Shown here: positions 1 through 64,000 of the stretch, piece after piece
Layout: the number at the start of each line of letters is the position of its first letter
Numbering within the stretch: the stretch's first letter is position 1
NCBI RefSeq assembly: GCF_016019955.1
Contig: NZ_JAECRZ010000013.1
Location: 1-64,000 of the forward strand
DNA: 64,000 nt
DNA from: Thiosulfatihalobacter marinus
GTDB lineage: Bacteria > Pseudomonadota > Alphaproteobacteria > Rhodobacterales > Rhodobacteraceae
Direction: 5' to 3'
Translations under genes and position numbers: made by a program
The notes under the pieces: model-generated
Databases searched by the model: none
Told to the model about the DNA's origin: nothing
What the model saw: only the letters and a program-made list of their open reading frames with translations

Positions 1-210
1 CGCACCTGGGTGCGCACCGAAATCGGCCCCATCGCCTCGCCCGACCTGATCCAATGGGCCCCCGGCCTGCCCAAGACCCGCTCCGGCAAGATCATGCGCC
101 GCATCCTGCGCAAAATCGCCGAAAACGACTACGGCGCCCTCGGCGACACCTCAACCCTCGCTGACCCCTCCGTCGTCGACGACCTCATCGAAAATCGCAG
201 GAACAAATAG
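1..210 (+). CDS. acs: acetyl-CoA synthetase, C-terminal end (partial)
   Basis: This is the last 69 codons of an acetate-CoA ligase; the start lies left of the window. The readable C-terminal domain ends with the signature [17 protein letters not shown]. Its lysine (codon at 88-90) corresponds to the catalytic lysine of Acs enzymes, which is reversibly acetylated by Pat/CobB systems. Acs makes acetyl-CoA from acetate, ATP and CoA in the cytoplasm. A strong intrinsic terminator follows 45 bp after the stop, so transcription of this unit ends here. Family assignment is confident from the motif; only propionyl-CoA synthetase or another close acyl-CoA synthetase is a realistic alternative. Confidence 0.88.
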
Positions 211-255
211 GATAATCCCCGGCGCGCGCCCGTATCCGGGCGCCGCGAATCCTTT

Positions 256-284
256 GGGCCGGTGTCTTCACTGGCCCTTTTTTT
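256..284 (+). terminator. Rho-independent terminator after acs
   Basis: A 9-bp stem (GGGCCGGTG / CACTGGCCC, one G-T pair) with a TCTT loop is followed directly by seven T residues. It lies downstream of the acs stop and upstream of the transporter gene on the same strand. Confidence 0.85.
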
Positions 285-361
285 CAACCAATATCAATGA
301 CCTAGCGTCAAGCGCCCGTTTAACATTTGCCTTAAACCGGCGCGCCACTTAGCGTTTGATC

Positions 362-1270
362 ATGGCCCAGGACCGCCCCCTTCTCGGCATCACGCTGATG
401 CTCGCCTTCTGCATCCTCGCCCCCCTGGGCGACGCGGTGGCCAAGATCCTGTCGACGGCCGTGCCCATCGGGCAGACCCTGCTGGTGCGGTTCGCGGTAC
501 AGGCGCTGGTCCTGATCCCGATCATAATCATCACCCGCCGCCCCTGGCGCATGCGGCGATCCATCCTCGCCCTGGTCGCTCTGCGCACCGGTCTGCATAT
601 CATTGGCATCGGTGCCATGTTCCTGGCCCTGCGCTACCTGCCGCTGGCCGATGCGGTGGCGATCGCGTTCGTGATGCCTTTCCTGATGCTGCTGCTGGGT
701 AAATTCGTGCTGAACGAAGAGGTCGGGCTGCGCCGGATCCTGGCCTGTGCGGTCGGTTTCGCCGGCACGCTGCTGGTCATCCAGCCCAGCTTTGCCGAAG
801 TCGGCGCCCCCGCTCTCCTGCCGCTGGTCGTGGCCGTGGTATTTGCCCTGTTCATGCTGGTCACGCGCCGGATCGCCAAGGAAACCGATCCGATTTCGCT
901 TCAGGCGGTCAGCGGGGTCATGGCCGTGGCCGTCATCGCGCCGCTGCTGGTGCTGGGGGCGGATGCCGACTGGCCCGAGATGCATCTGATCAGCCCCGAC
1001 CCGAAAACTGTCAGCCTTCTTTTGCTGATCGGGCTGATGGGCACCGCCGCGCATCTGCTGATGACATGGTCGCTGCGCTATGCCCCCTCGACCACGCTGG
1101 CGCCCATGCAATACCTTGAAATTCCCTTTGCCACGCTGATCGGCTGGGCGATCTTCTCCGATCTGCCCGATGGCCCGGCCGCGTTGGGCATCGTGATCAT
1201 CATGGCCGCCGGGCTGTATATCGTCATCCGAGAGCGGGCCATGAGCCGGGTTGCGCCGCAAGTGCCCTGA
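362..1270 (+). CDS. DMT-superfamily (EamA) transporter
   Basis: An integral inner-membrane protein of 302 residues with about ten hydrophobic segments arranged as two EamA repeats (roughly residues 8-138 and 150-292). This is the usual size and architecture of drug/metabolite exporters such as RhaT/YdcZ-type permeases. The substrate cannot be read from the sequence. The ATG at 362 was preferred over an in-frame TTG two codons upstream. The last 47 bp overlap the 3' end of the thiamine pyrophosphokinase gene on the opposite strand, an unusually deep convergent overlap. Confidence 0.85.
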   Translation: MAQDRPLLGITLMLAFCILAPLGDAVAKILSTAVPIGQTLLVRFAVQALVLIPIIIITRRPWRMRRSILALVALRTGLHIIGIGAMFLALRYLPLADAVAIAFVMPFLMLLLGKFVLNEEVGLRRILACAVGFAGTLLVIQPSFAEVGAPALLPLVVAVVFALFMLVTRRIAKETDPISLQAVSGVMAVAVIAPLLVLGADADWPEMHLISPDPKTVSLLLLIGLMGTAAHLLMTWSLRYAPSTTLAPMQYLEIPFATLIGWAIFSDLPDGPAALGIVIIMAAGLYIVIRERAMSRVAPQVP

Positions 1271-1907
1271 CCACCACCTCCAGCCAGACGCGCGGCAGGA
1301 TCACCAGCATCTTGGGCGCCGTCATCTCCAGCCGCACCGGTCCCATCGCCTGGTTCGACGTGCCGATCCGCCCGTCCGGCGTGAACACCAGCCCCCCGAT
1401 GGGCCAGCGCAGCCCCTCGGACACGCCCTCGACCAGCCCCAGAGGAAACAGCGACACCCGCGTGCCAGCCGTCAGCGGCAGCGCCAGGACAGGTGGCGCC
1501 AGAAAGGCAATGTCCGTATCGCTCAGCAGGATACAGCGCCGATCCGGGTGACGCACCAGCCCGTTGAAACACGCAAGCTGGTGATCCAGCCGCGCCCCGG
1601 TAAATCCCGCGCCCAGCGTGACCGGCGCCCGGATCGCCCGCAGCGCCTTTTCGAAATCGGTGCTGTCCTGTTCGCCAATGGCATGGAACCGGTCGTCCGG
1701 AATCGCGGCGCGCAGGTCCGGCGCCAGCGAATCCATGTCCCCGATCACCGCGCGCGGCACCCGCCCCTGCGCCAGGCAATGCGCCGCGCCGCCATCCGCC
1801 GCCACCAGCCCCGGCGCCAGCGCCAGACAGCGATCCAGGTCGCCGACGGCGATTTGCCCGGCCCCGACCAGGGTGATTGGTTCTGAACTGTGAACAATAC
1901 CCGTCAT
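1224..1907 (-). CDS. thiN: thiamine diphosphokinase
   Basis: A 227-residue protein that transfers pyrophosphate from ATP to thiamine, giving thiamine diphosphate. Family landmarks are an early LVAADGGA segment, the GDMDS motif (ATP/Mg binding) and DSTDFEKAL about 25 residues later, with a C-terminal beta-rich thiamine-binding part. An ATG at 1907 gives the family-like N terminus MTGIVHSSEP. An earlier in-frame start at 1946 adds 13 residues without similarity, so I did not use it. The gene runs convergently into the DMT transporter and overlaps its last 47 bp. No thiamine riboswitch (THI box) is visible upstream. Confidence 0.87.
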   Translation of the reverse strand: MTGIVHSSEPITLVGAGQIAVGDLDRCLALAPGLVAADGGAAHCLAQGRVPRAVIGDMDSLAPDLRAAIPDDRFHAIGEQDSTDFEKALRAIRAPVTLGAGFTGARLDHQLACFNGLVRHPDRRCILLSDTDIAFLAPPVLALPLTAGTRVSLFPLGLVEGVSEGLRWPIGGLVFTPDGRIGTSNQAMGPVRLEMTAPKMLVILPRVWLEVVVRALAAQPGSWPALG

Positions 1908-2048
1908 CAGGGGCGATTTCCTCGTGTTTCTGGCAACGGGCCACATTTTGGCCGTGAAATGATACGCTACCTACCACAGAATCGGTCACGTTTCGTCGTT
2001 CCTCTCGTGGTAAAGAGAATGTCGAGCAGTGCAAAGGATCCGCAATCC

Positions 2049-4304
2049 ATGGTTACGAATAACAAAGTACTTACGGTTTCCTACGGAACATTCTCCTGTA
2101 CCCTTGAGGGGTTCGAGGAATCTTTCGATACGATGAAGGCGATCGCGGAATATTTTCGCGATCTGGCCGCCGACGACCGTTATTTCGGGGCCGAGCCCCC
2201 CACCCCCGATGCCGAGATGCTGGCCCGCATCGCCGAGCGCGAGATCGAACGCCGCGTGCGGGCGCGTGTCGATCACGGCGCCATCGTGCTGAGTGCCGCC
2301 GCTGACGAAACCGAGACACCGGCCGCGCCCACCGACAGCCGCAAAGCCGGCAAGGACTCCGGTGAAGACCGGCATATGGAGAGGGTGGACGAGTCGATTG
2401 CGGTTGCGGACGCCGCCAAAGACACTCCCGAAGACATCGCCAAGGACATTGCCGAAGATATCCCGGCCGAAACGCCCGCCGTCGCCGCGCTGGCTCTGGA
2501 TCCGGCCATCGAAGAGCAGGATTTCGAGATCGCGCCTGACGACGCGGCAGACGACGCGGCAGACATCGCAACGGCCCAGGAGGCGGCGCAGACAGAGGCG
2601 TCCGATGCGGTTGCCGAATCCGAGCCCACCCCACCCCCGGTTGCCGAGGCAATGGTCGACACCGCGCCCGAAAACAGCGCCGCCGCCGCCGAAGTCACCG
2701 AAGAATTCGCCCCGGAAGAGATCGAAGACGATATCGAAGACATGACGGCGGCACCGGACACCGCGACGCAAGCTCAGCCCCAGGACGAAGACGAAGGCGA
2801 CGCCGAGTTCGAGCACGCCACCACCTCCGGGGATGACGCCGAAGACATGGCCGAGGACGAGTCCTTTGCCGCGTGGGAAGACGACGAGGACGAAGAAGAT
2901 CCCGAGTACGCGGAAAACTCGATCGCCGCCAAACTGGAGCGCATCCGCGCCGTGGTATCCCGCGTCGAGACCGACCCGGACGACGATTTCTCGGAAGACG
3001 AACATGCCGAGGACATGGGCAGCGAACCGGCACCTGCCGCCGACCCCATGGCGTCGATCAAGGCCGCCATTGCCGACGAAGACACCAAAGCCCCGACAGA
3101 CACTGACCAGGACGAAATCGTTGGCGAAGACGAAATCTCCATCGCTGACGAAGACACGCCCCAGCCCCTGCGCGCCCGGGTCGTGCGCATGAAAAAGGCC
3201 GATTTCGAAGAGGCGGTGGCCTCTGGCCTGCTCGAAGCAGAGCCGGTGGACGATGACGAGGACGACATGGCGGGCGCGTCCGACGGCTCCAGCCTGTCGC
3301 CCGAGGAAGAAGCCGAGCTTCTGGCCGAACTGGCCGAGGTCGAGGCCGAACTGGGCCAGCCTGTGGAACTGGACCCGCACAAGGAAGACGCCCTGCTGCT
3401 GACCGACGCGGTCGCCCTTCCCGGCGAAGACGACGCGCCCGGGGACGCCTCGCATGACACCGCCACCCATGACACGTCCAGAAACAAGGCGCCCGGCGCC
3501 CAGGCCCTGAACCAGGTGGCCGGGACCGACGATGACCTGTCGCGCCTGATGGCCAAGGCCGACAGCGAAATGGATGAACCCGAAGGCAGCCGCCGCCGCC
3601 GCGCCATCGCGCATCTGCGCGCCGCTGTCAAAGCCACCAATGCCGAAAAGGAGGCTGGCAGCAACCTGTCTCCGCGCGATCACAGCGACGCCTATCGCGA
3701 CGATCTGGCTAGTGTTGTGCGCGCCGTGCCCGGCAGCGCCGCCGACACGGACGGGCGCCCGCGCGAAACCCGCAAATCCACGGCGCCGCTCAAGCTCGTC
3801 GCGGAACAGCGCGTCGACACGCCCGCCCCCAAAACACCCGCGCCCGCCGCCCCCGAGGCCGCGCAAGAGCCAGCCGAAACCACCGAAACAACCGAAACCA
3901 CGCAATCCGACACCTCGCCGCGCGCCCCTGTTCGCCCGCGCCGCGTGTCGGCCGACCGGATCGACCGCGACGAAGCCGCGCGGGCGGCTGCCCCGGTCGG
4001 GTCTTCCAAAGCCGTCCAGGGCGGCTTTCGCGACTACGCCGAAAGCGTCGGCGCCACCCGCCTGCCCGAAGTGCTCGAAGCCGCCGCGGCCTATATCACC
4101 TTTGTCGAAGGTCACGAGCGTTTCTCGCGCCCGATGCTGATGCGCATGGCACGCGATGCCAACGAGGACGATTTCTCGCGCGAGATCGGCCTGCGCAGCT
4201 TTGGGCAGTTGTTGCGGGAGAAGAAGATCGAGAAAATCGCCGGCGGTCGCTTTACCGCCATGCCGACGATCAACTTCAAGCCCGATGACAGGGCCGTCGG
4301 ATAA
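2049..4304 (+). CDS. large acidic protein with conserved ends (Rhodobacterales family, unknown function)
   Basis: I cannot assign a function. The 751 residues split into three parts. A conserved N-terminal module (about residues 1-80) starts VTNNKVLTVSYGTFSCTLEGF and is rich in charged helix. A very long low-complexity middle (about residues 85-650) is dominated by Asp, Glu, Ala, Thr and Pro and is almost certainly disordered. A conserved basic C-terminal module (about residues 655-751) contains GGFRDYAESVGAT and LRSFGQLLREKKIEKI. No signal peptide or membrane segment is seen, so it is probably cytoplasmic. Such proteins are sometimes mislabelled as CheA because of the acidic middle; no kinase motif exists here. 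The ATG at 2049 follows AAAGGA; an in-frame ATG at 2019 is also possible. Confidence 0.8.
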   Translation: MVTNNKVLTVSYGTFSCTLEGFEESFDTMKAIAEYFRDLAADDRYFGAEPPTPDAEMLARIAEREIERRVRARVDHGAIVLSAAADETETPAAPTDSRKAGKDSGEDRHMERVDESIAVADAAKDTPEDIAKDIAEDIPAETPAVAALALDPAIEEQDFEIAPDDAADDAADIATAQEAAQTEASDAVAESEPTPPPVAEAMVDTAPENSAAAAEVTEEFAPEEIEDDIEDMTAAPDTATQAQPQDEDEGDAEFEHATTSGDDAEDMAEDESFAAWEDDEDEEDPEYAENSIAAKLERIRAVVSRVETDPDDDFSEDEHAEDMGSEPAPAADPMASIKAAIADEDTKAPTDTDQDEIVGEDEISIADEDTPQPLRARVVRMKKADFEEAVASGLLEAEPVDDDEDDMAGASDGSSLSPEEEAELLAELAEVEAELGQPVELDPHKEDALLLTDAVALPGEDDAPGDASHDTATHDTSRNKAPGAQALNQVAGTDDDLSRLMAKADSEMDEPEGSRRRRAIAHLRAAVKATNAEKEAGSNLSPRDHSDAYRDDLASVVRAVPGSAADTDGRPRETRKSTAPLKLVAEQRVDTPAPKTPAPAAPEAAQEPAETTETTETTQSDTSPRAPVRPRRVSADRIDRDEAARAAAPVGSSKAVQGGFRDYAESVGATRLPEVLEAAAAYITFVEGHERFSRPMLMRMARDANEDDFSREIGLRSFGQLLREKKIEKIAGGRFTAMPTINFKPDDRAVG

Positions 4305-4322
4305 CAACCTGAACCAAAAGGA

Positions 4323-4348
4323 AAAAGGCGCCTAGAAAGGCGCCTTTT
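4323..4348. terminator. bidirectional intrinsic terminator
   Basis: A perfect 10-bp inverted repeat, AAAAGGCGCC / GGCGCCTTTT, with a 6-nt loop lies between two convergent genes. Because the arms themselves start with A and end with T tracts, it can terminate transcription from both sides. Confidence 0.85.
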
Positions 4349-4349
4349 C

Positions 4350-4577
4350 TCATGTCTCGTTCCCGTCGTCGGGATCAGGCTGGCCGATCCCCTTGAACAC
4401 CGATTTGAAGGGCAGGATCCACACGATCCCCAGCCCGATATACACGCCCAGTTCCAACAGGATCGAGGGCCGCTCGAACAGCGCCACGACATTGATCGCC
4501 AGGATCACATACACCGGCAGCCCCACCACCAGAATCAACAGCGCCACGCGCCTGCGGGTCTTGTAGCTCATCGCCAT
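4350..4577 (-). CDS. DUF2842 small membrane protein
   Basis: A 75-residue protein with two hydrophobic helices (about residues 10-30 and 40-58), a basic N terminus (SYKTRRR) and an acidic tail. This matches the DUF2842 family of alphaproteobacterial inner-membrane proteins, whose function is unknown to me. A strong AAGGAGG Shine-Dalgarno lies five bases upstream of the ATG at 4577, which fixes the start. It lies 30 bp downstream of purA on the same strand and may be co-transcribed with it. Confidence 0.85.
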   Translation of the reverse strand: MAMSYKTRRRVALLILVVGLPVYVILAINVVALFERPSILLELGVYIGLGIVWILPFKSVFKGIGQPDPDDGNET

Positions 4578-4607
4578 GCCAGCCTCCTTGCCAAAGCGGT
4601 CACGCGA

Positions 4608-5903
4608 TCAATCCGCAAACGGATCGGTCACAAGGATCGTATCATCCCGCTCGGGCGAGGTCGACAACAGCGCGACAGGGCAATCGATCAGCTCTTCCAC
4701 CCGGCGCACATATTTGATCGCGTTGGCCGGCAATTCGGCCCAGCTGCGCGCGCCCTCCGTGGATTCCGACCAGCCCGGCAATTCCTCATAAATCGGTGTG
4801 CACCGGGCCTGGCTCTCGGCTGCGGTGGGCAGATAATCAAGCCGTTCCCCGTCCAGATCATAGCCCACGCACACTTTCAGCACCTCGAACCCGTCCAGCA
4901 CATCCAGCTTGGTCAACGCAATCCCGTTTACCCCGCTCGTCGCGCAGGTCTGGCGCAACAGCGCCGCGTCAAACCAGCCACAGCGCCGCTTGCGCCCCGT
5001 GGTCGTGCCAAACTCGTGCCCCCGCTCGCCCAGCCGCTGCCCGTCATCGTCAAACAGTTCTGTCGGAAACGGCCCCTCGCCCACACGAGTGGTATAGGCC
5101 TTGACGATGCCCAGCACAAAATCGATCGAATTTGGCCCGATCCCGACACCGGTGGCGGCCTGCCCGGCTATCACATTGGACGAGGTCACAAACGGGTATG
5201 TGCCAAAATCAATGTCCAACAAGGCACCCTGCGCCCCCTCGAACAGGATGCGCTTGCCGGCTTTTCGCTTTTCGTTCAACACCTTCCAGACCGGCGCCGC
5301 AAAGGGCAGAATCTGGGGGGCAATTTCCTTGAGCGCGCCAATCAGCGCGTCCCGGTCCACCGGATCAATGCCCAGACCGCGGCGCAGCGGATCGTGATGC
5401 TGCAACGCCCGATCCACGCGCGCGATCAGGGTCGCTTCGTCGGCCAGGTCGGCCACACGGATTGCGCGGCGCCCCACCTTGTCCTCATAACACGGACCAA
5501 TTCCGCGCCCCGTGGTGCCGATCTTGGTGCCCTTGCTGGCCGCCTCTTCGCGCGCCCGGTCCAACTCGCCGTGAATCGGCAGGATCAGCGGCGTGTTCTC
5601 GGCAATCATCAGCGTATCCGGCGTGATCTCCACCCCTTGCGCCCTCACGGTTGCGATCTCGTTCATCAGATGCCAGGGGTCCAGCACCACACCATTGCCG
5701 ATCACGCTCAACTTGCCGCCGCGCACCACACCCGACGGCAACGCGTGCAGCTTGTAGACCTTGCCATCGATGACCAGCGTATGCCCGGCATTATGCCCGC
5801 CCTGGAACCGCGCGATCACATCCGCGCGCTCGCTCAGCCAGTCGACGATCTTGCCTTTGCCCTCATCGCCCCACTGAGCGCCCACGACAACCACATTGGC
5901 CAT
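4608..5903 (-). CDS. purA: adenylosuccinate synthetase
   Basis: Catalyses GTP-dependent joining of IMP and aspartate to adenylosuccinate, the first committed step of AMP synthesis. The 431 residues match the usual length. The N-terminal [14 protein letters not shown] phosphate loop carries the catalytic Asp and GHNAGHT the catalytic His. [14 protein letters not shown] and the C-terminal [10 protein letters not shown] nucleotide-base contact are also present. An AAAGGAA ribosome site precedes the ATG. DUF2842 follows on the same strand. Confidence 0.97.
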
Positions 5904-6047
5904 AGCCGTATTCCTTTTTCCGGTGTCAGAACCCGCGCCCTTTTAGCCATGTTGCACGCGACACGAAACCGCAAATTCGCCGCAGCACTGGACAGACGGT
6001 GCGAATTTGCGCAAACCATGACTAAAAGACAAAAAAGGGAACACGGG

Positions 6048-6443
6048 ATGGGGCTGTTGCTGCGTTGGGTCTTCGCCTTCTTTCTGCTGGCGCTGACATT
6101 CAACCCGACCCAGTGGAGCTATATCCACTGGAGCATGAACAATTATGTCGAGGAAACCCCGCTCACCGTGCTTCTGGGGCTGCTCCTGCTGATCGGCTAC
6201 ATCATCTATTTGCGTGCCACGATCCGGTCCATCGGCGGGTTCGGCATGCTGCTTGTGCTGTCCGTGGTCGCCGCGCTGGTCTGGGTTCTGTATGACTGGA
6301 ACATGCTGAGCCTGGATAATCGTGACCTCAACACCTGGATTGCGATCCTGGCTCTTTCGATCGTTCTGGGCATCGGGCTGGGCTGGTCGATCGTGCGGCG
6401 GATGCTGTCGGGACAATACGACATGGACGATGTCGACGGCTGA
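6048..6443 (+). CDS. small four-helix membrane protein (DUF6524-like)
   Basis: A 131-residue, strongly hydrophobic protein with four predicted transmembrane segments separated by short loops and a C-terminal acidic tail. It resembles a Rhodobacterales family annotated as DUF6524; the name is from memory of the family and no function is known to me. The ATG at 6048 has an AAGGGA site seven bases upstream; an in-frame ATG at 6018 would add ten basic residues. It is divergent from purA and is followed by a copy of the dispersed hairpin element. Confidence 0.75.
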   Translation: MGLLLRWVFAFFLLALTFNPTQWSYIHWSMNNYVEETPLTVLLGLLLLIGYIIYLRATIRSIGGFGMLLVLSVVAALVWVLYDWNMLSLDNRDLNTWIAILALSIVLGIGLGWSIVRRMLSGQYDMDDVDG

Positions 6444-6453
6444 CAGGCCGCAT

Positions 6454-6596
6454 GGGGGCTCTGCCCCCGTCGCGCAAGCGCGACTCCCCCGGAGTATTTT
6501 CGGCAAAATGAAGATGCATGAGCGCCGGAACTTCTTTTGGCCTGAAATATCCCGGGGGTGAATTGGGCCGCAGGCTCAAGAGGGGGCTGGCCCCCT
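6454..6596. repeat. dispersed intergenic hairpin element, copy 1 (core in inverted pair)
   Basis: In order: a GGGGGC/GCCCCC hairpin (6454-6466), a GTCGCGC/GCGCGAC hairpin, then CCCCCGGAG followed by the core TATTTTCGGCAAAATGAAG (6494-6512). After about 18 bp comes a degenerate inverted copy of the core (6531-6550) ending in CCCGGGGG, and a final GGGGGC hairpin (6582-6596). The same modules recur at 14131, 22467 and 59747. The element fills the space between the 6048-6443 gene and the convergent nitrile hydratase operon. Confidence 0.8.
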
Positions 6597-6912
6597 ACTC
6601 CGCCAGGGTCACGGGCGCGCCGTGCGGCGTGGACAGATACGCCGCCTCCCAGGCCGCGCGCATCTCTTTCATCGCTTCGGCTTCGGCCAATCCCTTTTCG
6701 CGCAGAAAGGCTTCCAGTGTCTCAAGCCAGGCGTTGAAATAGTCCTCGCCCCCGTCAAGCGATCTGGCCAGCCCGTGCCGTTTCAACGTGGCGCCAAACC
6801 GTTCGGTCCAATCGGGCCAGCCGATATGCCCGGCTTCGTTCAGATGTACGGTCAACGCGAAAACCTGCGCGTGCCACGGCGCTTCGAACGCCGGTTCCGG
6901 GCGCGTGCTCAT
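6595..6912 (-). CDS. nitrile hydratase accessory protein
   Basis: A 105-residue protein homologous to the N-terminal part of nitrile hydratase beta subunits (PWHAQVFALTVHLNEAG and DYFNAWLETLEAFL). This is typical of activator/metallochaperone proteins of cobalt-type nitrile hydratases, which help load the metal into the alpha subunit. The start codon at 6912 overlaps the beta-subunit stop as ATGA, which decides the start and points to translational coupling. It is the last gene of the three-gene operon. Confidence 0.85.
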   Translation of the reverse strand: MSTRPEPAFEAPWHAQVFALTVHLNEAGHIGWPDWTERFGATLKRHGLARSLDGGEDYFNAWLETLEAFLREKGLAEAEAMKEMRAAWEAAYLSTPHGAPVTLAE

Positions 6913-7574
6913 GCCGGCTCCAGATAGCTTTGCCACAGATCCACGATCACTTCGTCACCTTCCGCCGCCGCGCCCCACAATTCTCGTGCCTCAAAGGCCA
7001 CGGCATAAAGCGGCTCCGGTGCCTCGCCAAGTCCGTGCGCATTGGAATCGGGGAACACATGCGTCCCGTGCAGCCGCACCACTGTGCCGGTGGCGCCGGC
7101 GGCGTAGCCCGGCAGGCGGGTATGCCCGCCCTCCACCATGGTGTTGCGCGCCGGGCGGCGCGTACGCACGCGGGCTCCGACGACCAAGGCCGGGGCCGGT
7201 CCTGCCCGGTCATAGACCGAGCCCGACTTCAGCACTCCCGCCACCGACCCGGCCATCAGCGCCCGTTCGGACAGGCTCGACTGCTCCGCCGCGTGCCCGG
7301 CTTGCAATTCGTCTTCGGTTACGATCCCGCGCGCCACCAGCATGTCGGCCAGCGCGGCGAGCCATTTCTCGTAATAGGAAAACCGCGCATAATCCCTTGG
7401 CGACAGGCTTTCACGGGCATGGCGCGAGGCATCTATGGTCCAGTGTCCCAACGCCCCCGCCGCCAGTGTCAATGCCAGTGCGCGCCCGTGCCAGGGGGCG
7501 GCAAACACCGCGTCCTCGCCGGGCGCGACCGTACCGTCACCAAACCGCCCTCCCATGTCATGCACCCGGCTCAT
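6909..7574 (-). CDS. nthB: nitrile hydratase beta subunit
   Basis: The 221-residue non-catalytic beta subunit of the alpha-beta nitrile hydratase, which hydrates nitriles to amides in the cytoplasm. It begins MSRVHDMGG, typical of the family. It carries an N-terminal helical domain with SYYEKWLAAL and a C-terminal SH3-like barrel starting near VVGARVRTR, with LPGYAAGATGTVVRLHG. Its start overlaps the alpha stop (ATGA) and its stop overlaps the accessory gene start, so the three genes are translated as one unit. Confidence 0.93.
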   Translation of the reverse strand: MSRVHDMGGRFGDGTVAPGEDAVFAAPWHGRALALTLAAGALGHWTIDASRHARESLSPRDYARFSYYEKWLAALADMLVARGIVTEDELQAGHAAEQSSLSERALMAGSVAGVLKSGSVYDRAGPAPALVVGARVRTRRPARNTMVEGGHTRLPGYAAGATGTVVRLHGTHVFPDSNAHGLGEAPEPLYAVAFEARELWGAAAEGDEVIVDLWQSYLEPA

Positions 7575-8185
7575 GGCGTCGGCCCCGGTACCAGCCCCGT
7601 ACCAACCATCGAATCACGTGTCACCAGCGCGGCCAGATCGGGTTCGTCCATGCCGTCGGTGCCTTCGGGACGTTGCGGGACGACCAGATAGCGGATTTCG
7701 GCCGTGGAATCCCAGACCCGCACCCGCGTTTCCCCGGGCAGGTCCACTCCGAATTCTGCCAGCACCTTGCGCGGTTCGCGCACCACCCTGGCGCGGTAGG
7801 CGTCGGATTTGTACCAGCCCGGCGGAATGCCCAGCAGGGGCCACGGGTAACAGCTGCACAGCGTGCAGACGACCACGTTATGCACATCCCGCGTATTCTC
7901 GACGAACACCATATGTTCGCCCTGCCGCCCATACAGCCCCATCTCGCGCAGGCGCGGCATCGGGTCCTTCAACATTTCTTCGCGAAACCCCGGATCGCAC
8001 CACATGCGCGCCACAACCCGCGCGCCGTTCCTGGGTCCGATCCGATTCTGATAAGTGTCGATGATCTCGTCCAGCGCGGCCGGATCCACCAGCCCCTTTT
8101 CGGTCAGGATGGTTTCCAACGCCTTGACCCGCAACGCGGGGTCGGGCGGCAACAGGCTGTGCGGGTGGTCGTGGTCATGAGGCAT
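7571..8185 (-). CDS. nthA: nitrile hydratase alpha subunit, cobalt type
   Basis: The catalytic subunit, 204 residues. The metal site is VCTLCSC (Cys107, Cys110, Cys112); the Thr after the first Cys marks the low-spin Co(III) class (iron enzymes have Ser there). Two of the cysteines are expected to be oxidised to sulfenic and sulfinic acids, as in characterised enzymes. YPWPLLG just after the site is also conserved. First gene of the alpha-beta-accessory operon. No amidase lies next to it, so the amide product must be used by an enzyme encoded elsewhere. Confidence 0.94.
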   Translation of the reverse strand: MPHDHDHPHSLLPPDPALRVKALETILTEKGLVDPAALDEIIDTYQNRIGPRNGARVVARMWCDPGFREEMLKDPMPRLREMGLYGRQGEHMVFVENTRDVHNVVVCTLCSCYPWPLLGIPPGWYKSDAYRARVVREPRKVLAEFGVDLPGETRVRVWDSTAEIRYLVVPQRPEGTDGMDEPDLAALVTRDSMVGTGLVPGPTP

Positions 8186-8227
8186 GGATGCAGATTTGCC
8201 GAAATTTGCCCCCCTGTCCAGCCATGC

Positions 8228-8398
8228 TCAGAACCGCGCCGCCGGCAGGGGCGCGCGCGGCGCTGGCAGATCGTCAAATCCAACGTCTCGCAACAGATGT
8301 GGCGCGGTCTCGGCCAGCCTGAACGCCTCACGCGCCCGCTGTCGTGCCAGGCGCCGCCAACGAAGACCGCTGCGAAATTTTCTCATCCAAAGCCGCAT
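8228..8398 (-). CDS. putative DUF1127-like small basic protein
   Basis: Candidate small gene in an otherwise empty 380-bp interval. The 56-residue product is Arg-rich with the pattern RRLARQRAREAF followed by HLLRDVGFDDL, close to the arginine-rich helix and terminal LLRDIG motif of DUF1127 proteins. Those often sit divergently beside LysR-type regulators, as here. Some DUF1127 proteins of alphaproteobacteria are involved in RNA turnover or phosphate and carbon metabolism. The start is uncertain: an ATG at 8464 would add 22 residues of no clear character. Apart from this the interval holds only the LysR promoter region. Confidence 0.45.
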   Translation of the reverse strand: MRLWMRKFRSGLRWRRLARQRAREAFRLAETAPHLLRDVGFDDLPAPRAPLPAARF

Positions 8399-8565
8399 CC
8401 GCCACCTGACATCCCGACGTTCCGGCACTCCGCGGCACCTGTCGTTATCTATTCCCAGGATCATGAACTATTGACTCCATGCCTTTCTCTCCTGACTAAT
8501 CTGGAGATCCGCTGGCTTGCGGGCAAACCATGATTGCTGTCCCTTTGGATAAGAAAAACTGATCC

Positions 8566-9546
8566 ATGAAACTGCCACCTCTCAACGCCCTGCGCGCCTT
8601 CGAGGCCGCCGCCCGTCACAACGGCTATACTGCCGCAGCCGACGAATTGTGCGTCACCCGTGGCGCCATAAGTCGGCAGGTCAGGCTGCTGGAAGAGCAT
8701 CTGGGCGTCGCGCTGTTTCATCGCCATGCGCGCGGCGTGACCCTGACCGAAACGGGCAAGGCGCTACTGCCGGTCCTGAGCGACTGTTTCTCGCGGATCA
8801 GCCGCGAAACCTCCAGGATTGGCGCCCGGGCGGACGACCTGCGCCTGATCTGTCCGCCGGGTCTGTCGATCCGCTGGCTGTTCCCGCGCCTGGCGGACTT
8901 CCGCGGCGCCCATCCAGGCATTCGCGTGCGTCTGACCACGGATTTCTATGGCCAGGGCGGGCTGGATCCCGCCGAACACGATCTTGGCCTCTCGCTGGAA
9001 CACTGGCCCGGGCGGCGCGCCGGGCTGAAGGTACAGCCCCTTTTTCCCATGCTGCTCGCGCCGGCCTGCGCCCCGTCCCTGCTGGAGGGGCGCCGGCCCG
9101 TCACCGGTCCGCATGACCTGACCGGCCTGCCCCTGCTGCACGAAAGCCCCACCCGCGAAGACTGGGCCACCTGGACGCGGTATTTCGATGTCACCGTGCT
9201 GGATCCGGCCAACGGCGAGACTTTCCCAAATCTCGATCTGGCCGCCCGCGCCGCCACCATGGGCGGCGGGCTGGTCATGGCCGATCTGTTCCTGTGCCGC
9301 GAAGAACTGGAAAGCGGTGCACTCGTGTTGCCATTGCCGCACATGGCCTGTGCCACGCCACATGGCCGGTTCGCGTTGATCGGGGCGCCGGACAGATGGG
9401 AACTGCCCAACGTGCGCGCCTTTCGCGACTGGGCCGGCGCCCTGGCGGCTGAGGACATGCACAGCTTCTTTCACGGCGCCAACGGCATCGGCCGCACATT
9501 GCCGCCCGAAACCGCCTTGCCCCCCGCGCCAAACTTGCCTACATAG
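8566..9546 (+). CDS. LysR-family transcriptional regulator (GcvA-like)
   Basis: A 326-residue regulator. The N-terminal winged helix-turn-helix (residues 1-65) has the GcvA-subgroup look: LNALRAFEAAARH, then FTAAADEL-type recognition helix with TRGAISRQVRLLEEHLG. A periplasmic-binding-like effector domain follows from about residue 90. It diverges from the DUF1127-like gene and sits upstream of the nitrile hydratase operon, so either could be its target; this is inference only. The C-terminal 20 residues are proline-rich and look like an unstructured extension. Confidence 0.88.
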   Translation: MKLPPLNALRAFEAAARHNGYTAAADELCVTRGAISRQVRLLEEHLGVALFHRHARGVTLTETGKALLPVLSDCFSRISRETSRIGARADDLRLICPPGLSIRWLFPRLADFRGAHPGIRVRLTTDFYGQGGLDPAEHDLGLSLEHWPGRRAGLKVQPLFPMLLAPACAPSLLEGRRPVTGPHDLTGLPLLHESPTREDWATWTRYFDVTVLDPANGETFPNLDLAARAATMGGGLVMADLFLCREELESGALVLPLPHMACATPHGRFALIGAPDRWELPNVRAFRDWAGALAAEDMHSFFHGANGIGRTLPPETALPPAPNLPT

Positions 9547-9584
9547 CGCGCTGAACCAACCGAACGCTCGCTCAGCAGGTCCAT

Positions 9585-9953
9585 ATGGAAAACGTCATCC
9601 TCATCATCCACCTTCTTCTTGCACTGTCCCTTACCGGGGTCGTGCTGATGCAACGTTCGGAAGGCGGTGGCCTGGGCATGGGATCGGGCGGCGGCGGCGG
9701 CGGCGTCATGTCGGGCCGCGCGGCGGCGACGGCCCTGGGCAAGGTGACATGGGTTCTGGCGGCCGCTTTCATCGTGACCTCGATCTCGCTGACAATCATC
9801 GCGGCGCAGAAATCCTCGTCCAGTTCGGTGTTTGATCGCCTGGGCACACAGGCCCCGGCCGAGGAAAGCACCGCGCCCGTGGCACCCGCCGGCGACAGCC
9901 TGCTGCCCCCGGCAGAAGGCGACACCGCACCGCTGGTGCCGCGCGCCGACTGA
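9585..9953 (+). CDS. secG: protein translocase subunit SecG
   Basis: A 122-residue subunit of the SecYEG channel. Two transmembrane helices (about residues 3-22 and 50-72) flank a glycine-rich loop (GGGLGMGSGGGGGG), which is the family hallmark. After the second helix there is a longer Ala/Pro/Ser-rich tail than in E. coli, as is common in alphaproteobacteria. It lies directly upstream of pyrG, a conserved arrangement in this group. Confidence 0.95.
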   Translation: MENVILIIHLLLALSLTGVVLMQRSEGGGLGMGSGGGGGGVMSGRAAATALGKVTWVLAAAFIVTSISLTIIAAQKSSSSSVFDRLGTQAPAEESTAPVAPAGDSLLPPAEGDTAPLVPRAD

Positions 9954-10144
9954 TACCCGGTTGCCAGGCCCCACCCGGGCCACACCACCACAGCTTGAGG
10001 CAGAAAAAACCGCCGCAACAGCATCTTGCGGTTCGGTTGCCAAATAGCTGCGAATCCTTTATGACGTAAGTCCCGTGATGCTGTGACGGTTTCGGCCGTT
10101 TCGGGCGCTTTGAAACATCGACTATCACGGGGGTCGCCAGGCAG

Positions 10145-11788
10145 ATGGCACGCTATATTTTCATTACCGGCGGTGTGGTTTCTTCTCTGGGCAAGGGGCT
10201 GGCCTCTGCGGCTTTGGGCGCGCTGCTCCAGGCGCGCGGCTATACCGTCCGCCTGCGCAAGCTTGATCCCTATCTCAATGTCGATCCGGGCACGATGTCA
10301 CCTTTTGAGCATGGCGAGGTGTTCGTCACAGACGATGGCGCCGAAACCGATCTCGATCTTGGCCATTACGAACGCTTTACCGGCGTGCCCGCGCGCAACA
10401 CGGATTCGGTATCCTCCGGGCGCATCTATTCCAACGTGCTGGAAAAGGAACGGCGCGGTGACTACCTGGGCAAGACCATTCAGGTGGTTCCGCATGTCAC
10501 CAACGAAATCAAGGACTTCATCGGCATCGGTGATGACGAGGTCGATTTCATGCTGTGCGAGATCGGCGGTACGGTGGGCGATATCGAGGGCCTGCCCTTC
10601 TTCGAGGCGATCCGCCAGTTCTCCCACGACAAGCCGCGCGGTCAGTGCATCTTCATGCATCTCACGCTGCTGCCCTATCTGGCCGCGTCCGGCGAGCTGA
10701 AAACCAAACCCACTCAGCACTCGGTCAAGGAATTGCAATCCATCGGCATCGCGCCCGATATCCTTGTCTGCCGCTCTGAACAGCCGATCCCCGAGAAAGA
10801 ACGCCAGAAAATCGCCCTGTTCTGCAACGTGCGCACAGAGCACGTCGTGGCCGCCTATGACCTCAAGTCGATCTACGAGGCGCCGCTTGCCTATCATCGC
10901 GAAGGGCTGGACCAGGCCGTGCTCGATGCGTTTGGCATTGCCCCCGCCCCGCGCCCCGATCTGCGCGTCTGGGAAGACGTGGTGGACCGCATCCACAACA
11001 CCGACGGCACTATCAACGTGGCGATTGTCGGCAAATACACCCAGCTGGAAGACGCCTATAAATCCATCAAGGAGGCGCTGACCCATGGCGGCATGGCCAA
11101 CCGCGTCAAGGTGAACGTGTCCTGGGTGGATGCCGAGGTGTTCGACAAGGAAGACGCCGCGCCCTATCTGGAAGGCTATGACGCGATCCTCGTGCCCGGC
11201 GGCTTTGGCGAGCGCGGCACCGAGGGCAAGATCAAGGCCGCGCAATTTGCCCGCGAACGCAAGGTGCCCTATCTCGGGATTTGCCTGGGAATGCAGATGG
11301 CCGTGATCGAAGCGGCGCGCAATGTCGCCGGGATCCGGACCGCCGGTTCCGAAGAGTTCGACCACGAAGCGGGCGGCAAACGGTTCGAACCGGTGGTCTA
11401 TCACCTCAAGGAATGGGTGCAGGGCAACGCCAAGGTCACGCGCAAGCATGACGACGACAAGGGCGGCACCATGCGGCTTGGGTCGTATGACGCGGTGCTG
11501 GGCGAAGGCACGAAAGTGGCCGGGGTCTATGGCGCCACCGCGATCGAAGAACGCCACCGTCACCGCTACGAGGTGGACACCACCTATCGCGACAAGCTTG
11601 AAGACTGCGGTCTGAAATTCTCGGGCATGTCGCCCGATGGCCGCCTGCCCGAGATTGTCGAATGGGCCGATCATCCGTGGTTCATCGGCGTGCAGTTCCA
11701 CCCTGAACTGAAATCCAAACCGTTTGATCCCCACCCCCTGTTCCGCGATTTCGTGCGCGCCGCCAAGGATAATTCGCGGCTGGTGTGA
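10145..11788 (+). CDS. pyrG: CTP synthase
   Basis: Converts UTP to CTP using glutamine and ATP. The 547 residues have the two expected domains. The N-terminal synthetase domain has [14 protein letters not shown] as the ATP site and the [14 protein letters not shown] region. The C-terminal class I glutamine amidotransferase (from about residue 290) has the nucleophile in GICLGMQ and the His/Glu pair in FHPELKS. Full length with no anomaly. The 190-bp upstream region contains no obvious gene. Confidence 0.98.
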
Positions 11789-11830
11789 CCCCCGTCCCAA
11801 CGCGTCCGGGCCTGGCCCGAACGCCTGCCC

Positions 11831-12364
11831 TCACTTGGAAAACCGGGCCCGAACCGAGCTCATGTCAAGCTGGTGCTCGGTCAAACCGTCCGGTTCCCAT
11901 TCACTGCGTTCCGCTTCGAAAAAATCGCCGCCATACACATGAATTGCCGCGGTCAGGCGCGGGATCGGGTTGGTAACGGAATGGATGATGTCCGGCCCCA
12001 TCGGACAAACATCCCCCGTCGACAACGCCCGCGCGCCCGCCGCCTCGATCAGCCCGTCAGGATGATCCTTGATCCTGCGCCAGAAAATATTGTCCTCGCG
12101 CCCACCATAGATGCCGATCACCTCCCACATCTCATGATTATGAGGCGGGATCGTAAATGACGGTCGCCACGCAAGATTCAGGATCGTCAGATCAGGTGAT
12201 TGGTATAGCGGCGTGATGCCCGGCTCGGTTGGTTCCCCCAAAGCGGCCATCACCGCCGACGGGTTCGCCATTGCCCGCCGCACAATTTCGGCGGCGGCCT
12301 TATGTGTCGGGTCATGATCCACCGCGTCGCGGCAATCGGATACAAAACGGTCAATATCAAACAT
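11831..12364 (-). CDS. cupin-fold metal-dependent protein (cysteine dioxygenase-like)
   Basis: A 177-residue protein of the RmlC-like cupin superfamily, close to the COG5553 group of predicted metal-dependent enzymes with a double-stranded beta helix. The first cupin motif is visible as PPHNHEMWEVIGIYGG (metal-binding His pair and Glu) and the second as VTNPIPRLTAAIHVYGGDF with a late His. These residues would bind Fe(II) as in cysteine/cysteamine dioxygenases; substrate unknown. The ATG at 12364 (MFDIDRF) was chosen over an upstream start that adds a low-quality basic segment. Confidence 0.75.
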   Translation of the reverse strand: MFDIDRFVSDCRDAVDHDPTHKAAAEIVRRAMANPSAVMAALGEPTEPGITPLYQSPDLTILNLAWRPSFTIPPHNHEMWEVIGIYGGREDNIFWRRIKDHPDGLIEAAGARALSTGDVCPMGPDIIHSVTNPIPRLTAAIHVYGGDFFEAERSEWEPDGLTEHQLDMSSVRARFSK

Positions 12365-12507
12365 GGTGCGCCTCCCGGCGACCAGTGTAGCACAACCGAT
12401 CTTCCAGAGCCGTGCCACCGCTTGCGGAGCACGTCATGGTGAACAAGCCTGGCGGTGTTGCATTCCTTGCCAACTCCTTGCGTGCGCTCACTTTACACCC
12501 CCCGGAT

Positions 12508-12558
12508 ACCGAACTTGCACCGACGTGTTACCGACGCAATACCGACGTGATACCAACG
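12508..12558. repeat. 11-bp-spaced ACCGACG iteron array, site 1
   Basis: Five heptamers start exactly 11 bp apart: ACCGAAC (12508), ACCGACG (12519), ACCGACG (12530), ACCGACG (12541) and ACCAACG (12552). Spacing of about one DNA turn places them on one helix face, which suggests cooperative protein binding. The array lies in the divergent intergenic region between the cupin gene and the secreted protein gene at 12657, followed by a short TTTCGA-A-TCGAAA palindrome at 12590-12602. A second, more degenerate site lies at 18931-18989. Confidence 0.65.
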
Positions 12559-12656
12559 CCCAGATCCCCGCAAAACAGGGGCATTAACCTTTCGAATCGA
12601 AAAGACTGGCGAAAAATTCATTTTGCGGCCTTCCACGGCGGCGCTATCCTTGCCCC

Positions 12657-13328
12657 ATGCGCCTCATACCCACCCTTGCCCTTGCCGCCAGCCTTGCCGC
12701 GCTGCCCGCGGCGGCCTGCGAAACGCCGGTTTGTCTGGTCGGGGCCGATACGCTGTCGCTGGCGCGCGTCATCACCTTTGACGATCAGCCCAGTTCCTTT
12801 GGCGTGGGCCGCCAGATCGACGGCTTGCTGATCCAGCCCGGCGTGTCCTTTGGCGAACGGTTCGCCGGGCAGATCCTGAGCCGCGAAGGCAATTTCGACC
12901 GTGTCGGCGGCACCGCGCTGGCACCGCTGGCCCTTCTGCCCGGCGCGCCCGGACAAACCCTGGGCATTTTGCGCCTGATGGCCACTTCGGTGCTGCATGG
13001 CCATGGCCCAGAAGGCTTTCCCAAACCCGAAGCCACCGGCGAAGGCGCCATTGCCGTGCTGTTTGAAAACGACCAGTCCGCGCTGGCCTTTGACATTCGC
13101 GGCGGCGAGCTGGGCGAGGCCCGCGTCACCTTTCTGCGCCGTGACGGGCGCCCCATTCATACCCTGCGCCTCGGCCCGCTGGCCGAGGCCAGCTATGGCT
13201 TTCAACGCCTTGATGACATTGCGGATATTGCCGGACTGGTGATCGAAAACTCCGATCCCGAAGGCATCGCGATGGACAATCTGCGCTTTGAGCGAAACGC
13301 CACCCTGTCCCTGCTGACGCGCCGCTGA
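12657..13328 (+). CDS. secreted/periplasmic protein of unknown function
   Basis: A 223-residue protein I do not recognise. It starts with a clear Sec signal peptide (about residues 1-20, cleavage after LPAAA just before CETPVC). Two cysteines near the mature N terminus may form a disulfide. The remainder is beta-rich (VITFDDQPSSFGVG, then GEARVTFLRRDGRPIHTLRLG, then AMDNLRFE) and resembles single-domain extracellular lectin-like or PEP-CTERM-associated proteins, though no sorting tail is present. Its upstream region carries the 11-bp iterons, so it may be controlled through them. Confidence 0.65.
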   Translation: MRLIPTLALAASLAALPAAACETPVCLVGADTLSLARVITFDDQPSSFGVGRQIDGLLIQPGVSFGERFAGQILSREGNFDRVGGTALAPLALLPGAPGQTLGILRLMATSVLHGHGPEGFPKPEATGEGAIAVLFENDQSALAFDIRGGELGEARVTFLRRDGRPIHTLRLGPLAEASYGFQRLDDIADIAGLVIENSDPEGIAMDNLRFERNATLSLLTRR

Positions 13329-13401
13329 TCCCGGCGCCCCCTTGCCAAGCCGCGCGTTCTGTATCAGCCTTGCCGGGACAGCATTTCAAAAGGGGGACAG
13401 G

Positions 13402-13698
13402 ATGATGGCCAAAGGCTATTGGGTTGCGCGTGTCGATGTCGACAATCTGGACGAATACAAGAAATACATTGCCGCCAACGCCGCGCCGCTGGCCGCGTAT
13501 CAGGGCCGGTTCCTGGTGCGTGGCGGGCAGTTCGAAACACCCGAAGGCAGCAGCCGCAGCCGCAACGTGGTGATTGAATTTCCCTCTTACCAGGCGGCGC
13601 TGGACTGTTACCACAGCCCCGGCTATCAGGCCGCCAAGGCGATCCGCGAGGCCCACAGCACCGGAGATGTGGTGATCATCGAAGGCTATGACGGCTGA
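13402..13698 (+). CDS. DUF1330 domain protein
   Basis: A 98-residue ferredoxin-like alpha-beta barrel protein of the DUF1330 (NIPSNAP/dimeric alpha-beta barrel) group. Motifs are KGYWVARVDVDNLDEYKKY near the start, RFLVRGG in the middle and a C-terminal VIIEGYDG. Function of the family is unknown. A strong AGGGGG site lies five bases before the ATG at 13402 (a second ATG follows immediately). Its stop codon overlaps the start of the first TerB-like gene, suggesting one transcript through to the PhnD-like gene. Confidence 0.87.
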   Translation: MMAKGYWVARVDVDNLDEYKKYIAANAAPLAAYQGRFLVRGGQFETPEGSSRSRNVVIEFPSYQAALDCYHSPGYQAAKAIREAHSTGDVVIIEGYDG

Positions 13699-14123
13699 TG
13701 TGGGAAGCCCTGTTCCTTCGTCTGCGGGGCGGCGTGCCCGAACCGGCCCTGCCCGAACCGGATGAAAAGCTCGCACTGGGGGCTTTGCTGGTCCGGGTGG
13801 CGAAATCGGACCGGCACTATGATGCCGCCGAGATCGGCGAGATCGACCGCATCCTGGCCGGCACGTTTCATCTCAACCCGGTCGAGGCCGCCAAGATGCG
13901 CGCCACCTGCGAAAAACTTGACGCCGCCGCCCCCGGCACCCCCGATTTTGCCCTGCTGATCAGGCAGAACGTGGATTATCCCCACCGGCTGGCGATGGTA
14001 CGCGCCTTGTGGCGGGTGATCATGGCCGATGGCGCCCATGCCCCCGAGGAGGATGCCACCCTGCGGGAGATCGAGACCATGCTGGGGATTGACGCAACCG
14101 ACTCGCCGCTGGCGGGGCAGTAG
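13698..14123 (+). CDS. TerB-family protein, first paralog
   Basis: A 141-residue all-helical protein of the TerB/COG4103 type. Diagnostic features are LALGALLVRVAKSDRHYDAAEIGEIDRIL and, symmetrically, ALWRVIMADGAHAPEEDATLREIETMLGI, with acidic residues that bind metal in TerB structures. Such stand-alone TerB proteins are common and not specifically tied to tellurite resistance. Start codon overlaps the DUF1330 stop. A second paralog follows 107 bp later, with a dispersed hairpin element in between. Confidence 0.83.
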   Translation: MWEALFLRLRGGVPEPALPEPDEKLALGALLVRVAKSDRHYDAAEIGEIDRILAGTFHLNPVEAAKMRATCEKLDAAAPGTPDFALLIRQNVDYPHRLAMVRALWRVIMADGAHAPEEDATLREIETMLGIDATDSPLAGQ

Positions 14124-14130
14124 AAAAAGA

Positions 14131-14190
14131 GGGGGCGCTGCCCCCGTCGCCCCTGGCGACTCCCCCGGGATATTTTTGGCCAAAAGAAGA
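14131..14190. repeat. dispersed intergenic hairpin element, copy 2 (single core)
   Basis: GGGGGC-GCT-GCCCCC hairpin (14131-14145), then GTCGCC-CCT-GGCGAC hairpin, then TCCCCCGGGATATTTTTGGC and CAAAAGAAGA (core up to 14190). Same module order as copy 1 but without the inverted second core. It separates the two TerB-like genes inside what is otherwise a compact operon. Confidence 0.78.
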
Positions 14191-14230
14191 GCCGTTGCAG
14201 GGGCGCGATGTTGCGATTACACCATTGCCC

Positions 14231-14671
14231 ATGTTTGCCGATTTCCTGAAACGCCTGACGGCGCCCGCCCCCGAACCGCTGGACGACAGCGGCGCCCGCC
14301 TTGCCCTGACCGCGTTGCTGGTGCGCATTGCCCGCACCGATGGCGAATATGCCCGTGAAGAGGCCGAGCAGATCGTTCGGATCGTTTCCAGGCGCTATGG
14401 GCTGGATCAGGCCGGGGCCGACGCCCTGCGCCGGGAGGCCGAGGTGCTGGAGGACGAGGCGCCCGACACGGTGCGCTTTACCCGTGCGATCAAGGAGGCG
14501 GTGCCGCTGGACGAGCGGACCGGAGTGATCGAGGCGATGTGGCAGGTGGTTCTGGCGGACGGGCAGCGCGATGACGAGGAAGACGCGCTGGTGCGGCTGG
14601 CGGCCAATCTTCTGGGCATTTCCGACCGCGACAGCGCGTTGGCCCGCCAGAGGGTGGCCGGGGACGGATGA
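14231..14671 (+). CDS. TerB-family protein, second paralog
   Basis: A 146-residue paralog of the preceding protein: LALTALLVRIARTDGEYAREEAEQIVRIV in the first half and AMWQVVLADGQRDDEEDALVRLAANLLGI in the second. The acidic positions are conserved between the two copies, suggesting a shared metal-dependent fold. An ATG at 14231 gives the family-like start MFADFLKRL; an earlier in-frame start would run into the repeat element. Its stop overlaps the start of the PhnD-like gene as ATGA. Confidence 0.83.
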   Translation: MFADFLKRLTAPAPEPLDDSGARLALTALLVRIARTDGEYAREEAEQIVRIVSRRYGLDQAGADALRREAEVLEDEAPDTVRFTRAIKEAVPLDERTGVIEAMWQVVLADGQRDDEEDALVRLAANLLGISDRDSALARQRVAGDG

Positions 14672-15402
14672 TCGCCAGTCTTGCCATGTATGACCGCCCG
14701 GAAACGGCCGCGGCGAATGACCGGTTTTGGCAGGCCATTCGGGCGGCGCTGGGGAACGGGCCGGACGGGCTGAGCCGCGACGCGGATCTGTGGGACATCT
14801 GGCAATCCCCCGATCTGTTGCTGGCGCAAACCTGTGGCCTGCCCTACCGGGCACGGCTGCATAGCCATGTCACGCTGGTGGCAACCCCTGATTATGGCCT
14901 GCCTGGCTGTCCGCCGGGGCATTACAACTCGGTTCTGGTCGCGCATAGGGCGCGCCTTGGCGCCCCGCTGGCGGCGTTTGACGGCGCCAGCCTGGCCTAT
15001 AATGAAGCGCTGTCGCAATCGGGCTGGGCCGCCCCATGCGCGCATTTCGCCGCCCATGGGCTGAGCATCGGTGCGCGGCTTGAGACCGGGGCGCATCGCG
15101 CCTCGGCCCGGGCGGTGGCAGAGCGGCGGGCGGATCTCGCCGCGCTGGACGCGCTGACCTGGGACCTGATCCGGCGCTTTGATGATTTCGCGGCCGATCT
15201 GGTTGAAATCGGGCGCACCGCCCCGAGCCCGGCGCTGCCGTTTATCACTGCCGGGGGGCGCGATCCGGTCGCGCTGCGCGGCGCGCTGCGCGGCGCTGTT
15301 GACAGGATGTCGGCGGCGGATCGGGCGCTGCTTGGCCTGCGTGGCATCGTAGATCTGCCACAAAGCGCCTATCTGGCGATGCCCCTGCCGCCCGCACCCT
15401 GA
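14668..15402 (+). CDS. PhnD-like substrate-binding-fold protein lacking a signal peptide
   Basis: A 244-residue protein with the phosphate/phosphite/phosphonate-binding (PhnD, COG3221) fold: an N-terminal ASLAMYDRPETAAANDRFW region, FDGASLAYNEALSQSG and LDALTWDLIRRF. Unlike transport receptors it starts directly with the mature domain and has no signal peptide or lipobox, and no ABC permease of that type is adjacent. It may be a cytoplasmic ligand sensor, or exported in a way I cannot see. Translationally coupled to the TerB-like gene through ATGA. Confidence 0.75.
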   Translation: MIASLAMYDRPETAAANDRFWQAIRAALGNGPDGLSRDADLWDIWQSPDLLLAQTCGLPYRARLHSHVTLVATPDYGLPGCPPGHYNSVLVAHRARLGAPLAAFDGASLAYNEALSQSGWAAPCAHFAAHGLSIGARLETGAHRASARAVAERRADLAALDALTWDLIRRFDDFAADLVEIGRTAPSPALPFITAGGRDPVALRGALRGAVDRMSAADRALLGLRGIVDLPQSAYLAMPLPPAP

Positions 15403-15529
15403 CCATTCGGCAGCCCGACCGGGCAATTCGGCGCAATTCCCCCCGCGTCATCCCTTTTGAACGTTGCATTCGTGCGTTTTTTCATTCCTATTGAGGCACT
15501 GATACGACAATCACACCGATGGGGACCCC

Positions 15530-16303
15530 TTGGCTGATACCGCGCCCGTTCTGGAAATCCGCAACCTGCACAAAGCCTATGGCGACCTTGAGGTCATCAA
15601 GGGGGTCGATATCACCGCCCGGCGGGGCGACGTGGTTTCGCTGATCGGTTCGTCGGGATCGGGCAAATCGACCATCCTGCGCTGCGCCAATCTTCTGGAA
15701 GACAGCCAGCAGGGCGAGATCCTGTTCAAGGGCGAGCCTGTCACGTGGCGCGGCAGTGGCCCGCACCGTCATCCGGGCGACGCCAGGCAGGTGTTGCGTA
15801 TCCGCACCAACCTGTCGATGGTATTCCAACAGTTCAACCTGTGGGCCCATATGACCATCCTGCAAAACGTGATGGAGGCACCGCTGTCGGTGCTGGGGCG
15901 GGACCGGTCCGAGGTCGAGTCCTCGGCGCGCAAATATCTGGACAAGGTGGGGATCGGCGACAAGTGCGATGTCTACCCGGCGCAACTTTCGGGCGGCCAG
16001 CAACAGCGCGCGGCGATTGCGCGGGCGCTGTGCATGGAACCCGAGGCCCTTTTGTTCGACGAACCCACCTCGGCGCTCGATCCCGAGCTGGAACAGGAAG
16101 TGGTGCGCGTGATCAAGGCGCTGGCAGAAGAAGGCCGGACCATGCTGATCGTGACCCATGACATGAAACTGGCCAATGATGTGTCGGATCACGTGGTGTT
16201 CCTGCATCAGGGGCTGATCGAGGAACAGGGCGATCCCGAAACGTTGTTCGGATCGCCCAAATCCGAGCGGTTGCAGCAGTTTCTCAGCTCGACCGCGGCC
16301 TGA
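15530..16303 (+). CDS. amino-acid/polyamine ABC transporter ATP-binding protein (HisP-like)
   Basis: The 257-residue ATPase of a polar amino-acid uptake system. Walker A GSSGSGKST (about residues 41-49), Q-loop FQQFNLW, signature LSGGQQQR, Walker B ALLFDEPTSALD and switch VTHDM are all intact. The GSGPHRHPGD insertion is typical of the histidine/lysine/arginine/octopine subgroup. The frame has no usable ATG at its 5' end; it starts with TTG at 15530 preceded by GGGGA, a weaker start that may lower ATPase expression relative to the receptor. First gene of a four-gene transporter operon. Confidence 0.93.
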   Translation: MADTAPVLEIRNLHKAYGDLEVIKGVDITARRGDVVSLIGSSGSGKSTILRCANLLEDSQQGEILFKGEPVTWRGSGPHRHPGDARQVLRIRTNLSMVFQQFNLWAHMTILQNVMEAPLSVLGRDRSEVESSARKYLDKVGIGDKCDVYPAQLSGGQQQRAAIARALCMEPEALLFDEPTSALDPELEQEVVRVIKALAEEGRTMLIVTHDMKLANDVSDHVVFLHQGLIEEQGDPETLFGSPKSERLQQFLSSTAA

Positions 16304-16339
16304 ACCAAGAAGAAGAAACCAAACATGGGAGTAACCAAA

Positions 16340-17062
16340 ATGAAAAAGCTTATCCTTGGCACCGCCGTTCTGGCGCTGAGCGCCGGACTCGCCCTGGCCG
16401 ATGGCGACGGCAAGACCGTGCGCATGGGCACAGAAGGCGCCTATGCCCCCTGGAACTTTGTCAACGATGCCGGCGAGATCGACGGGTTCGAGCGCGAGTT
16501 GGGCGACGAACTGTGCATGCGCGCCGAGCTGAAATGCGAATGGGTCAAGAACGACTGGGATTCGATCATTCCGAACCTGGTGTCGGGCAACTACGATACC
16601 ATTGTCGCCGGCATGTCGATCACCGACGAGCGTGACGAGGTCATCGACTTTACCCAGCCCTACACCCCGCCGGATCCGTCCACCTATGCGGCGCTGGATT
16701 CCGGGCTTGATGTCGAGGGTGCCGTGATCGCGGCGCAGGCGGCGACCATCCAGGCGGCCTATATCGCCGAAAAGGGCTGGACCCTGATCGAATTCGCCAC
16801 GCCCGAGGAAACCGTGGCCGCCGTGCGCAATGGCGAGGCCGACGCGGTACTGGCCGACAAGAGCTTTCTGGAAACCGTTGTGGGCCAGGACGGTCTGGTG
16901 ATGCTGGAGCGGACCGAATCCATCGGTGGCGGCGTCGGTATGGGGCTGCGTGAGTCCGACGGTGAACTGCGCGCCAAGTTCGACGCGGCGATCCAGTCGA
17001 TGAAGGACGACGGCTCGCTGAACAAGCTGATCGCCAAATGGGAAGTCTCTTCCCTGTGGTAA
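16340..17062 (+). CDS. ABC transporter substrate-binding protein (basic amino acid/polyamine type)
   Basis: A 240-residue periplasmic receptor. A signal peptide (MKKLILGTAVLALSAGLALA, about 20 residues) is followed by the family-3 solute-binding fold: VRMGTEGAYAPWNF, GFERELGDELC, DWDSIIPNLVSGNYDTIVAGMSIT. The last of these contains the Asp that in HisJ/LAO-type proteins binds the alpha-amino group. Start chosen at 16340 with GGGAGT seven bases upstream; an in-frame ATG five codons earlier would disrupt the signal peptide. With Puu-like genes downstream, a diamine or ornithine-like ligand is plausible but inferred. Confidence 0.92.
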   Translation: MKKLILGTAVLALSAGLALADGDGKTVRMGTEGAYAPWNFVNDAGEIDGFERELGDELCMRAELKCEWVKNDWDSIIPNLVSGNYDTIVAGMSITDERDEVIDFTQPYTPPDPSTYAALDSGLDVEGAVIAAQAATIQAAYIAEKGWTLIEFATPEETVAAVRNGEADAVLADKSFLETVVGQDGLVMLERTESIGGGVGMGLRESDGELRAKFDAAIQSMKDDGSLNKLIAKWEVSSLW

Positions 17063-17082
17063 ACTGATCCGGATGGATCCCG

Positions 17083-17108
17083 GGATGCGCGGCACCGCCC
17101 GCGCATCC
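17083..17108 (+). other. intraoperonic stem-loop after the receptor gene
   Basis: A perfect 10-bp stem, GGATGCGCGG / CCGCGCATCC, with a 6-nt loop and no T-tract lies between the receptor gene and the first permease gene. Such hairpins typically protect the upstream mRNA from 3' exonucleases, allowing more receptor than permease to be made. Its role here is inferred. Confidence 0.6.
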
Positions 17109-17182
17109 GCCCAACAATCGCCCCTGCCCCGGCCATGCGGGCCAACGATACGGCGGCCTGACGGACAAGGACAGACCGACAG

Positions 17183-18067
17183 ATGTTTTCCTATTGCGCG
17201 GAACCGGACACGCTTGAAGGGCTCAGGTGGGCATCCTGCTACCTGACCACGGGCAAGCATATGGGGTTGTATTCCTCGGTCTTCACCGTGCTGTTGCTTC
17301 TTGCGATCACCGCGCCCACCGCGCTTTTGTTCGGGTTTGGCGGGGCCACCGCCGCGCGCTCGCGCATTCCGCCACTGCGCTGGCTGGGCAAGGGCTATAC
17401 CGCCATCGTGCGCGGCGTGCCGGACATCGCTTTCTTCCTGTTTTTCGTCATCGCGCTGGATCAGGGGTTCGAATGGGTGCGCCATCAGGTGAAATGCCCG
17501 GACTGGCCCGACGCAATCCGCCAGGGCAATGATTTCGTGGTCTGCCAGCAGGCCAAGCTGCCCCTGTCCAGCGCGCCGGAATGGGTGCATCAGACCTATG
17601 GCTTTTTCCTGGCCGTGCTGACCTTTTCCATCGTCTTTGGCGCCTTTGCCTCAAATGTCCTGTTCGGGGCCATGCGCGCCGTGCCCCGCGCCCAGCTGGA
17701 AACCGCCGAGGCCTATGGCATGACCCGGCGCCAGACTTTCTGGCGCATTCTTGTGCCGCAAATGTGGGTCTATGCGCTGCCCGGTCTCAGCAACCTCTGG
17801 ATGGTTCTGATCAAGGCCACGCCGCTTCTGTTCCTGCTGGGAATCGAAGACATCGTTTATTGGGCGCGCGAACTGGGCGGCACCAAGAATGCCCGCTTTA
17901 CCGATTATCCCCATGGCGACTGGCGCATGTGGTATTTCCTTGCGCTTCTGGTGTTTTACCTCTGCTTCACGAAGGTTTCCGAAGTGGTCCTGAACAAGCT
18001 GATGACGAAACTTACCCACGGGCAGGCCACCGCTGGCGGCGAAGCTCAGCGGAGGGCCGGAGCATGA
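17183..18067 (+). CDS. ABC transporter permease 1 (HisQ/OccQ-like)
   Basis: A 294-residue inner-membrane permease of the polar amino-acid type, with about five transmembrane helices. The EAA loop that contacts the ATPase is visible as ETAEAYGMTRRQTFWRILVPQM. The segment at about residues 85-140, containing two cysteines (QVKCPDW and VVCQQ), is longer than in classic HisQ and is probably a periplasmic loop. Its stop overlaps the next gene's start (ATGA), indicating coupled synthesis of the two permease subunits. Confidence 0.93.
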   Translation: MFSYCAEPDTLEGLRWASCYLTTGKHMGLYSSVFTVLLLLAITAPTALLFGFGGATAARSRIPPLRWLGKGYTAIVRGVPDIAFFLFFVIALDQGFEWVRHQVKCPDWPDAIRQGNDFVVCQQAKLPLSSAPEWVHQTYGFFLAVLTFSIVFGAFASNVLFGAMRAVPRAQLETAEAYGMTRRQTFWRILVPQMWVYALPGLSNLWMVLIKATPLLFLLGIEDIVYWARELGGTKNARFTDYPHGDWRMWYFLALLVFYLCFTKVSEVVLNKLMTKLTHGQATAGGEAQRRAGA

Positions 18068-18870
18068 GTTGCTGGGACACCATACAGGCCTACGCGCTGC
18101 GCTCGATCGGGATCGGCGAACGGCTTTTGCCGCGCGACGATTACGGGCTGTGCCAGCAATTCACCCTGATCGGCTCGGGCATGATCTGGAACATCTACTT
18201 CGGTGTTCTGGCCCTGTGTGCCGGATTCTTTCTTGCGGTGGCTGTGGCGATTGGCAAAAGCTCGAAACACCGGCTGATCCGCAAACCGGCCGAATGGTTC
18301 ATCTTCCTGTTTCGCGGCTCGCCGCTCTTCATCCAGTTCTTTTTTGCCTATTTCCTGTTCCTGACAGTGAAGCAAAGCATGCCTTTCCTGGGCGCCTTCA
18401 CGGCGGCCTGGCTGGGCGCGCTGGTGGTGCTGTTCCTGAATACCGCCGCCTATTCCGGCGAAATCTTCTACGGTGCGCTCCTGTCGATCCCCAAGGGCGA
18501 TATCGAGGCCGCCGACGCCTATGGCATGGCCGGCTGGACCCGCTTCCGCCGGATCACCTTCCCAACCATGCTGAGGCTGGCCTGGCCGGCCTATACGAAC
18601 GAGGCGATCTTTCTCTTCCACGCCACGACGCTTGTGTTTTTCTCGGGATTCCCGATCCTGAAACAGCAGGGCGACGCACTGTATTATGCCAGCTATTTCG
18701 CCGACAAGACGTTCAACCCGTTTATCCCGTATCCCATCCTGGCGTTCTATTTCATCCTTCTGACGCTGGTGATTGTCGGGGTGTTTTCGCTGGTGAACAA
18801 TCACCTCAACCGGCACATGCCGCGCGAGGCCAAACGAAAGATTCGCTTTCGCCCGAACCTAATTCGCTGA
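18064..18870 (+). CDS. ABC transporter permease 2 (HisM/OccM-like)
   Basis: A 268-residue partner permease. Motifs are FRGSPLFIQFFFAYF near helix 2 and the EAA loop EAADAYGMAGWTRFRRITFPTM. The last 20 residues are basic and cytoplasmic (REAKRKIRFRP). Start at 18064 overlaps the previous stop; a longer open frame exists upstream but is only a shadow of permease 1. It closes the transporter operon; the Puu-like genes begin 190 bp downstream after the second iteron site and a palindrome. Confidence 0.93.
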   Translation: MSCWDTIQAYALRSIGIGERLLPRDDYGLCQQFTLIGSGMIWNIYFGVLALCAGFFLAVAVAIGKSSKHRLIRKPAEWFIFLFRGSPLFIQFFFAYFLFLTVKQSMPFLGAFTAAWLGALVVLFLNTAAYSGEIFYGALLSIPKGDIEAADAYGMAGWTRFRRITFPTMLRLAWPAYTNEAIFLFHATTLVFFSGFPILKQQGDALYYASYFADKTFNPFIPYPILAFYFILLTLVIVGVFSLVNNHLNRHMPREAKRKIRFRPNLIR

Positions 18871-18930
18871 CCTGTCGGGCCACACGCGGTCGCTTGCAAT
18901 CCGCTTGCGGCCGCCTTCCCCGCCCGATGT

Positions 18931-18989
18931 CCCGAACTGGCCGAACCAAACCGCCGCAATACCGACGCAATACCGACGTTTGGCCGACC
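18931..18989. repeat. 11-bp-spaced ACCGACG iteron array, site 2
   Basis: Two perfect ACCGACG heptamers (18961 and 18972) are flanked at about the same 11-bp phase by ACCGCCG (18950), GCCGAAC (18940) and GCCGACC (18983). The shared 20-mer context CAATACCGACGCAATACCGA is close to that in site 1. The array lies in the 190-bp gap between the transporter operon and the first glutamine-synthetase-like gene. Confidence 0.55.
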
Positions 18990-19028
18990 CGCCATTTTGG
19001 GGCTGGACAAGCGTGATCCGCCCGTGAA

Positions 19029-19044
19029 TAATTTGATCAAATTA
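19029..19044. promoter_or_regulatory. perfect 16-bp palindrome, candidate operator
   Basis: TAATTTGATCAAATTA is a perfect inverted repeat ending 16 bp before the ATG of the first glutamine-synthetase-like gene. Its AT-rich character stands out in GC-rich surroundings. The TTTGATCAAA centre is the type of site bound by dimeric regulators of the GntR, Lrp or Crp/Fnr classes, so it may repress or activate the Puu-like genes. No regulator gene lies next to it. Confidence 0.55.
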
Positions 19045-19060
19045 CCCAACAAGGTGTCTC

Positions 19061-20377
19061 ATGGAGCTTGGACAGTACCGAACATTCCGCGTGGGCGCGG
19101 CCGATCTGAATGGCCAGATGCGCGGCAAACGCCTCCCAGCAAGCTTCGCCGACAAGCTGGCAACGGGAACCGTGCGGATGCCGCTGTCGGCGCTGAACGT
19201 GGATATCTGGGGCCATGACATCGCGGACAGCCCCCTGGTGTTCGAAACCGGCGACGCCGACGGCATCCTGATGCCCACCGAACGCGGACCGGTTCCGATG
19301 CCCTGGCTGTCCACCCCGTCGGCGCTGGTGCCGATGACCATGCAAACCGAAGCCGGCGCGCCGTTCCTGGGCGATCCCCGCCAGGCCCTGCGCCACGTGC
19401 TGGACCGGTTCTTGGCCCGTGGCTGGCGGGTCTTTGCCGCGACTGAAATGGAATTCACCCTTGTAGATGACAACGACAACACGATCCAGCCTCCAATCAG
19501 CCCGCGTTCGGGACGCCGCATTTTTGCGGGTGAAGTGCTCTCTCTGAATGAGCTGGATGCCTTTGATCCGTTCTTTACCGAACTCTATGACGGTGCCGAG
19601 GCCATGGGCATCCCGGTGCAAAGCATGATCGGGGAATGCGGGCTGGGCCAGTTCGAGGTTACACTCAACCACCAGGACGCCATGCGCGCCGCCGATGACG
19701 CGCTTCTCTTCAAGCTGCTGGTGCGCGGGCTGGCCCGCCGTCACGGCATGGCCGCCACTTTCATGGCCAAGCCTTATGCCGAAGATGCAGGCAACGGCAT
19801 GCATGTGCATTTTTCGGTTGTGGATGAACAGGGGCGGAACGTCTTTGACAATGGCGGCCCGGAGGGCACCGGGACACTGCAACAGGCCCTCGCGGGCTGT
19901 GCCGCCGCGATGCGCGCCAGCACGCTGATCTTTGCACCCCACGGTCCCAGCTATGACCGGTTTGCGATCGGCGCCCACGCGCCCACAAGCGTGTGTTGGG
20001 CTTATGAAAACAGGACGGCTGCGTTGCGCGTGCCTGGCGGCGCCCCCGCCGCGCGCCGTATCGAACACCGCACCGCCGGGGGGGATATCAACCCCTATCT
20101 GCTGCTTGCCGCCGTTCTGGGCGCCGCAATAGAAGGCATTGAAGAGGAGCTGATCCCGCCCCCGCCGATCACGGGAAATGCCTATGATCTGGACCTGCCG
20201 CAGCTGTGCACCGACTGGGGCGAGGCCATCGAGTTGTTCGGCTCTGATCCCTTCATCGCCCGTTGTCTTCCGGCGGAGCTGATCCGTAACATGGTGATGA
20301 CGAAACGCCAGGAACGTTTGGTGCTGGCGGACATCCCCGAGGCGGAACGCTGGAAAACCTATCTGGAGCGTGTATGA
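19061..20377 (+). CDS. glutamine-synthetase-family ligase (PuuA-like), first
   Basis: A 438-residue enzyme of the glutamine synthetase superfamily, GlnT/PuuA branch: probable gamma-glutamyl ligase acting on an amine rather than ammonia. Visible active-site strands are ATEMEFTL (metal Glu), GECGLGQFEVTL (metal Glu), NGMHVHFS (His) and ENRTAALRVPG (Arg). RIEHRTAGGDINPYL then takes the place of the usual RIEnRlpgad-like loop. The adenylylation tyrosine region of true GlnA is absent. Preceded by a palindrome and iterons; next to a glutamine amidotransferase and an amine oxidase, which supports polyamine or amine catabolism. Confidence 0.88.
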   Translation: MELGQYRTFRVGAADLNGQMRGKRLPASFADKLATGTVRMPLSALNVDIWGHDIADSPLVFETGDADGILMPTERGPVPMPWLSTPSALVPMTMQTEAGAPFLGDPRQALRHVLDRFLARGWRVFAATEMEFTLVDDNDNTIQPPISPRSGRRIFAGEVLSLNELDAFDPFFTELYDGAEAMGIPVQSMIGECGLGQFEVTLNHQDAMRAADDALLFKLLVRGLARRHGMAATFMAKPYAEDAGNGMHVHFSVVDEQGRNVFDNGGPEGTGTLQQALAGCAAAMRASTLIFAPHGPSYDRFAIGAHAPTSVCWAYENRTAALRVPGGAPAARRIEHRTAGGDINPYLLLAAVLGAAIEGIEEELIPPPPITGNAYDLDLPQLCTDWGEAIELFGSDPFIARCLPAELIRNMVMTKRQERLVLADIPEAERWKTYLERV

Positions 20378-20414
20378 CAAAGGCACCCCGAAAGCGGCGA
20401 ACAGTTGGTGAGAC

Positions 20415-21098
20415 ATGAAAATCGGCATTCTTCAAACCGGACACGCGCCGGATACGCTGCGCGACGCCTATGGCGACTATATCCGTATCTTCCAGGATTT
20501 TCTGTCCGGGCAGGATTTTGACTTTGAGGGCTGGAGCGTGGTTGACGGCGACCTGCCGGAATCGGTGCATGACGCGGATGGGTGGCTGATCACCGGCTCG
20601 CGCCACGGCGTTTACGAAGATCACGCCTGGATTCCGCCGCTGGAGGATTTCATCCGCGATGCCATCACCCGGAAAGTGCCCATGGTGGGCGTATGCTTTG
20701 GTCATCAGATCATTGCACAGGCCCTGGGCGGCAAGGTCGAGAAATTCGGTGGCGGCTGGGCCGTGGGCCGACAGGTCTATGATTTCGGCGGCACCGAGAT
20801 TGCGCTGAACGCCTGGCATCAGGATCAGGTGACAGAGCTTCCGCCGGGGGCGACGGTGGTGGCCAGCAACGATTTCTGCGCCTACGCCGCCATCGCCTAT
20901 GGCGACCGCGCGCTGACCGTGCAACCCCATCCGGAATTCGACACGAACTTCATGGAGGGTTTGATCAAAACCCGCGGTCGCGGCGTTGTCCCCGACGACC
21001 GGCTCGATTCCGCCCTCAACGCCCTCCCCCACCCGACCGCCAACCAGACCCTGGCAGATCAGTTCGCCGATTTCTTTCGGCAAGAGAGGACCAAATGA
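20415..21098 (+). CDS. class I glutamine amidotransferase (GuaA-like domain)
   Basis: A 227-residue stand-alone amidotransferase. The catalytic triad is complete: Cys in VGVCFGHQII, His and Glu in VQPHPEFD. Upstream ITGSRHGVYED is typical of the GMP-synthase-like group (COG0518) rather than the PuuD peptidase C26 group. In this neighbourhood it most likely hydrolyses the gamma-glutamyl bond of an intermediate, the job of PuuD in E. coli; that is inference from context. Stop overlaps the next gene (ATGA). Confidence 0.85.
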   Translation: MKIGILQTGHAPDTLRDAYGDYIRIFQDFLSGQDFDFEGWSVVDGDLPESVHDADGWLITGSRHGVYEDHAWIPPLEDFIRDAITRKVPMVGVCFGHQIIAQALGGKVEKFGGGWAVGRQVYDFGGTEIALNAWHQDQVTELPPGATVVASNDFCAYAAIAYGDRALTVQPHPEFDTNFMEGLIKTRGRGVVPDDRLDSALNALPHPTANQTLADQFADFFRQERTK

Positions 21099-22453
21099 GC
21101 GATTGGCTCGACAAAACTCCCGAAGCGGCACAGGCCTATCTTGAGGGCCATCGACTGGACGAGGTGGAATGCATCATTTCCGACCTGCCAGGCATTGCCC
21201 GGGGCAAGGCCGTTCCGGCGTCGAAATTCGCGCGCCAGGAGTATTTTCACCTTCCGGATTCCATCTTCTACCAGACCATCACCGGCGACTGGGGCGAAGC
21301 GGCGGGCGAGGACGGCTTTATCGAGCGCGACATGATCCTGCGCCCTGATTGGGCGACCGCCTCTGCGGCGCCATGGACCGGGGACTGGACCTTGCAGGTG
21401 ATCCATGACGCCTATGACGTGGACGGTGTGCCGATCCCCTTCAGCCCGCGCAACGTGCTCAAACGTGTTGTCCAGCTTTATCGCGATCAGGGGTGGGAGC
21501 CGGTGGTGGCGCCCGAGATGGAGTTTTACCTGGTGGCGCGCAACATCGATCCTGCCAAGGCGATTGAGCCGATGATGGGCCGCTCCGGCCGCCCGGCGGC
21601 GGCGCGTCAGGCCTATTCGATGACGGCGGTGGACGAGTTTGGACCCGTGATCGACGATATCTACGATTTTGCCGAGGCGCAGGGGTTCGAGATTGACGGG
21701 ATCACCCAGGAAGGCGGTGCCGGGCAGTTGGAAATCAACATGGTGCATGGCGATCCGGTAAAGCTGGCCGACGAGGTGTTCTTCTTCAAACGCCTGATCC
21801 GCGAAGCCGCGCTGCGCCATGATTGTTATGCCACCTTCATGGCCAAACCGATCGAGGGCGAACCGGGATCGGCCATGCATGTGCATCACTCGATCATTGA
21901 TATCGAGACCGGGCAGAACCTGTTTTCCGGCCCGCAGGGTGGCGATACGGATGCGTTCTTTCACTTTATCGCCGGGTTGCAGAACCACTTGCCTTCGGCC
22001 ATCGCCATGCTGGCGCCTTATGTGAATTCCTACCGTCGGTATGTGCGCGATCACGCCGCGCCGATCAATCTGGAGTGGGGACGCGACAACCGCACCACCG
22101 GCATCCGTATTCCGATATCCTCTGCACAGTCGCGCCGCGTGGAAAACCGGCTGGCAGGTATGGATTGCAACCCCTATCTGGGCATCGCCGCGTCGCTGGC
22201 CTGTGGATACCTTGGCCTGATGCAACAGCGCCGCCCCAGTGCACAATTCAAGGGCGACGCCTATGACGGAGAAGAAGCGATCCCGCGCATCCTGGGCGGG
22301 GCGCTGGATCTGTTCGACGAAGCAGAGGCACTGCACGAGGTCTTGGGGGCGGATTTCGCGCGGGTCTATTCCATTGTGAAACGCGCCGAATATGAAGAGT
22401 TCCTGGAGGTGATCAGCCCCTGGGAGCGCGAGCACCTGCTGCTGAACGTTTGA
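21095..22453 (+). CDS. glutamine-synthetase-family ligase (PuuA-like), second
   Basis: A 452-residue paralog of the first ligase, closer to E. coli gamma-glutamylputrescine synthetase in its N-terminal region (DEVECIISDLPGIARGKAVP). Active-site strands are APEMEFYLV, GGAGQLEINM, SAMHVHHSI and DNRTTGIRIP, then RRVENRLAGMDCNPYL. Two different ligases in one cluster suggest two amine substrates or a sequential pathway. Coupled to the amidotransferase through ATGA and followed by the oxidase gene. Confidence 0.9.
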   Translation: MSDWLDKTPEAAQAYLEGHRLDEVECIISDLPGIARGKAVPASKFARQEYFHLPDSIFYQTITGDWGEAAGEDGFIERDMILRPDWATASAAPWTGDWTLQVIHDAYDVDGVPIPFSPRNVLKRVVQLYRDQGWEPVVAPEMEFYLVARNIDPAKAIEPMMGRSGRPAAARQAYSMTAVDEFGPVIDDIYDFAEAQGFEIDGITQEGGAGQLEINMVHGDPVKLADEVFFFKRLIREAALRHDCYATFMAKPIEGEPGSAMHVHHSIIDIETGQNLFSGPQGGDTDAFFHFIAGLQNHLPSAIAMLAPYVNSYRRYVRDHAAPINLEWGRDNRTTGIRIPISSAQSRRVENRLAGMDCNPYLGIAASLACGYLGLMQQRRPSAQFKGDAYDGEEAIPRILGGALDLFDEAEALHEVLGADFARVYSIVKRAEYEEFLEVISPWEREHLLLNV

Positions 22454-22466
22454 TCTTGACCGGAAA

Positions 22467-22523
22467 TTCGGGCGCGGGCGCGCCCGAAGCCTCCGGCGGG
22501 AGTATTTTCTGGCAAAATGAAGA
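22467..22523. repeat. dispersed intergenic hairpin element, copy 3 (single core)
   Basis: A 9-bp stem TTCGGGCGC / GCGCCCGAA (22467-22488, GGGC loop), then GCCTCCGGCGGGAG and the core TATTTTCTGGCAAAATGAAG (22503-22522). The hairpin differs in sequence from copies 1, 2 and 4 but occupies the same position relative to the core. The core's ATGA lies in frame with the downstream oxidase gene, creating a false start. Confidence 0.75.
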
Positions 22524-22534
22524 CGGGGGACCGC

Positions 22535-23839
22535 GTGGACCTGCTTTATTCCAACGATCGCAAGGAAGAGTATCCCGCGAGCTGGTACGCGGCGAGCGTT
22601 GACCCGTTGTCGCCTTTTCCAGATTTGAAGGGGGCAACCCGCGCCGATGTCTGCGTGGTGGGGGCGGGCTATACCGGGCTTTCGGCGGCGCTGCATCTGG
22701 CAGAACGCGGGTATGACGTGGTTCTGGTTGAGGCGCATCGCGTCGGGTTTGGGGCGTCCGGGCGCAATGGCGGGCAGCTGGGTTCGGGTCAGCGCATGGC
22801 GCAGGACGGGCTGGAAAGTTTCGTCGGGCCGGAGGATGCGGGCAAGCTGTGGCAACTGGCCGAGGACGCCAAGGGGCTGGTCAGGGATCTGGTGGCGCGC
22901 CACGACATCGATTGCCATCTGAAGCCGGGCATTGCCCATGCTTGTTTCTCTGCCGGAGAAGTCCGGCATGAACACACCTATGTCGAACATCTGCGCGCCC
23001 GGTACGGGTATGATCAGATCACACCGCTGGACCGGGATCAGATGCAGGCGCTGTGCCCGTCACCCAAATATGTTGGCGGCTCGCTGGACATGGGCGCTGG
23101 GCATCTGCATCCGCTGGCTTATGCTCTTGGGCTGGCACGGGCGGCCAAGGCAGCGGGGGTGCGGATTTTCGAGCGGACCCATGTGCATGACATTGTGCGC
23201 GGCGAGCGGGTGTCGGTGAGAACTGACCAGGGGCGCGTCGAGGCCGATCACCTGATCCTGGCCTGTAATGGCTATATGGGCGGGCTGGACCGCAAGGTCG
23301 CGGCGCGGGTCATGCCGATCAATAATTTCATTGCCGCCACCGAGCCGCTGGGCGACGCCACCGCAAGGGTGTTGACCCGCGATGTGGCCGTGGCGGACAG
23401 CAAGTTCGTGATCAACTATTTCCGTCTGTCCCACGACGGGCGGCTGTTGTTTGGCGGCGGCGAAAGCTATGGCTATCGCTTCCCGTCGGACATCGCGGCG
23501 CTGGTGCGCAAACCGATGGCGCAGATCTTTCCGGATCTGCGCGATGTGCGCATCGACTATGCCTGGGGCGGGACATTGGCAATCACCATGAAGCGTATGC
23601 CGTATCTTCGGCGGCTGGCGCCCAATATCCTGTCGGCTTCGGGCTATTCCGGGCATGGCGTTGGCACGGCCACCCATGCGGGACAGTTGATGGCCATGGC
23701 CATTGCCGGCGAGGCCGAGGGTTTTGACACGATGGCGCGCGTGCCCGCGCCGCCATTCCCGGGCGGAACGATGCTGCGCAGCCCGCTGCTGGCGCTGGCG
23801 ATGACATGGTTTGCGCTGCGCGACAGGCTGGGTGTCTGA
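22535..23839 (+). CDS. puuB: FAD-dependent amine oxidoreductase (gamma-glutamylputrescine oxidase-like)
   Basis: A 434-residue DAO-family flavoenzyme. An N-terminal Rossmann motif VVGAGYTGLSAALHLAERG binds FAD, followed by GASGRNGGQLGSGQR and a C-terminal second FAD segment SGYSGHGVGTATHAGQL. The start LLYSNDRKEEYPASWYAA fits PuuB-type oxidases, which open with a short lead before the Rossmann fold. GTG at 22535, preceded by GGGGGA, is preferred. The ATG 18 bp upstream is part of the repeat element and is probably not used. It would oxidise a gamma-glutamylated amine to an aldehyde; the aldehyde dehydrogenase (PuuC) is not in the window. Confidence 0.87.
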   Translation: MDLLYSNDRKEEYPASWYAASVDPLSPFPDLKGATRADVCVVGAGYTGLSAALHLAERGYDVVLVEAHRVGFGASGRNGGQLGSGQRMAQDGLESFVGPEDAGKLWQLAEDAKGLVRDLVARHDIDCHLKPGIAHACFSAGEVRHEHTYVEHLRARYGYDQITPLDRDQMQALCPSPKYVGGSLDMGAGHLHPLAYALGLARAAKAAGVRIFERTHVHDIVRGERVSVRTDQGRVEADHLILACNGYMGGLDRKVAARVMPINNFIAATEPLGDATARVLTRDVAVADSKFVINYFRLSHDGRLLFGGGESYGYRFPSDIAALVRKPMAQIFPDLRDVRIDYAWGGTLAITMKRMPYLRRLAPNILSASGYSGHGVGTATHAGQLMAMAIAGEAEGFDTMARVPAPPFPGGTMLRSPLLALAMTWFALRDRLGV

Positions 23840-23932
23840 CCGCCCTTGAAGATTTGCGAGAGCTGCATGATCGGCCGGGCGGTGCCTGTCGGTCACATCG
23901 TGCCATTTTCATATGGCCATTCAGGAAAATCC

Positions 23933-23961
23933 TTGGCAGGGTCACGTCCTTGATTTATGTT
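23933..23961 (+). promoter_or_regulatory. candidate sigma-70 promoter for the DegT-family gene
   Basis: TTGGCA (23933-23938) and TATGTT (23956-23961) are separated by 17 bp and lie about 30 bp before the ATG. Matches are 5/6 and 4/6 to the vegetative consensus. It would make the aminotransferase gene independent of the Puu-like unit. Confidence 0.35.
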
Positions 23962-23993
23962 TTTGAATATCGAGCATAAGAAAGTTGAAAACA

Positions 23994-25211
23994 ATGACGC
24001 TTCCGCCCAACGTTTATGACGCCGAGCCGATCCCCGCATCCGCGCGGGAGGAGATTGACCACCTGCTGCAAACCGGCGATTTGTTCCGGTACACGGCCCC
24101 CGAAAACGCCCCGGTTGCGTTGCTGGAGGAAGAGTTTGCCGCGATGATGGGCGCGAAATACGCGCTGGCTGTGTCGTCCTGTTCGGCGGCTCTGTTCCTG
24201 TCGCTCAAGGCGCTGGGCCTGCCGCGTGACGCGCGGGTTCTGATCCCCGGCTTCACCTTTGCTGCTGTGCCCTCTTCGGTGGTTCACGCCGATTGCGTGC
24301 CCGTCCTGTGCGAGGTGGGCGAGAATTACCGCATCGACGTGGCCGATTTCGAACGGCGGCTGGACGATGATATTGCCGCCGTGATCATCAGCCATATGCG
24401 GGGCCATACCAGCGACATGGACGCAATCATGGCGCTGTGTGACGCGCGCGCCATCCCGGTGATCGAAGACGCCGCCCACAGCCTGGGCACCACCTGGAAC
24501 GGGCGCAAGATCGGCACGATCGGGCGGGTGGGTTGTTTCTCGTTCCAATCCTACAAGCTGGTCAATGCGGGCGAAGGTGGCATCCTTGTCACGGACGATG
24601 CGGATCTGGTGGCGCAGGCGGTGATCATGTCCGGCGCCTATGAACACAACTGGCAAAAGCACAAATCGCCCATAGGTGACAACACGGGCGCGCTTGAATC
24701 GGCGTTTAACCGCTGGCAAAACAAGCTGCCGCTTTACAACCTGCGCCTCAACAACATGTCGGCGGCCCTGGCCCGCCCACAATTGGCAGAGGTGCCCCGC
24801 CGGGTGCGCGACGGGCGACGCAACCATGATTACGTGGCCGCGTTGTTGAACCAGTCACCCTGGCTGAACGTGCCGGACAAGCTGTCTTTGGAAGAGCGCG
24901 CGCCGGATTCGATCCAGTTCAACCTTGTCGGTCTGGACAATGCGCAGATCCAGGCCTTTCAGGCCGCCGCCAACCAGCGGGGTGTAAAGGTGCAGGTGTT
25001 TGGCCAGTCCACCGACAATGCCCGCGCCTTCTGGAATTGGCAGTTCATCAAGGATTTGCCCGAGTTGCCGCAGACCCGCAAGATGCTGATGAAAGCCTGC
25101 GACGTGCGCCTGCCCGCGCGCCTGAAACGGGCCGAACTGGACATTATCGCGGGCGCTCTGACCGGCGCGGCCGACTATGTGATGGGCGATCAGCGGGCCT
25201 ATGGCACCTGA
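23994..25211 (+). CDS. DegT/DnrJ/EryC1/StrS-family PLP aminotransferase
   Basis: A 405-residue PLP enzyme with the sugar-aminotransferase fold. PIPGFTFAAVPSSV, the cofactor-binding Asp in VIEDAAHSLGT (about residue 159) and the Schiff-base Lys in FSFQSYKLVNAGEGG (Lys188) are all present. The family transaminates keto-sugars using glutamate. No nucleotide-sugar or polysaccharide genes surround it, so the substrate here is uncertain. ATG at 23994 chosen over a TTG three codons upstream. A shared terminator separates it from convergent phaR. Confidence 0.87.
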   Translation: MTLPPNVYDAEPIPASAREEIDHLLQTGDLFRYTAPENAPVALLEEEFAAMMGAKYALAVSSCSAALFLSLKALGLPRDARVLIPGFTFAAVPSSVVHADCVPVLCEVGENYRIDVADFERRLDDDIAAVIISHMRGHTSDMDAIMALCDARAIPVIEDAAHSLGTTWNGRKIGTIGRVGCFSFQSYKLVNAGEGGILVTDDADLVAQAVIMSGAYEHNWQKHKSPIGDNTGALESAFNRWQNKLPLYNLRLNNMSAALARPQLAEVPRRVRDGRRNHDYVAALLNQSPWLNVPDKLSLEERAPDSIQFNLVGLDNAQIQAFQAAANQRGVKVQVFGQSTDNARAFWNWQFIKDLPELPQTRKMLMKACDVRLPARLKRAELDIIAGALTGAADYVMGDQRAYGT

Positions 25212-25240
25212 CACCAGACCGTAATTGAGAACACAGTGAA

Positions 25241-25269
25241 AAGAGGCAGGGCAGCGCGCCCTGCCTTTT
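25241..25269. terminator. terminator between the DegT-family gene and phaR
   Basis: GGCAGGGC / GCCCTGCC, an 8-bp stem with AGCGC loop, flanked by AAAAGA on the left and TTTT on the right. It lies between convergent genes and can act in both directions. Confidence 0.8.
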
Positions 25270-25271
25270 GA

Positions 25272-25823
25272 CTATTTCAGCTTGCTCAGCTTCTCCTGCA
25301 ACTCGGCCAGCTGTTTCTTGATCGCGTCAAGATCCTCGCCCTCTTCCCCGTCAGCGCTTTCGGATGCTTCGGGAGTGGGCGTGCTGCCGGGCCAGCCAAT
25401 GCCGCCGGTCAACGCCTTCATGAAGGCTTCCTGCTGGGCCTGCATTGCATCAAGCCCGGGCATCTTCATGCCGCCGCCCATGCTTTCCATCATCTTTTCC
25501 TGCCCGTCGCGCAGCATGTCGAACGAGGCTTGCAGGAACTGGGGAACAACGCTGGTGGCCTGTGTGGTATAGCTGCGGACAAGATCGTTGAGAACATCGA
25601 TCGGCAGCACACTTTCACCGCGGCTTTCGTGTTCCGCGATGATCTGCAAGAGATACTGACGGGTCAGGTCGTCGCCGGTTTTCAGGTCGACGATCTGCAC
25701 CTCGCGCCCGTCGCGAATAAAGCCGGCAATATTTTCCAGCGTGACGTAATCGCTGGTCTCGGTATTGTATAGCCGCCGGCTGGCATAGCGTTTGATTAAC
25801 AGTGTTTTTTTGTTGTCCGCCAC
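25272..25823 (-). CDS. phaR: polyhydroxyalkanoate synthesis repressor PhaR
   Basis: A 183-residue regulator. The N-terminal PHB/PHA accumulation-regulator domain (LIKRYASRRLYNTETSDYVTLE, residues 8-29) binds DNA; a second conserved stretch is LLQIIAEHESRG. The C-terminal half is Met/Gly-rich and ends in a coiled coil (LDAIKKQLAELQEKLSKLK). The protein senses PHB granules by binding the polymer and then leaves the phasin promoter. Two CTGC-N3-GCAG sites upstream of phaP fit this role. It is the last gene of the minus-strand pha block, separated from phaP by a terminator. Confidence 0.95.
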   Translation of the reverse strand: MADNKKTLLIKRYASRRLYNTETSDYVTLENIAGFIRDGREVQIVDLKTGDDLTRQYLLQIIAEHESRGESVLPIDVLNDLVRSYTTQATSVVPQFLQASFDMLRDGQEKMMESMGGGMKMPGLDAMQAQQEAFMKALTGGIGWPGSTPTPEASESADGEEGEDLDAIKKQLAELQEKLSKLK

Positions 25824-25880
25824 GTCTGTCTCCCCAAAAGATTAGCGCGTCGCAGAAAACACTATGCGAGTGCAGAACAA

Positions 25881-25909
25881 AAAGAAAGGGCAGGCCAATT
25901 GGCCTGCCC
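25881..25909 (-). terminator. terminator of phaP
   Basis: A 9-bp perfect stem GGGCAGGCC / GGCCTGCCC with an AATT loop, followed on the minus strand by TTTCTTTTTG. It ends phasin transcription before phaR, which therefore needs its own promoter. Confidence 0.8.
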
Positions 25910-25962
25910 CCGCAATCTGCACCATCAGGGAGGGATTGGTGCGGATCGGCTGATCTCTCAGC

Positions 25963-26409
25963 TTATTTGGCTGCCGCGGCTTTCTTGGCTGCGGTCGTCA
26001 CGTCGTTGGTGGCTTTCTTGACGGCGGCGGTTGCCTCTTCGGTGGCGTCTTTGCCAGCGGCCATCAGCAGCTCAACGGTTTCGGACTGAACTTTTTTCGC
26101 AACTTCAGCAAAGGCGGCCATGTTCTCGGCGGCAACTTCTGCCTGAGCCGATGCGAAATCGGTCATTGCCTTGGCGTAGTCGGCCGGCTCGGCTTTGGCT
26201 TTGGACATCTCTGCCAGTTTGGTCAGGGTGTCCTTGGTCCATTTCGACGAGATTTCCGACGACTTTTCGGCGGCTTCCAGCGCAACGCCGGTCAGCTTTT
26301 CGTTCAGGGTCGCGGTGTTCTTGAATGCGTCTTCCAGGGCTGCGGTATCAACCGGGAATGCACCCATCATGTCTTTCAGGATGGTGGTCATGTCTTGAGT
26401 CTTTGCCAT
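25963..26409 (-). CDS. phaP: phasin
   Basis: A 148-residue amphipathic helical protein coating PHB granules. It is lysine- and alanine-rich, has no cysteine in the chosen frame, and carries the phasin-2 look: ALEAAEKSSEISSKWTKDTLTKL and DFASAQAEVAAENMAAFAEVAKK. The Ala/Lys-rich C terminus (TAAKKAAAAK) is typical. ATG at 26409 has an AAGGAA site; an earlier in-frame start would cross the operator region and add a Cys-rich piece unlike phasins. Expression is expected to be repressed by PhaR when no granule is present. Confidence 0.92.
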   Translation of the reverse strand: MAKTQDMTTILKDMMGAFPVDTAALEDAFKNTATLNEKLTGVALEAAEKSSEISSKWTKDTLTKLAEMSKAKAEPADYAKAMTDFASAQAEVAAENMAAFAEVAKKVQSETVELLMAAGKDATEEATAAVKKATNDVTTAAKKAAAAK

Positions 26410-26474
26410 TGTGACAGTTCCTTCTGCGATGTTTCGGGGTGGCCCCGTGTTGTCTTCTGCACACAATATGCTTT

Positions 26475-26514
26475 CTGCGACGCAGCATTTCAAGATATTT
26501 TTGCTGCACCGCAG
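26475..26514. promoter_or_regulatory. pair of PhaR operator sites upstream of phaP
   Basis: CTGC-GAC-GCAG (26475-26485) and CTGC-ACC-GCAG (26504-26514) both match the CTGC-N3-GCAG recognition element reported for PhaR of Paracoccus and Rhodobacter. Their centres are 29 bp apart, with an AT-rich stretch between them that could hold the phaP -10/-35 region. They lie 66-105 bp upstream of the phaP start and just downstream of phaC. Confidence 0.75.
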
Positions 26515-26539
26515 AATATTTTTTGATTACCCCGTATTT

Positions 26540-28333
26540 TCAACGAGTTGCCTTGGCTTTCACATAGTCTCCGGGCGCCTCCCCCAAGACGGGATGCTCC
26601 GAATCGCCAAAATCCCGGGCCGGAATCTGCTTGCCGGAACGCCCTGACAGCCACTTGTCCCAACGCGGCCACCACGATCCTTCGTGAAATGTCGCCCCCG
26701 CCATCCACTCATCGGCGGGCAGTTTGGTGTCGGCGTTGACGTAGTGGCCGTATTTCTTCTTGCTGGGCGGATTCACGATGCCGGCGATATGCCCGGATTC
26801 GGACACGATAAAGGTTTTCGACCGGCTCCTGGTTTGCTGGAATCCCTGGTAGCAATCCTTCCACCGCGCGATATGGTCGGTTTCGCACGTGACCGAACAC
26901 AAGGGGACATCCACGTCGCTCAGGTGCAGCCGCTCCCCACACAGTTCGATCCCGCCATTGGCAAACTCGTTGTTCTGGCACAGCTGGCGCAGATACTGAT
27001 GCGCCATCTTGCCCGGCAGGCCGGATCCGTCGCCGTTCCAGTACAACAGATCAAAGGCGGGCGGCGTTTCCCCCATCATGTAGCTTTTGATCGCGGGCCC
27101 ATAGACCAGATCGTTGGAGCGCAGGAAGCTGAAAGTCCGCTGCATGATGAAAGAGCGCAGCAATTTCTCATCTTCGATTTCCTTGTCGATCCCGTCGATG
27201 AAATCATCTGACAGGAAGGGCGTGAATTCCCCCTGGTCGCCGAAATCGGTGAGCGTGGTAAAGAACGTGGCCGATTTGATCGATTTGTCGCCGCGCTGTT
27301 TCAGCAACGACAGTGTCAGGTGCAACGTGGTGCCCGCGATGCAATAGCCCACCGCGTTGACCTGTTTCTGGCGGGTGATCTTCTTGACCTCGGAAATCGC
27401 CGCAAGAAACCCCTCTTCGATATATTCGTCCATGCCCACATCGACATAGGACCGGTCCGGGTTGACCCAGCTGATCACGAAAACAGTATAGCCCTGATCC
27501 ACGATCCAGCGGATCAGGCTGTTGGATTCCTTGAGATCCAGAATGTAATACTTGTTGATCCAGGGCGGAAAGATCAGAAGCGGAATCTCGTGCACCGTGT
27601 CCGTGGTGGGCGAAAACTGCAACAGCTCGAACATACGGTTTCGGAACACCACCTTGCCGGGGGCGGTTGCAATATTGCGCCCGATCTCGAACGCGCTGTC
27701 ATCCGCCAGCCGCACCACAAGTTCGCCGTTATTCGCCTCAAGATCGGCAATCAGGTTCTCCAGCCCGTCGATAAGCGACTGGCCGTCGGTCTCGACCGCC
27801 TTTTCCAGCACATCCGGGTTCATCCCCAGAAAATTGGTCGGCGCCATCATGTCGATGATCTGCCGGGAAAAATATTCGATCCGCTGCTTTTCCTTGGGAT
27901 CCATGCCTTCCAGATCGGCCACCGCCTTTTCAATGGCCTGCGCGTTCAGCATGTATTGCTGCTTGAGGAAGTTGAAATAGGGATGCGTCTGCCACAAGGG
28001 GTTAGAGAATCGCCGGTCGCTGGGCGTTTCGTCCTGCGGCGCAGCAATCTGACCTTTCATGAACACGTTCTGAGCATCCACAAAGTGCTTGACGGACCGG
28101 CTCCACAACTCCAACTGGTTTTCCAGGACCTTGCCCGGGTTGTTCATCAACTCCTGCCAATAGGCATTCGCCGCATTCACATACAGCTCCGGGTCAGGCG
28201 TATTCAGCTCGGTTCTCAATGGTTTACGCCGTGCCATGACCTCGACAAGGCGACGGGAGAGCTGTTCCACTTTGGCCAGGTTCTCGTTCAGGCGCTCAAG
28301 ATTTTCGCCTGCGTCATTCTCGTTTGTTGTCAT
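26540..28333 (-). CDS. phaC: class I poly(3-hydroxyalkanoate) synthase
   Basis: A 597-residue enzyme that polymerises (R)-3-hydroxybutyryl-CoA on granules. The lipase-like box GYCIAG contains the nucleophile (about Cys331). The catalytic Asp is in CETDHIARWKD and the His in SESGHIAGIVNPP, all conserved in class I synthases. N-terminal domain about residues 1-200, alpha/beta-hydrolase core thereafter. ATG at 28333 chosen. It is transcribed divergently from phaZ, so synthesis and breakdown share a 115-bp control region. Confidence 0.97.
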   Translation of the reverse strand: MTTNENDAGENLERLNENLAKVEQLSRRLVEVMARRKPLRTELNTPDPELYVNAANAYWQELMNNPGKVLENQLELWSRSVKHFVDAQNVFMKGQIAAPQDETPSDRRFSNPLWQTHPYFNFLKQQYMLNAQAIEKAVADLEGMDPKEKQRIEYFSRQIIDMMAPTNFLGMNPDVLEKAVETDGQSLIDGLENLIADLEANNGELVVRLADDSAFEIGRNIATAPGKVVFRNRMFELLQFSPTTDTVHEIPLLIFPPWINKYYILDLKESNSLIRWIVDQGYTVFVISWVNPDRSYVDVGMDEYIEEGFLAAISEVKKITRQKQVNAVGYCIAGTTLHLTLSLLKQRGDKSIKSATFFTTLTDFGDQGEFTPFLSDDFIDGIDKEIEDEKLLRSFIMQRTFSFLRSNDLVYGPAIKSYMMGETPPAFDLLYWNGDGSGLPGKMAHQYLRQLCQNNEFANGGIELCGERLHLSDVDVPLCSVTCETDHIARWKDCYQGFQQTRSRSKTFIVSESGHIAGIVNPPSKKKYGHYVNADTKLPADEWMAGATFHEGSWWPRWDKWLSGRSGKQIPARDFGDSEHPVLGEAPGDYVKAKATR

Positions 28334-28448
28334 ATTCAATAATTCGCCCTATTCTCGCCGCTACGCAGCATCCAATGTATCGCGCCCTGTGAATGACAGT
28401 ATAGGGTGCGCTCAGGCGGGTGCATAGCCTTGGGAAAGGGACAAACAT

Positions 28449-29726
28449 ATGCGGTACATGGCCACGTACGACCTGATGGAAACGGTTCGCAATACGAACC
28501 AATGGTTGGGGGCAACCGCCTCGGCGATGGCTTCCTACCCGGTATTCTCGCTGGTTCCGAACCCGGCATTCCAATGGATGGCCGCCTGGGGCGAAGTCAC
28601 CGAACGCACGTTCCAGCGCATGGTGACAAAACCGGACTGGGGCATTCGCACCTTTACCTGCGAGGATGGCAAGGATCATCTGGTCAATATCGAGACCGTC
28701 GTCGAACGTCCCTTTGGCGATCTGATCCATTTCAATGTTGCCGGGCGCGCACCGCAGCCGCGCAAGATCCTGCTGGTCGCGCCGATGTCGGGCCATTATG
28801 CCACGCTGCTGCGCTCGACCGTCAAGAGCCTGATCGTGAACTGCGAGGTCTATGTCACAGACTGGCACAATGCCCGCGATATTCCGGTGTCCGAAGGCAA
28901 GTTCGACATCGAGGATTACACGCTTTACCTTGTTGACTTCATGAAGGAACTTGGCCCCGACACCCATGTCATGGCCGTCTGCCAGCCCGCGCCGCTGACA
29001 CTGGCCGCGACCGCCTATCTGGCCGAAGAGGACCCGTCGGCACAACCCCGTTCGCTGACCCTGATCGGCGGCCCGATCGATCCGAACGCCGCCGCCACCG
29101 ATGTGACCGATTTCGGCCACCGCGTAACGATGGGCCAGTTGGAAGAGATGATGATCCAGCGGGTCGGTTTCAAATATCCCGGCGTGGGGCGGATGGTATA
29201 TCCGGGCCTGCTGCAACTGGCCTCGTTCATGTCGATGAATTCGGATCGCCATTCCAAGGCGTTCTCCGATCAGATCGCCCGCGTCGCGCGTGGCGAATCG
29301 TCGGATCACGACGCCCATAACCGGTTCTACGACGAATACCTCGCCGTGATGGACATGCCGGCGGAATTCTATCTTTCGACGGTCGAACGTGTCTTCAAGA
29401 ACGGTGAAATCGCCCGGAACGAATTTGTCGTCGCCGGGCGCAAGGTGGATATCGGCAAGATCACCACCGTTGCCGTGAAAACCGTCGAAGGTGGCAAGGA
29501 CGACATCACAGCGCCGGGCCAATGCGTTGCCGCGCTGGACCTACTGACCGGCCTGCCGGACGAGAAAAAGGCAAGCTATGTCGAGCCGGGCGCCGGCCAT
29601 TACGGCATCTTCGCTGGCAAAAGCTGGCGTAACAATATCCGCCCGCTGGTGCTGGATTTCATGAATGCCAACGCCGAGGCGCCCAAACCGGCAAAGCGTG
29701 CCAAGCCCAAAATCGCCGCCGTCTGA
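28449..29726 (+). CDS. phaZ: intracellular polyhydroxyalkanoate depolymerase
   Basis: A 425-residue intracellular PHB depolymerase of the PhaZ1 type. The catalytic Cys sits in MAVCQPAPL (about Cys178) in place of a serine nucleophile, with the C-terminal His in EPGAGHYGIFAG. The last 20 residues are Lys/Ala/Pro-rich, as often in granule-associated proteins. It mobilises stored PHB as hydroxybutyrate. Divergent from phaC; a terminator follows. Confidence 0.93.
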   Translation: MRYMATYDLMETVRNTNQWLGATASAMASYPVFSLVPNPAFQWMAAWGEVTERTFQRMVTKPDWGIRTFTCEDGKDHLVNIETVVERPFGDLIHFNVAGRAPQPRKILLVAPMSGHYATLLRSTVKSLIVNCEVYVTDWHNARDIPVSEGKFDIEDYTLYLVDFMKELGPDTHVMAVCQPAPLTLAATAYLAEEDPSAQPRSLTLIGGPIDPNAAATDVTDFGHRVTMGQLEEMMIQRVGFKYPGVGRMVYPGLLQLASFMSMNSDRHSKAFSDQIARVARGESSDHDAHNRFYDEYLAVMDMPAEFYLSTVERVFKNGEIARNEFVVAGRKVDIGKITTVAVKTVEGGKDDITAPGQCVAALDLLTGLPDEKKASYVEPGAGHYGIFAGKSWRNNIRPLVLDFMNANAEAPKPAKRAKPKIAAV

Positions 29727-29748
29727 TCGGGGCTCCATGGAAAACCGG

Positions 29749-29770
29749 ACGGGGCCGCAAGGCCCCGTTT
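29749..29770 (+). terminator. terminator after phaZ
   Basis: ACGGGGCC / GGCCCCGT, an 8-bp perfect stem with GCAA tetraloop, followed by TTGCGTTT. It lies between phaZ and the convergent hydrolase gene. Confidence 0.75.
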
Positions 29771-29775
29771 GCGTT

Positions 29776-30486
29776 TCAGCCCGCAGACCGGGGATCGCCC
29801 AGCCATGCCAGAAGCGCGGCGTTGGTTGCCTCGGGCTGTTCCAGAACCGGCAGGTGGCCTGCCCCTTCAATGACCCGCAATTGCGCATCGGGGATCAGTT
29901 CGGCCATGAATCCGTGGCGCTTTACCGGCGTCAGCCCGTCATGCTCTCCGCATAGAACAAGGGCCGGAACATGGCATTGGCGCAGGGTTTTCTGCTGGTC
30001 CAGCCGTCGTTGCAGCGCGCGGGCCTGCCGGATAAACACCTCAGCCCCCAGCGCCAGCCCCATCTCGCGCACCCGGCCCAGAATGGCGGCGCGCTGCACG
30101 CCCGGGGCCAGAAACTCGGGCCGCATCACCTGCCCCAGCACCTCTTCCAGCCGCCCGGCCCGGGCCCCCACGATCCAGGGCTCATAGGCGGCGGCGCTGG
30201 CCGGGGTTTCGGCCAGAGGGTTGGTGTCCAGCAAGGCAATACGCACCACCCTGTCGGGCGCCCGGCGCAAAATCTCCATCGCCACGATCCCGCCCATGCT
30301 CAGCCCGGCCAGAGCAAAACGCGCGGGCAACTGGTGCAGCAGACCCGAGGCAATCTCCTCGATCCGCTCGCCCTGCGTGATTGGCGCCACCATGACCGCC
30401 CGGTCATTGGCCAACAGGGTGATCTGATGTTCGAACAGGCGCGCATCGCACATCATGCCCGGGATCAGGACAAGCGGTTCGCTCAT
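29776..30486 (-). CDS. alpha/beta hydrolase (esterase-like)
   Basis: A 236-residue cytoplasmic hydrolase. It has an N-terminal LVLIPGMMCDARLF oxyanion region, nucleophile elbow AGLSMGGIVAM, acid in LCGEHDGLTPVK and the C-terminal His in IEGAGHLPVLEQP: a complete Ser-His-Asp triad. It resembles BioH/RutD-like small esterases; substrate unknown. ATG at 30486 overlaps the upstream VOC gene's stop (ATGA), so the two are co-translated. Confidence 0.82.
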   Translation of the reverse strand: MSEPLVLIPGMMCDARLFEHQITLLANDRAVMVAPITQGERIEEIASGLLHQLPARFALAGLSMGGIVAMEILRRAPDRVVRIALLDTNPLAETPASAAAYEPWIVGARAGRLEEVLGQVMRPEFLAPGVQRAAILGRVREMGLALGAEVFIRQARALQRRLDQQKTLRQCHVPALVLCGEHDGLTPVKRHGFMAELIPDAQLRVIEGAGHLPVLEQPEATNAALLAWLGDPRSAG

Positions 30487-30932
30487 GCCCCGCCCTCCGC
30501 GCCGGCATATCCCCGCCACCGGAACGCGCCCTCGGGTGACAACGGCGAGAACGGGTTGAACGCCACCTCCCAGACATGGCCATCCGGATCGGCGAAATAG
30601 CCCACATGCCCGCCCCAGAAGATATCGCTGGCCGGCTTGATTACGCGCCCGCCCGCCGCCTGCGCCCGTTCCAGGATCGGGGCCACCGCGTCGCGGCTGC
30701 GTACGTTATGCGCCAGGGTGATGCCCGAAAACCCACCGATTTGCGACGGCTCCAGCCCCATGTCCTCGGCCAGCCTGGCGCGCGGATACAGACCGAGCGT
30801 CTGACCGATCAGATCAAACGCCACCACGCCATCGAGGCTTTCCACCCGGCGCCATCCCATGGCCTCGTAAAACGCCGCCGCGATGTCGATATCGTCGACG
30901 GCCAGGGTAATCAGGCTGATACGTTGCTCCAT
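30483..30932 (-). CDS. VOC-family (glyoxalase/dioxygenase-fold) protein
   Basis: A 149-residue vicinal-oxygen-chelate protein with two paired beta-alpha-beta-beta-beta modules: ISLITLAVDDIDIAAAFYEAMGW at the start and GGHVGYFADPDGHVWEVAFNP at the end. The latter is the common uncharacterised glyoxalase-like type. It lacks the first metal-ligand His of true glyoxalase I (position taken by Thr), so its activity cannot be stated. Stop overlaps the hydrolase start; a second hydrolase gene follows upstream by 29 bp. Confidence 0.8.
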   Translation of the reverse strand: MEQRISLITLAVDDIDIAAAFYEAMGWRRVESLDGVVAFDLIGQTLGLYPRARLAEDMGLEPSQIGGFSGITLAHNVRSRDAVAPILERAQAAGGRVIKPASDIFWGGHVGYFADPDGHVWEVAFNPFSPLSPEGAFRWRGYAGAEGGA

Positions 30933-30961
30933 GATACCTTGTCCAATACTAGAGGTATGGG

Positions 30962-31942
30962 CTATAGCCCGTTGATAAATTTCATTATTCCGCCAATGAC
31001 GCGATCCGTTTCCCCGGGCGACAGGATATCACCGGCGATCACATGCGCGCCCGGATCCATTCCGTCGCGCGGCTCTTGCGCGGCCAGAACTGGCGCGCGC
31101 CCCCATCGGGCCATAACCTCGCGCGTTGCGGCGGCGGACACCACGCTGTCGGCATCCGAGAACCACACCAATGTCGGCACCTGCACATCCGCGTAATCCG
31201 TGTTGCGTGCCTGTTCGACCAGCGCCGCCATCTGAAAGACGGCGGTGGTGGGATAAGAGGTGGTCCAATACCTGCCATGCGCATCGTTCTGCGGGGTCCA
31301 ACTGCGTGTGCGCCCGCCAATCACCGGCACCCACAGCCGCGCCGCGGGCAGGGTCAGCAAGGGGGCCATGGGGTTGTTGATCGCGAAATTGGGAGAGATC
31401 ATCACCAGCCCTTTCAGACCGGCCATGACATCGGGCTGATCCAGCATGGCCGCAACCAGACTGGCCCCTGTCGATGTGGCCACGATCACGACATCATCGC
31501 CAATGCGCCGGGCAATTTCCATCGCTTCCGCCAGATCATCCGCCCAGCCCTGTACCGTGGCCGTGTCCAGCGCCGCCCCGTCGCGGCCATGCCCTTGCAG
31601 GCGGGTAAAGACCAGATTGGCGCCAAGCGCCTCTGCGACGCGATCGGGCACCGGGCGGATCTCTTCGGAAGTGGCGGAAAACCCGTGGATATAGACAACC
31701 GCCAGATCGGCGCGCGCGCCGGGCGCATCGCGCCACAAAACCCGCTTTTCCACACCCGGAGTAATATCGTCAAACCGGGCTTCCTGTGCTGACAGATAGC
31801 CGTCGATATCGGCACCGATCGTCGCGGGAACAAACGCGGGCTTTAGCGAAATCTGTTCATACGGCCCCCACACCCACATTGCCGCCGCCAGCACCGCACC
31901 AAAAATGATCGTTCGCCCCAGAAATCGCCCGAATATTCGCAT
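30962..31942 (-). CDS. membrane-anchored alpha/beta hydrolase
   Basis: A 326-residue hydrolase with an N-terminal hydrophobic anchor (FLGRTIIFGAVLAAAMWVWG, about residues 7-26) and a periplasmic alpha/beta core. VVYIHGFSATSEEIRP is the oxyanion segment and VATSTGASL the nucleophile elbow, where Ala and not Gly precedes TST. A late Asp is in WFSDADSVVS and a His in DPGAHVIAG. It looks like a lysophospholipase or carboxylesterase. Placed 17 bp from the next hydrolase gene, in an apparent four-gene operon. Confidence 0.78.
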   Translation of the reverse strand: MRIFGRFLGRTIIFGAVLAAAMWVWGPYEQISLKPAFVPATIGADIDGYLSAQEARFDDITPGVEKRVLWRDAPGARADLAVVYIHGFSATSEEIRPVPDRVAEALGANLVFTRLQGHGRDGAALDTATVQGWADDLAEAMEIARRIGDDVVIVATSTGASLVAAMLDQPDVMAGLKGLVMISPNFAINNPMAPLLTLPAARLWVPVIGGRTRSWTPQNDAHGRYWTTSYPTTAVFQMAALVEQARNTDYADVQVPTLVWFSDADSVVSAAATREVMARWGRAPVLAAQEPRDGMDPGAHVIAGDILSPGETDRVIGGIMKFINGL

Positions 31943-31959
31943 TGTTCAATTTTCGACGC

Positions 31960-32700
31960 TTACAGCACCGCCTCCACGTGCATTTCGATCAGTTTCAGAC
32001 AATCTTCATCCGAGAATCTGTGGTCCTTTCCCTTGACCATCAACAGTCTCATATCCGGCCCTTCGGCATGATCCAGCAAGCGCAGCGCGGTCTGCGGGGA
32101 CACCGCAGTATCCTCGGTGCCTTGCAGGAACCGCACCGGGAAATCCAGTACCAGGGGATCGCGCAAAACCAGCCGTTTGCGCCCATCCTCGATCATCCGC
32201 CTGGTGATGACATATGGCTCCATGTAGTCGGACGGAAGTTCTACCTGCCCCACCTCTTCCAGCGCCCGTTTCTGCGCCTCCGAAAACCCCGCCCAATAAC
32301 TGTCTTCGGTAAAATCCGGTGCGGCGGCAATCGTGACCAGCCCCCTGATCCGCCCGGGCATTGCGCGGGCCAGCAACAGCGCCTGCCAGCCGCCCATGGA
32401 CGACCCGACCACCACCAGCGGCCCCTCTGTCAACGCGTTCACCGCCGCCAGCGTGTCCTCGTGCCAATCGCCGATACAGCCATCCTCGAACCGGCCCGCG
32501 CTCTCGCCGTGCCCGGAATAATCGAACCGCAGAAAAGATTGCCCGCGCGCCCTGGCCCAGGCCTCCAGATGCACCGCCTTGGTGCCTTCCATGTCGGATT
32601 TCAGGCCGCCAAGAAACACCACAGTGGGCCGGGTGTGCCCGCTCTTGTGATAGGCGATGCGCCGCCCCTGCGGCGTGTCGAAGAATTGCGTAACGCTCAT
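31960..32700 (-). CDS. alpha/beta hydrolase (ABHD10-like)
   Basis: A 246-residue cytoplasmic hydrolase. VVFLGGLKSDMEGTKA, FLRFDYSGHGES, nucleophile elbow VGSSMGGWQAL, and the acid/His pair LQGTEDTAVSP and KGKDHRFSDEDCL are family hallmarks of prokaryotic ABHD10-like proteins (acyl-thioesterases or depalmitoylases in animals). First gene of the minus-strand group of three hydrolases and one VOC protein. Confidence 0.82.
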   Translation of the reverse strand: MSVTQFFDTPQGRRIAYHKSGHTRPTVVFLGGLKSDMEGTKAVHLEAWARARGQSFLRFDYSGHGESAGRFEDGCIGDWHEDTLAAVNALTEGPLVVVGSSMGGWQALLLARAMPGRIRGLVTIAAAPDFTEDSYWAGFSEAQKRALEEVGQVELPSDYMEPYVITRRMIEDGRKRLVLRDPLVLDFPVRFLQGTEDTAVSPQTALRLLDHAEGPDMRLLMVKGKDHRFSDEDCLKLIEMHVEAVL

Positions 32701-32858
32701 GCGGCCCTCTTTCCTGCTTTTACAGGCACACTAGCGCCCCGGATGCGCCGCGAAAACCCCGCTTGACTTGATTGACGCAAAGGCGCAAAACGCGGGCGAA
32801 ACTCATACCCGCAACCGGGCGTTCCGTGGGCGCCAAACTGACGAGGAGCTATAGGCAC

Positions 32859-34808
32859 ATGGCCGATATTTCTCTTACATTTCCGGATGGTAACGCGCGC
32901 TCTTACAGCAAGGGCATCACCCCTGCCGAGGTCGCGGCAAGCATCTCCAGCTCGCTGGGCAAAAAGGCGATCTCGGCCGCTGTGGACGGTGCGCATTGGG
33001 ATCTGCAATGGCCGATCGAGGCCGACGCCGCCATAGCGATCAACACGATCAAGGACAATGACGCCGAGGCACTGGAACTGATCCGGCACGATTGCGCCCA
33101 TATCATGGCCCGCGCGGTTCAGGAAATCTGGCCCGACGTTAAAGTGACCATTGGACCGGTCATCGAAAACGGCTGGTATTACGATTTCGATCGCGAAGAG
33201 CCGTTTACGCCCGAAGATCTGGGCGCGATCGAAAAGAAGATGAAGGAAATCATCAATCGCCGCGACCCGGTCACCACCGAAGTGTGGGAACGCGCCCGCG
33301 CCATTGCCCATTACAAGGCCAACAACGAGCCTTACAAGGTCGAGCTGATCGACGCCATTCCCGGTGACGAACCGCTGCGCATGTATTGGCACGGGCATTG
33401 GCAGGATCTGTGCCGTGGCCCGCATTTGCAGCACACCGGGCAGGTGCCCGCCGATGCGTTCAAGCTGATGAGCGTGGCCGGCGCCTATTGGCGCGGCGAC
33501 AGCGACCGCGCCATGTTGCAGCGCATCTACGGTGTGGCCTTCAAGAACAAGGAAGACCTCAAGGCGCATCTCCATATGCTGGAAGAGGCCGCCAAGCGCG
33601 ACCACCGCAAGCTGGGGCGCGAGATGGACCTGTTCCACCTGCAACCCGAAGCCCCCGGTCAGATCTTCTGGCATCCGAACGGCTGGACGATCTACACGCA
33701 ATTGCAGGACTACATGCGCCGACAGCAGACGCGCGGCGGCTATGTGGAGGTGAACACGCCCCAGGTTGTGGACCGCAAATTGTGGGAGGCTTCCGGCCAC
33801 TGGGACAAGTACCAGGAAAACATGTTCATCGTCGAAGTCGACGAAGAACATGCCCGCGAAAAGGCGGTGAATGCGCTCAAGCCGATGAACTGCCCCTGCC
33901 ATGTCGAGATTTTCAAACAAGGCCTGAAATCCTATCGCGACCTGCCTTTGCGCATGGCCGAGTTCGGCTCTTGCAACCGCTACGAACCATCGGGCGCGCT
34001 GCACGGGATCATGCGGGTGCGCGGGTTCACGCAGGATGACGCGCATATCTTCTGCACCGAGAACCAGATCGAATCCGAAACCAAGCGGTTCCTTGATTTC
34101 CTGTCCGGGGTCTATCGCGATCTCGGGTTCGAGAAATTCAAGGTCAAGTTCTCGGATCGTCCGGAGGTGCGCGCCGGATCGGATGCACAATGGGACAAGG
34201 CCGACCGCCTGTTGCAGGAAGCCTGTGACGCGGCGGGCTGCGCCTATGATCTGAACCCGGGCGAAGGTGCGTTCTATGGGCCAAAGCTGGAATTTGTGCT
34301 GACCGACGCCATTGGCCGGGACTGGCAATGCGGCACGTTGCAAGTGGATTTCATCATCCCCGAACGGCTTGGTGCCACCTATATCGGCGAGGACGGCGAG
34401 AAACATACCCCTGTCATGCTGCACCGTGCCACGCTTGGCAGTTTCGAGCGGTTCATCGGCATCCTGATCGAGGAACACGCCGGCAAGCTGCCCTTCTGGC
34501 TGGCGCCACGCCAGGTGGTTGTGGCGTCGATCGTGTCGGATGCCGACGCCTATGTGCACGAGATTGTCGCGGCGCTGCGCGCCAAGGGGGTGCGCGCCGA
34601 GGCCGACATTCGCAATGAAAAGATCAACTACAAGGTCCGCGAACATTCGGTAGGCAAGGTGCCGGTCATCCTGGCCATCGGCAAGAAAGAGGTTGAAGAA
34701 CGCACCGTCTCGACTCGCCGCCTTGGAGAAAAGCAAACCAGGGTCCAGCCCCTGAACGAGATCGTGAGCCAGCTGTCACAAGAGGCGTTACCGCCCGATC
34801 TGGTCTGA
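32859..34808 (+). CDS. thrS: threonine--tRNA ligase
   Basis: The 649-residue class II synthetase charging tRNA-Thr. An N-terminal TGS domain ([17 protein letters not shown], residues 2-60) is followed by the editing domain with its HxxxH ([10 protein letters not shown]) and a distal Cys/His pair. The catalytic core has motif 2 ([15 protein letters not shown]) and the zinc Cys in MNCPCH, and the C-terminal anticodon-binding domain begins near [11 protein letters not shown] at 32859 preceded by ACGAGGAGC. A terminator follows. Confidence 0.97.
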
Positions 34809-34829
34809 CCAGTTTTGCAACAATTATGC

Positions 34830-34859
34830 AGGCGCGGTGCCTAAATGTGCCGCGCCTTT
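34830..34859 (+). terminator. terminator after thrS
   Basis: AGGCGCGG / CCGCGCCT, an 8-bp stem with a 12-nt loop, followed by only two T residues before a G. Weaker than the other terminators in the window. Confidence 0.6.
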
Positions 34860-35038
34860 GCCGTTTTTGAAAGAAAACCAACCTTCCAGCACTGGAATCT
34901 TCACGAAACCGTCACGCCGCCTGACGCATCCGTGACACACAGCGCCGTGATTGGTCCAAAGCCCCTGCCACTGCCTACTCTTGTCCCATGCCACGAAGCA
35001 GTGGCCGAGTTACCACCAGAACCAAAAGGGAAGAGAAA

Positions 35039-35344
35039 ATGTCCAATACAGTCAAAACCCTCGCCGTCGCCGGCGCTGTAGCTGCCGCGCTGACGGCCAC
35101 CACGCAGACCACCGCAGTCGCTGCGGAAAAGGAAAAATGCTATGGCATTTCCATGGCCGGCAAAAACGAATGTGCCGCCGGTCCCGGCACCACCTGCGCG
35201 GGCACTGCGACGCTCGATTATCAAGGCAACGCCTGGTCGCTTGTCGAAGCGGGCACCTGCGGCGACATCGAATTGCCAGCCATGGCGGACGGCACCATGC
35301 GCAAGGGCTCGCTTGAGCCGCTGATGCGCGACCTGCCCAGCTGA
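35039..35344 (+). CDS. bufA: bufferin-type copper RiPP precursor 1 (DUF2282, BufA/GigP-like)
   Basis: A 101-residue exported precursor. A Sec signal peptide (residues 1-29, ending TTAVAA) precedes a core with four cysteines at 34, 45, 53 and 74 in the order EKCYG, NECAAG, TTCAGT, GTC, which is the DUF2282/bufferin pattern. In characterised bufferins, central Cys residues are converted to thiooxazole-type heterocycles by an MNIO enzyme and the mature peptide binds copper in the periplasm. Start at 35039 after AAGGGAAGAG. It begins a five-gene operon with a second precursor, the MNIO, its partner and DoxX. Confidence 0.88.
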
Positions 35345-35496
35345 TACAGCCTGACCCGGCCCCGCGTTCCTGCCGGCGGGGCCGGGATTTCCCTGGGCTG
35401 TGCGCAGTTTCCCGATCTCATGCTACACTCGCCCTGCCCAACGGGCTGAGTGATACAACTTTGACACACAGGCAATTGACAAGATTGGAAAACATC

Positions 35497-35802
35497 ATGA
35501 ATCGCATATCTTCGAAAACCGTCGCGCTGACAGGGGCCGTCGTAGCTGCGCTGGCCGCACAAGTGGCGCCAGCCGACGCGGCCGCCAAGGAAAAATGCTT
35601 TGGCGTGGCGCTCGCCGGTCAAAACGGATGCGCTGCCGGGCCCGGCACCACCTGCGCCGGAACCTCCACGGTCGATTACCAGGGCAATAGCTGGCAACTG
35701 GTCGACAAGGGCACCTGCCTGACAATCGACCTGCCCGACATGGCCGACGGCACACCTCGCAAGCCGGCGCTGGAAGCTGTCCCGCGCGATCTGCCCTCCT
35801 GA
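35497..35802 (+). CDS. bufA: bufferin-type copper RiPP precursor 2 (DUF2282, BufA/GigP-like)
   Basis: A second 101-residue precursor, paralog of the first with the same four Cys positions (34, 45, 53, 74), but KEKCFG, NGCAAG and a different signal peptide. The C-terminal ends of both are almost identical in pattern (MADGT, RDLPS), pointing to tandem duplication. A 152-bp gap separates them, long enough for a separate promoter. The MNIO gene starts 12 bp after its stop, so this copy is probably translated together with the enzyme. Confidence 0.88.
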
Positions 35803-35814
35803 CACGGACCCAAG

Positions 35815-36678
35815 ATGCCCGACGCCCCAGATATCCCCCTTTCGCTGCCATGCGCTGCCGGAGTCGGCTACAAGCCGCAGCATTATGCCGATTTGATTTC
35901 GGACCCCGGCACCGTGGCCTGGCTGGAAATCCATGCCGAGAACTACATGGGCGCGGGGGGCCGCCCGCTGGCACAGTTGCGTCACCTCTCCGAGCGGTTT
36001 GCCATGTCTGTGCACGGCGTTGGCCTGTCGATCGGTGGCGAAGCCGCTCTGGACCCCGAACATCTGGCGCGCCTGAAGCATCTGAACAACTGGCTGAAAC
36101 CGGCAGCCTTTTCCGAACATCTCGCCTGGTCCACCCATGATGGCGCATTCCTCAACGATCTTCTGCCCCTGCCCTATACAAACAGCACGCTGGACCGGGT
36201 CTGCCGCCATGTCGATCAGTTACAGGACACGGTTCAGCGCCGGATCCTGCTGGAAAACCCGTCTTCCTACCTGGCCTTTGCCGAAAGCACCTGGTCAGAG
36301 CCCGATTTCCTGCGCGAAGTGTCCGCGCGCACAGGCTGTGGCCTGTTGCTCGATGTGAACAATGTCTTCGTGTCCGCGACCAATCTCGATTACGACCCGC
36401 GCAGCTATATTTCCGAGTTCCCGCTGGAAAAAGTAGGAGAGATCCATTTGGGCGGGCATGACGAGGATGCCGACGAACACGGCCATCCGCTGTTGATCGA
36501 CAGCCATGGCAAACCGGTGGTCGATCCGGTCTGGGCGTTGCTGGATCACGTTCTGGCCCTGTCCGGGCCGCGTCCGATCCTGATTGAATGGGATAATGAC
36601 GTGCCCGACTGGCCCACCCTTCATGCCGAATCCGCCCGCGCGGCGGGCGCCCTGGCGCAGGTGACGGCATGGGCGTGA
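35815..36678 (+). CDS. bufB: multinuclear iron oxidase for bufferin maturation (DUF692, BufB/GigA-like)
   Basis: A 287-residue MNIO-family TIM barrel. Metal-ligand candidates are all visible: EIHAENYMG (residues 38-46), VHGVGLSIGG, SEHLAW (100-105), LLENPSSYLAF, LLLDVNNVFVSATN (177-190), EIHLGGHDED (209-218) and a late EWDND. The enzyme oxidises Cys residues of the precursor using two to three iron ions and O2. It overlaps the start of the next gene by 10 bp. Full length; a usual partner (DUF2063) follows. Confidence 0.92.
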   Translation: MPDAPDIPLSLPCAAGVGYKPQHYADLISDPGTVAWLEIHAENYMGAGGRPLAQLRHLSERFAMSVHGVGLSIGGEAALDPEHLARLKHLNNWLKPAAFSEHLAWSTHDGAFLNDLLPLPYTNSTLDRVCRHVDQLQDTVQRRILLENPSSYLAFAESTWSEPDFLREVSARTGCGLLLDVNNVFVSATNLDYDPRSYISEFPLEKVGEIHLGGHDEDADEHGHPLLIDSHGKPVVDPVWALLDHVLALSGPRPILIEWDNDVPDWPTLHAESARAAGALAQVTAWA

Positions 36679-37421
36679 CCCAAGCCGATTTCCGCGCCGC
36701 GCTGCTGGATGGTGCGATCGGGCGTCCGTCCGGGTTGGTGGACAGCGCCGGGCGCGCCGCCGGACGGCGGTTTGACGTGTATCGCAATAATGTGGCCGTA
36801 TCCCTGACCGAGGCGCTGGCCGCCGGGTTTCCGGCCACGGTCAAGCTATTGGGCGAGACGAATTTCAAATCCGTGGCTGGTGTCTTCCTGCGTCAGTCGC
36901 CGCCAGCCACTCCGATGATGATGCATTATGGCGCCGGGTTTCCCGAATTTCTCGCCGGGTTTCCGCCGCTGGCGCGTCTTGGGTATCTTGGCGATGTTGC
37001 CGCGCTGGAACTGGCGCTGCGCCGGTCCTATCACGCCGCCGACGCGGCACCGATGGCGCCCGACAACTTGGCCGCGATCCCGCCCGACGCGATGCCCGAT
37101 GTCACCTTTACCTTTGCCCCGGCGGTCGAGCTGATCCGCTCGCCCTGGCCCGTTCATGCAATCTGGGCCTTCAATATGGACGATGGCCCAAAGCCCGAAG
37201 CCATTGCACAAGACGTTCTTGTCCTGCGCCCCGCGTTCGATCCCGAGCCCCACCCACTGCCGCCGGGCGCCTACGAGGCACTGTCGGCGCTGATGAACGG
37301 GCAACCGCTTGGCACGGCGGCCGATCGGGGCACGGCGGCACACGGCGCTTTCGACCTTGGCGCGCTCCTTGCCCAGCTGCTGGCAGGGAACGCACTGACG
37401 GGCAGTCCTGCCAAAGCCTGA
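36669..37421 (+). CDS. bufC: DUF2063 partner protein (BufC/GigB-like)
   Basis: A 250-residue protein with an N-terminal DUF2063 putative DNA-binding-like domain (FRAALLDGAIGRPSGL and YRNNVAVSLTEALAAGFPATVKLLGE, about residues 6-60). A C-terminal recognition-type domain has a Pro-rich end. In related systems it holds the precursor for the DUF692 enzyme and is needed for activity. Its start lies inside the last codons of bufB, so both are made together. Confidence 0.88.
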   Translation: MGVTQADFRAALLDGAIGRPSGLVDSAGRAAGRRFDVYRNNVAVSLTEALAAGFPATVKLLGETNFKSVAGVFLRQSPPATPMMMHYGAGFPEFLAGFPPLARLGYLGDVAALELALRRSYHAADAAPMAPDNLAAIPPDAMPDVTFTFAPAVELIRSPWPVHAIWAFNMDDGPKPEAIAQDVLVLRPAFDPEPHPLPPGAYEALSALMNGQPLGTAADRGTAAHGAFDLGALLAQLLAGNALTGSPAKA

Positions 37422-37468
37422 TTCAGGGGCCGCGCCCAGACGGCCCGCACACCACGACGGAAGGTAAC

Positions 37469-37981
37469 ATGATGACGCTCATCTCCACGCACAACACGAT
37501 CGCCGCACGGCTGGAACGCGGTTGGCTCGTTCCCACTTTGGCGCGTCTGCTGTTCCTTTTGGTGCTGTTCTTCTATTTCTGGAACTCGGCCATGCTCAAG
37601 ATCGACGGATCCGTCTTTACGCCCACCGCCGGCGCATTCGCCCAGATCTTCCCCAAGTCCGCCGAGGCCGCGATGTATGATCTTGGCAAGCTTGGCGTGT
37701 TGCAGCGACTTGTCATTTTTGCCGGAACACTGGCCGAATTCATCCTGCCGGTTCTGATCGTTGTCGGCCTGCTGACCCGCCTTGCCGCGCTGGGCATGAT
37801 CGGCTTTATCCTGGTGCAAACGCTGGTGGATGTTACCGGCCACGGTATCAATCCAGGCAGCTTCCTTGACAGCGCGCAGGGCCTTGCCGATCAACGCGCC
37901 ATGTGGATTTTCCTCTGCCTGGTGCTGCTTGTTCAGGGGGCGGGGCCAATTTCGCTGGATCGCGTGTTTCGCCTGAAATAG
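37469..37981 (+). CDS. bufD: DoxX-family membrane protein of the bufferin operon (BufD/GigT-like)
   Basis: A 170-residue protein with four predicted transmembrane helices; FFYFWNSAMLKIDG, VVGLLTRLAALGMIG and VLLVQGAGPISLDRVF are DoxX features. In gold- and copper-induced gig/buf operons a DoxX protein closes the set and may pass electrons or help with redox at the membrane. GGAAGG site 5-10 bases before the ATG. A weak GC hairpin follows. Confidence 0.85.
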   Translation: MMTLISTHNTIAARLERGWLVPTLARLLFLLVLFFYFWNSAMLKIDGSVFTPTAGAFAQIFPKSAEAAMYDLGKLGVLQRLVIFAGTLAEFILPVLIVVGLLTRLAALGMIGFILVQTLVDVTGHGINPGSFLDSAQGLADQRAMWIFLCLVLLVQGAGPISLDRVFRLK

Positions 37982-38004
37982 GGCCCTGGCCCAAAGCCTC
38001 AACC

Positions 38005-38373
38005 CTAGAAATGCGCTTTCTCTTCGTCGGGCTTGCCGGCGGCAATTGCCAGGATGCCGCCCAGCCCGGCAAAGCTGATCGGAAACATGGTAAAGACGTT
38101 AAAGCCGAACGCGCCATACATGCCCGCCGCCGAGGCCAGCAAAAGAACGCCGCCCCACAGCGCCCGGGCTCGTGCCATGGCGCCCCCAGCTATCGCCAAC
38201 AGCGGCGCGATCAGCGCCCCGGCGCGCACCAGTTGCACATTGTCCACCTGTTCGGCCAGCTCTGGCACCTCGCCATAGCGTTGGATGACTTCGGTATAGC
38301 CCCAGCCAAAAAAGCCGACAATCATACCTATGATCCCGGCGATGATACCCAGGGTCAGGGCCGCGTTGCGCAT
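38005..38373 (-). CDS. small four-helix membrane protein, unknown function
   Basis: A 122-residue hydrophobic protein with four transmembrane segments (roughly residues 5-27, 48-67, 70-91 and 95-112) and a short acidic C terminus (GKPDEEKAHF). I do not recognise the family; it is like many Rhodobacterales proteins of the DUF4064-like shape. Convergent with the bufferin operon and not part of it. Confidence 0.65.
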   Translation of the reverse strand: MRNAALTLGIIAGIIGMIVGFFGWGYTEVIQRYGEVPELAEQVDNVQLVRAGALIAPLLAIAGGAMARARALWGGVLLLASAAGMYGAFGFNVFTMFPISFAGLGGILAIAAGKPDEEKAHF

Positions 38374-38420
38374 GTTGATCTCCTGCTTTGCCGCCTATTC
38401 ACATAGGCGCACCCGCCCGA

Positions 38421-38732
38421 TTATCCAAGCGCATCCTGCACATCCTTGCCCCAGCCCAGATACAGCCGCCCGTCCTTTTCGATCAAGGGCCGCTTCATCA
38501 GGGTCGGGTGCGCGCTCAACAATTCCAGCGGGTCGCGCCCCCGCTCTGCCTCGTCCAGCCCTCGCCACGTGGTTGATCGGGTATTGATCAAAGCGGCGCC
38601 AAAACTGGCATCGGCCCGGGCCAGAACTTCGGGCGGAACACCATCTGCGCGGACATCCACAAAATCGGCATCTCGCAATGTTTTCAGCGCCTTGCGGCAC
38701 GTATCGCATGTTTTCAGACCGTATAGTTTCAC
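38421..38732 (-). CDS. ArsC/Spx-family (YffB-like) thiol protein
   Basis: A 103-residue thioredoxin-fold protein. LYGLKTCDTCRKALKTLR at the N terminus carries the CxxC pair, and the C-terminal LIEKDGRLYLGWG is the YffB/ArsC-like signature (KRPL-type motif before it). Proteins of this group include glutaredoxin-coupled arsenate reductases, but YffB-like members lack shown arsenate activity, so this is best called a thiol oxidoreductase-like protein. Confidence 0.8.
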   Translation of the reverse strand: MKLYGLKTCDTCRKALKTLRDADFVDVRADGVPPEVLARADASFGAALINTRSTTWRGLDEAERGRDPLELLSAHPTLMKRPLIEKDGRLYLGWGKDVQDALG

Positions 38733-38943
38733 CTTGCCCCCTTCATCCGCCCCACTGCGAACAGATGTTCAAACCAAGAAAACGCGCGGGTTTTGCTTGC
38801 TTTTTACATCTCAAATGCAATCCTGCCCGCGGACCATTTCATTTCAGCCTCCGCAGGACAAACAAATTCTTCGGGTGTTGAACAGGGTGGGCCCTCGGCG
38901 CTTGGCGCCGGAGTGAGATCAAAGGAATAAGAAGGAGAACGGT

Positions 38944-39150
38944 ATGCCACGCGGTACCGTAAAATGGTTCAATACAACCAAGGGATTTGGATTTATCGAG
39001 CCGGAAGATGGCGGCAAGGACGTTTTTGTGCATATTTCAGCGGTGGAACGCTCGGGGCTCAAGGGGCTTGCCGACAATCAGAAAGTCGAATTCGAAATGA
39101 CGCAGGGCCGCGATGGCCGCGATATGGCGGGCGACATCAAGATCCTGTAA
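38944..39150 (+). CDS. cspA: cold-shock protein CspA family
   Basis: A 68-residue single-domain nucleic-acid chaperone. RNP1 KGFGFIEPE and RNP2 VFVHISAVE are present, with GTVKWFN at the start. Strong AAGGAG site seven bases upstream. The 211-bp interval before it (shared with the divergent ArsC-like gene) is long enough for the extended 5' leader often seen in cold-shock mRNAs, but I see no conserved cold box. A strong terminator follows. Confidence 0.95.
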
Positions 39151-39157
39151 TCGGTTC

Positions 39158-39184
39158 GGGGCGCAGATTTCGCGCCCCGCCTTT
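39158..39184 (+). terminator. terminator after cspA
   Basis: GGGGCGC / GCGCCCC stem around a 7-nt AT-rich loop, followed by GCCTTTT. Confidence 0.7.
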
Positions 39185-39189
39185 TCACC

Positions 39190-39483
39190 CTATTGGCATC
39201 CCTTCACGCCAGCCGGGCAATCATATGCCACGCGGCGCGGCGTGCTGACCGGAGTGTTGTAGACTTCGCCGGTGTTCGGGTTGCCGCAACAGATCACGCC
39301 GCCAACCGTGATCGGCTGATACCCGGTCGGGCAATAGTTCGCACTGGCTGGATAGGGTTGCAGCAAAATGCCCTCGGGCTGATTGACCGGCCCGATCTTG
39401 GGGGCATTGCTGCTCCATGTCTGCGCCATTGCCGGCGCGGCGGCCAGCATCATTGCAGCGGCAAGGGGAAACAATTTCTTCAT
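39190..39483 (-). CDS. small secreted cysteine-containing protein, unknown function
   Basis: A 97-residue exported protein I do not recognise. A signal peptide (MKKLFPLAAAMMLAAAPAMA) is cut before QTWSSN. The mature part has five cysteines, including adjacent ones (GGVICCGNPNTG) and pairs near the C terminus (YDCPAGVKGC), so disulfides are likely. Proline- and glycine-rich; perhaps a small periplasmic or surface protein. Convergent with cspA. Confidence 0.65.
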   Translation of the reverse strand: MKKLFPLAAAMMLAAAPAMAQTWSSNAPKIGPVNQPEGILLQPYPASANYCPTGYQPITVGGVICCGNPNTGEVYNTPVSTPRRVAYDCPAGVKGCQ

Positions 39484-39606
39484 TGGCAATGGCTCCATCT
39501 TCCGGAAAAAACCAGGTAATGGCTCCAGCCTAGAGGCCGATATGGGAAACTGTCAATTTCCCATGCGGAAACAATATGTTTCGTGCCGCGCCAAAAACCG
39601 CGCCGC

Positions 39607-40515
39607 TCAGCCTTGCAACATCTCCTGGAACTCGCGCCACTCGCGCGCGCTCATCCCGCTATTGTCCTGATCCACGGGCTCGCCTTTCAGCATCCGGCGC
39701 AAACAGTCCATCATCTGGGAAGACATCGTCACCGCGCCCATCCGGTAATCCTCGAACGCCTTGTAGGCCGCCGGCACCCAATCGGCGACCACGTCACAGA
39801 TCGCTTCGGCATAGACCCGGATTTCATACTGGGCGTGAGCATCCGCGCGCAGGCGCAGGAAATGCAACAGGTTGTGCAGATCGACCTTCCAGTACCACTG
39901 GGTATAGATATTGGCCGGCAGGTTCATGCGCGCCAGTTCCCGTGCCAGGCCTTGCTGGTTTTCCTGGCTGATCATCGCTTCGTAGCTGTCATAGGCCCGC
40001 GCACTGTCGGCCTTCAGAATTTCCAGCACCCGCGCCGCCTCTTCGCCCTGCAACGCCTCGCCCCGCCCCTGATTGTTCACCACGGATTGCGCCGCCACGT
40101 GTTCGGGCGCGGGAATATAGAATTCGCGGTCCAGGATCGAATACCGCGCCGAATACTCATTCACATTCGCCGTGCGGTGCCGGATCCACTGGCGCGCGAC
40201 AAAGACCGGCAGTTTCACATGCAGCTTGATCTCGCACATCTCGAACGGGGTCGAATGCCAGTGCCGCATCAGGTACCGGATCAGCCCGGCATCGTTCTGC
40301 ACGCTTTTGGTGCCTTTGCCATAGCTCACCCGCGCCGCCTGGCAGATCGCCGCATCGTCGCCCATGTAATCCACCACCCGGACAAATCCGTGATCCAGCA
40401 CCGGGATCGCTTTGTACAGGTGCTTTTCCATACCATCGCTGACCACGCGCAGCGTCTGGTTCGGGCTGGCACGCAATTCTTCGATCTCGGCCTGTTGTTC
40501 GGGGGTCAGCGACAT
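39607..40515 (-). CDS. thyX: flavin-dependent thymidylate synthase
   Basis: A 302-residue ThyX. The ThyX motif appears as [15 protein letters not shown], where the usual RHR-7X-S ends correctly. The [15 protein letters not shown] region and the FAD-binding [11 protein letters not shown] are also present. It makes dTMP using methylenetetrahydrofolate and FADH2. No thyA is in the window. Start at 40515 ([13 protein letters not shown]); a long upstream in-frame extension is not family-like. Divergent from the lipoprotein gene with about 200 bp between. Confidence 0.95.
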
Positions 40516-40718
40516 CCGGGCGATTCCCTTGCTCTGTGGTTCTTGCTTGGCGCCACTATATATTGAGGCGCGCACCCAAGGAAACACAGGATTGAGGCGA
40601 CATCGCCGCAACAGCGCCGGTTCAGCGGTTTTGGCAACATTGACTTTCGCGCGCGGCTCATAGACCGTGTTGCCAACGACCCGGAAAACCGGGCGACAGC
40701 AGTAACCGAGGCAGTGAC

Positions 40719-41660
40719 ATGATCCGCTCATTCTTGATGATGGCCGTTCTGGCCACAGTCGCCGCGTGCGGCAGTGGCGATCCGCTCAATCCCACCACCG
40801 GCGATGACGGAGGCGGGACAGATCCGACAGATCCTGTGACAACCGATCCAACGGTTCCCGACGTGCTTGCCGGCAACCTCAAATCGATCAGCTATGACGC
40901 CACCAACAAAACCGTCACGGCCCAGGTCTATGCCCTGGATTCCACGCCTGTCGATGTCGTTTATACACGCGATGCCGGGCGCGATCTGAACGGATACGAA
41001 GCCTATATCGTCCAGGAGGATTCGCTGGATCGCTTTTTCGTGGCCATGGTGGGTGAAAGCACGGACAGTTCGGTTCAGGCCGGCGTCGTGGGCGATGGCG
41101 GACAGTTCAACCGCGTTCTGCAAGGCGCCTATTTCGAACGCGACGGCGATTTTGACGCCCCCGATATTGGCGACGGGCCAAATGCCGGACAGGTCTCTTA
41201 TGCCGGCAATTATGTGGGAATGACCAATATTTCCCGCGCCATTGACCCCGGCGGCGTGCCCCCGGCCGTGGTGCCGGGCGAACCCGTGATGATCAGCGGC
41301 CAGATTTTCCTGAACGCGAATTTCTCGGACATGGCGGTGAACGGCGCGATCTATGATCGCCAGTTGCTACTGACGACACCATCCGATTTGCCGGATCTGG
41401 CGCTGATCGTAACCGAAATCGGCACCGATGGCAGCTTCCTTGGCGAAGTCGAGTATCGCGGCCTGATCGGGCAGAGCATCGGCGAATATGGCGGTATTTT
41501 CGGCGGCGAGAATGCCGCGGCGGTGGGCGGCGCCCTCAGCCTGTCCGAGTTCGACGGCGAGACGGGGCCTTTGGACAACGAACTGGAACGCGGCTTCTTT
41601 GTCCTGTCCCAGTGCGGGCAACCCGGCGCGGCAGCCATCTGTAGCAATGTGGCGAATTAA
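40719..41660 (+). CDS. surface-exposed lipoprotein candidate with TbpB-like barrel (Slam cargo)
   Basis: A 313-residue lipoprotein. A signal peptide with lipobox (VLATVAAC; Cys17) is followed by a Gly/Asp/Thr/Pro-rich linker to about residue 48 and a beta-rich domain. The C-terminal stretch at about residues 254-275 ([20 protein letters not shown]) matches the GxFxGxxAxxxGG signature of transferrin-binding-protein-like beta-barrel domains. Together with the overlapping Slam-like gene this suggests delivery to the cell surface; ligand unknown. No iron-receptor gene (TbpA-like) is adjacent. Confidence 0.72.
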
Positions 41661-43122
41661 CGGGTTTCGCACCTCACTTGAATCAAAGCGGGCCGCGGCT
41701 GCTTCCGGCGCCAGGGGCGCGATCGGGCCATCGCGGGTTCGACAGCGGGCATGCACCGCCCTTCTGACACTGACCCTGACGTTCAGCGCCGCCGCGCTGG
41801 CGGCCCAGTCCGCCCTGCCGGTCCTGACAAAGGTGCAGGCGCGCGATCTCATGGCCTATGCCTTGCGCAGCAACCAGACACAGGCGGCCGCGCAGATCGC
41901 ACAGGCGTTTCTGAGCGAAGACAAATCCGATCCCGCCGCGCATTACACGATGGCCATGGTCTATGCGCGTTCAGGCAACCTGCCCGAGGCACGCAAATCG
42001 TCCCGCCTGGCGTTCCGCTATTCCAAAAGCGATGTGCAAAGTTTCATGTCCGCCGATCTCAGCGCGCGGCTGGCCTATCAGGACAAGTCCCTCACATGGG
42101 CACAATACTGGCTGCGCCGGGCCCACACCGAAGCCCCCGACGCGGTACAGCAGCGCCGGATCGAACAGGACTTCAAACGCGTCCGCACCCAGAACCCATT
42201 CCAGTTCCGCATCGACACGTCGGTCGCTCCGTCCTCCAATGTCAATAACGGGTCCCTGTCGCGCTATATGATCATCGACGGCGTGCCGGTGATCGGTGTC
42301 AATGTGGGCGATGCCATGGCGCTGTCCGGGATAGAGGCCATGCTGAACGCGCGGTTGGGCTATCGTCTGCGCGAATCGCAAACCACCGAAACCCGCGCCG
42401 TGGCACGCTATTTCATGCGCCGCGTGACCCTGTCGGATGACGCCAGGCAAACCGCGCCGGGCGCACGCGGCTCGGATTATGCGTATTCCCTGCTCGAAGG
42501 CGGGTTGCGACATGCGTTTCGCCCCTCGCGGGACGGCCCGGTCTGGAGCGTTGGCGCGCTGGTCGGACGCGCCTGGTACGCCAACGACCCCTCCTATGAT
42601 CTGGCCCGCCTCGAAGGCGGTGGCACCTGGCAAAAACCGGGCAACCGGACATTCTCGATCCTGGCCAAGCGGGAATGGCGCCGGGAAACCAGCGCGCCGG
42701 GCGGCACCGATGTCTTTACCGGCCTCACTTTCGGATATTCGAAAAAGCTGAAATCGGGCGACGCGCTGTCGACCCTGATCAGCCTGAACAAGACCGACGA
42801 TGCGACCCCGGCATTCTCGTCCCGCGGGGCGGGTGCGCAGATTCGCTACACGTTCGACAAACCGATCGGAACCGTGCAGCTCAGCACCGCGCTCAGCGCC
42901 GGGTTCAGCGATTATTCCGATTACCGGGTCGGGTTCATCCAGGTTCCCGGCGGGCGGCAGGATCTTTCACTTTCGGGCGAGGTGGAACTGTCCTTTCTGA
43001 ACATGCAATATGCCGGCTTTGCCCCCACATTGACGTTTCGCGCCCTGACGACTGATTCCAACGTCAGCCGGTTTGACACCCGGCAATTCTCGGTGAATAT
43101 CGGCATCCGCTCGGCCTTTTGA
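41647..43122 (+). CDS. Slam-like outer-membrane translocator (DUF560, type XI secretion)
   Basis: A 491-residue outer-membrane protein. A long basic lead is followed by a hydrophobic signal segment (ALLTLTLTFSAAALA). An alpha-helical TPR-like domain comes next (about residues 55-170, SNQTQAAAQIAQAFLSEDK and AHYTMAMVYARSGN). The C-terminal half is an alternating amphipathic beta barrel ending with Phe (IGIRSAF), as needed for BAM insertion. Architecture and adjacency to a TbpB-like lipoprotein match Slam proteins. Starts 14 bp inside the lipoprotein gene. Confidence 0.75.
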   Translation: MWRINGFRTSLESKRAAAASGARGAIGPSRVRQRACTALLTLTLTFSAAALAAQSALPVLTKVQARDLMAYALRSNQTQAAAQIAQAFLSEDKSDPAAHYTMAMVYARSGNLPEARKSSRLAFRYSKSDVQSFMSADLSARLAYQDKSLTWAQYWLRRAHTEAPDAVQQRRIEQDFKRVRTQNPFQFRIDTSVAPSSNVNNGSLSRYMIIDGVPVIGVNVGDAMALSGIEAMLNARLGYRLRESQTTETRAVARYFMRRVTLSDDARQTAPGARGSDYAYSLLEGGLRHAFRPSRDGPVWSVGALVGRAWYANDPSYDLARLEGGGTWQKPGNRTFSILAKREWRRETSAPGGTDVFTGLTFGYSKKLKSGDALSTLISLNKTDDATPAFSSRGAGAQIRYTFDKPIGTVQLSTALSAGFSDYSDYRVGFIQVPGGRQDLSLSGEVELSFLNMQYAGFAPTLTFRALTTDSNVSRFDTRQFSVNIGIRSAF

Positions 43123-43196
43123 TCCCGCCTGCCCTCGACAATCGCGGGCCGCACCCGCACAGTGACGGCAAGGTTCAATCACCAGGGAAAGCCGAC

Positions 43197-43625
43197 ATGC
43201 ACGTGAAATACCTGCACACCATGGTCCGCGTGGCCGATCTTGAAAAATCCATGGCCTTCTACGCCCTTCTGGGGCTCAAGGAAATCCGCCGCTACGAAAG
43301 CGAGGCGGGCCGCTTCACCCTGGTTTACCTGGCGGCGGACGGGGATCACGATTGCCCGCTGGAACTGACCTGGAACTGGGACGGAGATGACGGCCTGCCC
43401 AGCGACAGCCGCCATTTCGGCCATCTCGCCTACGAGGTCGGCAATATCTACGAAATGTGTCAGCACCTGGCCGACAACGGTGTGGCAATCAATCGCCCGC
43501 CGCGCGACGGGCGCATGGCCTTTGTCCGCTCGCCCGACAATATCTCGATCGAGCTGTTGCAACAGGGCGAGGCGCTGGCCCCGGCCGAACCCTGGGTCGG
43601 CATGGACAGCACGGGACACTGGTGA
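43197..43625 (+). CDS. gloA: glyoxalase I (lactoylglutathione lyase)
   Basis: A 142-residue VOC protein. Expected metal ligands are present: His in KYLHTMVRV, Glu in LELTWNW, His in FGHLAYEV and Glu in ISIELLQ. This matches the short Ni/Co-type bacterial glyoxalase I, which turns the methylglyoxal-glutathione hemithioacetal into S-lactoylglutathione. ATG at 43197 after CAGGGAAA. Its stop overlaps the next GTG start (GTGA), so a DUF1194 pair is translationally coupled to it. Confidence 0.92.
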   Translation: MHVKYLHTMVRVADLEKSMAFYALLGLKEIRRYESEAGRFTLVYLAADGDHDCPLELTWNWDGDDGLPSDSRHFGHLAYEVGNIYEMCQHLADNGVAINRPPRDGRMAFVRSPDNISIELLQQGEALAPAEPWVGMDSTGHW

Positions 43626-44341
43626 TCCGCTGGGCGGCGGTTCTGGCCGGGGCGCTGGCGGGCACGCAAGCGTCCCCTGCCGCCGACTGCCGCCTTGCGC
43701 TTGTTTTGGCCATGGATGTGTCCTCTTCCGTGGATGCCGGCGAAGACGCCCTGCAACGGGCCGGGCTGGCCCGCGCGTTGCTGGCGCCCGAGGTGGCGGC
43801 AGCCTTTCTTCACCCGCCACAACCGGTCGCGCTGGCCGTGTTCGAATGGAGCGGGCGCGACAACCAGAAACTGCTTCTGGACTGGACGTTGATCCGGGAG
43901 CGCGCGGATCTGGAGCAGGCGTCCCGCGCGCTGGCCGGCTCCACCCGCAGCACCGATCAGTTTCCCACTGCGTTGGGCCATGCGGTGGGCTACGCCGCCA
44001 TCCTGCTGCAATCCGCGCCGCCCTGTATCGCACAGACGATCGACGTAAGCGGCGACGGGCGCAACAACGAGGGCTTTACCCCCCGTCAGGCCTATGCTCA
44101 TTTCCCCTTTGACGGCGTCACCGTGAATGGCCTTGCCATTGAAACCGCCGGGAATTCCGGCGCCTCTGAAACATTTGGAGATGCGGTTATGGCCGAATAT
44201 TACCGCGAGCACCTGTTGCTTGGCCCGAACGCCTTTGTTCAAGAGGCCGGGGGGTTTGCCGATTTCGAACGCGCGATGCGGCGCAAATTGCTGCGCGAAC
44301 TGGGGGGCGCAGCCCTTTCCCGAATGGAACAGCGCCCATGA
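43622..44341 (+). CDS. DUF1194 secreted vWA-like protein, first
   Basis: A 239-residue protein with a signal peptide and a von Willebrand A-like fold. LAMDVSSSVDAGEDAL is the MIDAS-like DxSxS loop, followed by FEWSGRDNQ and the second acidic loop IDVSGDGRNNEGF. DUF1194 proteins are common in rhodobacters and of unknown function. It uses a GTG start at 43622 that overlaps the glyoxalase stop. A paralog follows with an ATGA overlap. Confidence 0.85.
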   Translation: MIRWAAVLAGALAGTQASPAADCRLALVLAMDVSSSVDAGEDALQRAGLARALLAPEVAAAFLHPPQPVALAVFEWSGRDNQKLLLDWTLIRERADLEQASRALAGSTRSTDQFPTALGHAVGYAAILLQSAPPCIAQTIDVSGDGRNNEGFTPRQAYAHFPFDGVTVNGLAIETAGNSGASETFGDAVMAEYYREHLLLGPNAFVQEAGGFADFERAMRRKLLRELGGAALSRMEQRP

Positions 44342-45108
44342 TCCGCGCCCTGATCACCGGTCTGGCGATGCTGACCGCCGCGCCCGCAGCGGCGCAATGC
44401 CGTCAGGCGCTGGCGTTGGGGCTGGACGTGTCGGGATCGGTGGACAGGACCGAATACCGGTTGCAGCTGGACGGGCTGGCCGGGGCGCTGCGCCATCCCG
44501 AAGTGGTCGAGGCGCTGCTCTCCCTGCCCGACCACCCGGTGCATGTCGCCATTTACGAATGGAGCGGGCCAGGCGATCAGCGCCTTCTGATCCCGTGGCG
44601 CGCGATTACGGATCGGGCCACGCTGGACGGCATTGCCGCCACGCTCATGACAGCACAGCGGATCTACATGGATCCGTCCACCGCGCTTGGCACCGCCAAA
44701 CGGTTCGGACAAGCCCTGCTCGAACAGAAACCCGCCTGCTGGCGACGCACTCTGGATCTGTCGGGCGACGGCACATCCAACACCGGCCCGTTGCCGCGCG
44801 ACGTGCGGCTGGGCGGCACCATCACGGTCAATGCGCTTGTGATCGGATCGGACGACGCGCCGGCGGGCGACGCGCGCCAGACCGACATTGCCGCGCTCTC
44901 CAGCTATTTTCGGGCCTGGGTGATCGAGGGGCCGAATGCGTTTGTTGAAACCGCGCTGGGGTTTGCCGATTACGAACGCGCCATGGTGCGCAAGCTCAAA
45001 CGAGAGTTACAGGGCCTGTCGCTTGCGACAAGCCCTGCTCCCCCCACGATCCGTACCGGGGATGCTAAACCTGCGCCATACCCACGGATCGCAGCGCGCA
45101 GTCAGTAA
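44338..45108 (+). CDS. DUF1194 secreted vWA-like protein, second
   Basis: A 256-residue paralog: signal peptide (residues 1-19), MIDAS loop LGLDVSGSVDRTEY, YEWSGPGDQ and LDLSGDGTSNTGP. Differences in the loops suggest a separate ligand. The C-terminal 25 residues are Pro/Arg-rich and unstructured. Translationally coupled to the first copy; its end overlaps the 3' end of the convergent MarR-family gene by 7 bp. Confidence 0.85.
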   Translation: MIRALITGLAMLTAAPAAAQCRQALALGLDVSGSVDRTEYRLQLDGLAGALRHPEVVEALLSLPDHPVHVAIYEWSGPGDQRLLIPWRAITDRATLDGIAATLMTAQRIYMDPSTALGTAKRFGQALLEQKPACWRRTLDLSGDGTSNTGPLPRDVRLGGTITVNALVIGSDDAPAGDARQTDIAALSSYFRAWVIEGPNAFVETALGFADYERAMVRKLKRELQGLSLATSPAPPTIRTGDAKPAPYPRIAARSQ

Positions 45109-45599
45109 ATATATCTAATCTGGTCGGTCCAGTAGCGCTCCACCCGGCGCAGGGCGTGGGTAATGGCCTCGATCCCCTCGGGGCCCAGCACGCCCTTGGA
45201 TTTCAGCCCATCGGCATGCCGCCCGAACAGCGTAGCGACCACATCGCGGATATGCCGCCCCTTTTCCGTCAGCCGCACCCGGACCGAACGCCGGTCAATC
45301 TCGCAGCGCTGATGGTGCATATAGCCCATCTCGACCAGCTTCTTCAGGTTGTAGCTGACATTGCTGCCCTGATAGTAGCCGCGCGATTTCAGCTCGCCCG
45401 CCGTGACCTCGTTATCTCCGATATTGAACAGCAAGAGCGCCTGAACTGCGTTGATCTCCAGAACCCCCACACGTTCAAATTCATCCTTGATCACATCCAG
45501 CAGCAGACGGTGCAACCGTTCCACCAGGGCCAGGGAATCCAGATAGCCCGCCATAAAGCCCTGATCCGGACTTCCTCCCATGGATGTGTGAAAGCTCAT
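45102..45599 (-). CDS. MarR-family transcriptional regulator (LdtR-like)
   Basis: A 165-residue winged-helix regulator. The recognition region is ELKSRGYYQGSNVSYNLKKLVEMGY, with the wing DRRSVRVRLTEKG, and long N- and C-terminal helices for dimerisation. It resembles LdtR-like regulators of alphaproteobacteria that control cell-wall and stress genes. ATG at 45599 with GGAG six bases upstream was preferred over one two codons earlier. Confidence 0.85.
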   Translation of the reverse strand: MSFHTSMGGSPDQGFMAGYLDSLALVERLHRLLLDVIKDEFERVGVLEINAVQALLLFNIGDNEVTAGELKSRGYYQGSNVSYNLKKLVEMGYMHHQRCEIDRRSVRVRLTEKGRHIRDVVATLFGRHADGLKSKGVLGPEGIEAITHALRRVERYWTDQIRYIY

Positions 45600-45689
45600 C
45601 TTCATCTCCGACAACTTGCGCGTTGTCTGGAAACTGACCCATAAAGCCAAACAACCGGTTAAGTGAAACAAAGACCGGTAAAATGCGAA

Positions 45690-45953
45690 CTATTCGGCGC
45701 CGCTGATCGCCGTGGAAATATCCCGGATCAGACCATGAAACCGGTCCGGCGCGGGCTGCTGGCCCGTGACCCATTGATACAGATCCTGGTCGTTTTCGTG
45801 CAACAGTGCATCATACAGGTCCAGCGCGGCGTCATCCATCGTCGCCAGATTGTCGTCCGCGTAACGCTCCAGGATGATGTCCATTTCCTTGATGCCACGC
45901 CGCATCGACCGCATCTTCATGCGCCTGAGCCGGTTTTCTCGCGTCTCATTCAT
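45690..45953 (-). CDS. sdhE: succinate dehydrogenase assembly factor SdhE
   Basis: An 87-residue FAD assembly factor (SdhAF2/SdhE). The RGIKEMDIIL motif contains the RGxxE needed for SdhA flavinylation, followed by YDALLHENDQDLYQWVTG. Small, soluble and helical. Its start overlaps the end of the XRE-family gene by 8 bp, an arrangement that ties expression to that gene. Confidence 0.92.
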   Translation of the reverse strand: MNETRENRLRRMKMRSMRRGIKEMDIILERYADDNLATMDDAALDLYDALLHENDQDLYQWVTGQQPAPDRFHGLIRDISTAISGAE

Positions 45954-46362
45954 CTTCGATCAGCCTCTTGCGCAATGCCTTCTCGATCCGGCCCAGCCGA
46001 TCCAGATCGGCCTTCATCCGGCCCCGGATATCGCGGATGTCGCCCAGCAGCGCCACCAGCCCCGGATCATCCGCGCCGCTGTCCTCGCCCGGCGCGTCCA
46101 CGCCGTCGCCCTCGCCCATCAACAGCCAGCCCACAGATACGTTCAAAAGCCCCGCCATCATCTGCAAGCGGTTGGCGCGGGGCTCCGAAATATCCCCTTC
46201 CCAATCGGCGATGGTGATTTTCTTCACCCCCAGCCGACGGGCAAACTCGGCCCGCTTCAGCCCCGCGGCCTCTCGCGCGGCGGCCAGCCGGTCGCCGAAC
46301 GTGGCGACATCCTCACCATACCATTCGTCCGAACTGTGCTCGGTGTCTTGGTCCTGCGGCAT
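45946..46362 (-). CDS. XRE-family helix-turn-helix protein
   Basis: A 138-residue regulator. The HTH (about residues 18-72) reads TFGDRLAAAREAAGLKRAEFARRLGVKKITIADWEGDISEPR. The C-terminal half is acidic and ends in a coiled helix (DLDRLGRIEKALRKRLIED). The DNA-binding fold is clear; the target is unknown. ATG at 46362 is taken; an earlier start would add a basic lead. Overlaps sdhE. Confidence 0.85.
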   Translation of the reverse strand: MPQDQDTEHSSDEWYGEDVATFGDRLAAAREAAGLKRAEFARRLGVKKITIADWEGDISEPRANRLQMMAGLLNVSVGWLLMGEGDGVDAPGEDSGADDPGLVALLGDIRDIRGRMKADLDRLGRIEKALRKRLIEDE

Positions 46363-46390
46363 TCCTTGTCCTCTCTGCGATCGCGCTTGA

Positions 46391-47650
<1,260 letters not shown>

Positions 47651-47672
47651 GCCAGAGGCACAAGGGCAAATC

Positions 47673-48080
47673 ATGAGCGGCGATCTTCCCGATTTCTATT
47701 TCCGCGTCCGTGAAAACGGCGCGGCGGTGTTCCGCGTGGATACCGAAAACCGTCAGCGCCGGATCGAGATGGACCAGATCGCCGTGGTCAATATCCGCAA
47801 TGGCGAGGTCAAGCCCCATGGCGACCGTCCGTTGTCCGACCAGGAGGTGGATACCATCCGCACCTGGATGGCAGATCGCCGCGCCCTGTTGGCCCGGCGC
47901 GACATGGACGACATCCACCGCGCCATCGACCACCTGAACCTGACCACCCAATGGGCCCAGGCCAAGGCGACAGAGGCTCAACTGGAAGAAATCACCGACG
48001 CGCTGCTGCTGGCCATGCACGATCTGCGCTCGGTGCTGGTGCGCAAAAAGGCCGACCGGCTGCTCAAGGGTGGCACCTAA
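47673..48080 (+). CDS. conserved hypothetical protein (Rhodobacterales)
   Basis: A 135-residue soluble protein I cannot assign. The first half is beta-rich (FYFRVRENGAAVFRVDTENRQRRIEMDQIAVVNIRNGE). The second is helical (a long amphipathic stretch ending ADRLLKGG). No signal or membrane segment. Located 22 bp downstream of aatA on the same strand, so probably co-transcribed. The next 110 bp contain no gene. Confidence 0.7.
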   Translation: MSGDLPDFYFRVRENGAAVFRVDTENRQRRIEMDQIAVVNIRNGEVKPHGDRPLSDQEVDTIRTWMADRRALLARRDMDDIHRAIDHLNLTTQWAQAKATEAQLEEITDALLLAMHDLRSVLVRKKADRLLKGGT

Positions 48081-48190
48081 AGCGTTCGCCCAACAGCCTG
48101 ACCACTGGATTTTGGCGGCGCGTGCGAAACGCTGATGTCTTGCGCGGCGCCGCGGATCGCGTTTCCCGGCGGCTCACTTTCCGGACAGGA

Positions 48191-49318
48191 TCAATCTTCG
48201 CCCTGCGCGTCGGCACGGCTCATCCCGGCCACATCCATCGCCAGCGTTGCCGCCATAAGTCCGTCCAGATCGCCGTCCAGAACGCCCTTGGTGTCGCTGG
48301 TCTCGAAACTGGTGCGCAGGTCCTTGACCATCTGGTAGGGCTGCAAAACGTAAGAGCGGATCTGGTTGCCCCAACCCGCATCGCCCTTGTTTTCATGCGC
48401 CTCGTTGATGGCTGCGTTGCGGCGGTCCAGCTCCATCTGGTACAGCCGCGATTTCAGCGCCTTCATGGCGATGTCGCGGTTCTGGTGCTGGGACTTTTCC
48501 GAACTGGTCACGACGATCCCCGTGGGATTGTGGGTGATCCGCACCGCCGAATCGGTCGTGTTCACGTGCTGCCCGCCCGCGCCGGAACTGCGATAGGTGT
48601 CGATACGGATATCCGCCGGGTTCACCTCGATCTCGATATTGTCGTCCACCACCGGATAAACCCAGACCGAACAGAATGACGTGTGCCGCTTGGCGGCGGA
48701 ATCAAACGGGCTGATCCGCACCAGCCGGTGCACGCCGCTTTCCGATTTCAACCAGCCATAGGCATTGTGCCCGGAAATCTTGTAGGTGGCCGATTTGATG
48801 CCCGCCTCGTCGCCTGCGCTTTCGGATTGCAGTTCAACCTTGTAGCCCTTCTTCTCGGCCCAGCGCACATACATGCGCGCCAGCATCGACGCCCAGTCAC
48901 AGCTTTCCGTGCCCCCGGCCCCGGCATTGATTTCAAGAAACGTGTCGTTGCTATCCGCCTCGCCATCCAGCAACGCCTCAAGTTCCTTTTCCGCAGCCTT
49001 CACGGCCAGCGCCTTCAATGCCTCCTCGGCCTCGCGGACAACCTCGTCATCCTCTTCCATCTCGCCCAGTTCGATCAGTTCGACATTGTCGCTCAGATCG
49101 GTCTCGATGGATGTCACCACGTCGATCGCATCCACCAGCGTCTGGCGTTCGCGCATCAGCTTTTGCGCGCCCTCGGGATCGTTCCAAAGATCGGGATCCT
49201 CGACCCGCGCGTTGAACTCCTCCAGCCGGTAGGCGGCGGTTTCCCAATCCAGCCGCCGACGCAGCAGGGTCAGGGATTTCTCAATCTCCGCAACGGTGTT
49301 CTGGGCTTCGGCGCGCAT
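48191..49318 (-). CDS. prfB: peptide chain release factor 2
   Basis: A 375-residue RF2 recognising UGA and UAA. The catalytic GGQ is at about residues 248-250 ([18 protein letters not shown]) and the stop-codon SPF tripeptide is in RISPFDSAA. The gene is one uninterrupted frame with no internal stop near codon 25, so the programmed +1 frameshift that regulates RF2 in many bacteria is absent. ATG at 49318. Confidence 0.97.
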
Positions 49319-49525
49319 CGGGTCTGCCTTTTGTCTGTTCAGAAACGGGTGATAGCTCAGGCGCCCGGAATGGGCAAGACGCCGGGCGCACGGGCCTTCG
49401 GCGCCATTCCGCGCTTGCCATCCGGCATTGTTCTTCAGACCCAGTTTCACAGGGTGTTTTCCCGACAACTCCCCCCTTTGCCACACCGCCCCAGGCACCA
49501 CCCTGCCCCTTGCCGCCCCGGCCCC

Positions 49526-52081
49526 CTAATACAACCCACCCGAACTCACAGATCCGAAATTGGCCTTGGGGCCGACCACGGCTTTCTTGCCGGTCGAGGT
49601 TGTCACCTCGCGCCCGCCATACCGCTCAACTTCTTCCACAAGCGGCAGGTTTGACCCCATGGCAAAGCCACCGTCATACATGATGCCGAATACCGGTTCT
49701 TCGCCATCGCGGAAATACTCGGCCACCACGGTCGGGCCGCTGGCGTCATCATCCAAGCGCGCACCTGTGTACCGGTCGATCTTGATGAAACGGCCACCGG
49801 GGGGAACGCGGAACTTGCCGCCGCCATATTCCTCGATCGCCTCCTTCATGAACTCCTGGAACACAGGTCCGCAGGTGTTGCCGCCAAACGTCCCCTCACC
49901 CAGCGAGCGCGGCTGATCGTAGCCGATATAGCAGCCCGCCACGAGGCTGGAGGTGAATCCCACGAACCAAACGTCCTTGGCGTCGTTGGTCGTCCCGGTC
50001 TTGCCCGCCACCGGCACTGGCAGATCGATCTGCCGCGATGCGGTGCCGCGCGTGACCACGCCCTGCATCATCGAGGTCAGCTGATAGGCGGTGATCGGTT
50101 CCATCACCCGTTCCCGGTTGGTGACGATGCGCGGCCCGCGATCCTCGGGAATGCCCGGTTCGCCGCAATCGACACAGTCACGCTGATCGTGGCGATAGAT
50201 CGTTCGCCCATAGCGGTCCTGCACCCGGTCCACCAGCGTCGGCTCGACCCGCTCACCGCCATTGGCAAACATCGCATAGGCCGCGACCATCTGGTAAAGC
50301 GTGGTCTCTTCGGAACCCAGCGCATTGGCCAGGAACTGGCCCATCTCATCATAAACCCCAAAGCGTTCGGCATAGTCCGCCACGGTGTCCATGCCGATTT
50401 CCTGCGCCAGACGGATGGTCATCAGGTTCCGGCTCATCTCGATCCCGGTCCGCATCGGTGTGGGCCCGTAAAACTTGTTGCTTGAATTGCGCGGGCGCCA
50501 GATACCCTGAGGCGTGTTCACTTCGATCGGCGCGTCAATGACAATGGTGGCCGGGCTGTAGCCGCTGTTCAGCGCCGCGGCATACACAAATGGCTTGAAC
50601 GACGATCCCGGCTGGCGCTTGGCCTGGGTTGCCCGGTTGAATACCGAATCCTGATACGAGAACCCGCCCTGCATGGCGATCACACGGCCATTGTTCACAT
50701 CCATCGCCATAAAGCCGCCCTGCACCTCGGGCACCTGCCTCAGGGACCAGCGCACAAAGGCGCCGTCGTCGTCCCGGGTGATGGCGCGTACCAGAACCAC
50801 GTCGCCCTTCTCCACCAGATCGCCAGCCACCTTTGCCTTGCGCGCCAATTGCCCGCCTTCCAGTTGCTTGCGCGCCCAGGTGACATCACCGGCCGGAATC
50901 CAATGCCCTTCGTCACTCTCACCAACGCCTTCGATACCGACACGTGCATCCTTGGCGCCAACCTCCAGCACAACCGCCGGATACCACTGACCGTCCAGGT
51001 CCACGTCACGCGGCAGCTCAAAATCCGCCAGCGCATCGCGCCAGACGGTTTCATCGCTCAACGTTTCCGGGTCCAGCTTCAGCCCCGTTCCGCGCCAAAC
51101 CCCTCGAGACCGGTCGTATTTCTCCAGCGCCCGGCGCAGCGCGCGCGCCGCAACCTGCTGCATGTCCGGGTCCACCGTGGCACGCACCGTCATCCCGCCC
51201 GTAAAGAACTCCTGTTCGCCAAAGTCCTGACTGAGCTGGCGGCGGATTTCATCGGAGAAATAATCGCGCGGCGGCAGCGTCGACTTGTAGCTTTCGAAAT
51301 CGCCGTTCTGAACCGAGCGCAAGGGCTTTTCCCGCTCGCTCTCATAGACCGCCTGCGTGATATACCCGTTCTCGTACATCTCGCGCAGCACGAAATTGCG
51401 GCGGTCCAATACCCGTTCCTTGTTGCGCACCGGATGGAATTTGCCCGGGGCCTTGGGCATCGACGCCAGCGTTGCGGCTTCATGCGGTTCAAGCTGGCTC
51501 AGGTTCTTGTCAAAATAGGTCTGCGCGGCGGCGGCCACACCATAGGAATTCTGTCCCAGGAAGATCTCGTTCAGATAAAGCTCCAGGATCTGATCCTTGC
51601 TCAACGATTCCTCGACCCGCGTGGCCAGGATGATCTCCTTGATCTTGCGTTCGATCTTGCGATCGCCGGACAACAGGAAATTCTTCATCACCTGCTGCGT
51701 GATGGTCGACGCACCACGCACGGTCTGCCCGCGTGTGCGCACCGCCTCCACGGCGGCGGCGGCGATACCGCGTGCGTCATAGCCCGCGTGCAGGTAGAAA
51801 TTCTTGTCCTCGGCCGAAATGAAGGCCTGTTTCACGATCTCCGGGATTTCGTCCGCGGGCACGAACAGGCGGCGTTCCTTGGCGAATTCATCCATGATCC
51901 GGCCCTCTGCCGAATAGATCTTGGAAATCGTGGGCGGCTTGTACTGTGCCAGGCTTTCATGGCTGGGCAATTCCTGCCCGTAAATCCAGAATACCGCGCC
52001 AATCGAAAGCGCGATCACGGCCACGGCCATGGTCAGAAGCGTAAACAGCGCCCCAAAGAAAGAAAGAATGAATCGCAGCAC
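49526..52081 (-). CDS. mrcA: penicillin-binding protein 1A (bifunctional murein synthase)
   Basis: An 851-residue class A PBP. An N-terminal membrane anchor (residues 5-33) is followed by the glycosyltransferase domain with EDKNFYLHAG (Glu91), GASTITQQVMKN and KIKEI. An OB-like insert then precedes the transpeptidase with SxxK in GSSFKPF (Ser493, Lys496), SRN (MSRNLMTIR) and KTG (AGKTGTTND, Lys694). It polymerises and cross-links peptidoglycan. Placed in a minus-strand run with the amidase gene, both acting on the wall. Confidence 0.97.
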   Translation of the reverse strand: MLRFILSFFGALFTLLTMAVAVIALSIGAVFWIYGQELPSHESLAQYKPPTISKIYSAEGRIMDEFAKERRLFVPADEIPEIVKQAFISAEDKNFYLHAGYDARGIAAAAVEAVRTRGQTVRGASTITQQVMKNFLLSGDRKIERKIKEIILATRVEESLSKDQILELYLNEIFLGQNSYGVAAAAQTYFDKNLSQLEPHEAATLASMPKAPGKFHPVRNKERVLDRRNFVLREMYENGYITQAVYESEREKPLRSVQNGDFESYKSTLPPRDYFSDEIRRQLSQDFGEQEFFTGGMTVRATVDPDMQQVAARALRRALEKYDRSRGVWRGTGLKLDPETLSDETVWRDALADFELPRDVDLDGQWYPAVVLEVGAKDARVGIEGVGESDEGHWIPAGDVTWARKQLEGGQLARKAKVAGDLVEKGDVVLVRAITRDDDGAFVRWSLRQVPEVQGGFMAMDVNNGRVIAMQGGFSYQDSVFNRATQAKRQPGSSFKPFVYAAALNSGYSPATIVIDAPIEVNTPQGIWRPRNSSNKFYGPTPMRTGIEMSRNLMTIRLAQEIGMDTVADYAERFGVYDEMGQFLANALGSEETTLYQMVAAYAMFANGGERVEPTLVDRVQDRYGRTIYRHDQRDCVDCGEPGIPEDRGPRIVTNRERVMEPITAYQLTSMMQGVVTRGTASRQIDLPVPVAGKTGTTNDAKDVWFVGFTSSLVAGCYIGYDQPRSLGEGTFGGNTCGPVFQEFMKEAIEEYGGGKFRVPPGGRFIKIDRYTGARLDDDASGPTVVAEYFRDGEEPVFGIMYDGGFAMGSNLPLVEEVERYGGREVTTSTGKKAVVGPKANFGSVSSGGLY

Positions 52082-52222
52082 GCGTCGTGCCCCCTACGCC
52101 CGTATCTCAGACCCCCTCTATATATACACCGACAGGCAGGGTCAAAACACGATGCGCCGCCCGTTTGGCGCCTTTTCGCCAAGCATCAGGGCCTTGCGAA
52201 CCCGATGGAATCACGTCCTGGG

Positions 52223-52696
52223 TCAGGCCGGCGGATGGGTCGCAAACACGCGCACGCGCGACCCCGGTCCGAAAAGCAGCACGTCAAACCCCTCACCGTC
52301 GCTCGGCGGTCCCATACCCGGCGACCCTTCCGGCATTCCCGGCACCGCCAGTCCCAGCGCGGTTGGCCGATCCCGCAAAAGCCGCTGGATATCCGCCACA
52401 GGCACATGTCCCTCGATCAGATAGCCCTCAACCCGCGACGTATGGCAGGCCACCAGATGTTCGGGCACGCCGCTGACCGACTTGAACCGCGCCAGCGTGT
52501 CCCAATCCACCTCCTGAACCGCCACATCAAACCCGGCCTGCCGCATGATGTCGCCCCACGCCCCGCAGCAGTCACAGCCCGGATCCTTGAACATTTCGAT
52601 CAGGGTACGCCGCCCTGCCAGCGACGGCACAGCACGCAAGGCCAGGCTTGCCGCCAGCCCTGCCGCCACCCCACGGCGTGTAATCAAACCAGACAT
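52223..52696 (-). CDS. DUF411 metal-binding-like exported protein
   Basis: A 157-residue DUF411 protein. A Tat-like leader (TRRGVAAGLAAS, ending SLAG) is followed by MFKDPGCDCCGAWGDIM, where the CxxC-type cysteines match the DUF411 copper-associated motif. VVAC and the HLVACHTSRVEGYLIEGHVPV stretch are also conserved. DUF411 proteins are linked to copper or other metal resistance; here no efflux pump is adjacent. Confidence 0.82.
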   Translation of the reverse strand: MSGLITRRGVAAGLAASLALRAVPSLAGRRTLIEMFKDPGCDCCGAWGDIMRQAGFDVAVQEVDWDTLARFKSVSGVPEHLVACHTSRVEGYLIEGHVPVADIQRLLRDRPTALGLAVPGMPEGSPGMGPPSDGEGFDVLLFGPGSRVRVFATHPPA

Positions 52697-52779
52697 GCCA
52701 CCCTCTCACCGGATACCACTCTCGCAAGGATAGCCGATCATCTTTCGCAGCGGAATGACTTCGCTCAAGCAGACGGCGC

Positions 52780-54012
52780 CTATTGACGGACAAGCCCCCT
52801 GACGGCCTTGTCCGCGATTGTCCAGGCCAGGAGCCCGTCGCGAATGCCGGCCGCCATGGCCGCGCGCCATCCCGGATCCTCCAGGTTGGACAGATCCCGG
52901 CTGGAGGACATGAACCCCAGTTCGATCAGGATCGACGGCACGTCCGCGGCCTTGAGCACGGAAAAGGCGGCCTCGCGATGCGGTTTGTTGTTCAGCGCAC
53001 CGGTTGCCCCGCGCAGCGCGGCCACGATCTCGTCCGCCAGCCGCTCGGTGCGCGGCTGCGTCTCCAGCCGCGCCAGATCCAAAAGCACATCCGTGACCTC
53101 GTCATCGGCCCCCGACAGATCGACCCCGGACAGGATATCCGCCCGGTCATGCCGTTCGGCCAGCGTGGCCGAGGCCGCGTCGCTGGCTTCATCCGACAGG
53201 GTATAGACCGTGGCGCCATTGGCATTGCCTTCGCTCAGCGCATCGGCATGCAGCGAAATGAACACATCCGCCTGCGCCTGGTGCGCCCTGGCCACACGGC
53301 CCTCCAGCGATACGAACTCGTCTGCATCGCGCGTCAGCACCACCTCGAATCCCCCCGCCCGGCGCAACGTGTCGCGCACCTCGCGCGCAAAGCTCAGCAT
53401 CAGGTCCTTTTCCCGGTACCCGCCCCGTTCGGCGCCCGGATCGATCCCGCCATGGCCCGGATCGATCACCACGATCGTCGGGGCCCAATCGGGCCGTGCC
53501 GCGCGCGGCGTGGCCACCGGCGCCGGTTCCGGCAAATCCCAGCGCGGGTCGCGCGGCGCCCCGGCCCGGGCCGCGAACTCCGTCACCCCGACCGGCTTCA
53601 AAACCAGCGTCAACACCGCCTTGCCGCTGGCCTCGTCCACGCTCAGCCCGGCCTCGTCGGGCAAAAGCGGCGCGTCCAGGTCAAGCACCATCCGGCTCCA
53701 GCCCGGCCGATACTGGCCAAACCGCATTCCGCCGATCCCTTCCGCGCTTCCAAAATCCTCGGCCAATAGATCCGCCCAGTCGATCTCGCGGAAATCCAGC
53801 ACCAGGCGGCGCGGCGCATCCAGATGAAACATCCGCCACGGCACCCCCTGGCTGAGCGCCAGTTCCAGCACCACCGCGCCGCGCCACCCGGCCGAAAATC
53901 CGCTCTTGTCCTTGTCCACACGCGCCAGCGCGGAAAAATCCTGCGCTGCCACCGCCGTGGCCAGCGGCACGGCACAGACCATGGCCACCAGAAATCTGAA
54001 AAACCTGCTCAT
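52780..54012 (-). CDS. amiC: N-acetylmuramoyl-L-alanine amidase (AmiC-like, AMIN domain)
   Basis: A 410-residue periplasmic amidase. A signal peptide is followed by an N-terminal AMIN-like domain (about residues 25-150) and the Amidase_3 catalytic domain. Zinc ligands are His in VIDPGHGGIDPGAERGG, Glu in REKDLML, His in SLHADALSEG and the catalytic Glu in ILIELGFMSS. It cleaves septal peptidoglycan and works with EnvC/NlpD-like activators. Confidence 0.93.
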   Translation of the reverse strand: MSRFFRFLVAMVCAVPLATAVAAQDFSALARVDKDKSGFSAGWRGAVVLELALSQGVPWRMFHLDAPRRLVLDFREIDWADLLAEDFGSAEGIGGMRFGQYRPGWSRMVLDLDAPLLPDEAGLSVDEASGKAVLTLVLKPVGVTEFAARAGAPRDPRWDLPEPAPVATPRAARPDWAPTIVVIDPGHGGIDPGAERGGYREKDLMLSFAREVRDTLRRAGGFEVVLTRDADEFVSLEGRVARAHQAQADVFISLHADALSEGNANGATVYTLSDEASDAASATLAERHDRADILSGVDLSGADDEVTDVLLDLARLETQPRTERLADEIVAALRGATGALNNKPHREAAFSVLKAADVPSILIELGFMSSSRDLSNLEDPGWRAAMAAGIRDGLLAWTIADKAVRGLVRQ

Positions 54013-54081
54013 AGCCCCTTCCCGGGTTGCTTTCGGGAATCTTACACCGGACCTTTGGTTCAGGCCAGCGTCAGCACCTGC

Positions 54082-54435
54082 CTAAAGCGGTAATAGAGCC
54101 GCCGCCACCCGCCGCCCTTCCGAGACCAGCACGTTATACGTCCGGCAGGCCTGGGGCGAGGCCATCGGCTCCACTCCGATCCCCGCCTCTTCCAGCGCAG
54201 AGCGAAACACCGCCGGAACCGGCGCCATGGCCTGCCCGGTGCCGAACAGGACAACGTCAATCTTGTCCCTCATCGCCAGTACCGTTTCCACCGCGTCCAC
54301 CCCGGCCCAGCTTTGCGCGCCCTCCGCGTGGATCAGCGCCGCGCCCTCGATCACCTGCCCGCCAATGCGAAAGAATCCCGGCCCATAGCTCTGAATTGGC
54401 TGGGCCTGGCTGAACGTCATCTCGGTCAATTGCAT
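54082..54435 (-). CDS. Mth938-like domain protein
   Basis: A 117-residue protein of the Mth938 domain family (DUF498). SYGPGFFRIGGQVIEGA and VVLFGTGQAMAPVPAVFRSALEEAGIGVEPM, with the late TYNVLVSEGRRV, are the family landmarks; the fold resembles the NDUFAF3 complex I assembly factor. It sits just after TauE and SecF and 69 bp upstream of the amidase gene in this minus-strand block. Confidence 0.87.
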   Translation of the reverse strand: MQLTEMTFSQAQPIQSYGPGFFRIGGQVIEGAALIHAEGAQSWAGVDAVETVLAMRDKIDVVLFGTGQAMAPVPAVFRSALEEAGIGVEPMASPQACRTYNVLVSEGRRVAAALLPL

Positions 54436-54447
54436 GGAAAGTCTCCT

Positions 54448-55203
54448 TCAGGACAGGAATGGCAGCCCGGAAACGGCCGAAATGGCGATGATCGCATAAG
54501 CGACAAACCGGTAGGCCTTCTCGTATTCAGGGCGGAAAATAGCACCTCCGGCCATATTGCCCAGCAAATTCGGCACGATCAGCAGCAGGCCCAGCATCAT
54601 CGGCGGTGCCACCAGCAATCCCCTGACCCAGAACACACCCAGGATCATCACGTCATAGCCTATCAGGAACAGCATCGTATTGGCCCGGATCACCGCCGCC
54701 CCGTGGCGGCTGGCCATGTAAAAAAGGATCACCGGCGGGCCCGGCATTCCCACGACACCGCCCAGGAACCCGGACGCGCCGCCAATCCCATAAACCATCG
54801 GCGCCCGCAGATCGCCGCGATACCGCGCGCCCGACAACAGGACCGCCAGCAAGCCAAGCGCCACAAGCGACACGCCATACCGAAACACGGACGGGTCCAC
54901 GATCAGCAAAACCGCCACCCCCACAGGCATCATCACCGCCGCCCCGGCAAACAGCCGCCCCAGGTCACGATGATGCGCGTCCTTCCAGACCCTCGGCACA
55001 ATGGGAAGCGGCCCGACCATGTCCATGATGCCCAACGTGACAATGGCCCAGACCGGCGGCAGAAACTGGCCGGCCACCGGCAGATAGATCATCGCCGTGC
55101 CAAAGCCCGAAAATCCCCGGACCAGGCCCGCGACAAAGGTGATCGCGACGATCCAGGGCAGGCCAGGCAGGGCCAGCACCTGGCTCAGAAGATCAGGCAT
55201 CAA
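54448..55203 (-). CDS. TauE/SafE-family exporter
   Basis: A 251-residue membrane protein with about eight helices and the two-repeat TauE/SafE layout: GLVRGFSGFGTAMIYLPV in the first repeat and GGASGFLGGVVGMPGPPVILF in the second. It likely exports sulfite or an organosulfonate. Its start lies inside the last codons of secF (11 bp overlap), which suggests it is co-expressed with the Sec genes though unrelated in function. Confidence 0.87.
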   Translation of the reverse strand: MMPDLLSQVLALPGLPWIVAITFVAGLVRGFSGFGTAMIYLPVAGQFLPPVWAIVTLGIMDMVGPLPIVPRVWKDAHHRDLGRLFAGAAVMMPVGVAVLLIVDPSVFRYGVSLVALGLLAVLLSGARYRGDLRAPMVYGIGGASGFLGGVVGMPGPPVILFYMASRHGAAVIRANTMLFLIGYDVMILGVFWVRGLLVAPPMMLGLLLIVPNLLGNMAGGAIFRPEYEKAYRFVAYAIIAISAVSGLPFLS

Positions 55204-56161
55204 TGTCGGCGAACTGGTTTCCGGCGGTGTTGGAGGGTTTCGACCAGTCCCGCTTGACGCCCAGTTTCAGCAACACGGCCGACGCGATGAAGACCGACGA
55301 ATAGGTGCCCACGATCACGCCCCAGATCATTGCAAAGACAAAGCCCCGGATCACGTCGCCGCCCAGCACGAACAGCGAAATCAACGCCAGCAATGTCGTC
55401 ACCGAGGTCATCACCGTCCGGCTCAGCGTCTCGTTGATCGACAGGTTCATGACCTCTTTCAGGCTCAGCTTCTTGAACTTGCGCAGGTTCTCTCGCACCC
55501 GGTCGAACACCACCACCGTATCGTTCAGCGAATAGCCCACGATGGTCAGCAACGCCGCGATGATCGCCAGGTCGAACTTGATCTGAAGCTCGGAAAACAC
55601 CCCGATCGTCAGCACCACGTCATGCACAAGCGCCGCGACGGCGCCCAATGCAAACTGCCATTCGAACCGTAGCCAGATATAGATCAGCACCGCCGCGATT
55701 GCCAAAAGCACGGCAATTACCGCCGTCTGGATCAACTCGCCCGACACTTTCGGGCCCACCGATTCCACTGACACAAAGCTGACATCCGGTGCAATCTCCA
55801 GCAGCGCGGCCTCGACATCGCGAATGATGTCGGCCGACACCGATTCGGCGCCTTCCTGCGCCTGGATACGGATCATCGTGACATTCTGATCCGCACCATA
55901 TGTCGGATCGAACACCTCGGTGATCGTCACATCTCCCAGGTCCAGCGGCTGAATCGCCGCGCGATACGCCGCGACATCGACAGGTTGCGCGCTTTCGGTT
56001 CGAATTGTCGTGCCGCCCCGGAAATCGATGCCGAAATTCAGCCCCTGAAGAAAAAAGCTGACCAGCGCCAGCACCATCAGCACGCCGGAAATGCCCAGCC
56101 ACAGAACGGGGCGGCTGAAGAAATCCCACTTGGTGTCCTTGGGTACAAGTCTCAGACGCAT
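55193..56161 (-). CDS. secF: protein-export membrane protein SecF
   Basis: A 322-residue auxiliary Sec subunit. One N-terminal helix, a periplasmic P1-like domain (GGTTIRTE near residue 49) and five C-terminal helices with VGYSLNDTVVVFDRVREN. It uses the proton-motive force with SecD to complete translocation. secD lies 3 bp upstream, and a TauE gene overlaps the end. Confidence 0.96.
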   Translation of the reverse strand: MRLRLVPKDTKWDFFSRPVLWLGISGVLMVLALVSFFLQGLNFGIDFRGGTTIRTESAQPVDVAAYRAAIQPLDLGDVTITEVFDPTYGADQNVTMIRIQAQEGAESVSADIIRDVEAALLEIAPDVSFVSVESVGPKVSGELIQTAVIAVLLAIAAVLIYIWLRFEWQFALGAVAALVHDVVLTIGVFSELQIKFDLAIIAALLTIVGYSLNDTVVVFDRVRENLRKFKKLSLKEVMNLSINETLSRTVMTSVTTLLALISLFVLGGDVIRGFVFAMIWGVIVGTYSSVFIASAVLLKLGVKRDWSKPSNTAGNQFADIDA

Positions 56162-56164
56162 GGC

Positions 56165-57826
56165 TTAAACCTCGATTGTCTTGGGACGGCGGCGTTCAAA
56201 CCAGATCACGATCATCAACCGCGTCACGAAGATCGCGGTAAAGACCGAGGTCAGGATGCCCAGCCCCAGCGTGATGGCAAACCCGCGCACCGGGCCAGAG
56301 CCCACGGCAAACAGGATCACGGCAGTGATGAAAGTGGTGATATTGGCGTCCAGAATGGCACTCAGCGCCTTTTCATAGCCCAGGTCAATGGCCCGCGCCG
56401 GCCCCTTGGCCGATTTCAGCTCTTCGCGGATGCGCTCGAACACCAGCACATTGGCATCCACCGCCATACCGATGGTCAAAACGATACCCGCGATGCCAGG
56501 CAGGGTCAGGGTGGCGCCGATCAGGCTCAGCAGGCCAAAGATAAGCCCGACATTAAGAATGAGCGCGATATTGGCGAACACGCCGAACGTGCCATAGCTC
56601 AGGAACATGAACACCAGCACGGCGACAAAGGCGACCACACTGGCGATCCGCCCCGCCTCGATGCTGTCCTGTCCCAGTTCCGGCCCAATGGTGCGCTCTT
56701 CCAGAAAGGTCAGCCCGGCAGGCAAGGCGCCCGCGCGCAACAACACCGCCAGGTTGGTACTGTCCTCAACCGTGAACCGCCCGGTGATGATACCCGAGCC
56801 ACCCGCGATATGCGCCTGGATCACCGGCGCGCTGATCACCTCGCCATCCAGAACAATCGCAAACGGAGATCCGATATTTTCCGCCGTGTAGTTGCCGAAC
56901 TTGCGCGCGCCTGTCGGATTGAACCGGAACGACACTGCCGGCCGTCCGTTCTGATCAAAACTGGGCTGTGCGTCCACCAGTTCCTCGCCCGTCACAACCG
57001 GCGCGCTTTCCACCACGTAAAAGACACCGTCCTCGTCAATCGCCGGCAACAGGTCGTTGCCCACTCCGGGATTGGCATCTCCGTCACTGCCCCGGCTCAC
57101 CACAGGGTGAAAGGTCATCTGCGCCGTGGTGCCGATAATGTCCTTCAGTTCCGCCGCCGACCCGATACCCGGCACCTGGATCAGAATCCGATCCGCCCCT
57201 TGACGCTGAATATTGGGCTCGCGGGTGCCAACCTCGTCGATCCGGCGCCGGATGATCTCCAGGGACTGCTGCACAGTGCGTTCGTCGGTGGCCAGTTTTT
57301 CGGCCTCCGAAAGTTCCACCACGACAATGTCGCCCTCGGTGGACACCACGATGTCGGACTGCCCCGCCCCGGTCAGCGATGCCACCGGACGCGCCAGCCC
57401 GCGCACCAGCGCGGCGGCGCGGGAAATCTGCTCGGGTTTGGAAATCCTGATCCGCAACTGATCGTTTTGCGAAGGTTGCAGGCGGATCGTGCCGATCGTC
57501 GCCCGCTCCTCACGCAGCATGTCGCGGATTTCCGGCCACATGGATTTCATGCGGCTCTCATACACATCCGCAACTTGCACCTCGGCCAAAAGATGCGCGC
57601 CGCCACGCAGGTCCAGCCCAAGATTGACCAGCCCCGAGGGCAGGAAAGACGGCCACATCGCCGCCTGGGCCTCCAGCCCGTTGCCGGAATTCCCCAGCTC
57701 GATCGCGGCCACCGCGTCATTGCGCGCCTCGACCCGTTGATAAAACACGTTCGGCATTGCCAGTAGCAGTCCCAACGCACAGACGGTCCAGATCAGGACA
57801 CGTTTCCACAGGTCGATTTGCAGCAT
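56165..57826 (-). CDS. secD: protein-export membrane protein SecD
   Basis: A 553-residue subunit. An N-terminal helix is followed by the P1 domain with LGLDLRGGAHLLAEV (the DLRGG motif, about residue 70). The C-terminal helices carry VVGMAVDANVLVFERIREE-like AVDANVLVFER. It acts with SecF and YajC; the order yajC-secD-secF is the standard arrangement. Confidence 0.96.
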   Translation of the reverse strand: MLQIDLWKRVLIWTVCALGLLLAMPNVFYQRVEARNDAVAAIELGNSGNGLEAQAAMWPSFLPSGLVNLGLDLRGGAHLLAEVQVADVYESRMKSMWPEIRDMLREERATIGTIRLQPSQNDQLRIRISKPEQISRAAALVRGLARPVASLTGAGQSDIVVSTEGDIVVVELSEAEKLATDERTVQQSLEIIRRRIDEVGTREPNIQRQGADRILIQVPGIGSAAELKDIIGTTAQMTFHPVVSRGSDGDANPGVGNDLLPAIDEDGVFYVVESAPVVTGEELVDAQPSFDQNGRPAVSFRFNPTGARKFGNYTAENIGSPFAIVLDGEVISAPVIQAHIAGGSGIITGRFTVEDSTNLAVLLRAGALPAGLTFLEERTIGPELGQDSIEAGRIASVVAFVAVLVFMFLSYGTFGVFANIALILNVGLIFGLLSLIGATLTLPGIAGIVLTIGMAVDANVLVFERIREELKSAKGPARAIDLGYEKALSAILDANITTFITAVILFAVGSGPVRGFAITLGLGILTSVFTAIFVTRLMIVIWFERRRPKTIEV

Positions 57827-57847
57827 GATCGCGGCCTTGTCCTGATA

Positions 57848-58132
57848 TTAGCTGTTGGCGGCCGGTTCGGTCTTGCTCAGCACCTGCGCGACAGTGGACT
57901 TGACCACGCGCACCTTGACGCCCTCGGCAATCTCGACTTCGATCTCACCGTCGTCCTTGACCTTCACAACCTTGCCGATCACGCCACCTTGCGTAACCAC
58001 CTGATCGCCCCGTCGCAGCGCCTCGACCATCCCCTGATGTTCCTTCACCTTTTTTTGCTGCGGGCGGATCAGCAGGAAATACATGATCGCAAAGATCAAA
58101 ATCAGCGGCAGAAACTGGCCAATTGCATCCAT
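57848..58132 (-). CDS. yajC: Sec translocon accessory protein YajC
   Basis: A 94-residue single-helix protein. Membrane segment ILIFAIMYFLLIRPQQK, then a soluble part with EALRRGDQVVTQGGVIGKV, the family signature. ATG at 58132 after AAAGGAC. First gene of the yajC-secD-secF unit; the 259-bp divergent gap to serS holds no further gene that I can support. Confidence 0.94.
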   Translation of the reverse strand: MDAIGQFLPLILIFAIMYFLLIRPQQKKVKEHQGMVEALRRGDQVVTQGGVIGKVVKVKDDGEIEVEIAEGVKVRVVKSTVAQVLSKTEPAANS

Positions 58133-58391
58133 TTCGGTTGTCCTTTGTGTTGTCGGGGGCACCCCCCTCGAAAGTTGCGGGGAACCTATGGGGCATTGGC
58201 ACCAGTTGCAAGGCGGGAAACGCCTGACCAAAACGAAGTCCGGCCACCTCGCCAATCAGGTCTCAACGATGTCTCGCAATGGCCCGGAAACAGCGGCACT
58301 TCGGGAAACGCCACTCCCCGCTTACGATCCGGCAAAAAATCCGGCATAAGCTGCGCCATCGGTGAATCACCCAATCAAAAGGACTGACGAG

Positions 58392-59687
58392 ATGCACGAT
58401 ATCAAGGCGATCCGCGAGAACCCGGCCGCTTTTGACGCCGCCCTGACCCGCCGCAGCGGGACCGAGGCCGTGTCGTCGTCAATCCTCGCCCTGGATGAGC
58501 AACGCCGCACGCATATTCAGTTGGCCGAAGAATCCCAGGCCGAACAAAACAAAGCTGCCAAGGAAGTAGGTGCCGCAAAGGCGCGTGGCGACGACGCCGA
58601 GTTCGAGCGTCTGCGCGCGCTCGTCGCCGACAAAAAGACTATTGTTGCGGCAATGCGTGAGGTCGCAAAGGGATACGACCGGCAACTGACCGATTTGCTC
58701 ATGAGCATCCCCAACCTGCCCAATCCCGAGGTGCCCGAAGGCGCCAACGAAGACGACAACGTGGAAATCCACCGCTGGGGCACCCCGCGCGAAATGGATT
58801 TTGCGGCGCTGGAACATTACCAGCTTCCCGGTGTCCTGCCCGGCATGGATTTTGAAACCGCCGCCAAACTCTCGGGCGCACGGTTCGTCGTGCTGTCTGG
58901 CGCCGTGGCCCGTATCCACCGCGCGCTGGCCCAGTTCATGATCAACACCCATGTCGACGAAAATGGCCTGACGGAAACCTGGACACCGGTCCTGGTAAAG
59001 CCGGAAATGATGTACGGAACCGGCCAGTTGCCGAAATTCGGCGAGGAGTCCTACGAAACCACCAATGGCTGGTGGCTCGTGCCCACCGCCGAGGTCACAC
59101 TGACCAATATCGTCAACGGCCTCACCATCGAGGAAAACACTCTGCCGCGTCGCTACGTGGCCCATACGCAATGCTTCCGCTCCGAAGCCGGCAGCGCAGG
59201 CCGTGACACAGCCGGAATGCTGCGCCAGCACCAGTTCGAAAAAGTGGAAATGGTCTCGGTAACGCATCCCGATGAAAGCCAGAGTGAACTTGATCGCATG
59301 ACCGGCTGTGCTCAGGGCATCCTCGAAAAACTGAACCTGCCCTACCGCACCGTTGTACTTTGCACAGGCGACATGGGCTTTGGCGCGCAACGCACCCACG
59401 ATATCGAAGTGTGGTTGCCCGGCCAGGGCAAATACCGCGAGATCAGCTCGGTCTCGGTCTGCGGCGCCTTCCAGGCCCGGCGCATGAACGCCCGGTTCAA
59501 GCCAAACTCAGGCGGCAAGCCGGAATTCGTGCATACATTGAACGGCTCGGGCCTTGCCGTTGGCCGCTGCCTGATCGCCGTCCTGGAGAACGGGCAGCAA
59601 GCCGACGGCTCGGTCGCCCTGCCGGGCGTTCTCGCCTCCTACCTGGGCGGCAAGACCACGCTCGCCGCAGATGGCACCCTGATCTGA
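58392..59687 (+). CDS. serS: serine--tRNA ligase
   Basis: A 431-residue class II synthetase. The N-terminal coiled-coil arm (about residues 30-110) contacts tRNA-Ser. The core has motif 2 [21 protein letters not shown] and motif 3 [21 protein letters not shown] at 58392 follows GACGAG. A terminator plus repeat copy 4 follow. Confidence 0.97.
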
Positions 59688-59713
59688 AACCCGCTGCCCA
59701 TTGCACGACTCCC

Positions 59714-59745
59714 AAGGCCGCTCCGTTTGGCGCGGCCTTGCTTTT
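59714..59745 (+). terminator. terminator after serS
   Basis: AAGGCCGC / GCGGCCTT, an 8-bp perfect stem with a 10-nt loop, followed by GCTTTTT. It directly abuts repeat copy 4. Confidence 0.8.
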
Positions 59746-59746
59746 T

Positions 59747-59841
59747 GAGTATTTTTGGCAAAATGAAGAGACTCCGCCCTGGCTTCATTTTGCCCGAAAT
59801 ACTCCGGGGGTGAGGCCGAAGGCCGAGGGGGCGGCGCCCCC
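59747..59841. repeat. dispersed intergenic hairpin element, copy 4 (core in inverted pair)
   Basis: Core TATTTTTGGCAAAATGAAG (59750-59768) is followed after 14 bp by its near-perfect inverted copy CTTCATTTTGCCCGAAATA (59783-59801), so the pair can form a long stem of about 22 bp with two mismatches. A GGGGGC-GGC-GCCCCC hairpin (59827-59841) lies to the right, in the mirrored order of copy 1. It fills the gap between convergent serS and the desaturase gene. Confidence 0.8.
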
Positions 59842-59854
59842 TCCCCGGGTTTGA

Positions 59855-60841
59855 TCAAATCGCTGGTGTGGCGGTCGCGCGGCCGGCCTGCGTCCTTGGA
59901 AACGGCACCAGCCGTTCCTGATCCTCATCCCACAGCTTCAGCGAGAAAGAGCGTAGCGCCTCGGGCCACTTGATCACCGGCAGATCATATTCCCTGCGGA
60001 TCTCCTGGTGGCACTTGCGCAGCCGATAATGCGGAATGCGGGCGTTGAAATGGTGGATATCGTGATAGGCGATATTGGCGGATCCCAGATCCATCCACCA
60101 CCCAAGATCCAGCGCGGACGACCCCTGAAGTGCCGCCAGACGTGGATCCAGGTCCGGCTTTCGGTCCCAATATGTGTCTTCGAAATTGTGCTGAAGATAC
60201 ACCATAAACACGCCGATCATGCCACCAAAGAAAGAGCTGAGAAACCAGATCAGTACCCCGGTCCAGCCCGCCAGCCCCCATAGAACAGCCATATAGGCCA
60301 GGATCATCAGATTGTGACGCACCACGCCGCCCGCCATCTCATGTGCATTCTTGGGCCAGCGATAGCGGATGAAATAGGTGAACAGGCTGCCTGCCGGGAT
60401 CAGGATGAACGGATTTCGGTACAGCCGGTACTGAAGGCGTTCCCAGACCCCCGCCGCGTTCCATTCGCGCAGGGTCATAGTGTGTATCTCGCCAGTCTCG
60501 CGATGTTCCAGATTGCCCAGATGCGCATGATGCAGGTTGTGATTGTGGCGCATCGCCGCGTAGGGCGCGAAAGTCACCACCGACAGCGCCTCACCCGCCC
60601 AGTCGTTGTGCTTGCGTGATCTGAACATCGAGGCATGGCCCGCGTCATGCTGCAACACGTAAAGCCGCACGGCGCAAAACCCGTTCAGGATCATCATCGG
60701 GATCAGCACGGCCCAGATGTCGGCATTGGCGATCGCCAGGGTCAATGTCAGGAAATACGCCCCAAATGAGCCAAAAAAGCTGGCCGCAGCGATCCGGTCG
60801 TCCTTTTCAGTATATTTTTGCAAACGTTCGCGAATTTCCAT
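59855..60841 (-). CDS. membrane fatty acid desaturase
   Basis: A 328-residue di-iron membrane desaturase. The three histidine boxes are HDAGH (about residue 65), HNHNLHH (about residue 99) and HDIHH near residue 265. About four transmembrane helices lie between them. It may introduce double bonds in membrane lipids or act on a beta-carotene-like substrate; the short length fits bacterial acyl-lipid desaturases. ATG at 60841. Confidence 0.87.
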   Translation of the reverse strand: MEIRERLQKYTEKDDRIAAASFFGSFGAYFLTLTLAIANADIWAVLIPMMILNGFCAVRLYVLQHDAGHASMFRSRKHNDWAGEALSVVTFAPYAAMRHNHNLHHAHLGNLEHRETGEIHTMTLREWNAAGVWERLQYRLYRNPFILIPAGSLFTYFIRYRWPKNAHEMAGGVVRHNLMILAYMAVLWGLAGWTGVLIWFLSSFFGGMIGVFMVYLQHNFEDTYWDRKPDLDPRLAALQGSSALDLGWWMDLGSANIAYHDIHHFNARIPHYRLRKCHQEIRREYDLPVIKWPEALRSFSLKLWDEDQERLVPFPRTQAGRATATPAI

Positions 60842-60994
60842 CGCCACGCCCCCGGTTCCTTCAATGCGTTCTGCCCGCCCTTGAAGGCCGGCTCATGGTT
60901 CAAATACGTCACAGGGACGCGAAAGGATCACGCCCCGTCCGGGAATATAACCACATTTGCGCGCTTTCCAAACCCCAAGGCACATCAGCGCGTT

Positions 60995-62470
60995 TCAGGG
61001 CGCGCCGCGCCCCTTGATATGCTTGCGCAGGCGGCTTGGTGTGGATTTCTTGCGCCCCTTGTAGGGGTTCTTGTCCCCCTGCCCGCGCATATGCAGCCGG
61101 ATCGGCGTGCCCGGCATGTCGAAATCCTCGCGCAAACCGTTCACCAGGTAGCGCGAATAGCTTTCCGGGATCTTGTCCGGGTGGGAACACATCACCACAA
61201 ATCCTGGCGGGCGGGTCTTGGCCTGGGTCATGTAGCGCAGCTTGATCCGCTTGCCTTGCGGCGCGGGCGGGGGGTGCTGTTCCAGCATCCCCGAGAGCCA
61301 GCGGTTCAACTGGGCGGTACTGACGCGGCGGTTCCACATGTCATAGGCTCGCAGGATCGCTTCATGCAGCCGGTCCAGCCCGCGTCCCGTCTTGGCCGAC
61401 ACCGTGATCAGCGGCGCACCACGCAATTGAGGCAACAGGCGTTCAAACGCCTCCTTCAGATCGCGCAGCTTCTGCTGTTTCTCGTCTTCGATGTCCCATT
61501 TGTTGACCGCCACAACCACGGCGCGCCCCTCGCGCTCGGCCAGATCGGCAATCCGCAGATCCTGTTGCTCGAACGGAATCGCCGCATCCAGCAACACAAC
61601 CACGACCTCGGCAAACTTGACCGCCCGCAATCCGTCGGACACCGACAGCTTTTCCAGCTTATCCTGCACCTTGGCCTTCTTGCGCATCCCGGCCGTGTCG
61701 AAAATCCGGACCGGCGTGCCACTCCAATCGCTGCGCAGCGAAATCGCATCGCGCGTGATCCCCGCCTCGGGGCCGGTCAACAGCCGGTCCTCGCCGACGA
61801 TCTTGTTGATCAGCGTGGACTTGCCCGCATTCGGACGCCCCACCACGGCGATCTGCATCGGGCGCGACGGCGTGATCCGCTGCGAGGGCGCTTCGGTTTC
61901 GTGCTCGTCGCCCTCGTCCTCCAGGTCGACATCCACCTCGACCTCGGGCGCGTCGTCCTCGGCGCGGCTGGCAAAGCCATCCGCCAGCGGCATCAGCTGC
62001 GCATAAAGATCGTTCAGCCCCTCGCCATGCTCGGCGGACAGCCGGATCGGTTCGCCCAGCCCCAGCGACCAGGCTTCGATCACGCCGGCATCCGCCGCCG
62101 AACCCTCGCCCTTGTTGGCGGCCAGGATCACATGCGCCGAACGTTTGCGCAGGATCTCGGCAAACACCATGTCCACCGGAGTCACCCCGGCGCGGGCATC
62201 GATCATGAACAGGCAGATATCGGCCATGTCCACCGCCCGTTCCGTCAGGCGGCGCATCCGGCCCTCAAGGCTGTCGTCGGTCGCATCTTCCAGCCCCGCC
62301 GTGTCGATCACGGTAAAGCGCAGATCGCCCAGCCGCGCCTCGCCCTCGCGCAGATCGCGCGTCACGCCGGGCTGGTTGTCGACCAGCGCCAGCTTCTTGC
62401 CGACAAGACGGTTGAACAGGGTGGATTTGCCCACATTGGGCCGCCCCACAATGGCGAGCGAAAAACTCAT
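60995..62470 (-). CDS. der: ribosome-assembly GTPase Der (EngA)
   Basis: A 491-residue protein with two tandem GTPase domains: first G1 GRPNVGKST with DTAGLED, second G1 GRPNAGKST with DTAGMRKKA and NKWD, then a KH-like C-terminal domain ending with basic residues. An acidic linker (about residues 165-190) joins the two domains. It acts in 50S subunit maturation. The gene order YfgM-like, bamB, der matches E. coli. Confidence 0.97.
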
Positions 62471-62521
62471 GGATCGTAAACTCCGAAACGTCCGAAGGCG
62501 CCTCGTTATACCAATTCGGCG

Positions 62522-63820
62522 TCAACGGAAAGCGTGCAATTGCCCCTTGCGGCTGACGACGTACAGCACACCGTTGGCCACAACCGGATTGGTGGCCGCG
62601 CCATCGGGGATCTCCGTGGAATACAGCAACGCGCCCGATTTGGGATCAAACATCCGCAAAAGCCCGTCCGACGAGGCCACTACCAGCCGTCCACCGGCCA
62701 GGATCGGCCCGTAATGGGAAAACAGCGTGGATTGCTTGCGCGGCTTGTCCTTGACGAAATAGGGCAGGTCCTGGGCCCAGATCACGGTACCGTCGCGCGC
62801 GTCCATCCGGATCAGCTGATTGCGTTCGCTCACCAGAAACAGCGATCCGCCAGCCGGGAAAACCGGGCTCAGCGCGCCTTCGCTCGCCGTCCACAACCGG
62901 TCGCCCGTACCCACGTTCATCGCCACAAGCCGGCCCGAATGGTTGGCCACGTAAACCGTGCTGCCCACGATCACCGGATCACCCGAGATATCGGCCACCG
63001 TATTGGCCGCGCGTCCCGTGCGCTGCCCCGACACCGCCGCGTTCCAGCGCCCGATTCCGCCGCGCCGGAACGCCGCCTGCACTTCACCGGACCCGTATGG
63101 GAACACCACCAGCCGTTCGTTCACCGCCGGGGCGGCTGGGCTTTGCACATTCTGCACATCGGGAAGCGACGCCAGTTGCCATTCCACCTTGCCATTGGCA
63201 ACATTGATCGCCCAGGCGGTGGCGTCACCGGACACGGCATAGACCAGATCGCCATAAACCGTCGGCGTGCCGCTGCCGACGGCCTGGAATTTCTGTTCCC
63301 ACAGATCCCTGCCCGTGGCCGCATCAAAGGCGCGCAGGCTGCCGAATCCCGTGGTCACGAAAATCTTGCCCCCGGCATAGGCTATCCCGCCGGTGCTGGC
63401 CTCGCCGGGCTTGTCGCGCGCCGTGGCCAGGTCGCGGGTCCACAATGTCGCGCCATTGGCCGCCGTCGCGGTCAGCTGGCTTTCGGCGTCCACCGTGTAT
63501 ATCCGTCCCTGCGCCACAACCGGATCGGCGGTGACCCTGGTCTTGCGGCTTTCGCCCTTGCCGATCGATGCCGACCAGACAAGCACCGGCCTGGGTGACA
63601 GGGCCGCATTGGCCACCCGGTATTTGGGCGTCCCGATCCGATGGGTCCAGTCCGCGTTGCGGGTTTGTCCGGGCAGGGAAATCGCCGGCGCGGTGTTTTC
63701 CACCTTTTCCGCGGCCGGGCGCAAATCCTCACGCTTGCCGGGCAGGATGCGTTCCTTTTCGGCGCAGGCCGCCACAAGGGCCAAGCCCGCCAACGCCATG
63801 ATCCAGATCTTGCTTTTCAC
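62522..63820 (-). CDS. bamB: outer-membrane assembly lipoprotein BamB
   Basis: A 432-residue lipoprotein. Lipobox VAAC at about residues 17-20 is followed by an eight-bladed PQQ-type beta propeller; repeats such as LVAMNVGTGDRLW, GTVIWAQDL and GRDLWEQKF are visible. It is part of the BAM complex that inserts outer-membrane proteins. GTG at 63820 is chosen as start; no strong ribosome site is seen, so an ATG seven codons later is possible. Confidence 0.9.
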   Translation of the reverse strand: MKSKIWIMALAGLALVAACAEKERILPGKREDLRPAAEKVENTAPAISLPGQTRNADWTHRIGTPKYRVANAALSPRPVLVWSASIGKGESRKTRVTADPVVAQGRIYTVDAESQLTATAANGATLWTRDLATARDKPGEASTGGIAYAGGKIFVTTGFGSLRAFDAATGRDLWEQKFQAVGSGTPTVYGDLVYAVSGDATAWAINVANGKVEWQLASLPDVQNVQSPAAPAVNERLVVFPYGSGEVQAAFRRGGIGRWNAAVSGQRTGRAANTVADISGDPVIVGSTVYVANHSGRLVAMNVGTGDRLWTASEGALSPVFPAGGSLFLVSERNQLIRMDARDGTVIWAQDLPYFVKDKPRKQSTLFSHYGPILAGGRLVVASSDGLLRMFDPKSGALLYSTEIPDGAATNPVVANGVLYVVSRKGQLHAFR

Positions 63821-63846
63821 TGCTCCGGCCCCCAACCAGATTGTTC

Positions 63847-64000
63847 TTATTGGCCGGACAGGTCACCCGTCATTGCGGATGCAGTACCGCCCAGGGACAC
63901 AATCAACTGAGAAGCCCGCTGACGCAAGCCTGCTGACGCATTTGCATCGGCCACAACCGCGTTCAGTCGTTCCAGGGCCGCTTCGGTATTGCCTTCCTCG
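63847..64000 (-). CDS. YfgM-like tetratricopeptide protein, C-terminal end (partial)
   Basis: I read 50 codons from the right window edge to a TAA at 63847-63849. The protein ends with LRQRASQLIVSLGG and a short Gly/Ser/Thr tail. The upstream part (ALERLNAVVADANA) is helical and Ala-rich, as in the YfgM/DUF2133 family that associates with SecYEG and BamB. It precedes bamB on the same strand, as yfgM does in enterobacteria. Only the C terminus is in the window. Confidence 0.65.
   Translation of the reverse strand, partial: EEGNTEAALERLNAVVADANASAGLRQRASQLIVSLGGTASAMTGDLSGQ

Follow-up and report, generated by a model that had tools for sequence, protein, structure and literature searches.

Two overlapping genes in a 64,000-nucleotide stretch of DNA from the probably marine bacterium Thiosulfatihalobacter marinus (the whole stretch is called the window here) very probably form a type 11 secretion (T11SS, or Slam) pair of the kind found in marine 'cluster 3', in which an outer-membrane protein (OMP) would place the lipoprotein encoded beside it on the cell surface, a reading that draws on sequence, on modelled structure and on analogy with known members of the family. 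Directly seen are the sequence itself, the predicted folds, the linkage of the two genes, and whether one chromosomal slot contains the pair. The window locus is another instance of an already published system and neighbourhood: a locus of thyX, cargo, T11SS OMP, gloA and DUF1194 is described from 11 related strains, including Ruegeria pomeroyi, in PMC12282271, which names the gloA product lactoylglutathione lyase and gives a cargo of 282–375 aa in 10 of the 11. The window locus carries the same gene set (Table 1) and is assigned by this gene content to the marine cluster 3 loci of Rhodobacteraceae/Roseobacteraceae. New here are the regularity with which cargo and OMP are paired, the record of empty slots, and counts that set DUF1194 apart from the pair. 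The account in PMC12282271 has all experimentally verified T11SS OMPs coming from the animal-associated cluster 1, and the window locus belongs to the marine branch, for which the identity of the cargo is uncertain; the finding of a cargo of classical fold that is usually adjacent, of empty slots, and of DUF1194 persisting where the OMP is missing narrows the question to whether the OMP exposes the lipoprotein.

Table 1. The gene pair and its neighbours (positions in the window).
Feature	Position	Strand	Basis
ThyX (flavin-dependent thymidylate synthase), divergent, one border of the slot	39607..40515	-	Thy1 190.9 bits; start MSLTPEQQ chosen by analyst
Predicted T11SS (Slam-dependent) cargo lipoprotein, 313 aa	40719..41660	+	Window ORF reading, ATG 40719 to TAA 41660; lipobox, slam_lipo / TbpB_B_D matches, predicted fold
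ORF overlap, exactly 14 bp	41647..41660	+	Reading frames
Predicted T11SS / Slam-like outer-membrane translocon, 491 aa	41647..43122	+	Window ORF reading, ATG 41647 to stop 43122; signal peptide, TPR, barrel, SlipAM profile comparison
Glyoxalase (GloA-like), other border of the slot	43197..43625	+	Glyoxalase 61.5 bits
DUF1194, MIDAS-like DVSSSVD	43622..44341	+	DUF1194 224.7 bits; start uncertain, GTG 43622 assumed
Second DUF1194, MIDAS-like DVSGSVD	44338..45108	+	DUF1194 212.7 bits

The lipoprotein and its outer-membrane partner

An earlier note on this DNA had described a lipobox lipoprotein with a GxFGGxNAxxxGG C-terminal signature whose gene overlaps, by 14 bp, that of a barrel protein with a TPR-like domain and a terminal Phe, and all of these features bore up. 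The overlap is confirmed by the reading frames, and translational coupling through it is possible. The lipoprotein opens with a hydrophobic start, followed by a lipobox (VAAC, residues 14–17, with Gly after Cys17) and an Asp/Thr/Pro-rich linker; the type II signal peptide was read from the sequence and from the alignment, in which the Cys is kept in 34/34 cargos. A 13-residue stretch fits the C-terminal signature, and several glycines are invariant among the same 34 cargos.

Searched singly, the window lipoprotein scored 16.1 bits against NCBIfam slam_lipo (cut-off 80) and matched no Pfam family, whereas among the 34 aligned cargos slam_lipo matched 25 and TbpB_B_D matched 16 at E<=1; the TbpB_B_D match anticipated in the earlier note thus failed for the single protein and was obtained for some of its relatives. 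The predicted model consists of a seven-stranded handle (about residues 54–141) and an eight-stranded C-terminal barrel (158–298), arranged as a single lobe, and structure comparison of this model identifies the T11SS cargo fold, the same as in hemophilin, HpuA and TbpB. Handle and eight-stranded barrel are likewise shared with fHbp, identity to these four proteins being 11–16% among the matches listed. Family profiles and predicted fold together support the description of the lipoprotein as TbpB-like.

Beyond the last barrel strand, the cargo has a tail (window 41613–41642, residues 299–308) that contains Cys299 and Cys308. The tail cysteines are present in 28/34 aligned cargos and fall in gaps in the other six; they could form a disulfide or a C-terminal cap.

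The window OMP alone scored 15.4 bits against SlipAM (PF04575, DUF560), below the Pfam cut-off of 22, while of 36 aligned OMPs, relatives gathered from whole genomes, 30 matched at E<=1 (best 3e-8). A single-genome search with PF04575 returned no match, nor did the 14 controls; as the controls were blank too, such an empty search shows no absence, and the relationship was settled instead by profile–profile comparison. Aligned by hhalign with 15 SlipAM proteins drawn from the phylum's other families, the 36 OMPs matched over 413 columns (99.9% probability, E 2e-32, 15% identity), establishing homology to the DUF560/SlipAM barrel. The comparison set used 15 of 20 loci, with L134, L140 and L147 left out for a wrong frame and L143 and L146 as near-repeats of L141 and L145. 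The DUF560 assignment proposed earlier therefore stands for the family and fell short of the cut-off for the single sequence.

The TPR-like domain was recovered by TPR_19 (25.6 bits against a Pfam cut-off of 25), and the last residue is Phe in 36/36 aligned OMPs. An AlphaFold model built on 36 alignment rows (pLDDT 89.5, pTM 0.78) predicts seven TPR-type helices at residues 62–182, as an N-terminal periplasmic domain, and 14 long strands at 185–489, with one short loop hairpin, as a C-terminal barrel; the protein was thus not modelled as a porin devoid of TPR. Among the matches listed, the barrel best matched the porins CymA and OmpG and the helices matched TPR proteins. Foldseek ranked the cellulose exporter subunit BcsC first, and no Slam appeared among the listed solved-structure (PDB) matches, which says nothing either way. 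Slam architecture is described as two domains, TPR and a 14-stranded barrel (PMC5449769), and Slam1 and Slam2 of Neisseria and relatives, like the window pair, combine a periplasmic TPR domain and such a barrel beside a cargo lipoprotein, although the window OMP is very divergent from them (15% identity, the single sequence lying below the Pfam cut-off). Its designation as Slam-like is upheld by the SlipAM profile match, the predicted TPR and 14-stranded barrel, and the conserved linkage to cargo.

An outward-carrying role for the OMP is proposed by analogy with Slam1, which is reported to carry unfolded TbpB into proteoliposomes with the help of Skp (PMC9090332). Going by the known family, the lipoprotein, synthesised with its type II signal peptide, would receive a lipid at Cys17 and then cross the periplasm; the OMP, with its 14-stranded barrel and periplasmic TPR domain, would move it in unfolded form to the cell's exterior, to refold there and stay anchored by its lipid. 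The eight-stranded C-terminal barrel may serve as the export signal and the handle domain as the working part.

Pairing and divergence across genomes

Thirty-seven OMP loci were fetched, including the window's own, with one species present twice. A cargo lay upstream in 32 of these by single-sequence search, a divergent lipobox lipoprotein belonging to the cargo alignment was found in four more, and one (L037) had none; with a cargo upstream in nearly all 37, the pairing is not a product of chance. Searches of 295 genomes of the family gave, among the matches listed, 147 strong OMP places spread over 141 genomes. Cargo counted as directly upstream if its profile match shared the strand and stood −60 to 400 bases from that of the OMP; this held for 128/147 of the places listed, and for 97/116 outside the 31 on which the cargo profile was trained (subtracted by genome). 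Counted per genome, again among the matches listed, 131 had both, 10 the OMP only, five the cargo only and 149 neither. At most 5 or 7 candidates were scored per genome in the OMP and cargo searches, and the OMP count took matches down to E about 1e-32, genomes with weaker ones being counted as OMP-less; a weak or strong OMP match at E<=0.001 was present in 176/295. The OMP count omits three rows, G208:C108:5661, G135:C126 and G203:C140:3522, each a second piece or a split fragment; the cargo count omits seven, namely additional pieces in G068, G120, G079, G292, G334 and G110 and the short G296:C14:352128.

PMC12282271 regards cargo as rare across cluster 3, its method yielding 0.21 cargo per OMP, and names DUF1194 as one possible T11SS cargo, whereas here cargo was found beside most OMPs and DUF1194 was largely independent of them. 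The genomes and the OMP set differ between the two studies, and the lower cargo count in that paper is likely to stem from limited sensitivity, given that only 16/34 cargos match TbpB_B_D even at E<=1.

A recognised upstream cargo was lacking at 19/147 OMP places in the genome searches, among the matches listed, and at 17 after direct search of the loci, cargo having turned up upstream in L045 and L046. Thymidylate synthase abuts the OMP in L043 and L051, L052 begins near a contig end, and several other cargo-less OMPs have neither thymidylate synthase nor gloA alongside; G109, G181:C16, G203 and G208 were outside this inspection of loci. Three loci show a lipobox cargo beside gloA in the slot, with no OMP gene there (L054:3146-4261, L056:3153-4355 and L057:3141-4268). 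In L037 (811–1437 and 1501–2889), a second OMP of the same family lies off the usual locus, convergent to a lipobox protein that ends GEFLGAQAAP and by eye resembles a different cargo. Lipobox proteins of another type stand beside OMPs without the usual cargo in L047 (4366–5052) and L049 (2033–2857); by eye these share a GTLTG stretch and a similar C-terminus, and they may represent an alternative cargo. The nearest named relative is Shimia aestuarii DSM 15283 (OMP 69%, cargo 74%).

Mean per-site difference over 28 loci was 0.62 for cargo and 0.66 for OMP, against 0.20 for thyX and 0.22 for gloA, and fast change of the former two would suit surface proteins. Distances of cargo and OMP were correlated across 33 loci (r 0.76), the corresponding values against gloA being 0.04–0.06. 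In a second set of 28 loci (L007 and L109, being one place, were taken once) the cargo–OMP correlation was 0.55 (Spearman 0.36), compared with 0.32 for OMP–thyX, 0.35 for OMP–gloA and 0.32 for thyX–gloA. These data lend modest support to joint evolution of cargo and OMP. Exchange of the pair as a cassette between fixed flanks was not supported by protein distances; with a thyX–gloA correlation of only 0.32, the flanks carry too little signal for such a test.

The slot, its neighbours and competing readings

The OMP was present in 4/25 genomes of the window's genus, while DUF1194 occurred somewhere in 25/25. In all 20 OMP-less genus mates examined (of 21, G024 being left out), thymidylate synthase (19 thyA, 1 thyX) adjoins gloA, DUF1194 lies behind gloA, and the slot showed neither cargo nor OMP. 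The same slot was inspected in 40 OMP-less loci of other genera, one from each of the 40 genomes lacking the OMP that came first among the listed gloA matches, after removal of G003, already covered with the genus mates, and of cargo-only genomes: by the counting rule it was closed, thymidylate synthase adjoining gloA, in 31, DUF1194 stood behind gloA in 27, and none of the 40 had cargo or OMP there. These patterns suggest that the lipoprotein and OMP genes are present or missing together, without being bound to the neighbours that had been proposed as cargo.

It is accordingly very unlikely that the adjoining DUF1194 proteins are the OMP's main cargo and the lipoprotein a secondary one, an option named in PMC12282271. 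In that paper DUF1194 co-occurs with 102/145 cluster 3 loci, the window pair has two copies beside it, and at the genome level DUF1194 is slightly commoner with the OMP (119/141 with, 115/154 without; Fisher p 0.044), but the excess is weak, three quarters of OMP-less genomes have DUF1194, and it stands behind gloA in 20/20 OMP-less loci of the genus and in 27/40 of the wider family. Since the slot is closed while DUF1194 often stays, DUF1194 looks like a neighbour and not an obligate cargo. The counts speak against an obligate link to the OMP and are compatible with occasional use; both DUF1194 genes of the window are probably neighbours, outside the two-gene unit. Just as improbable is a reading of the OMP as a plain porin or as a TPR-barrel exporter of some other substrate, such as a polysaccharide exporter of the BcsC/PgaA type, with the lipoprotein as a periplasmic partner. 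Against it stand the near full-length SlipAM profile match, the 14 strands of the model compared with 16 given for the PgaA type in PMC8406197, the lack of any polysaccharide gene among ten typed neighbours, and a partner lipoprotein with the predicted fold of a T11SS cargo.

The fold shared with hemophilin, HpuA and TbpB would favour yet another role for the lipoprotein, that of a nutrient-capture receptor feeding a TonB-dependent receptor in the manner of TbpB or hemophilin, but this is the least probable reading of all. At E<=0.001 the organism's own genome (99.82% complete, 66 contigs) matched neither PF00593, the TonB-receptor barrel, nor PF07715, the plug, the same search giving matches in 3/14 control genomes. 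TbpB proper has two lobes and a TonB-dependent partner receptor, and the window cargo has one lobe in a genome with neither profile; it also differs from fHbp, hemophilin, HpuA and TbpB in its C-terminal two-cysteine tail. Haem binding through a conserved His was considered and rejected: at the alignment position that Phe106 occupies in the window protein, 24/34 cargos carry His, but that protein lacks histidine altogether. The missing TonB-receptor match, the single lobe and the absence of histidine make a transferrin-iron or haem hand-over to a TonB receptor unlikely, and render the non-transferrin ligand advanced in the earlier note plausible. The cargo of the proposed secretion pair would more likely be a surface binder or adhesin than an iron or haem donor. 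Its ligand and purpose are a matter of guesswork, the best guess being a surface role in which it binds, or adheres to, some component of the surroundings; in a host where no TonB receptor was detected, a surface function unrelated to iron uptake can be put to the test.

A broader picture can be offered tentatively, with rather more doubt than the secretion pair itself. In about half of the sampled Rhodobacteraceae genera, lipoprotein and private translocon might constitute a come-and-go cassette, mostly at one slot between thymidylate synthase and gloA, with the window cargo as a non-nutritional surface binder and DUF1194 as an unrelated neighbour. If true, T11SS would have a whole branch with a purpose other than metal or haem uptake.

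Two unrelated enzymes occupy the same chromosomal place at the border of the slot, ThyX in the window and ThyA in 19/20 OMP-less genus mates (ThyA identity was checked by Pfam in two loci). Within the genus, genomes with the OMP had three thyX and one thyA, and those without had one thyX and 19 thyA (p 0.008, ignoring relatedness). Among 43 different OMP loci of the wider family, three of them from the genus, there were 33 thyX and eight thyA, with neither found in two; the 40 OMP-less loci had 23 thyX and eight thyA by the counting rule, three further thyX overlapping gloA beyond that rule, and six loci with neither close by. Association of the pair with thyX rather than thyA is therefore a trend of the genus only, the proportions in the wider family being alike with and without the OMP.
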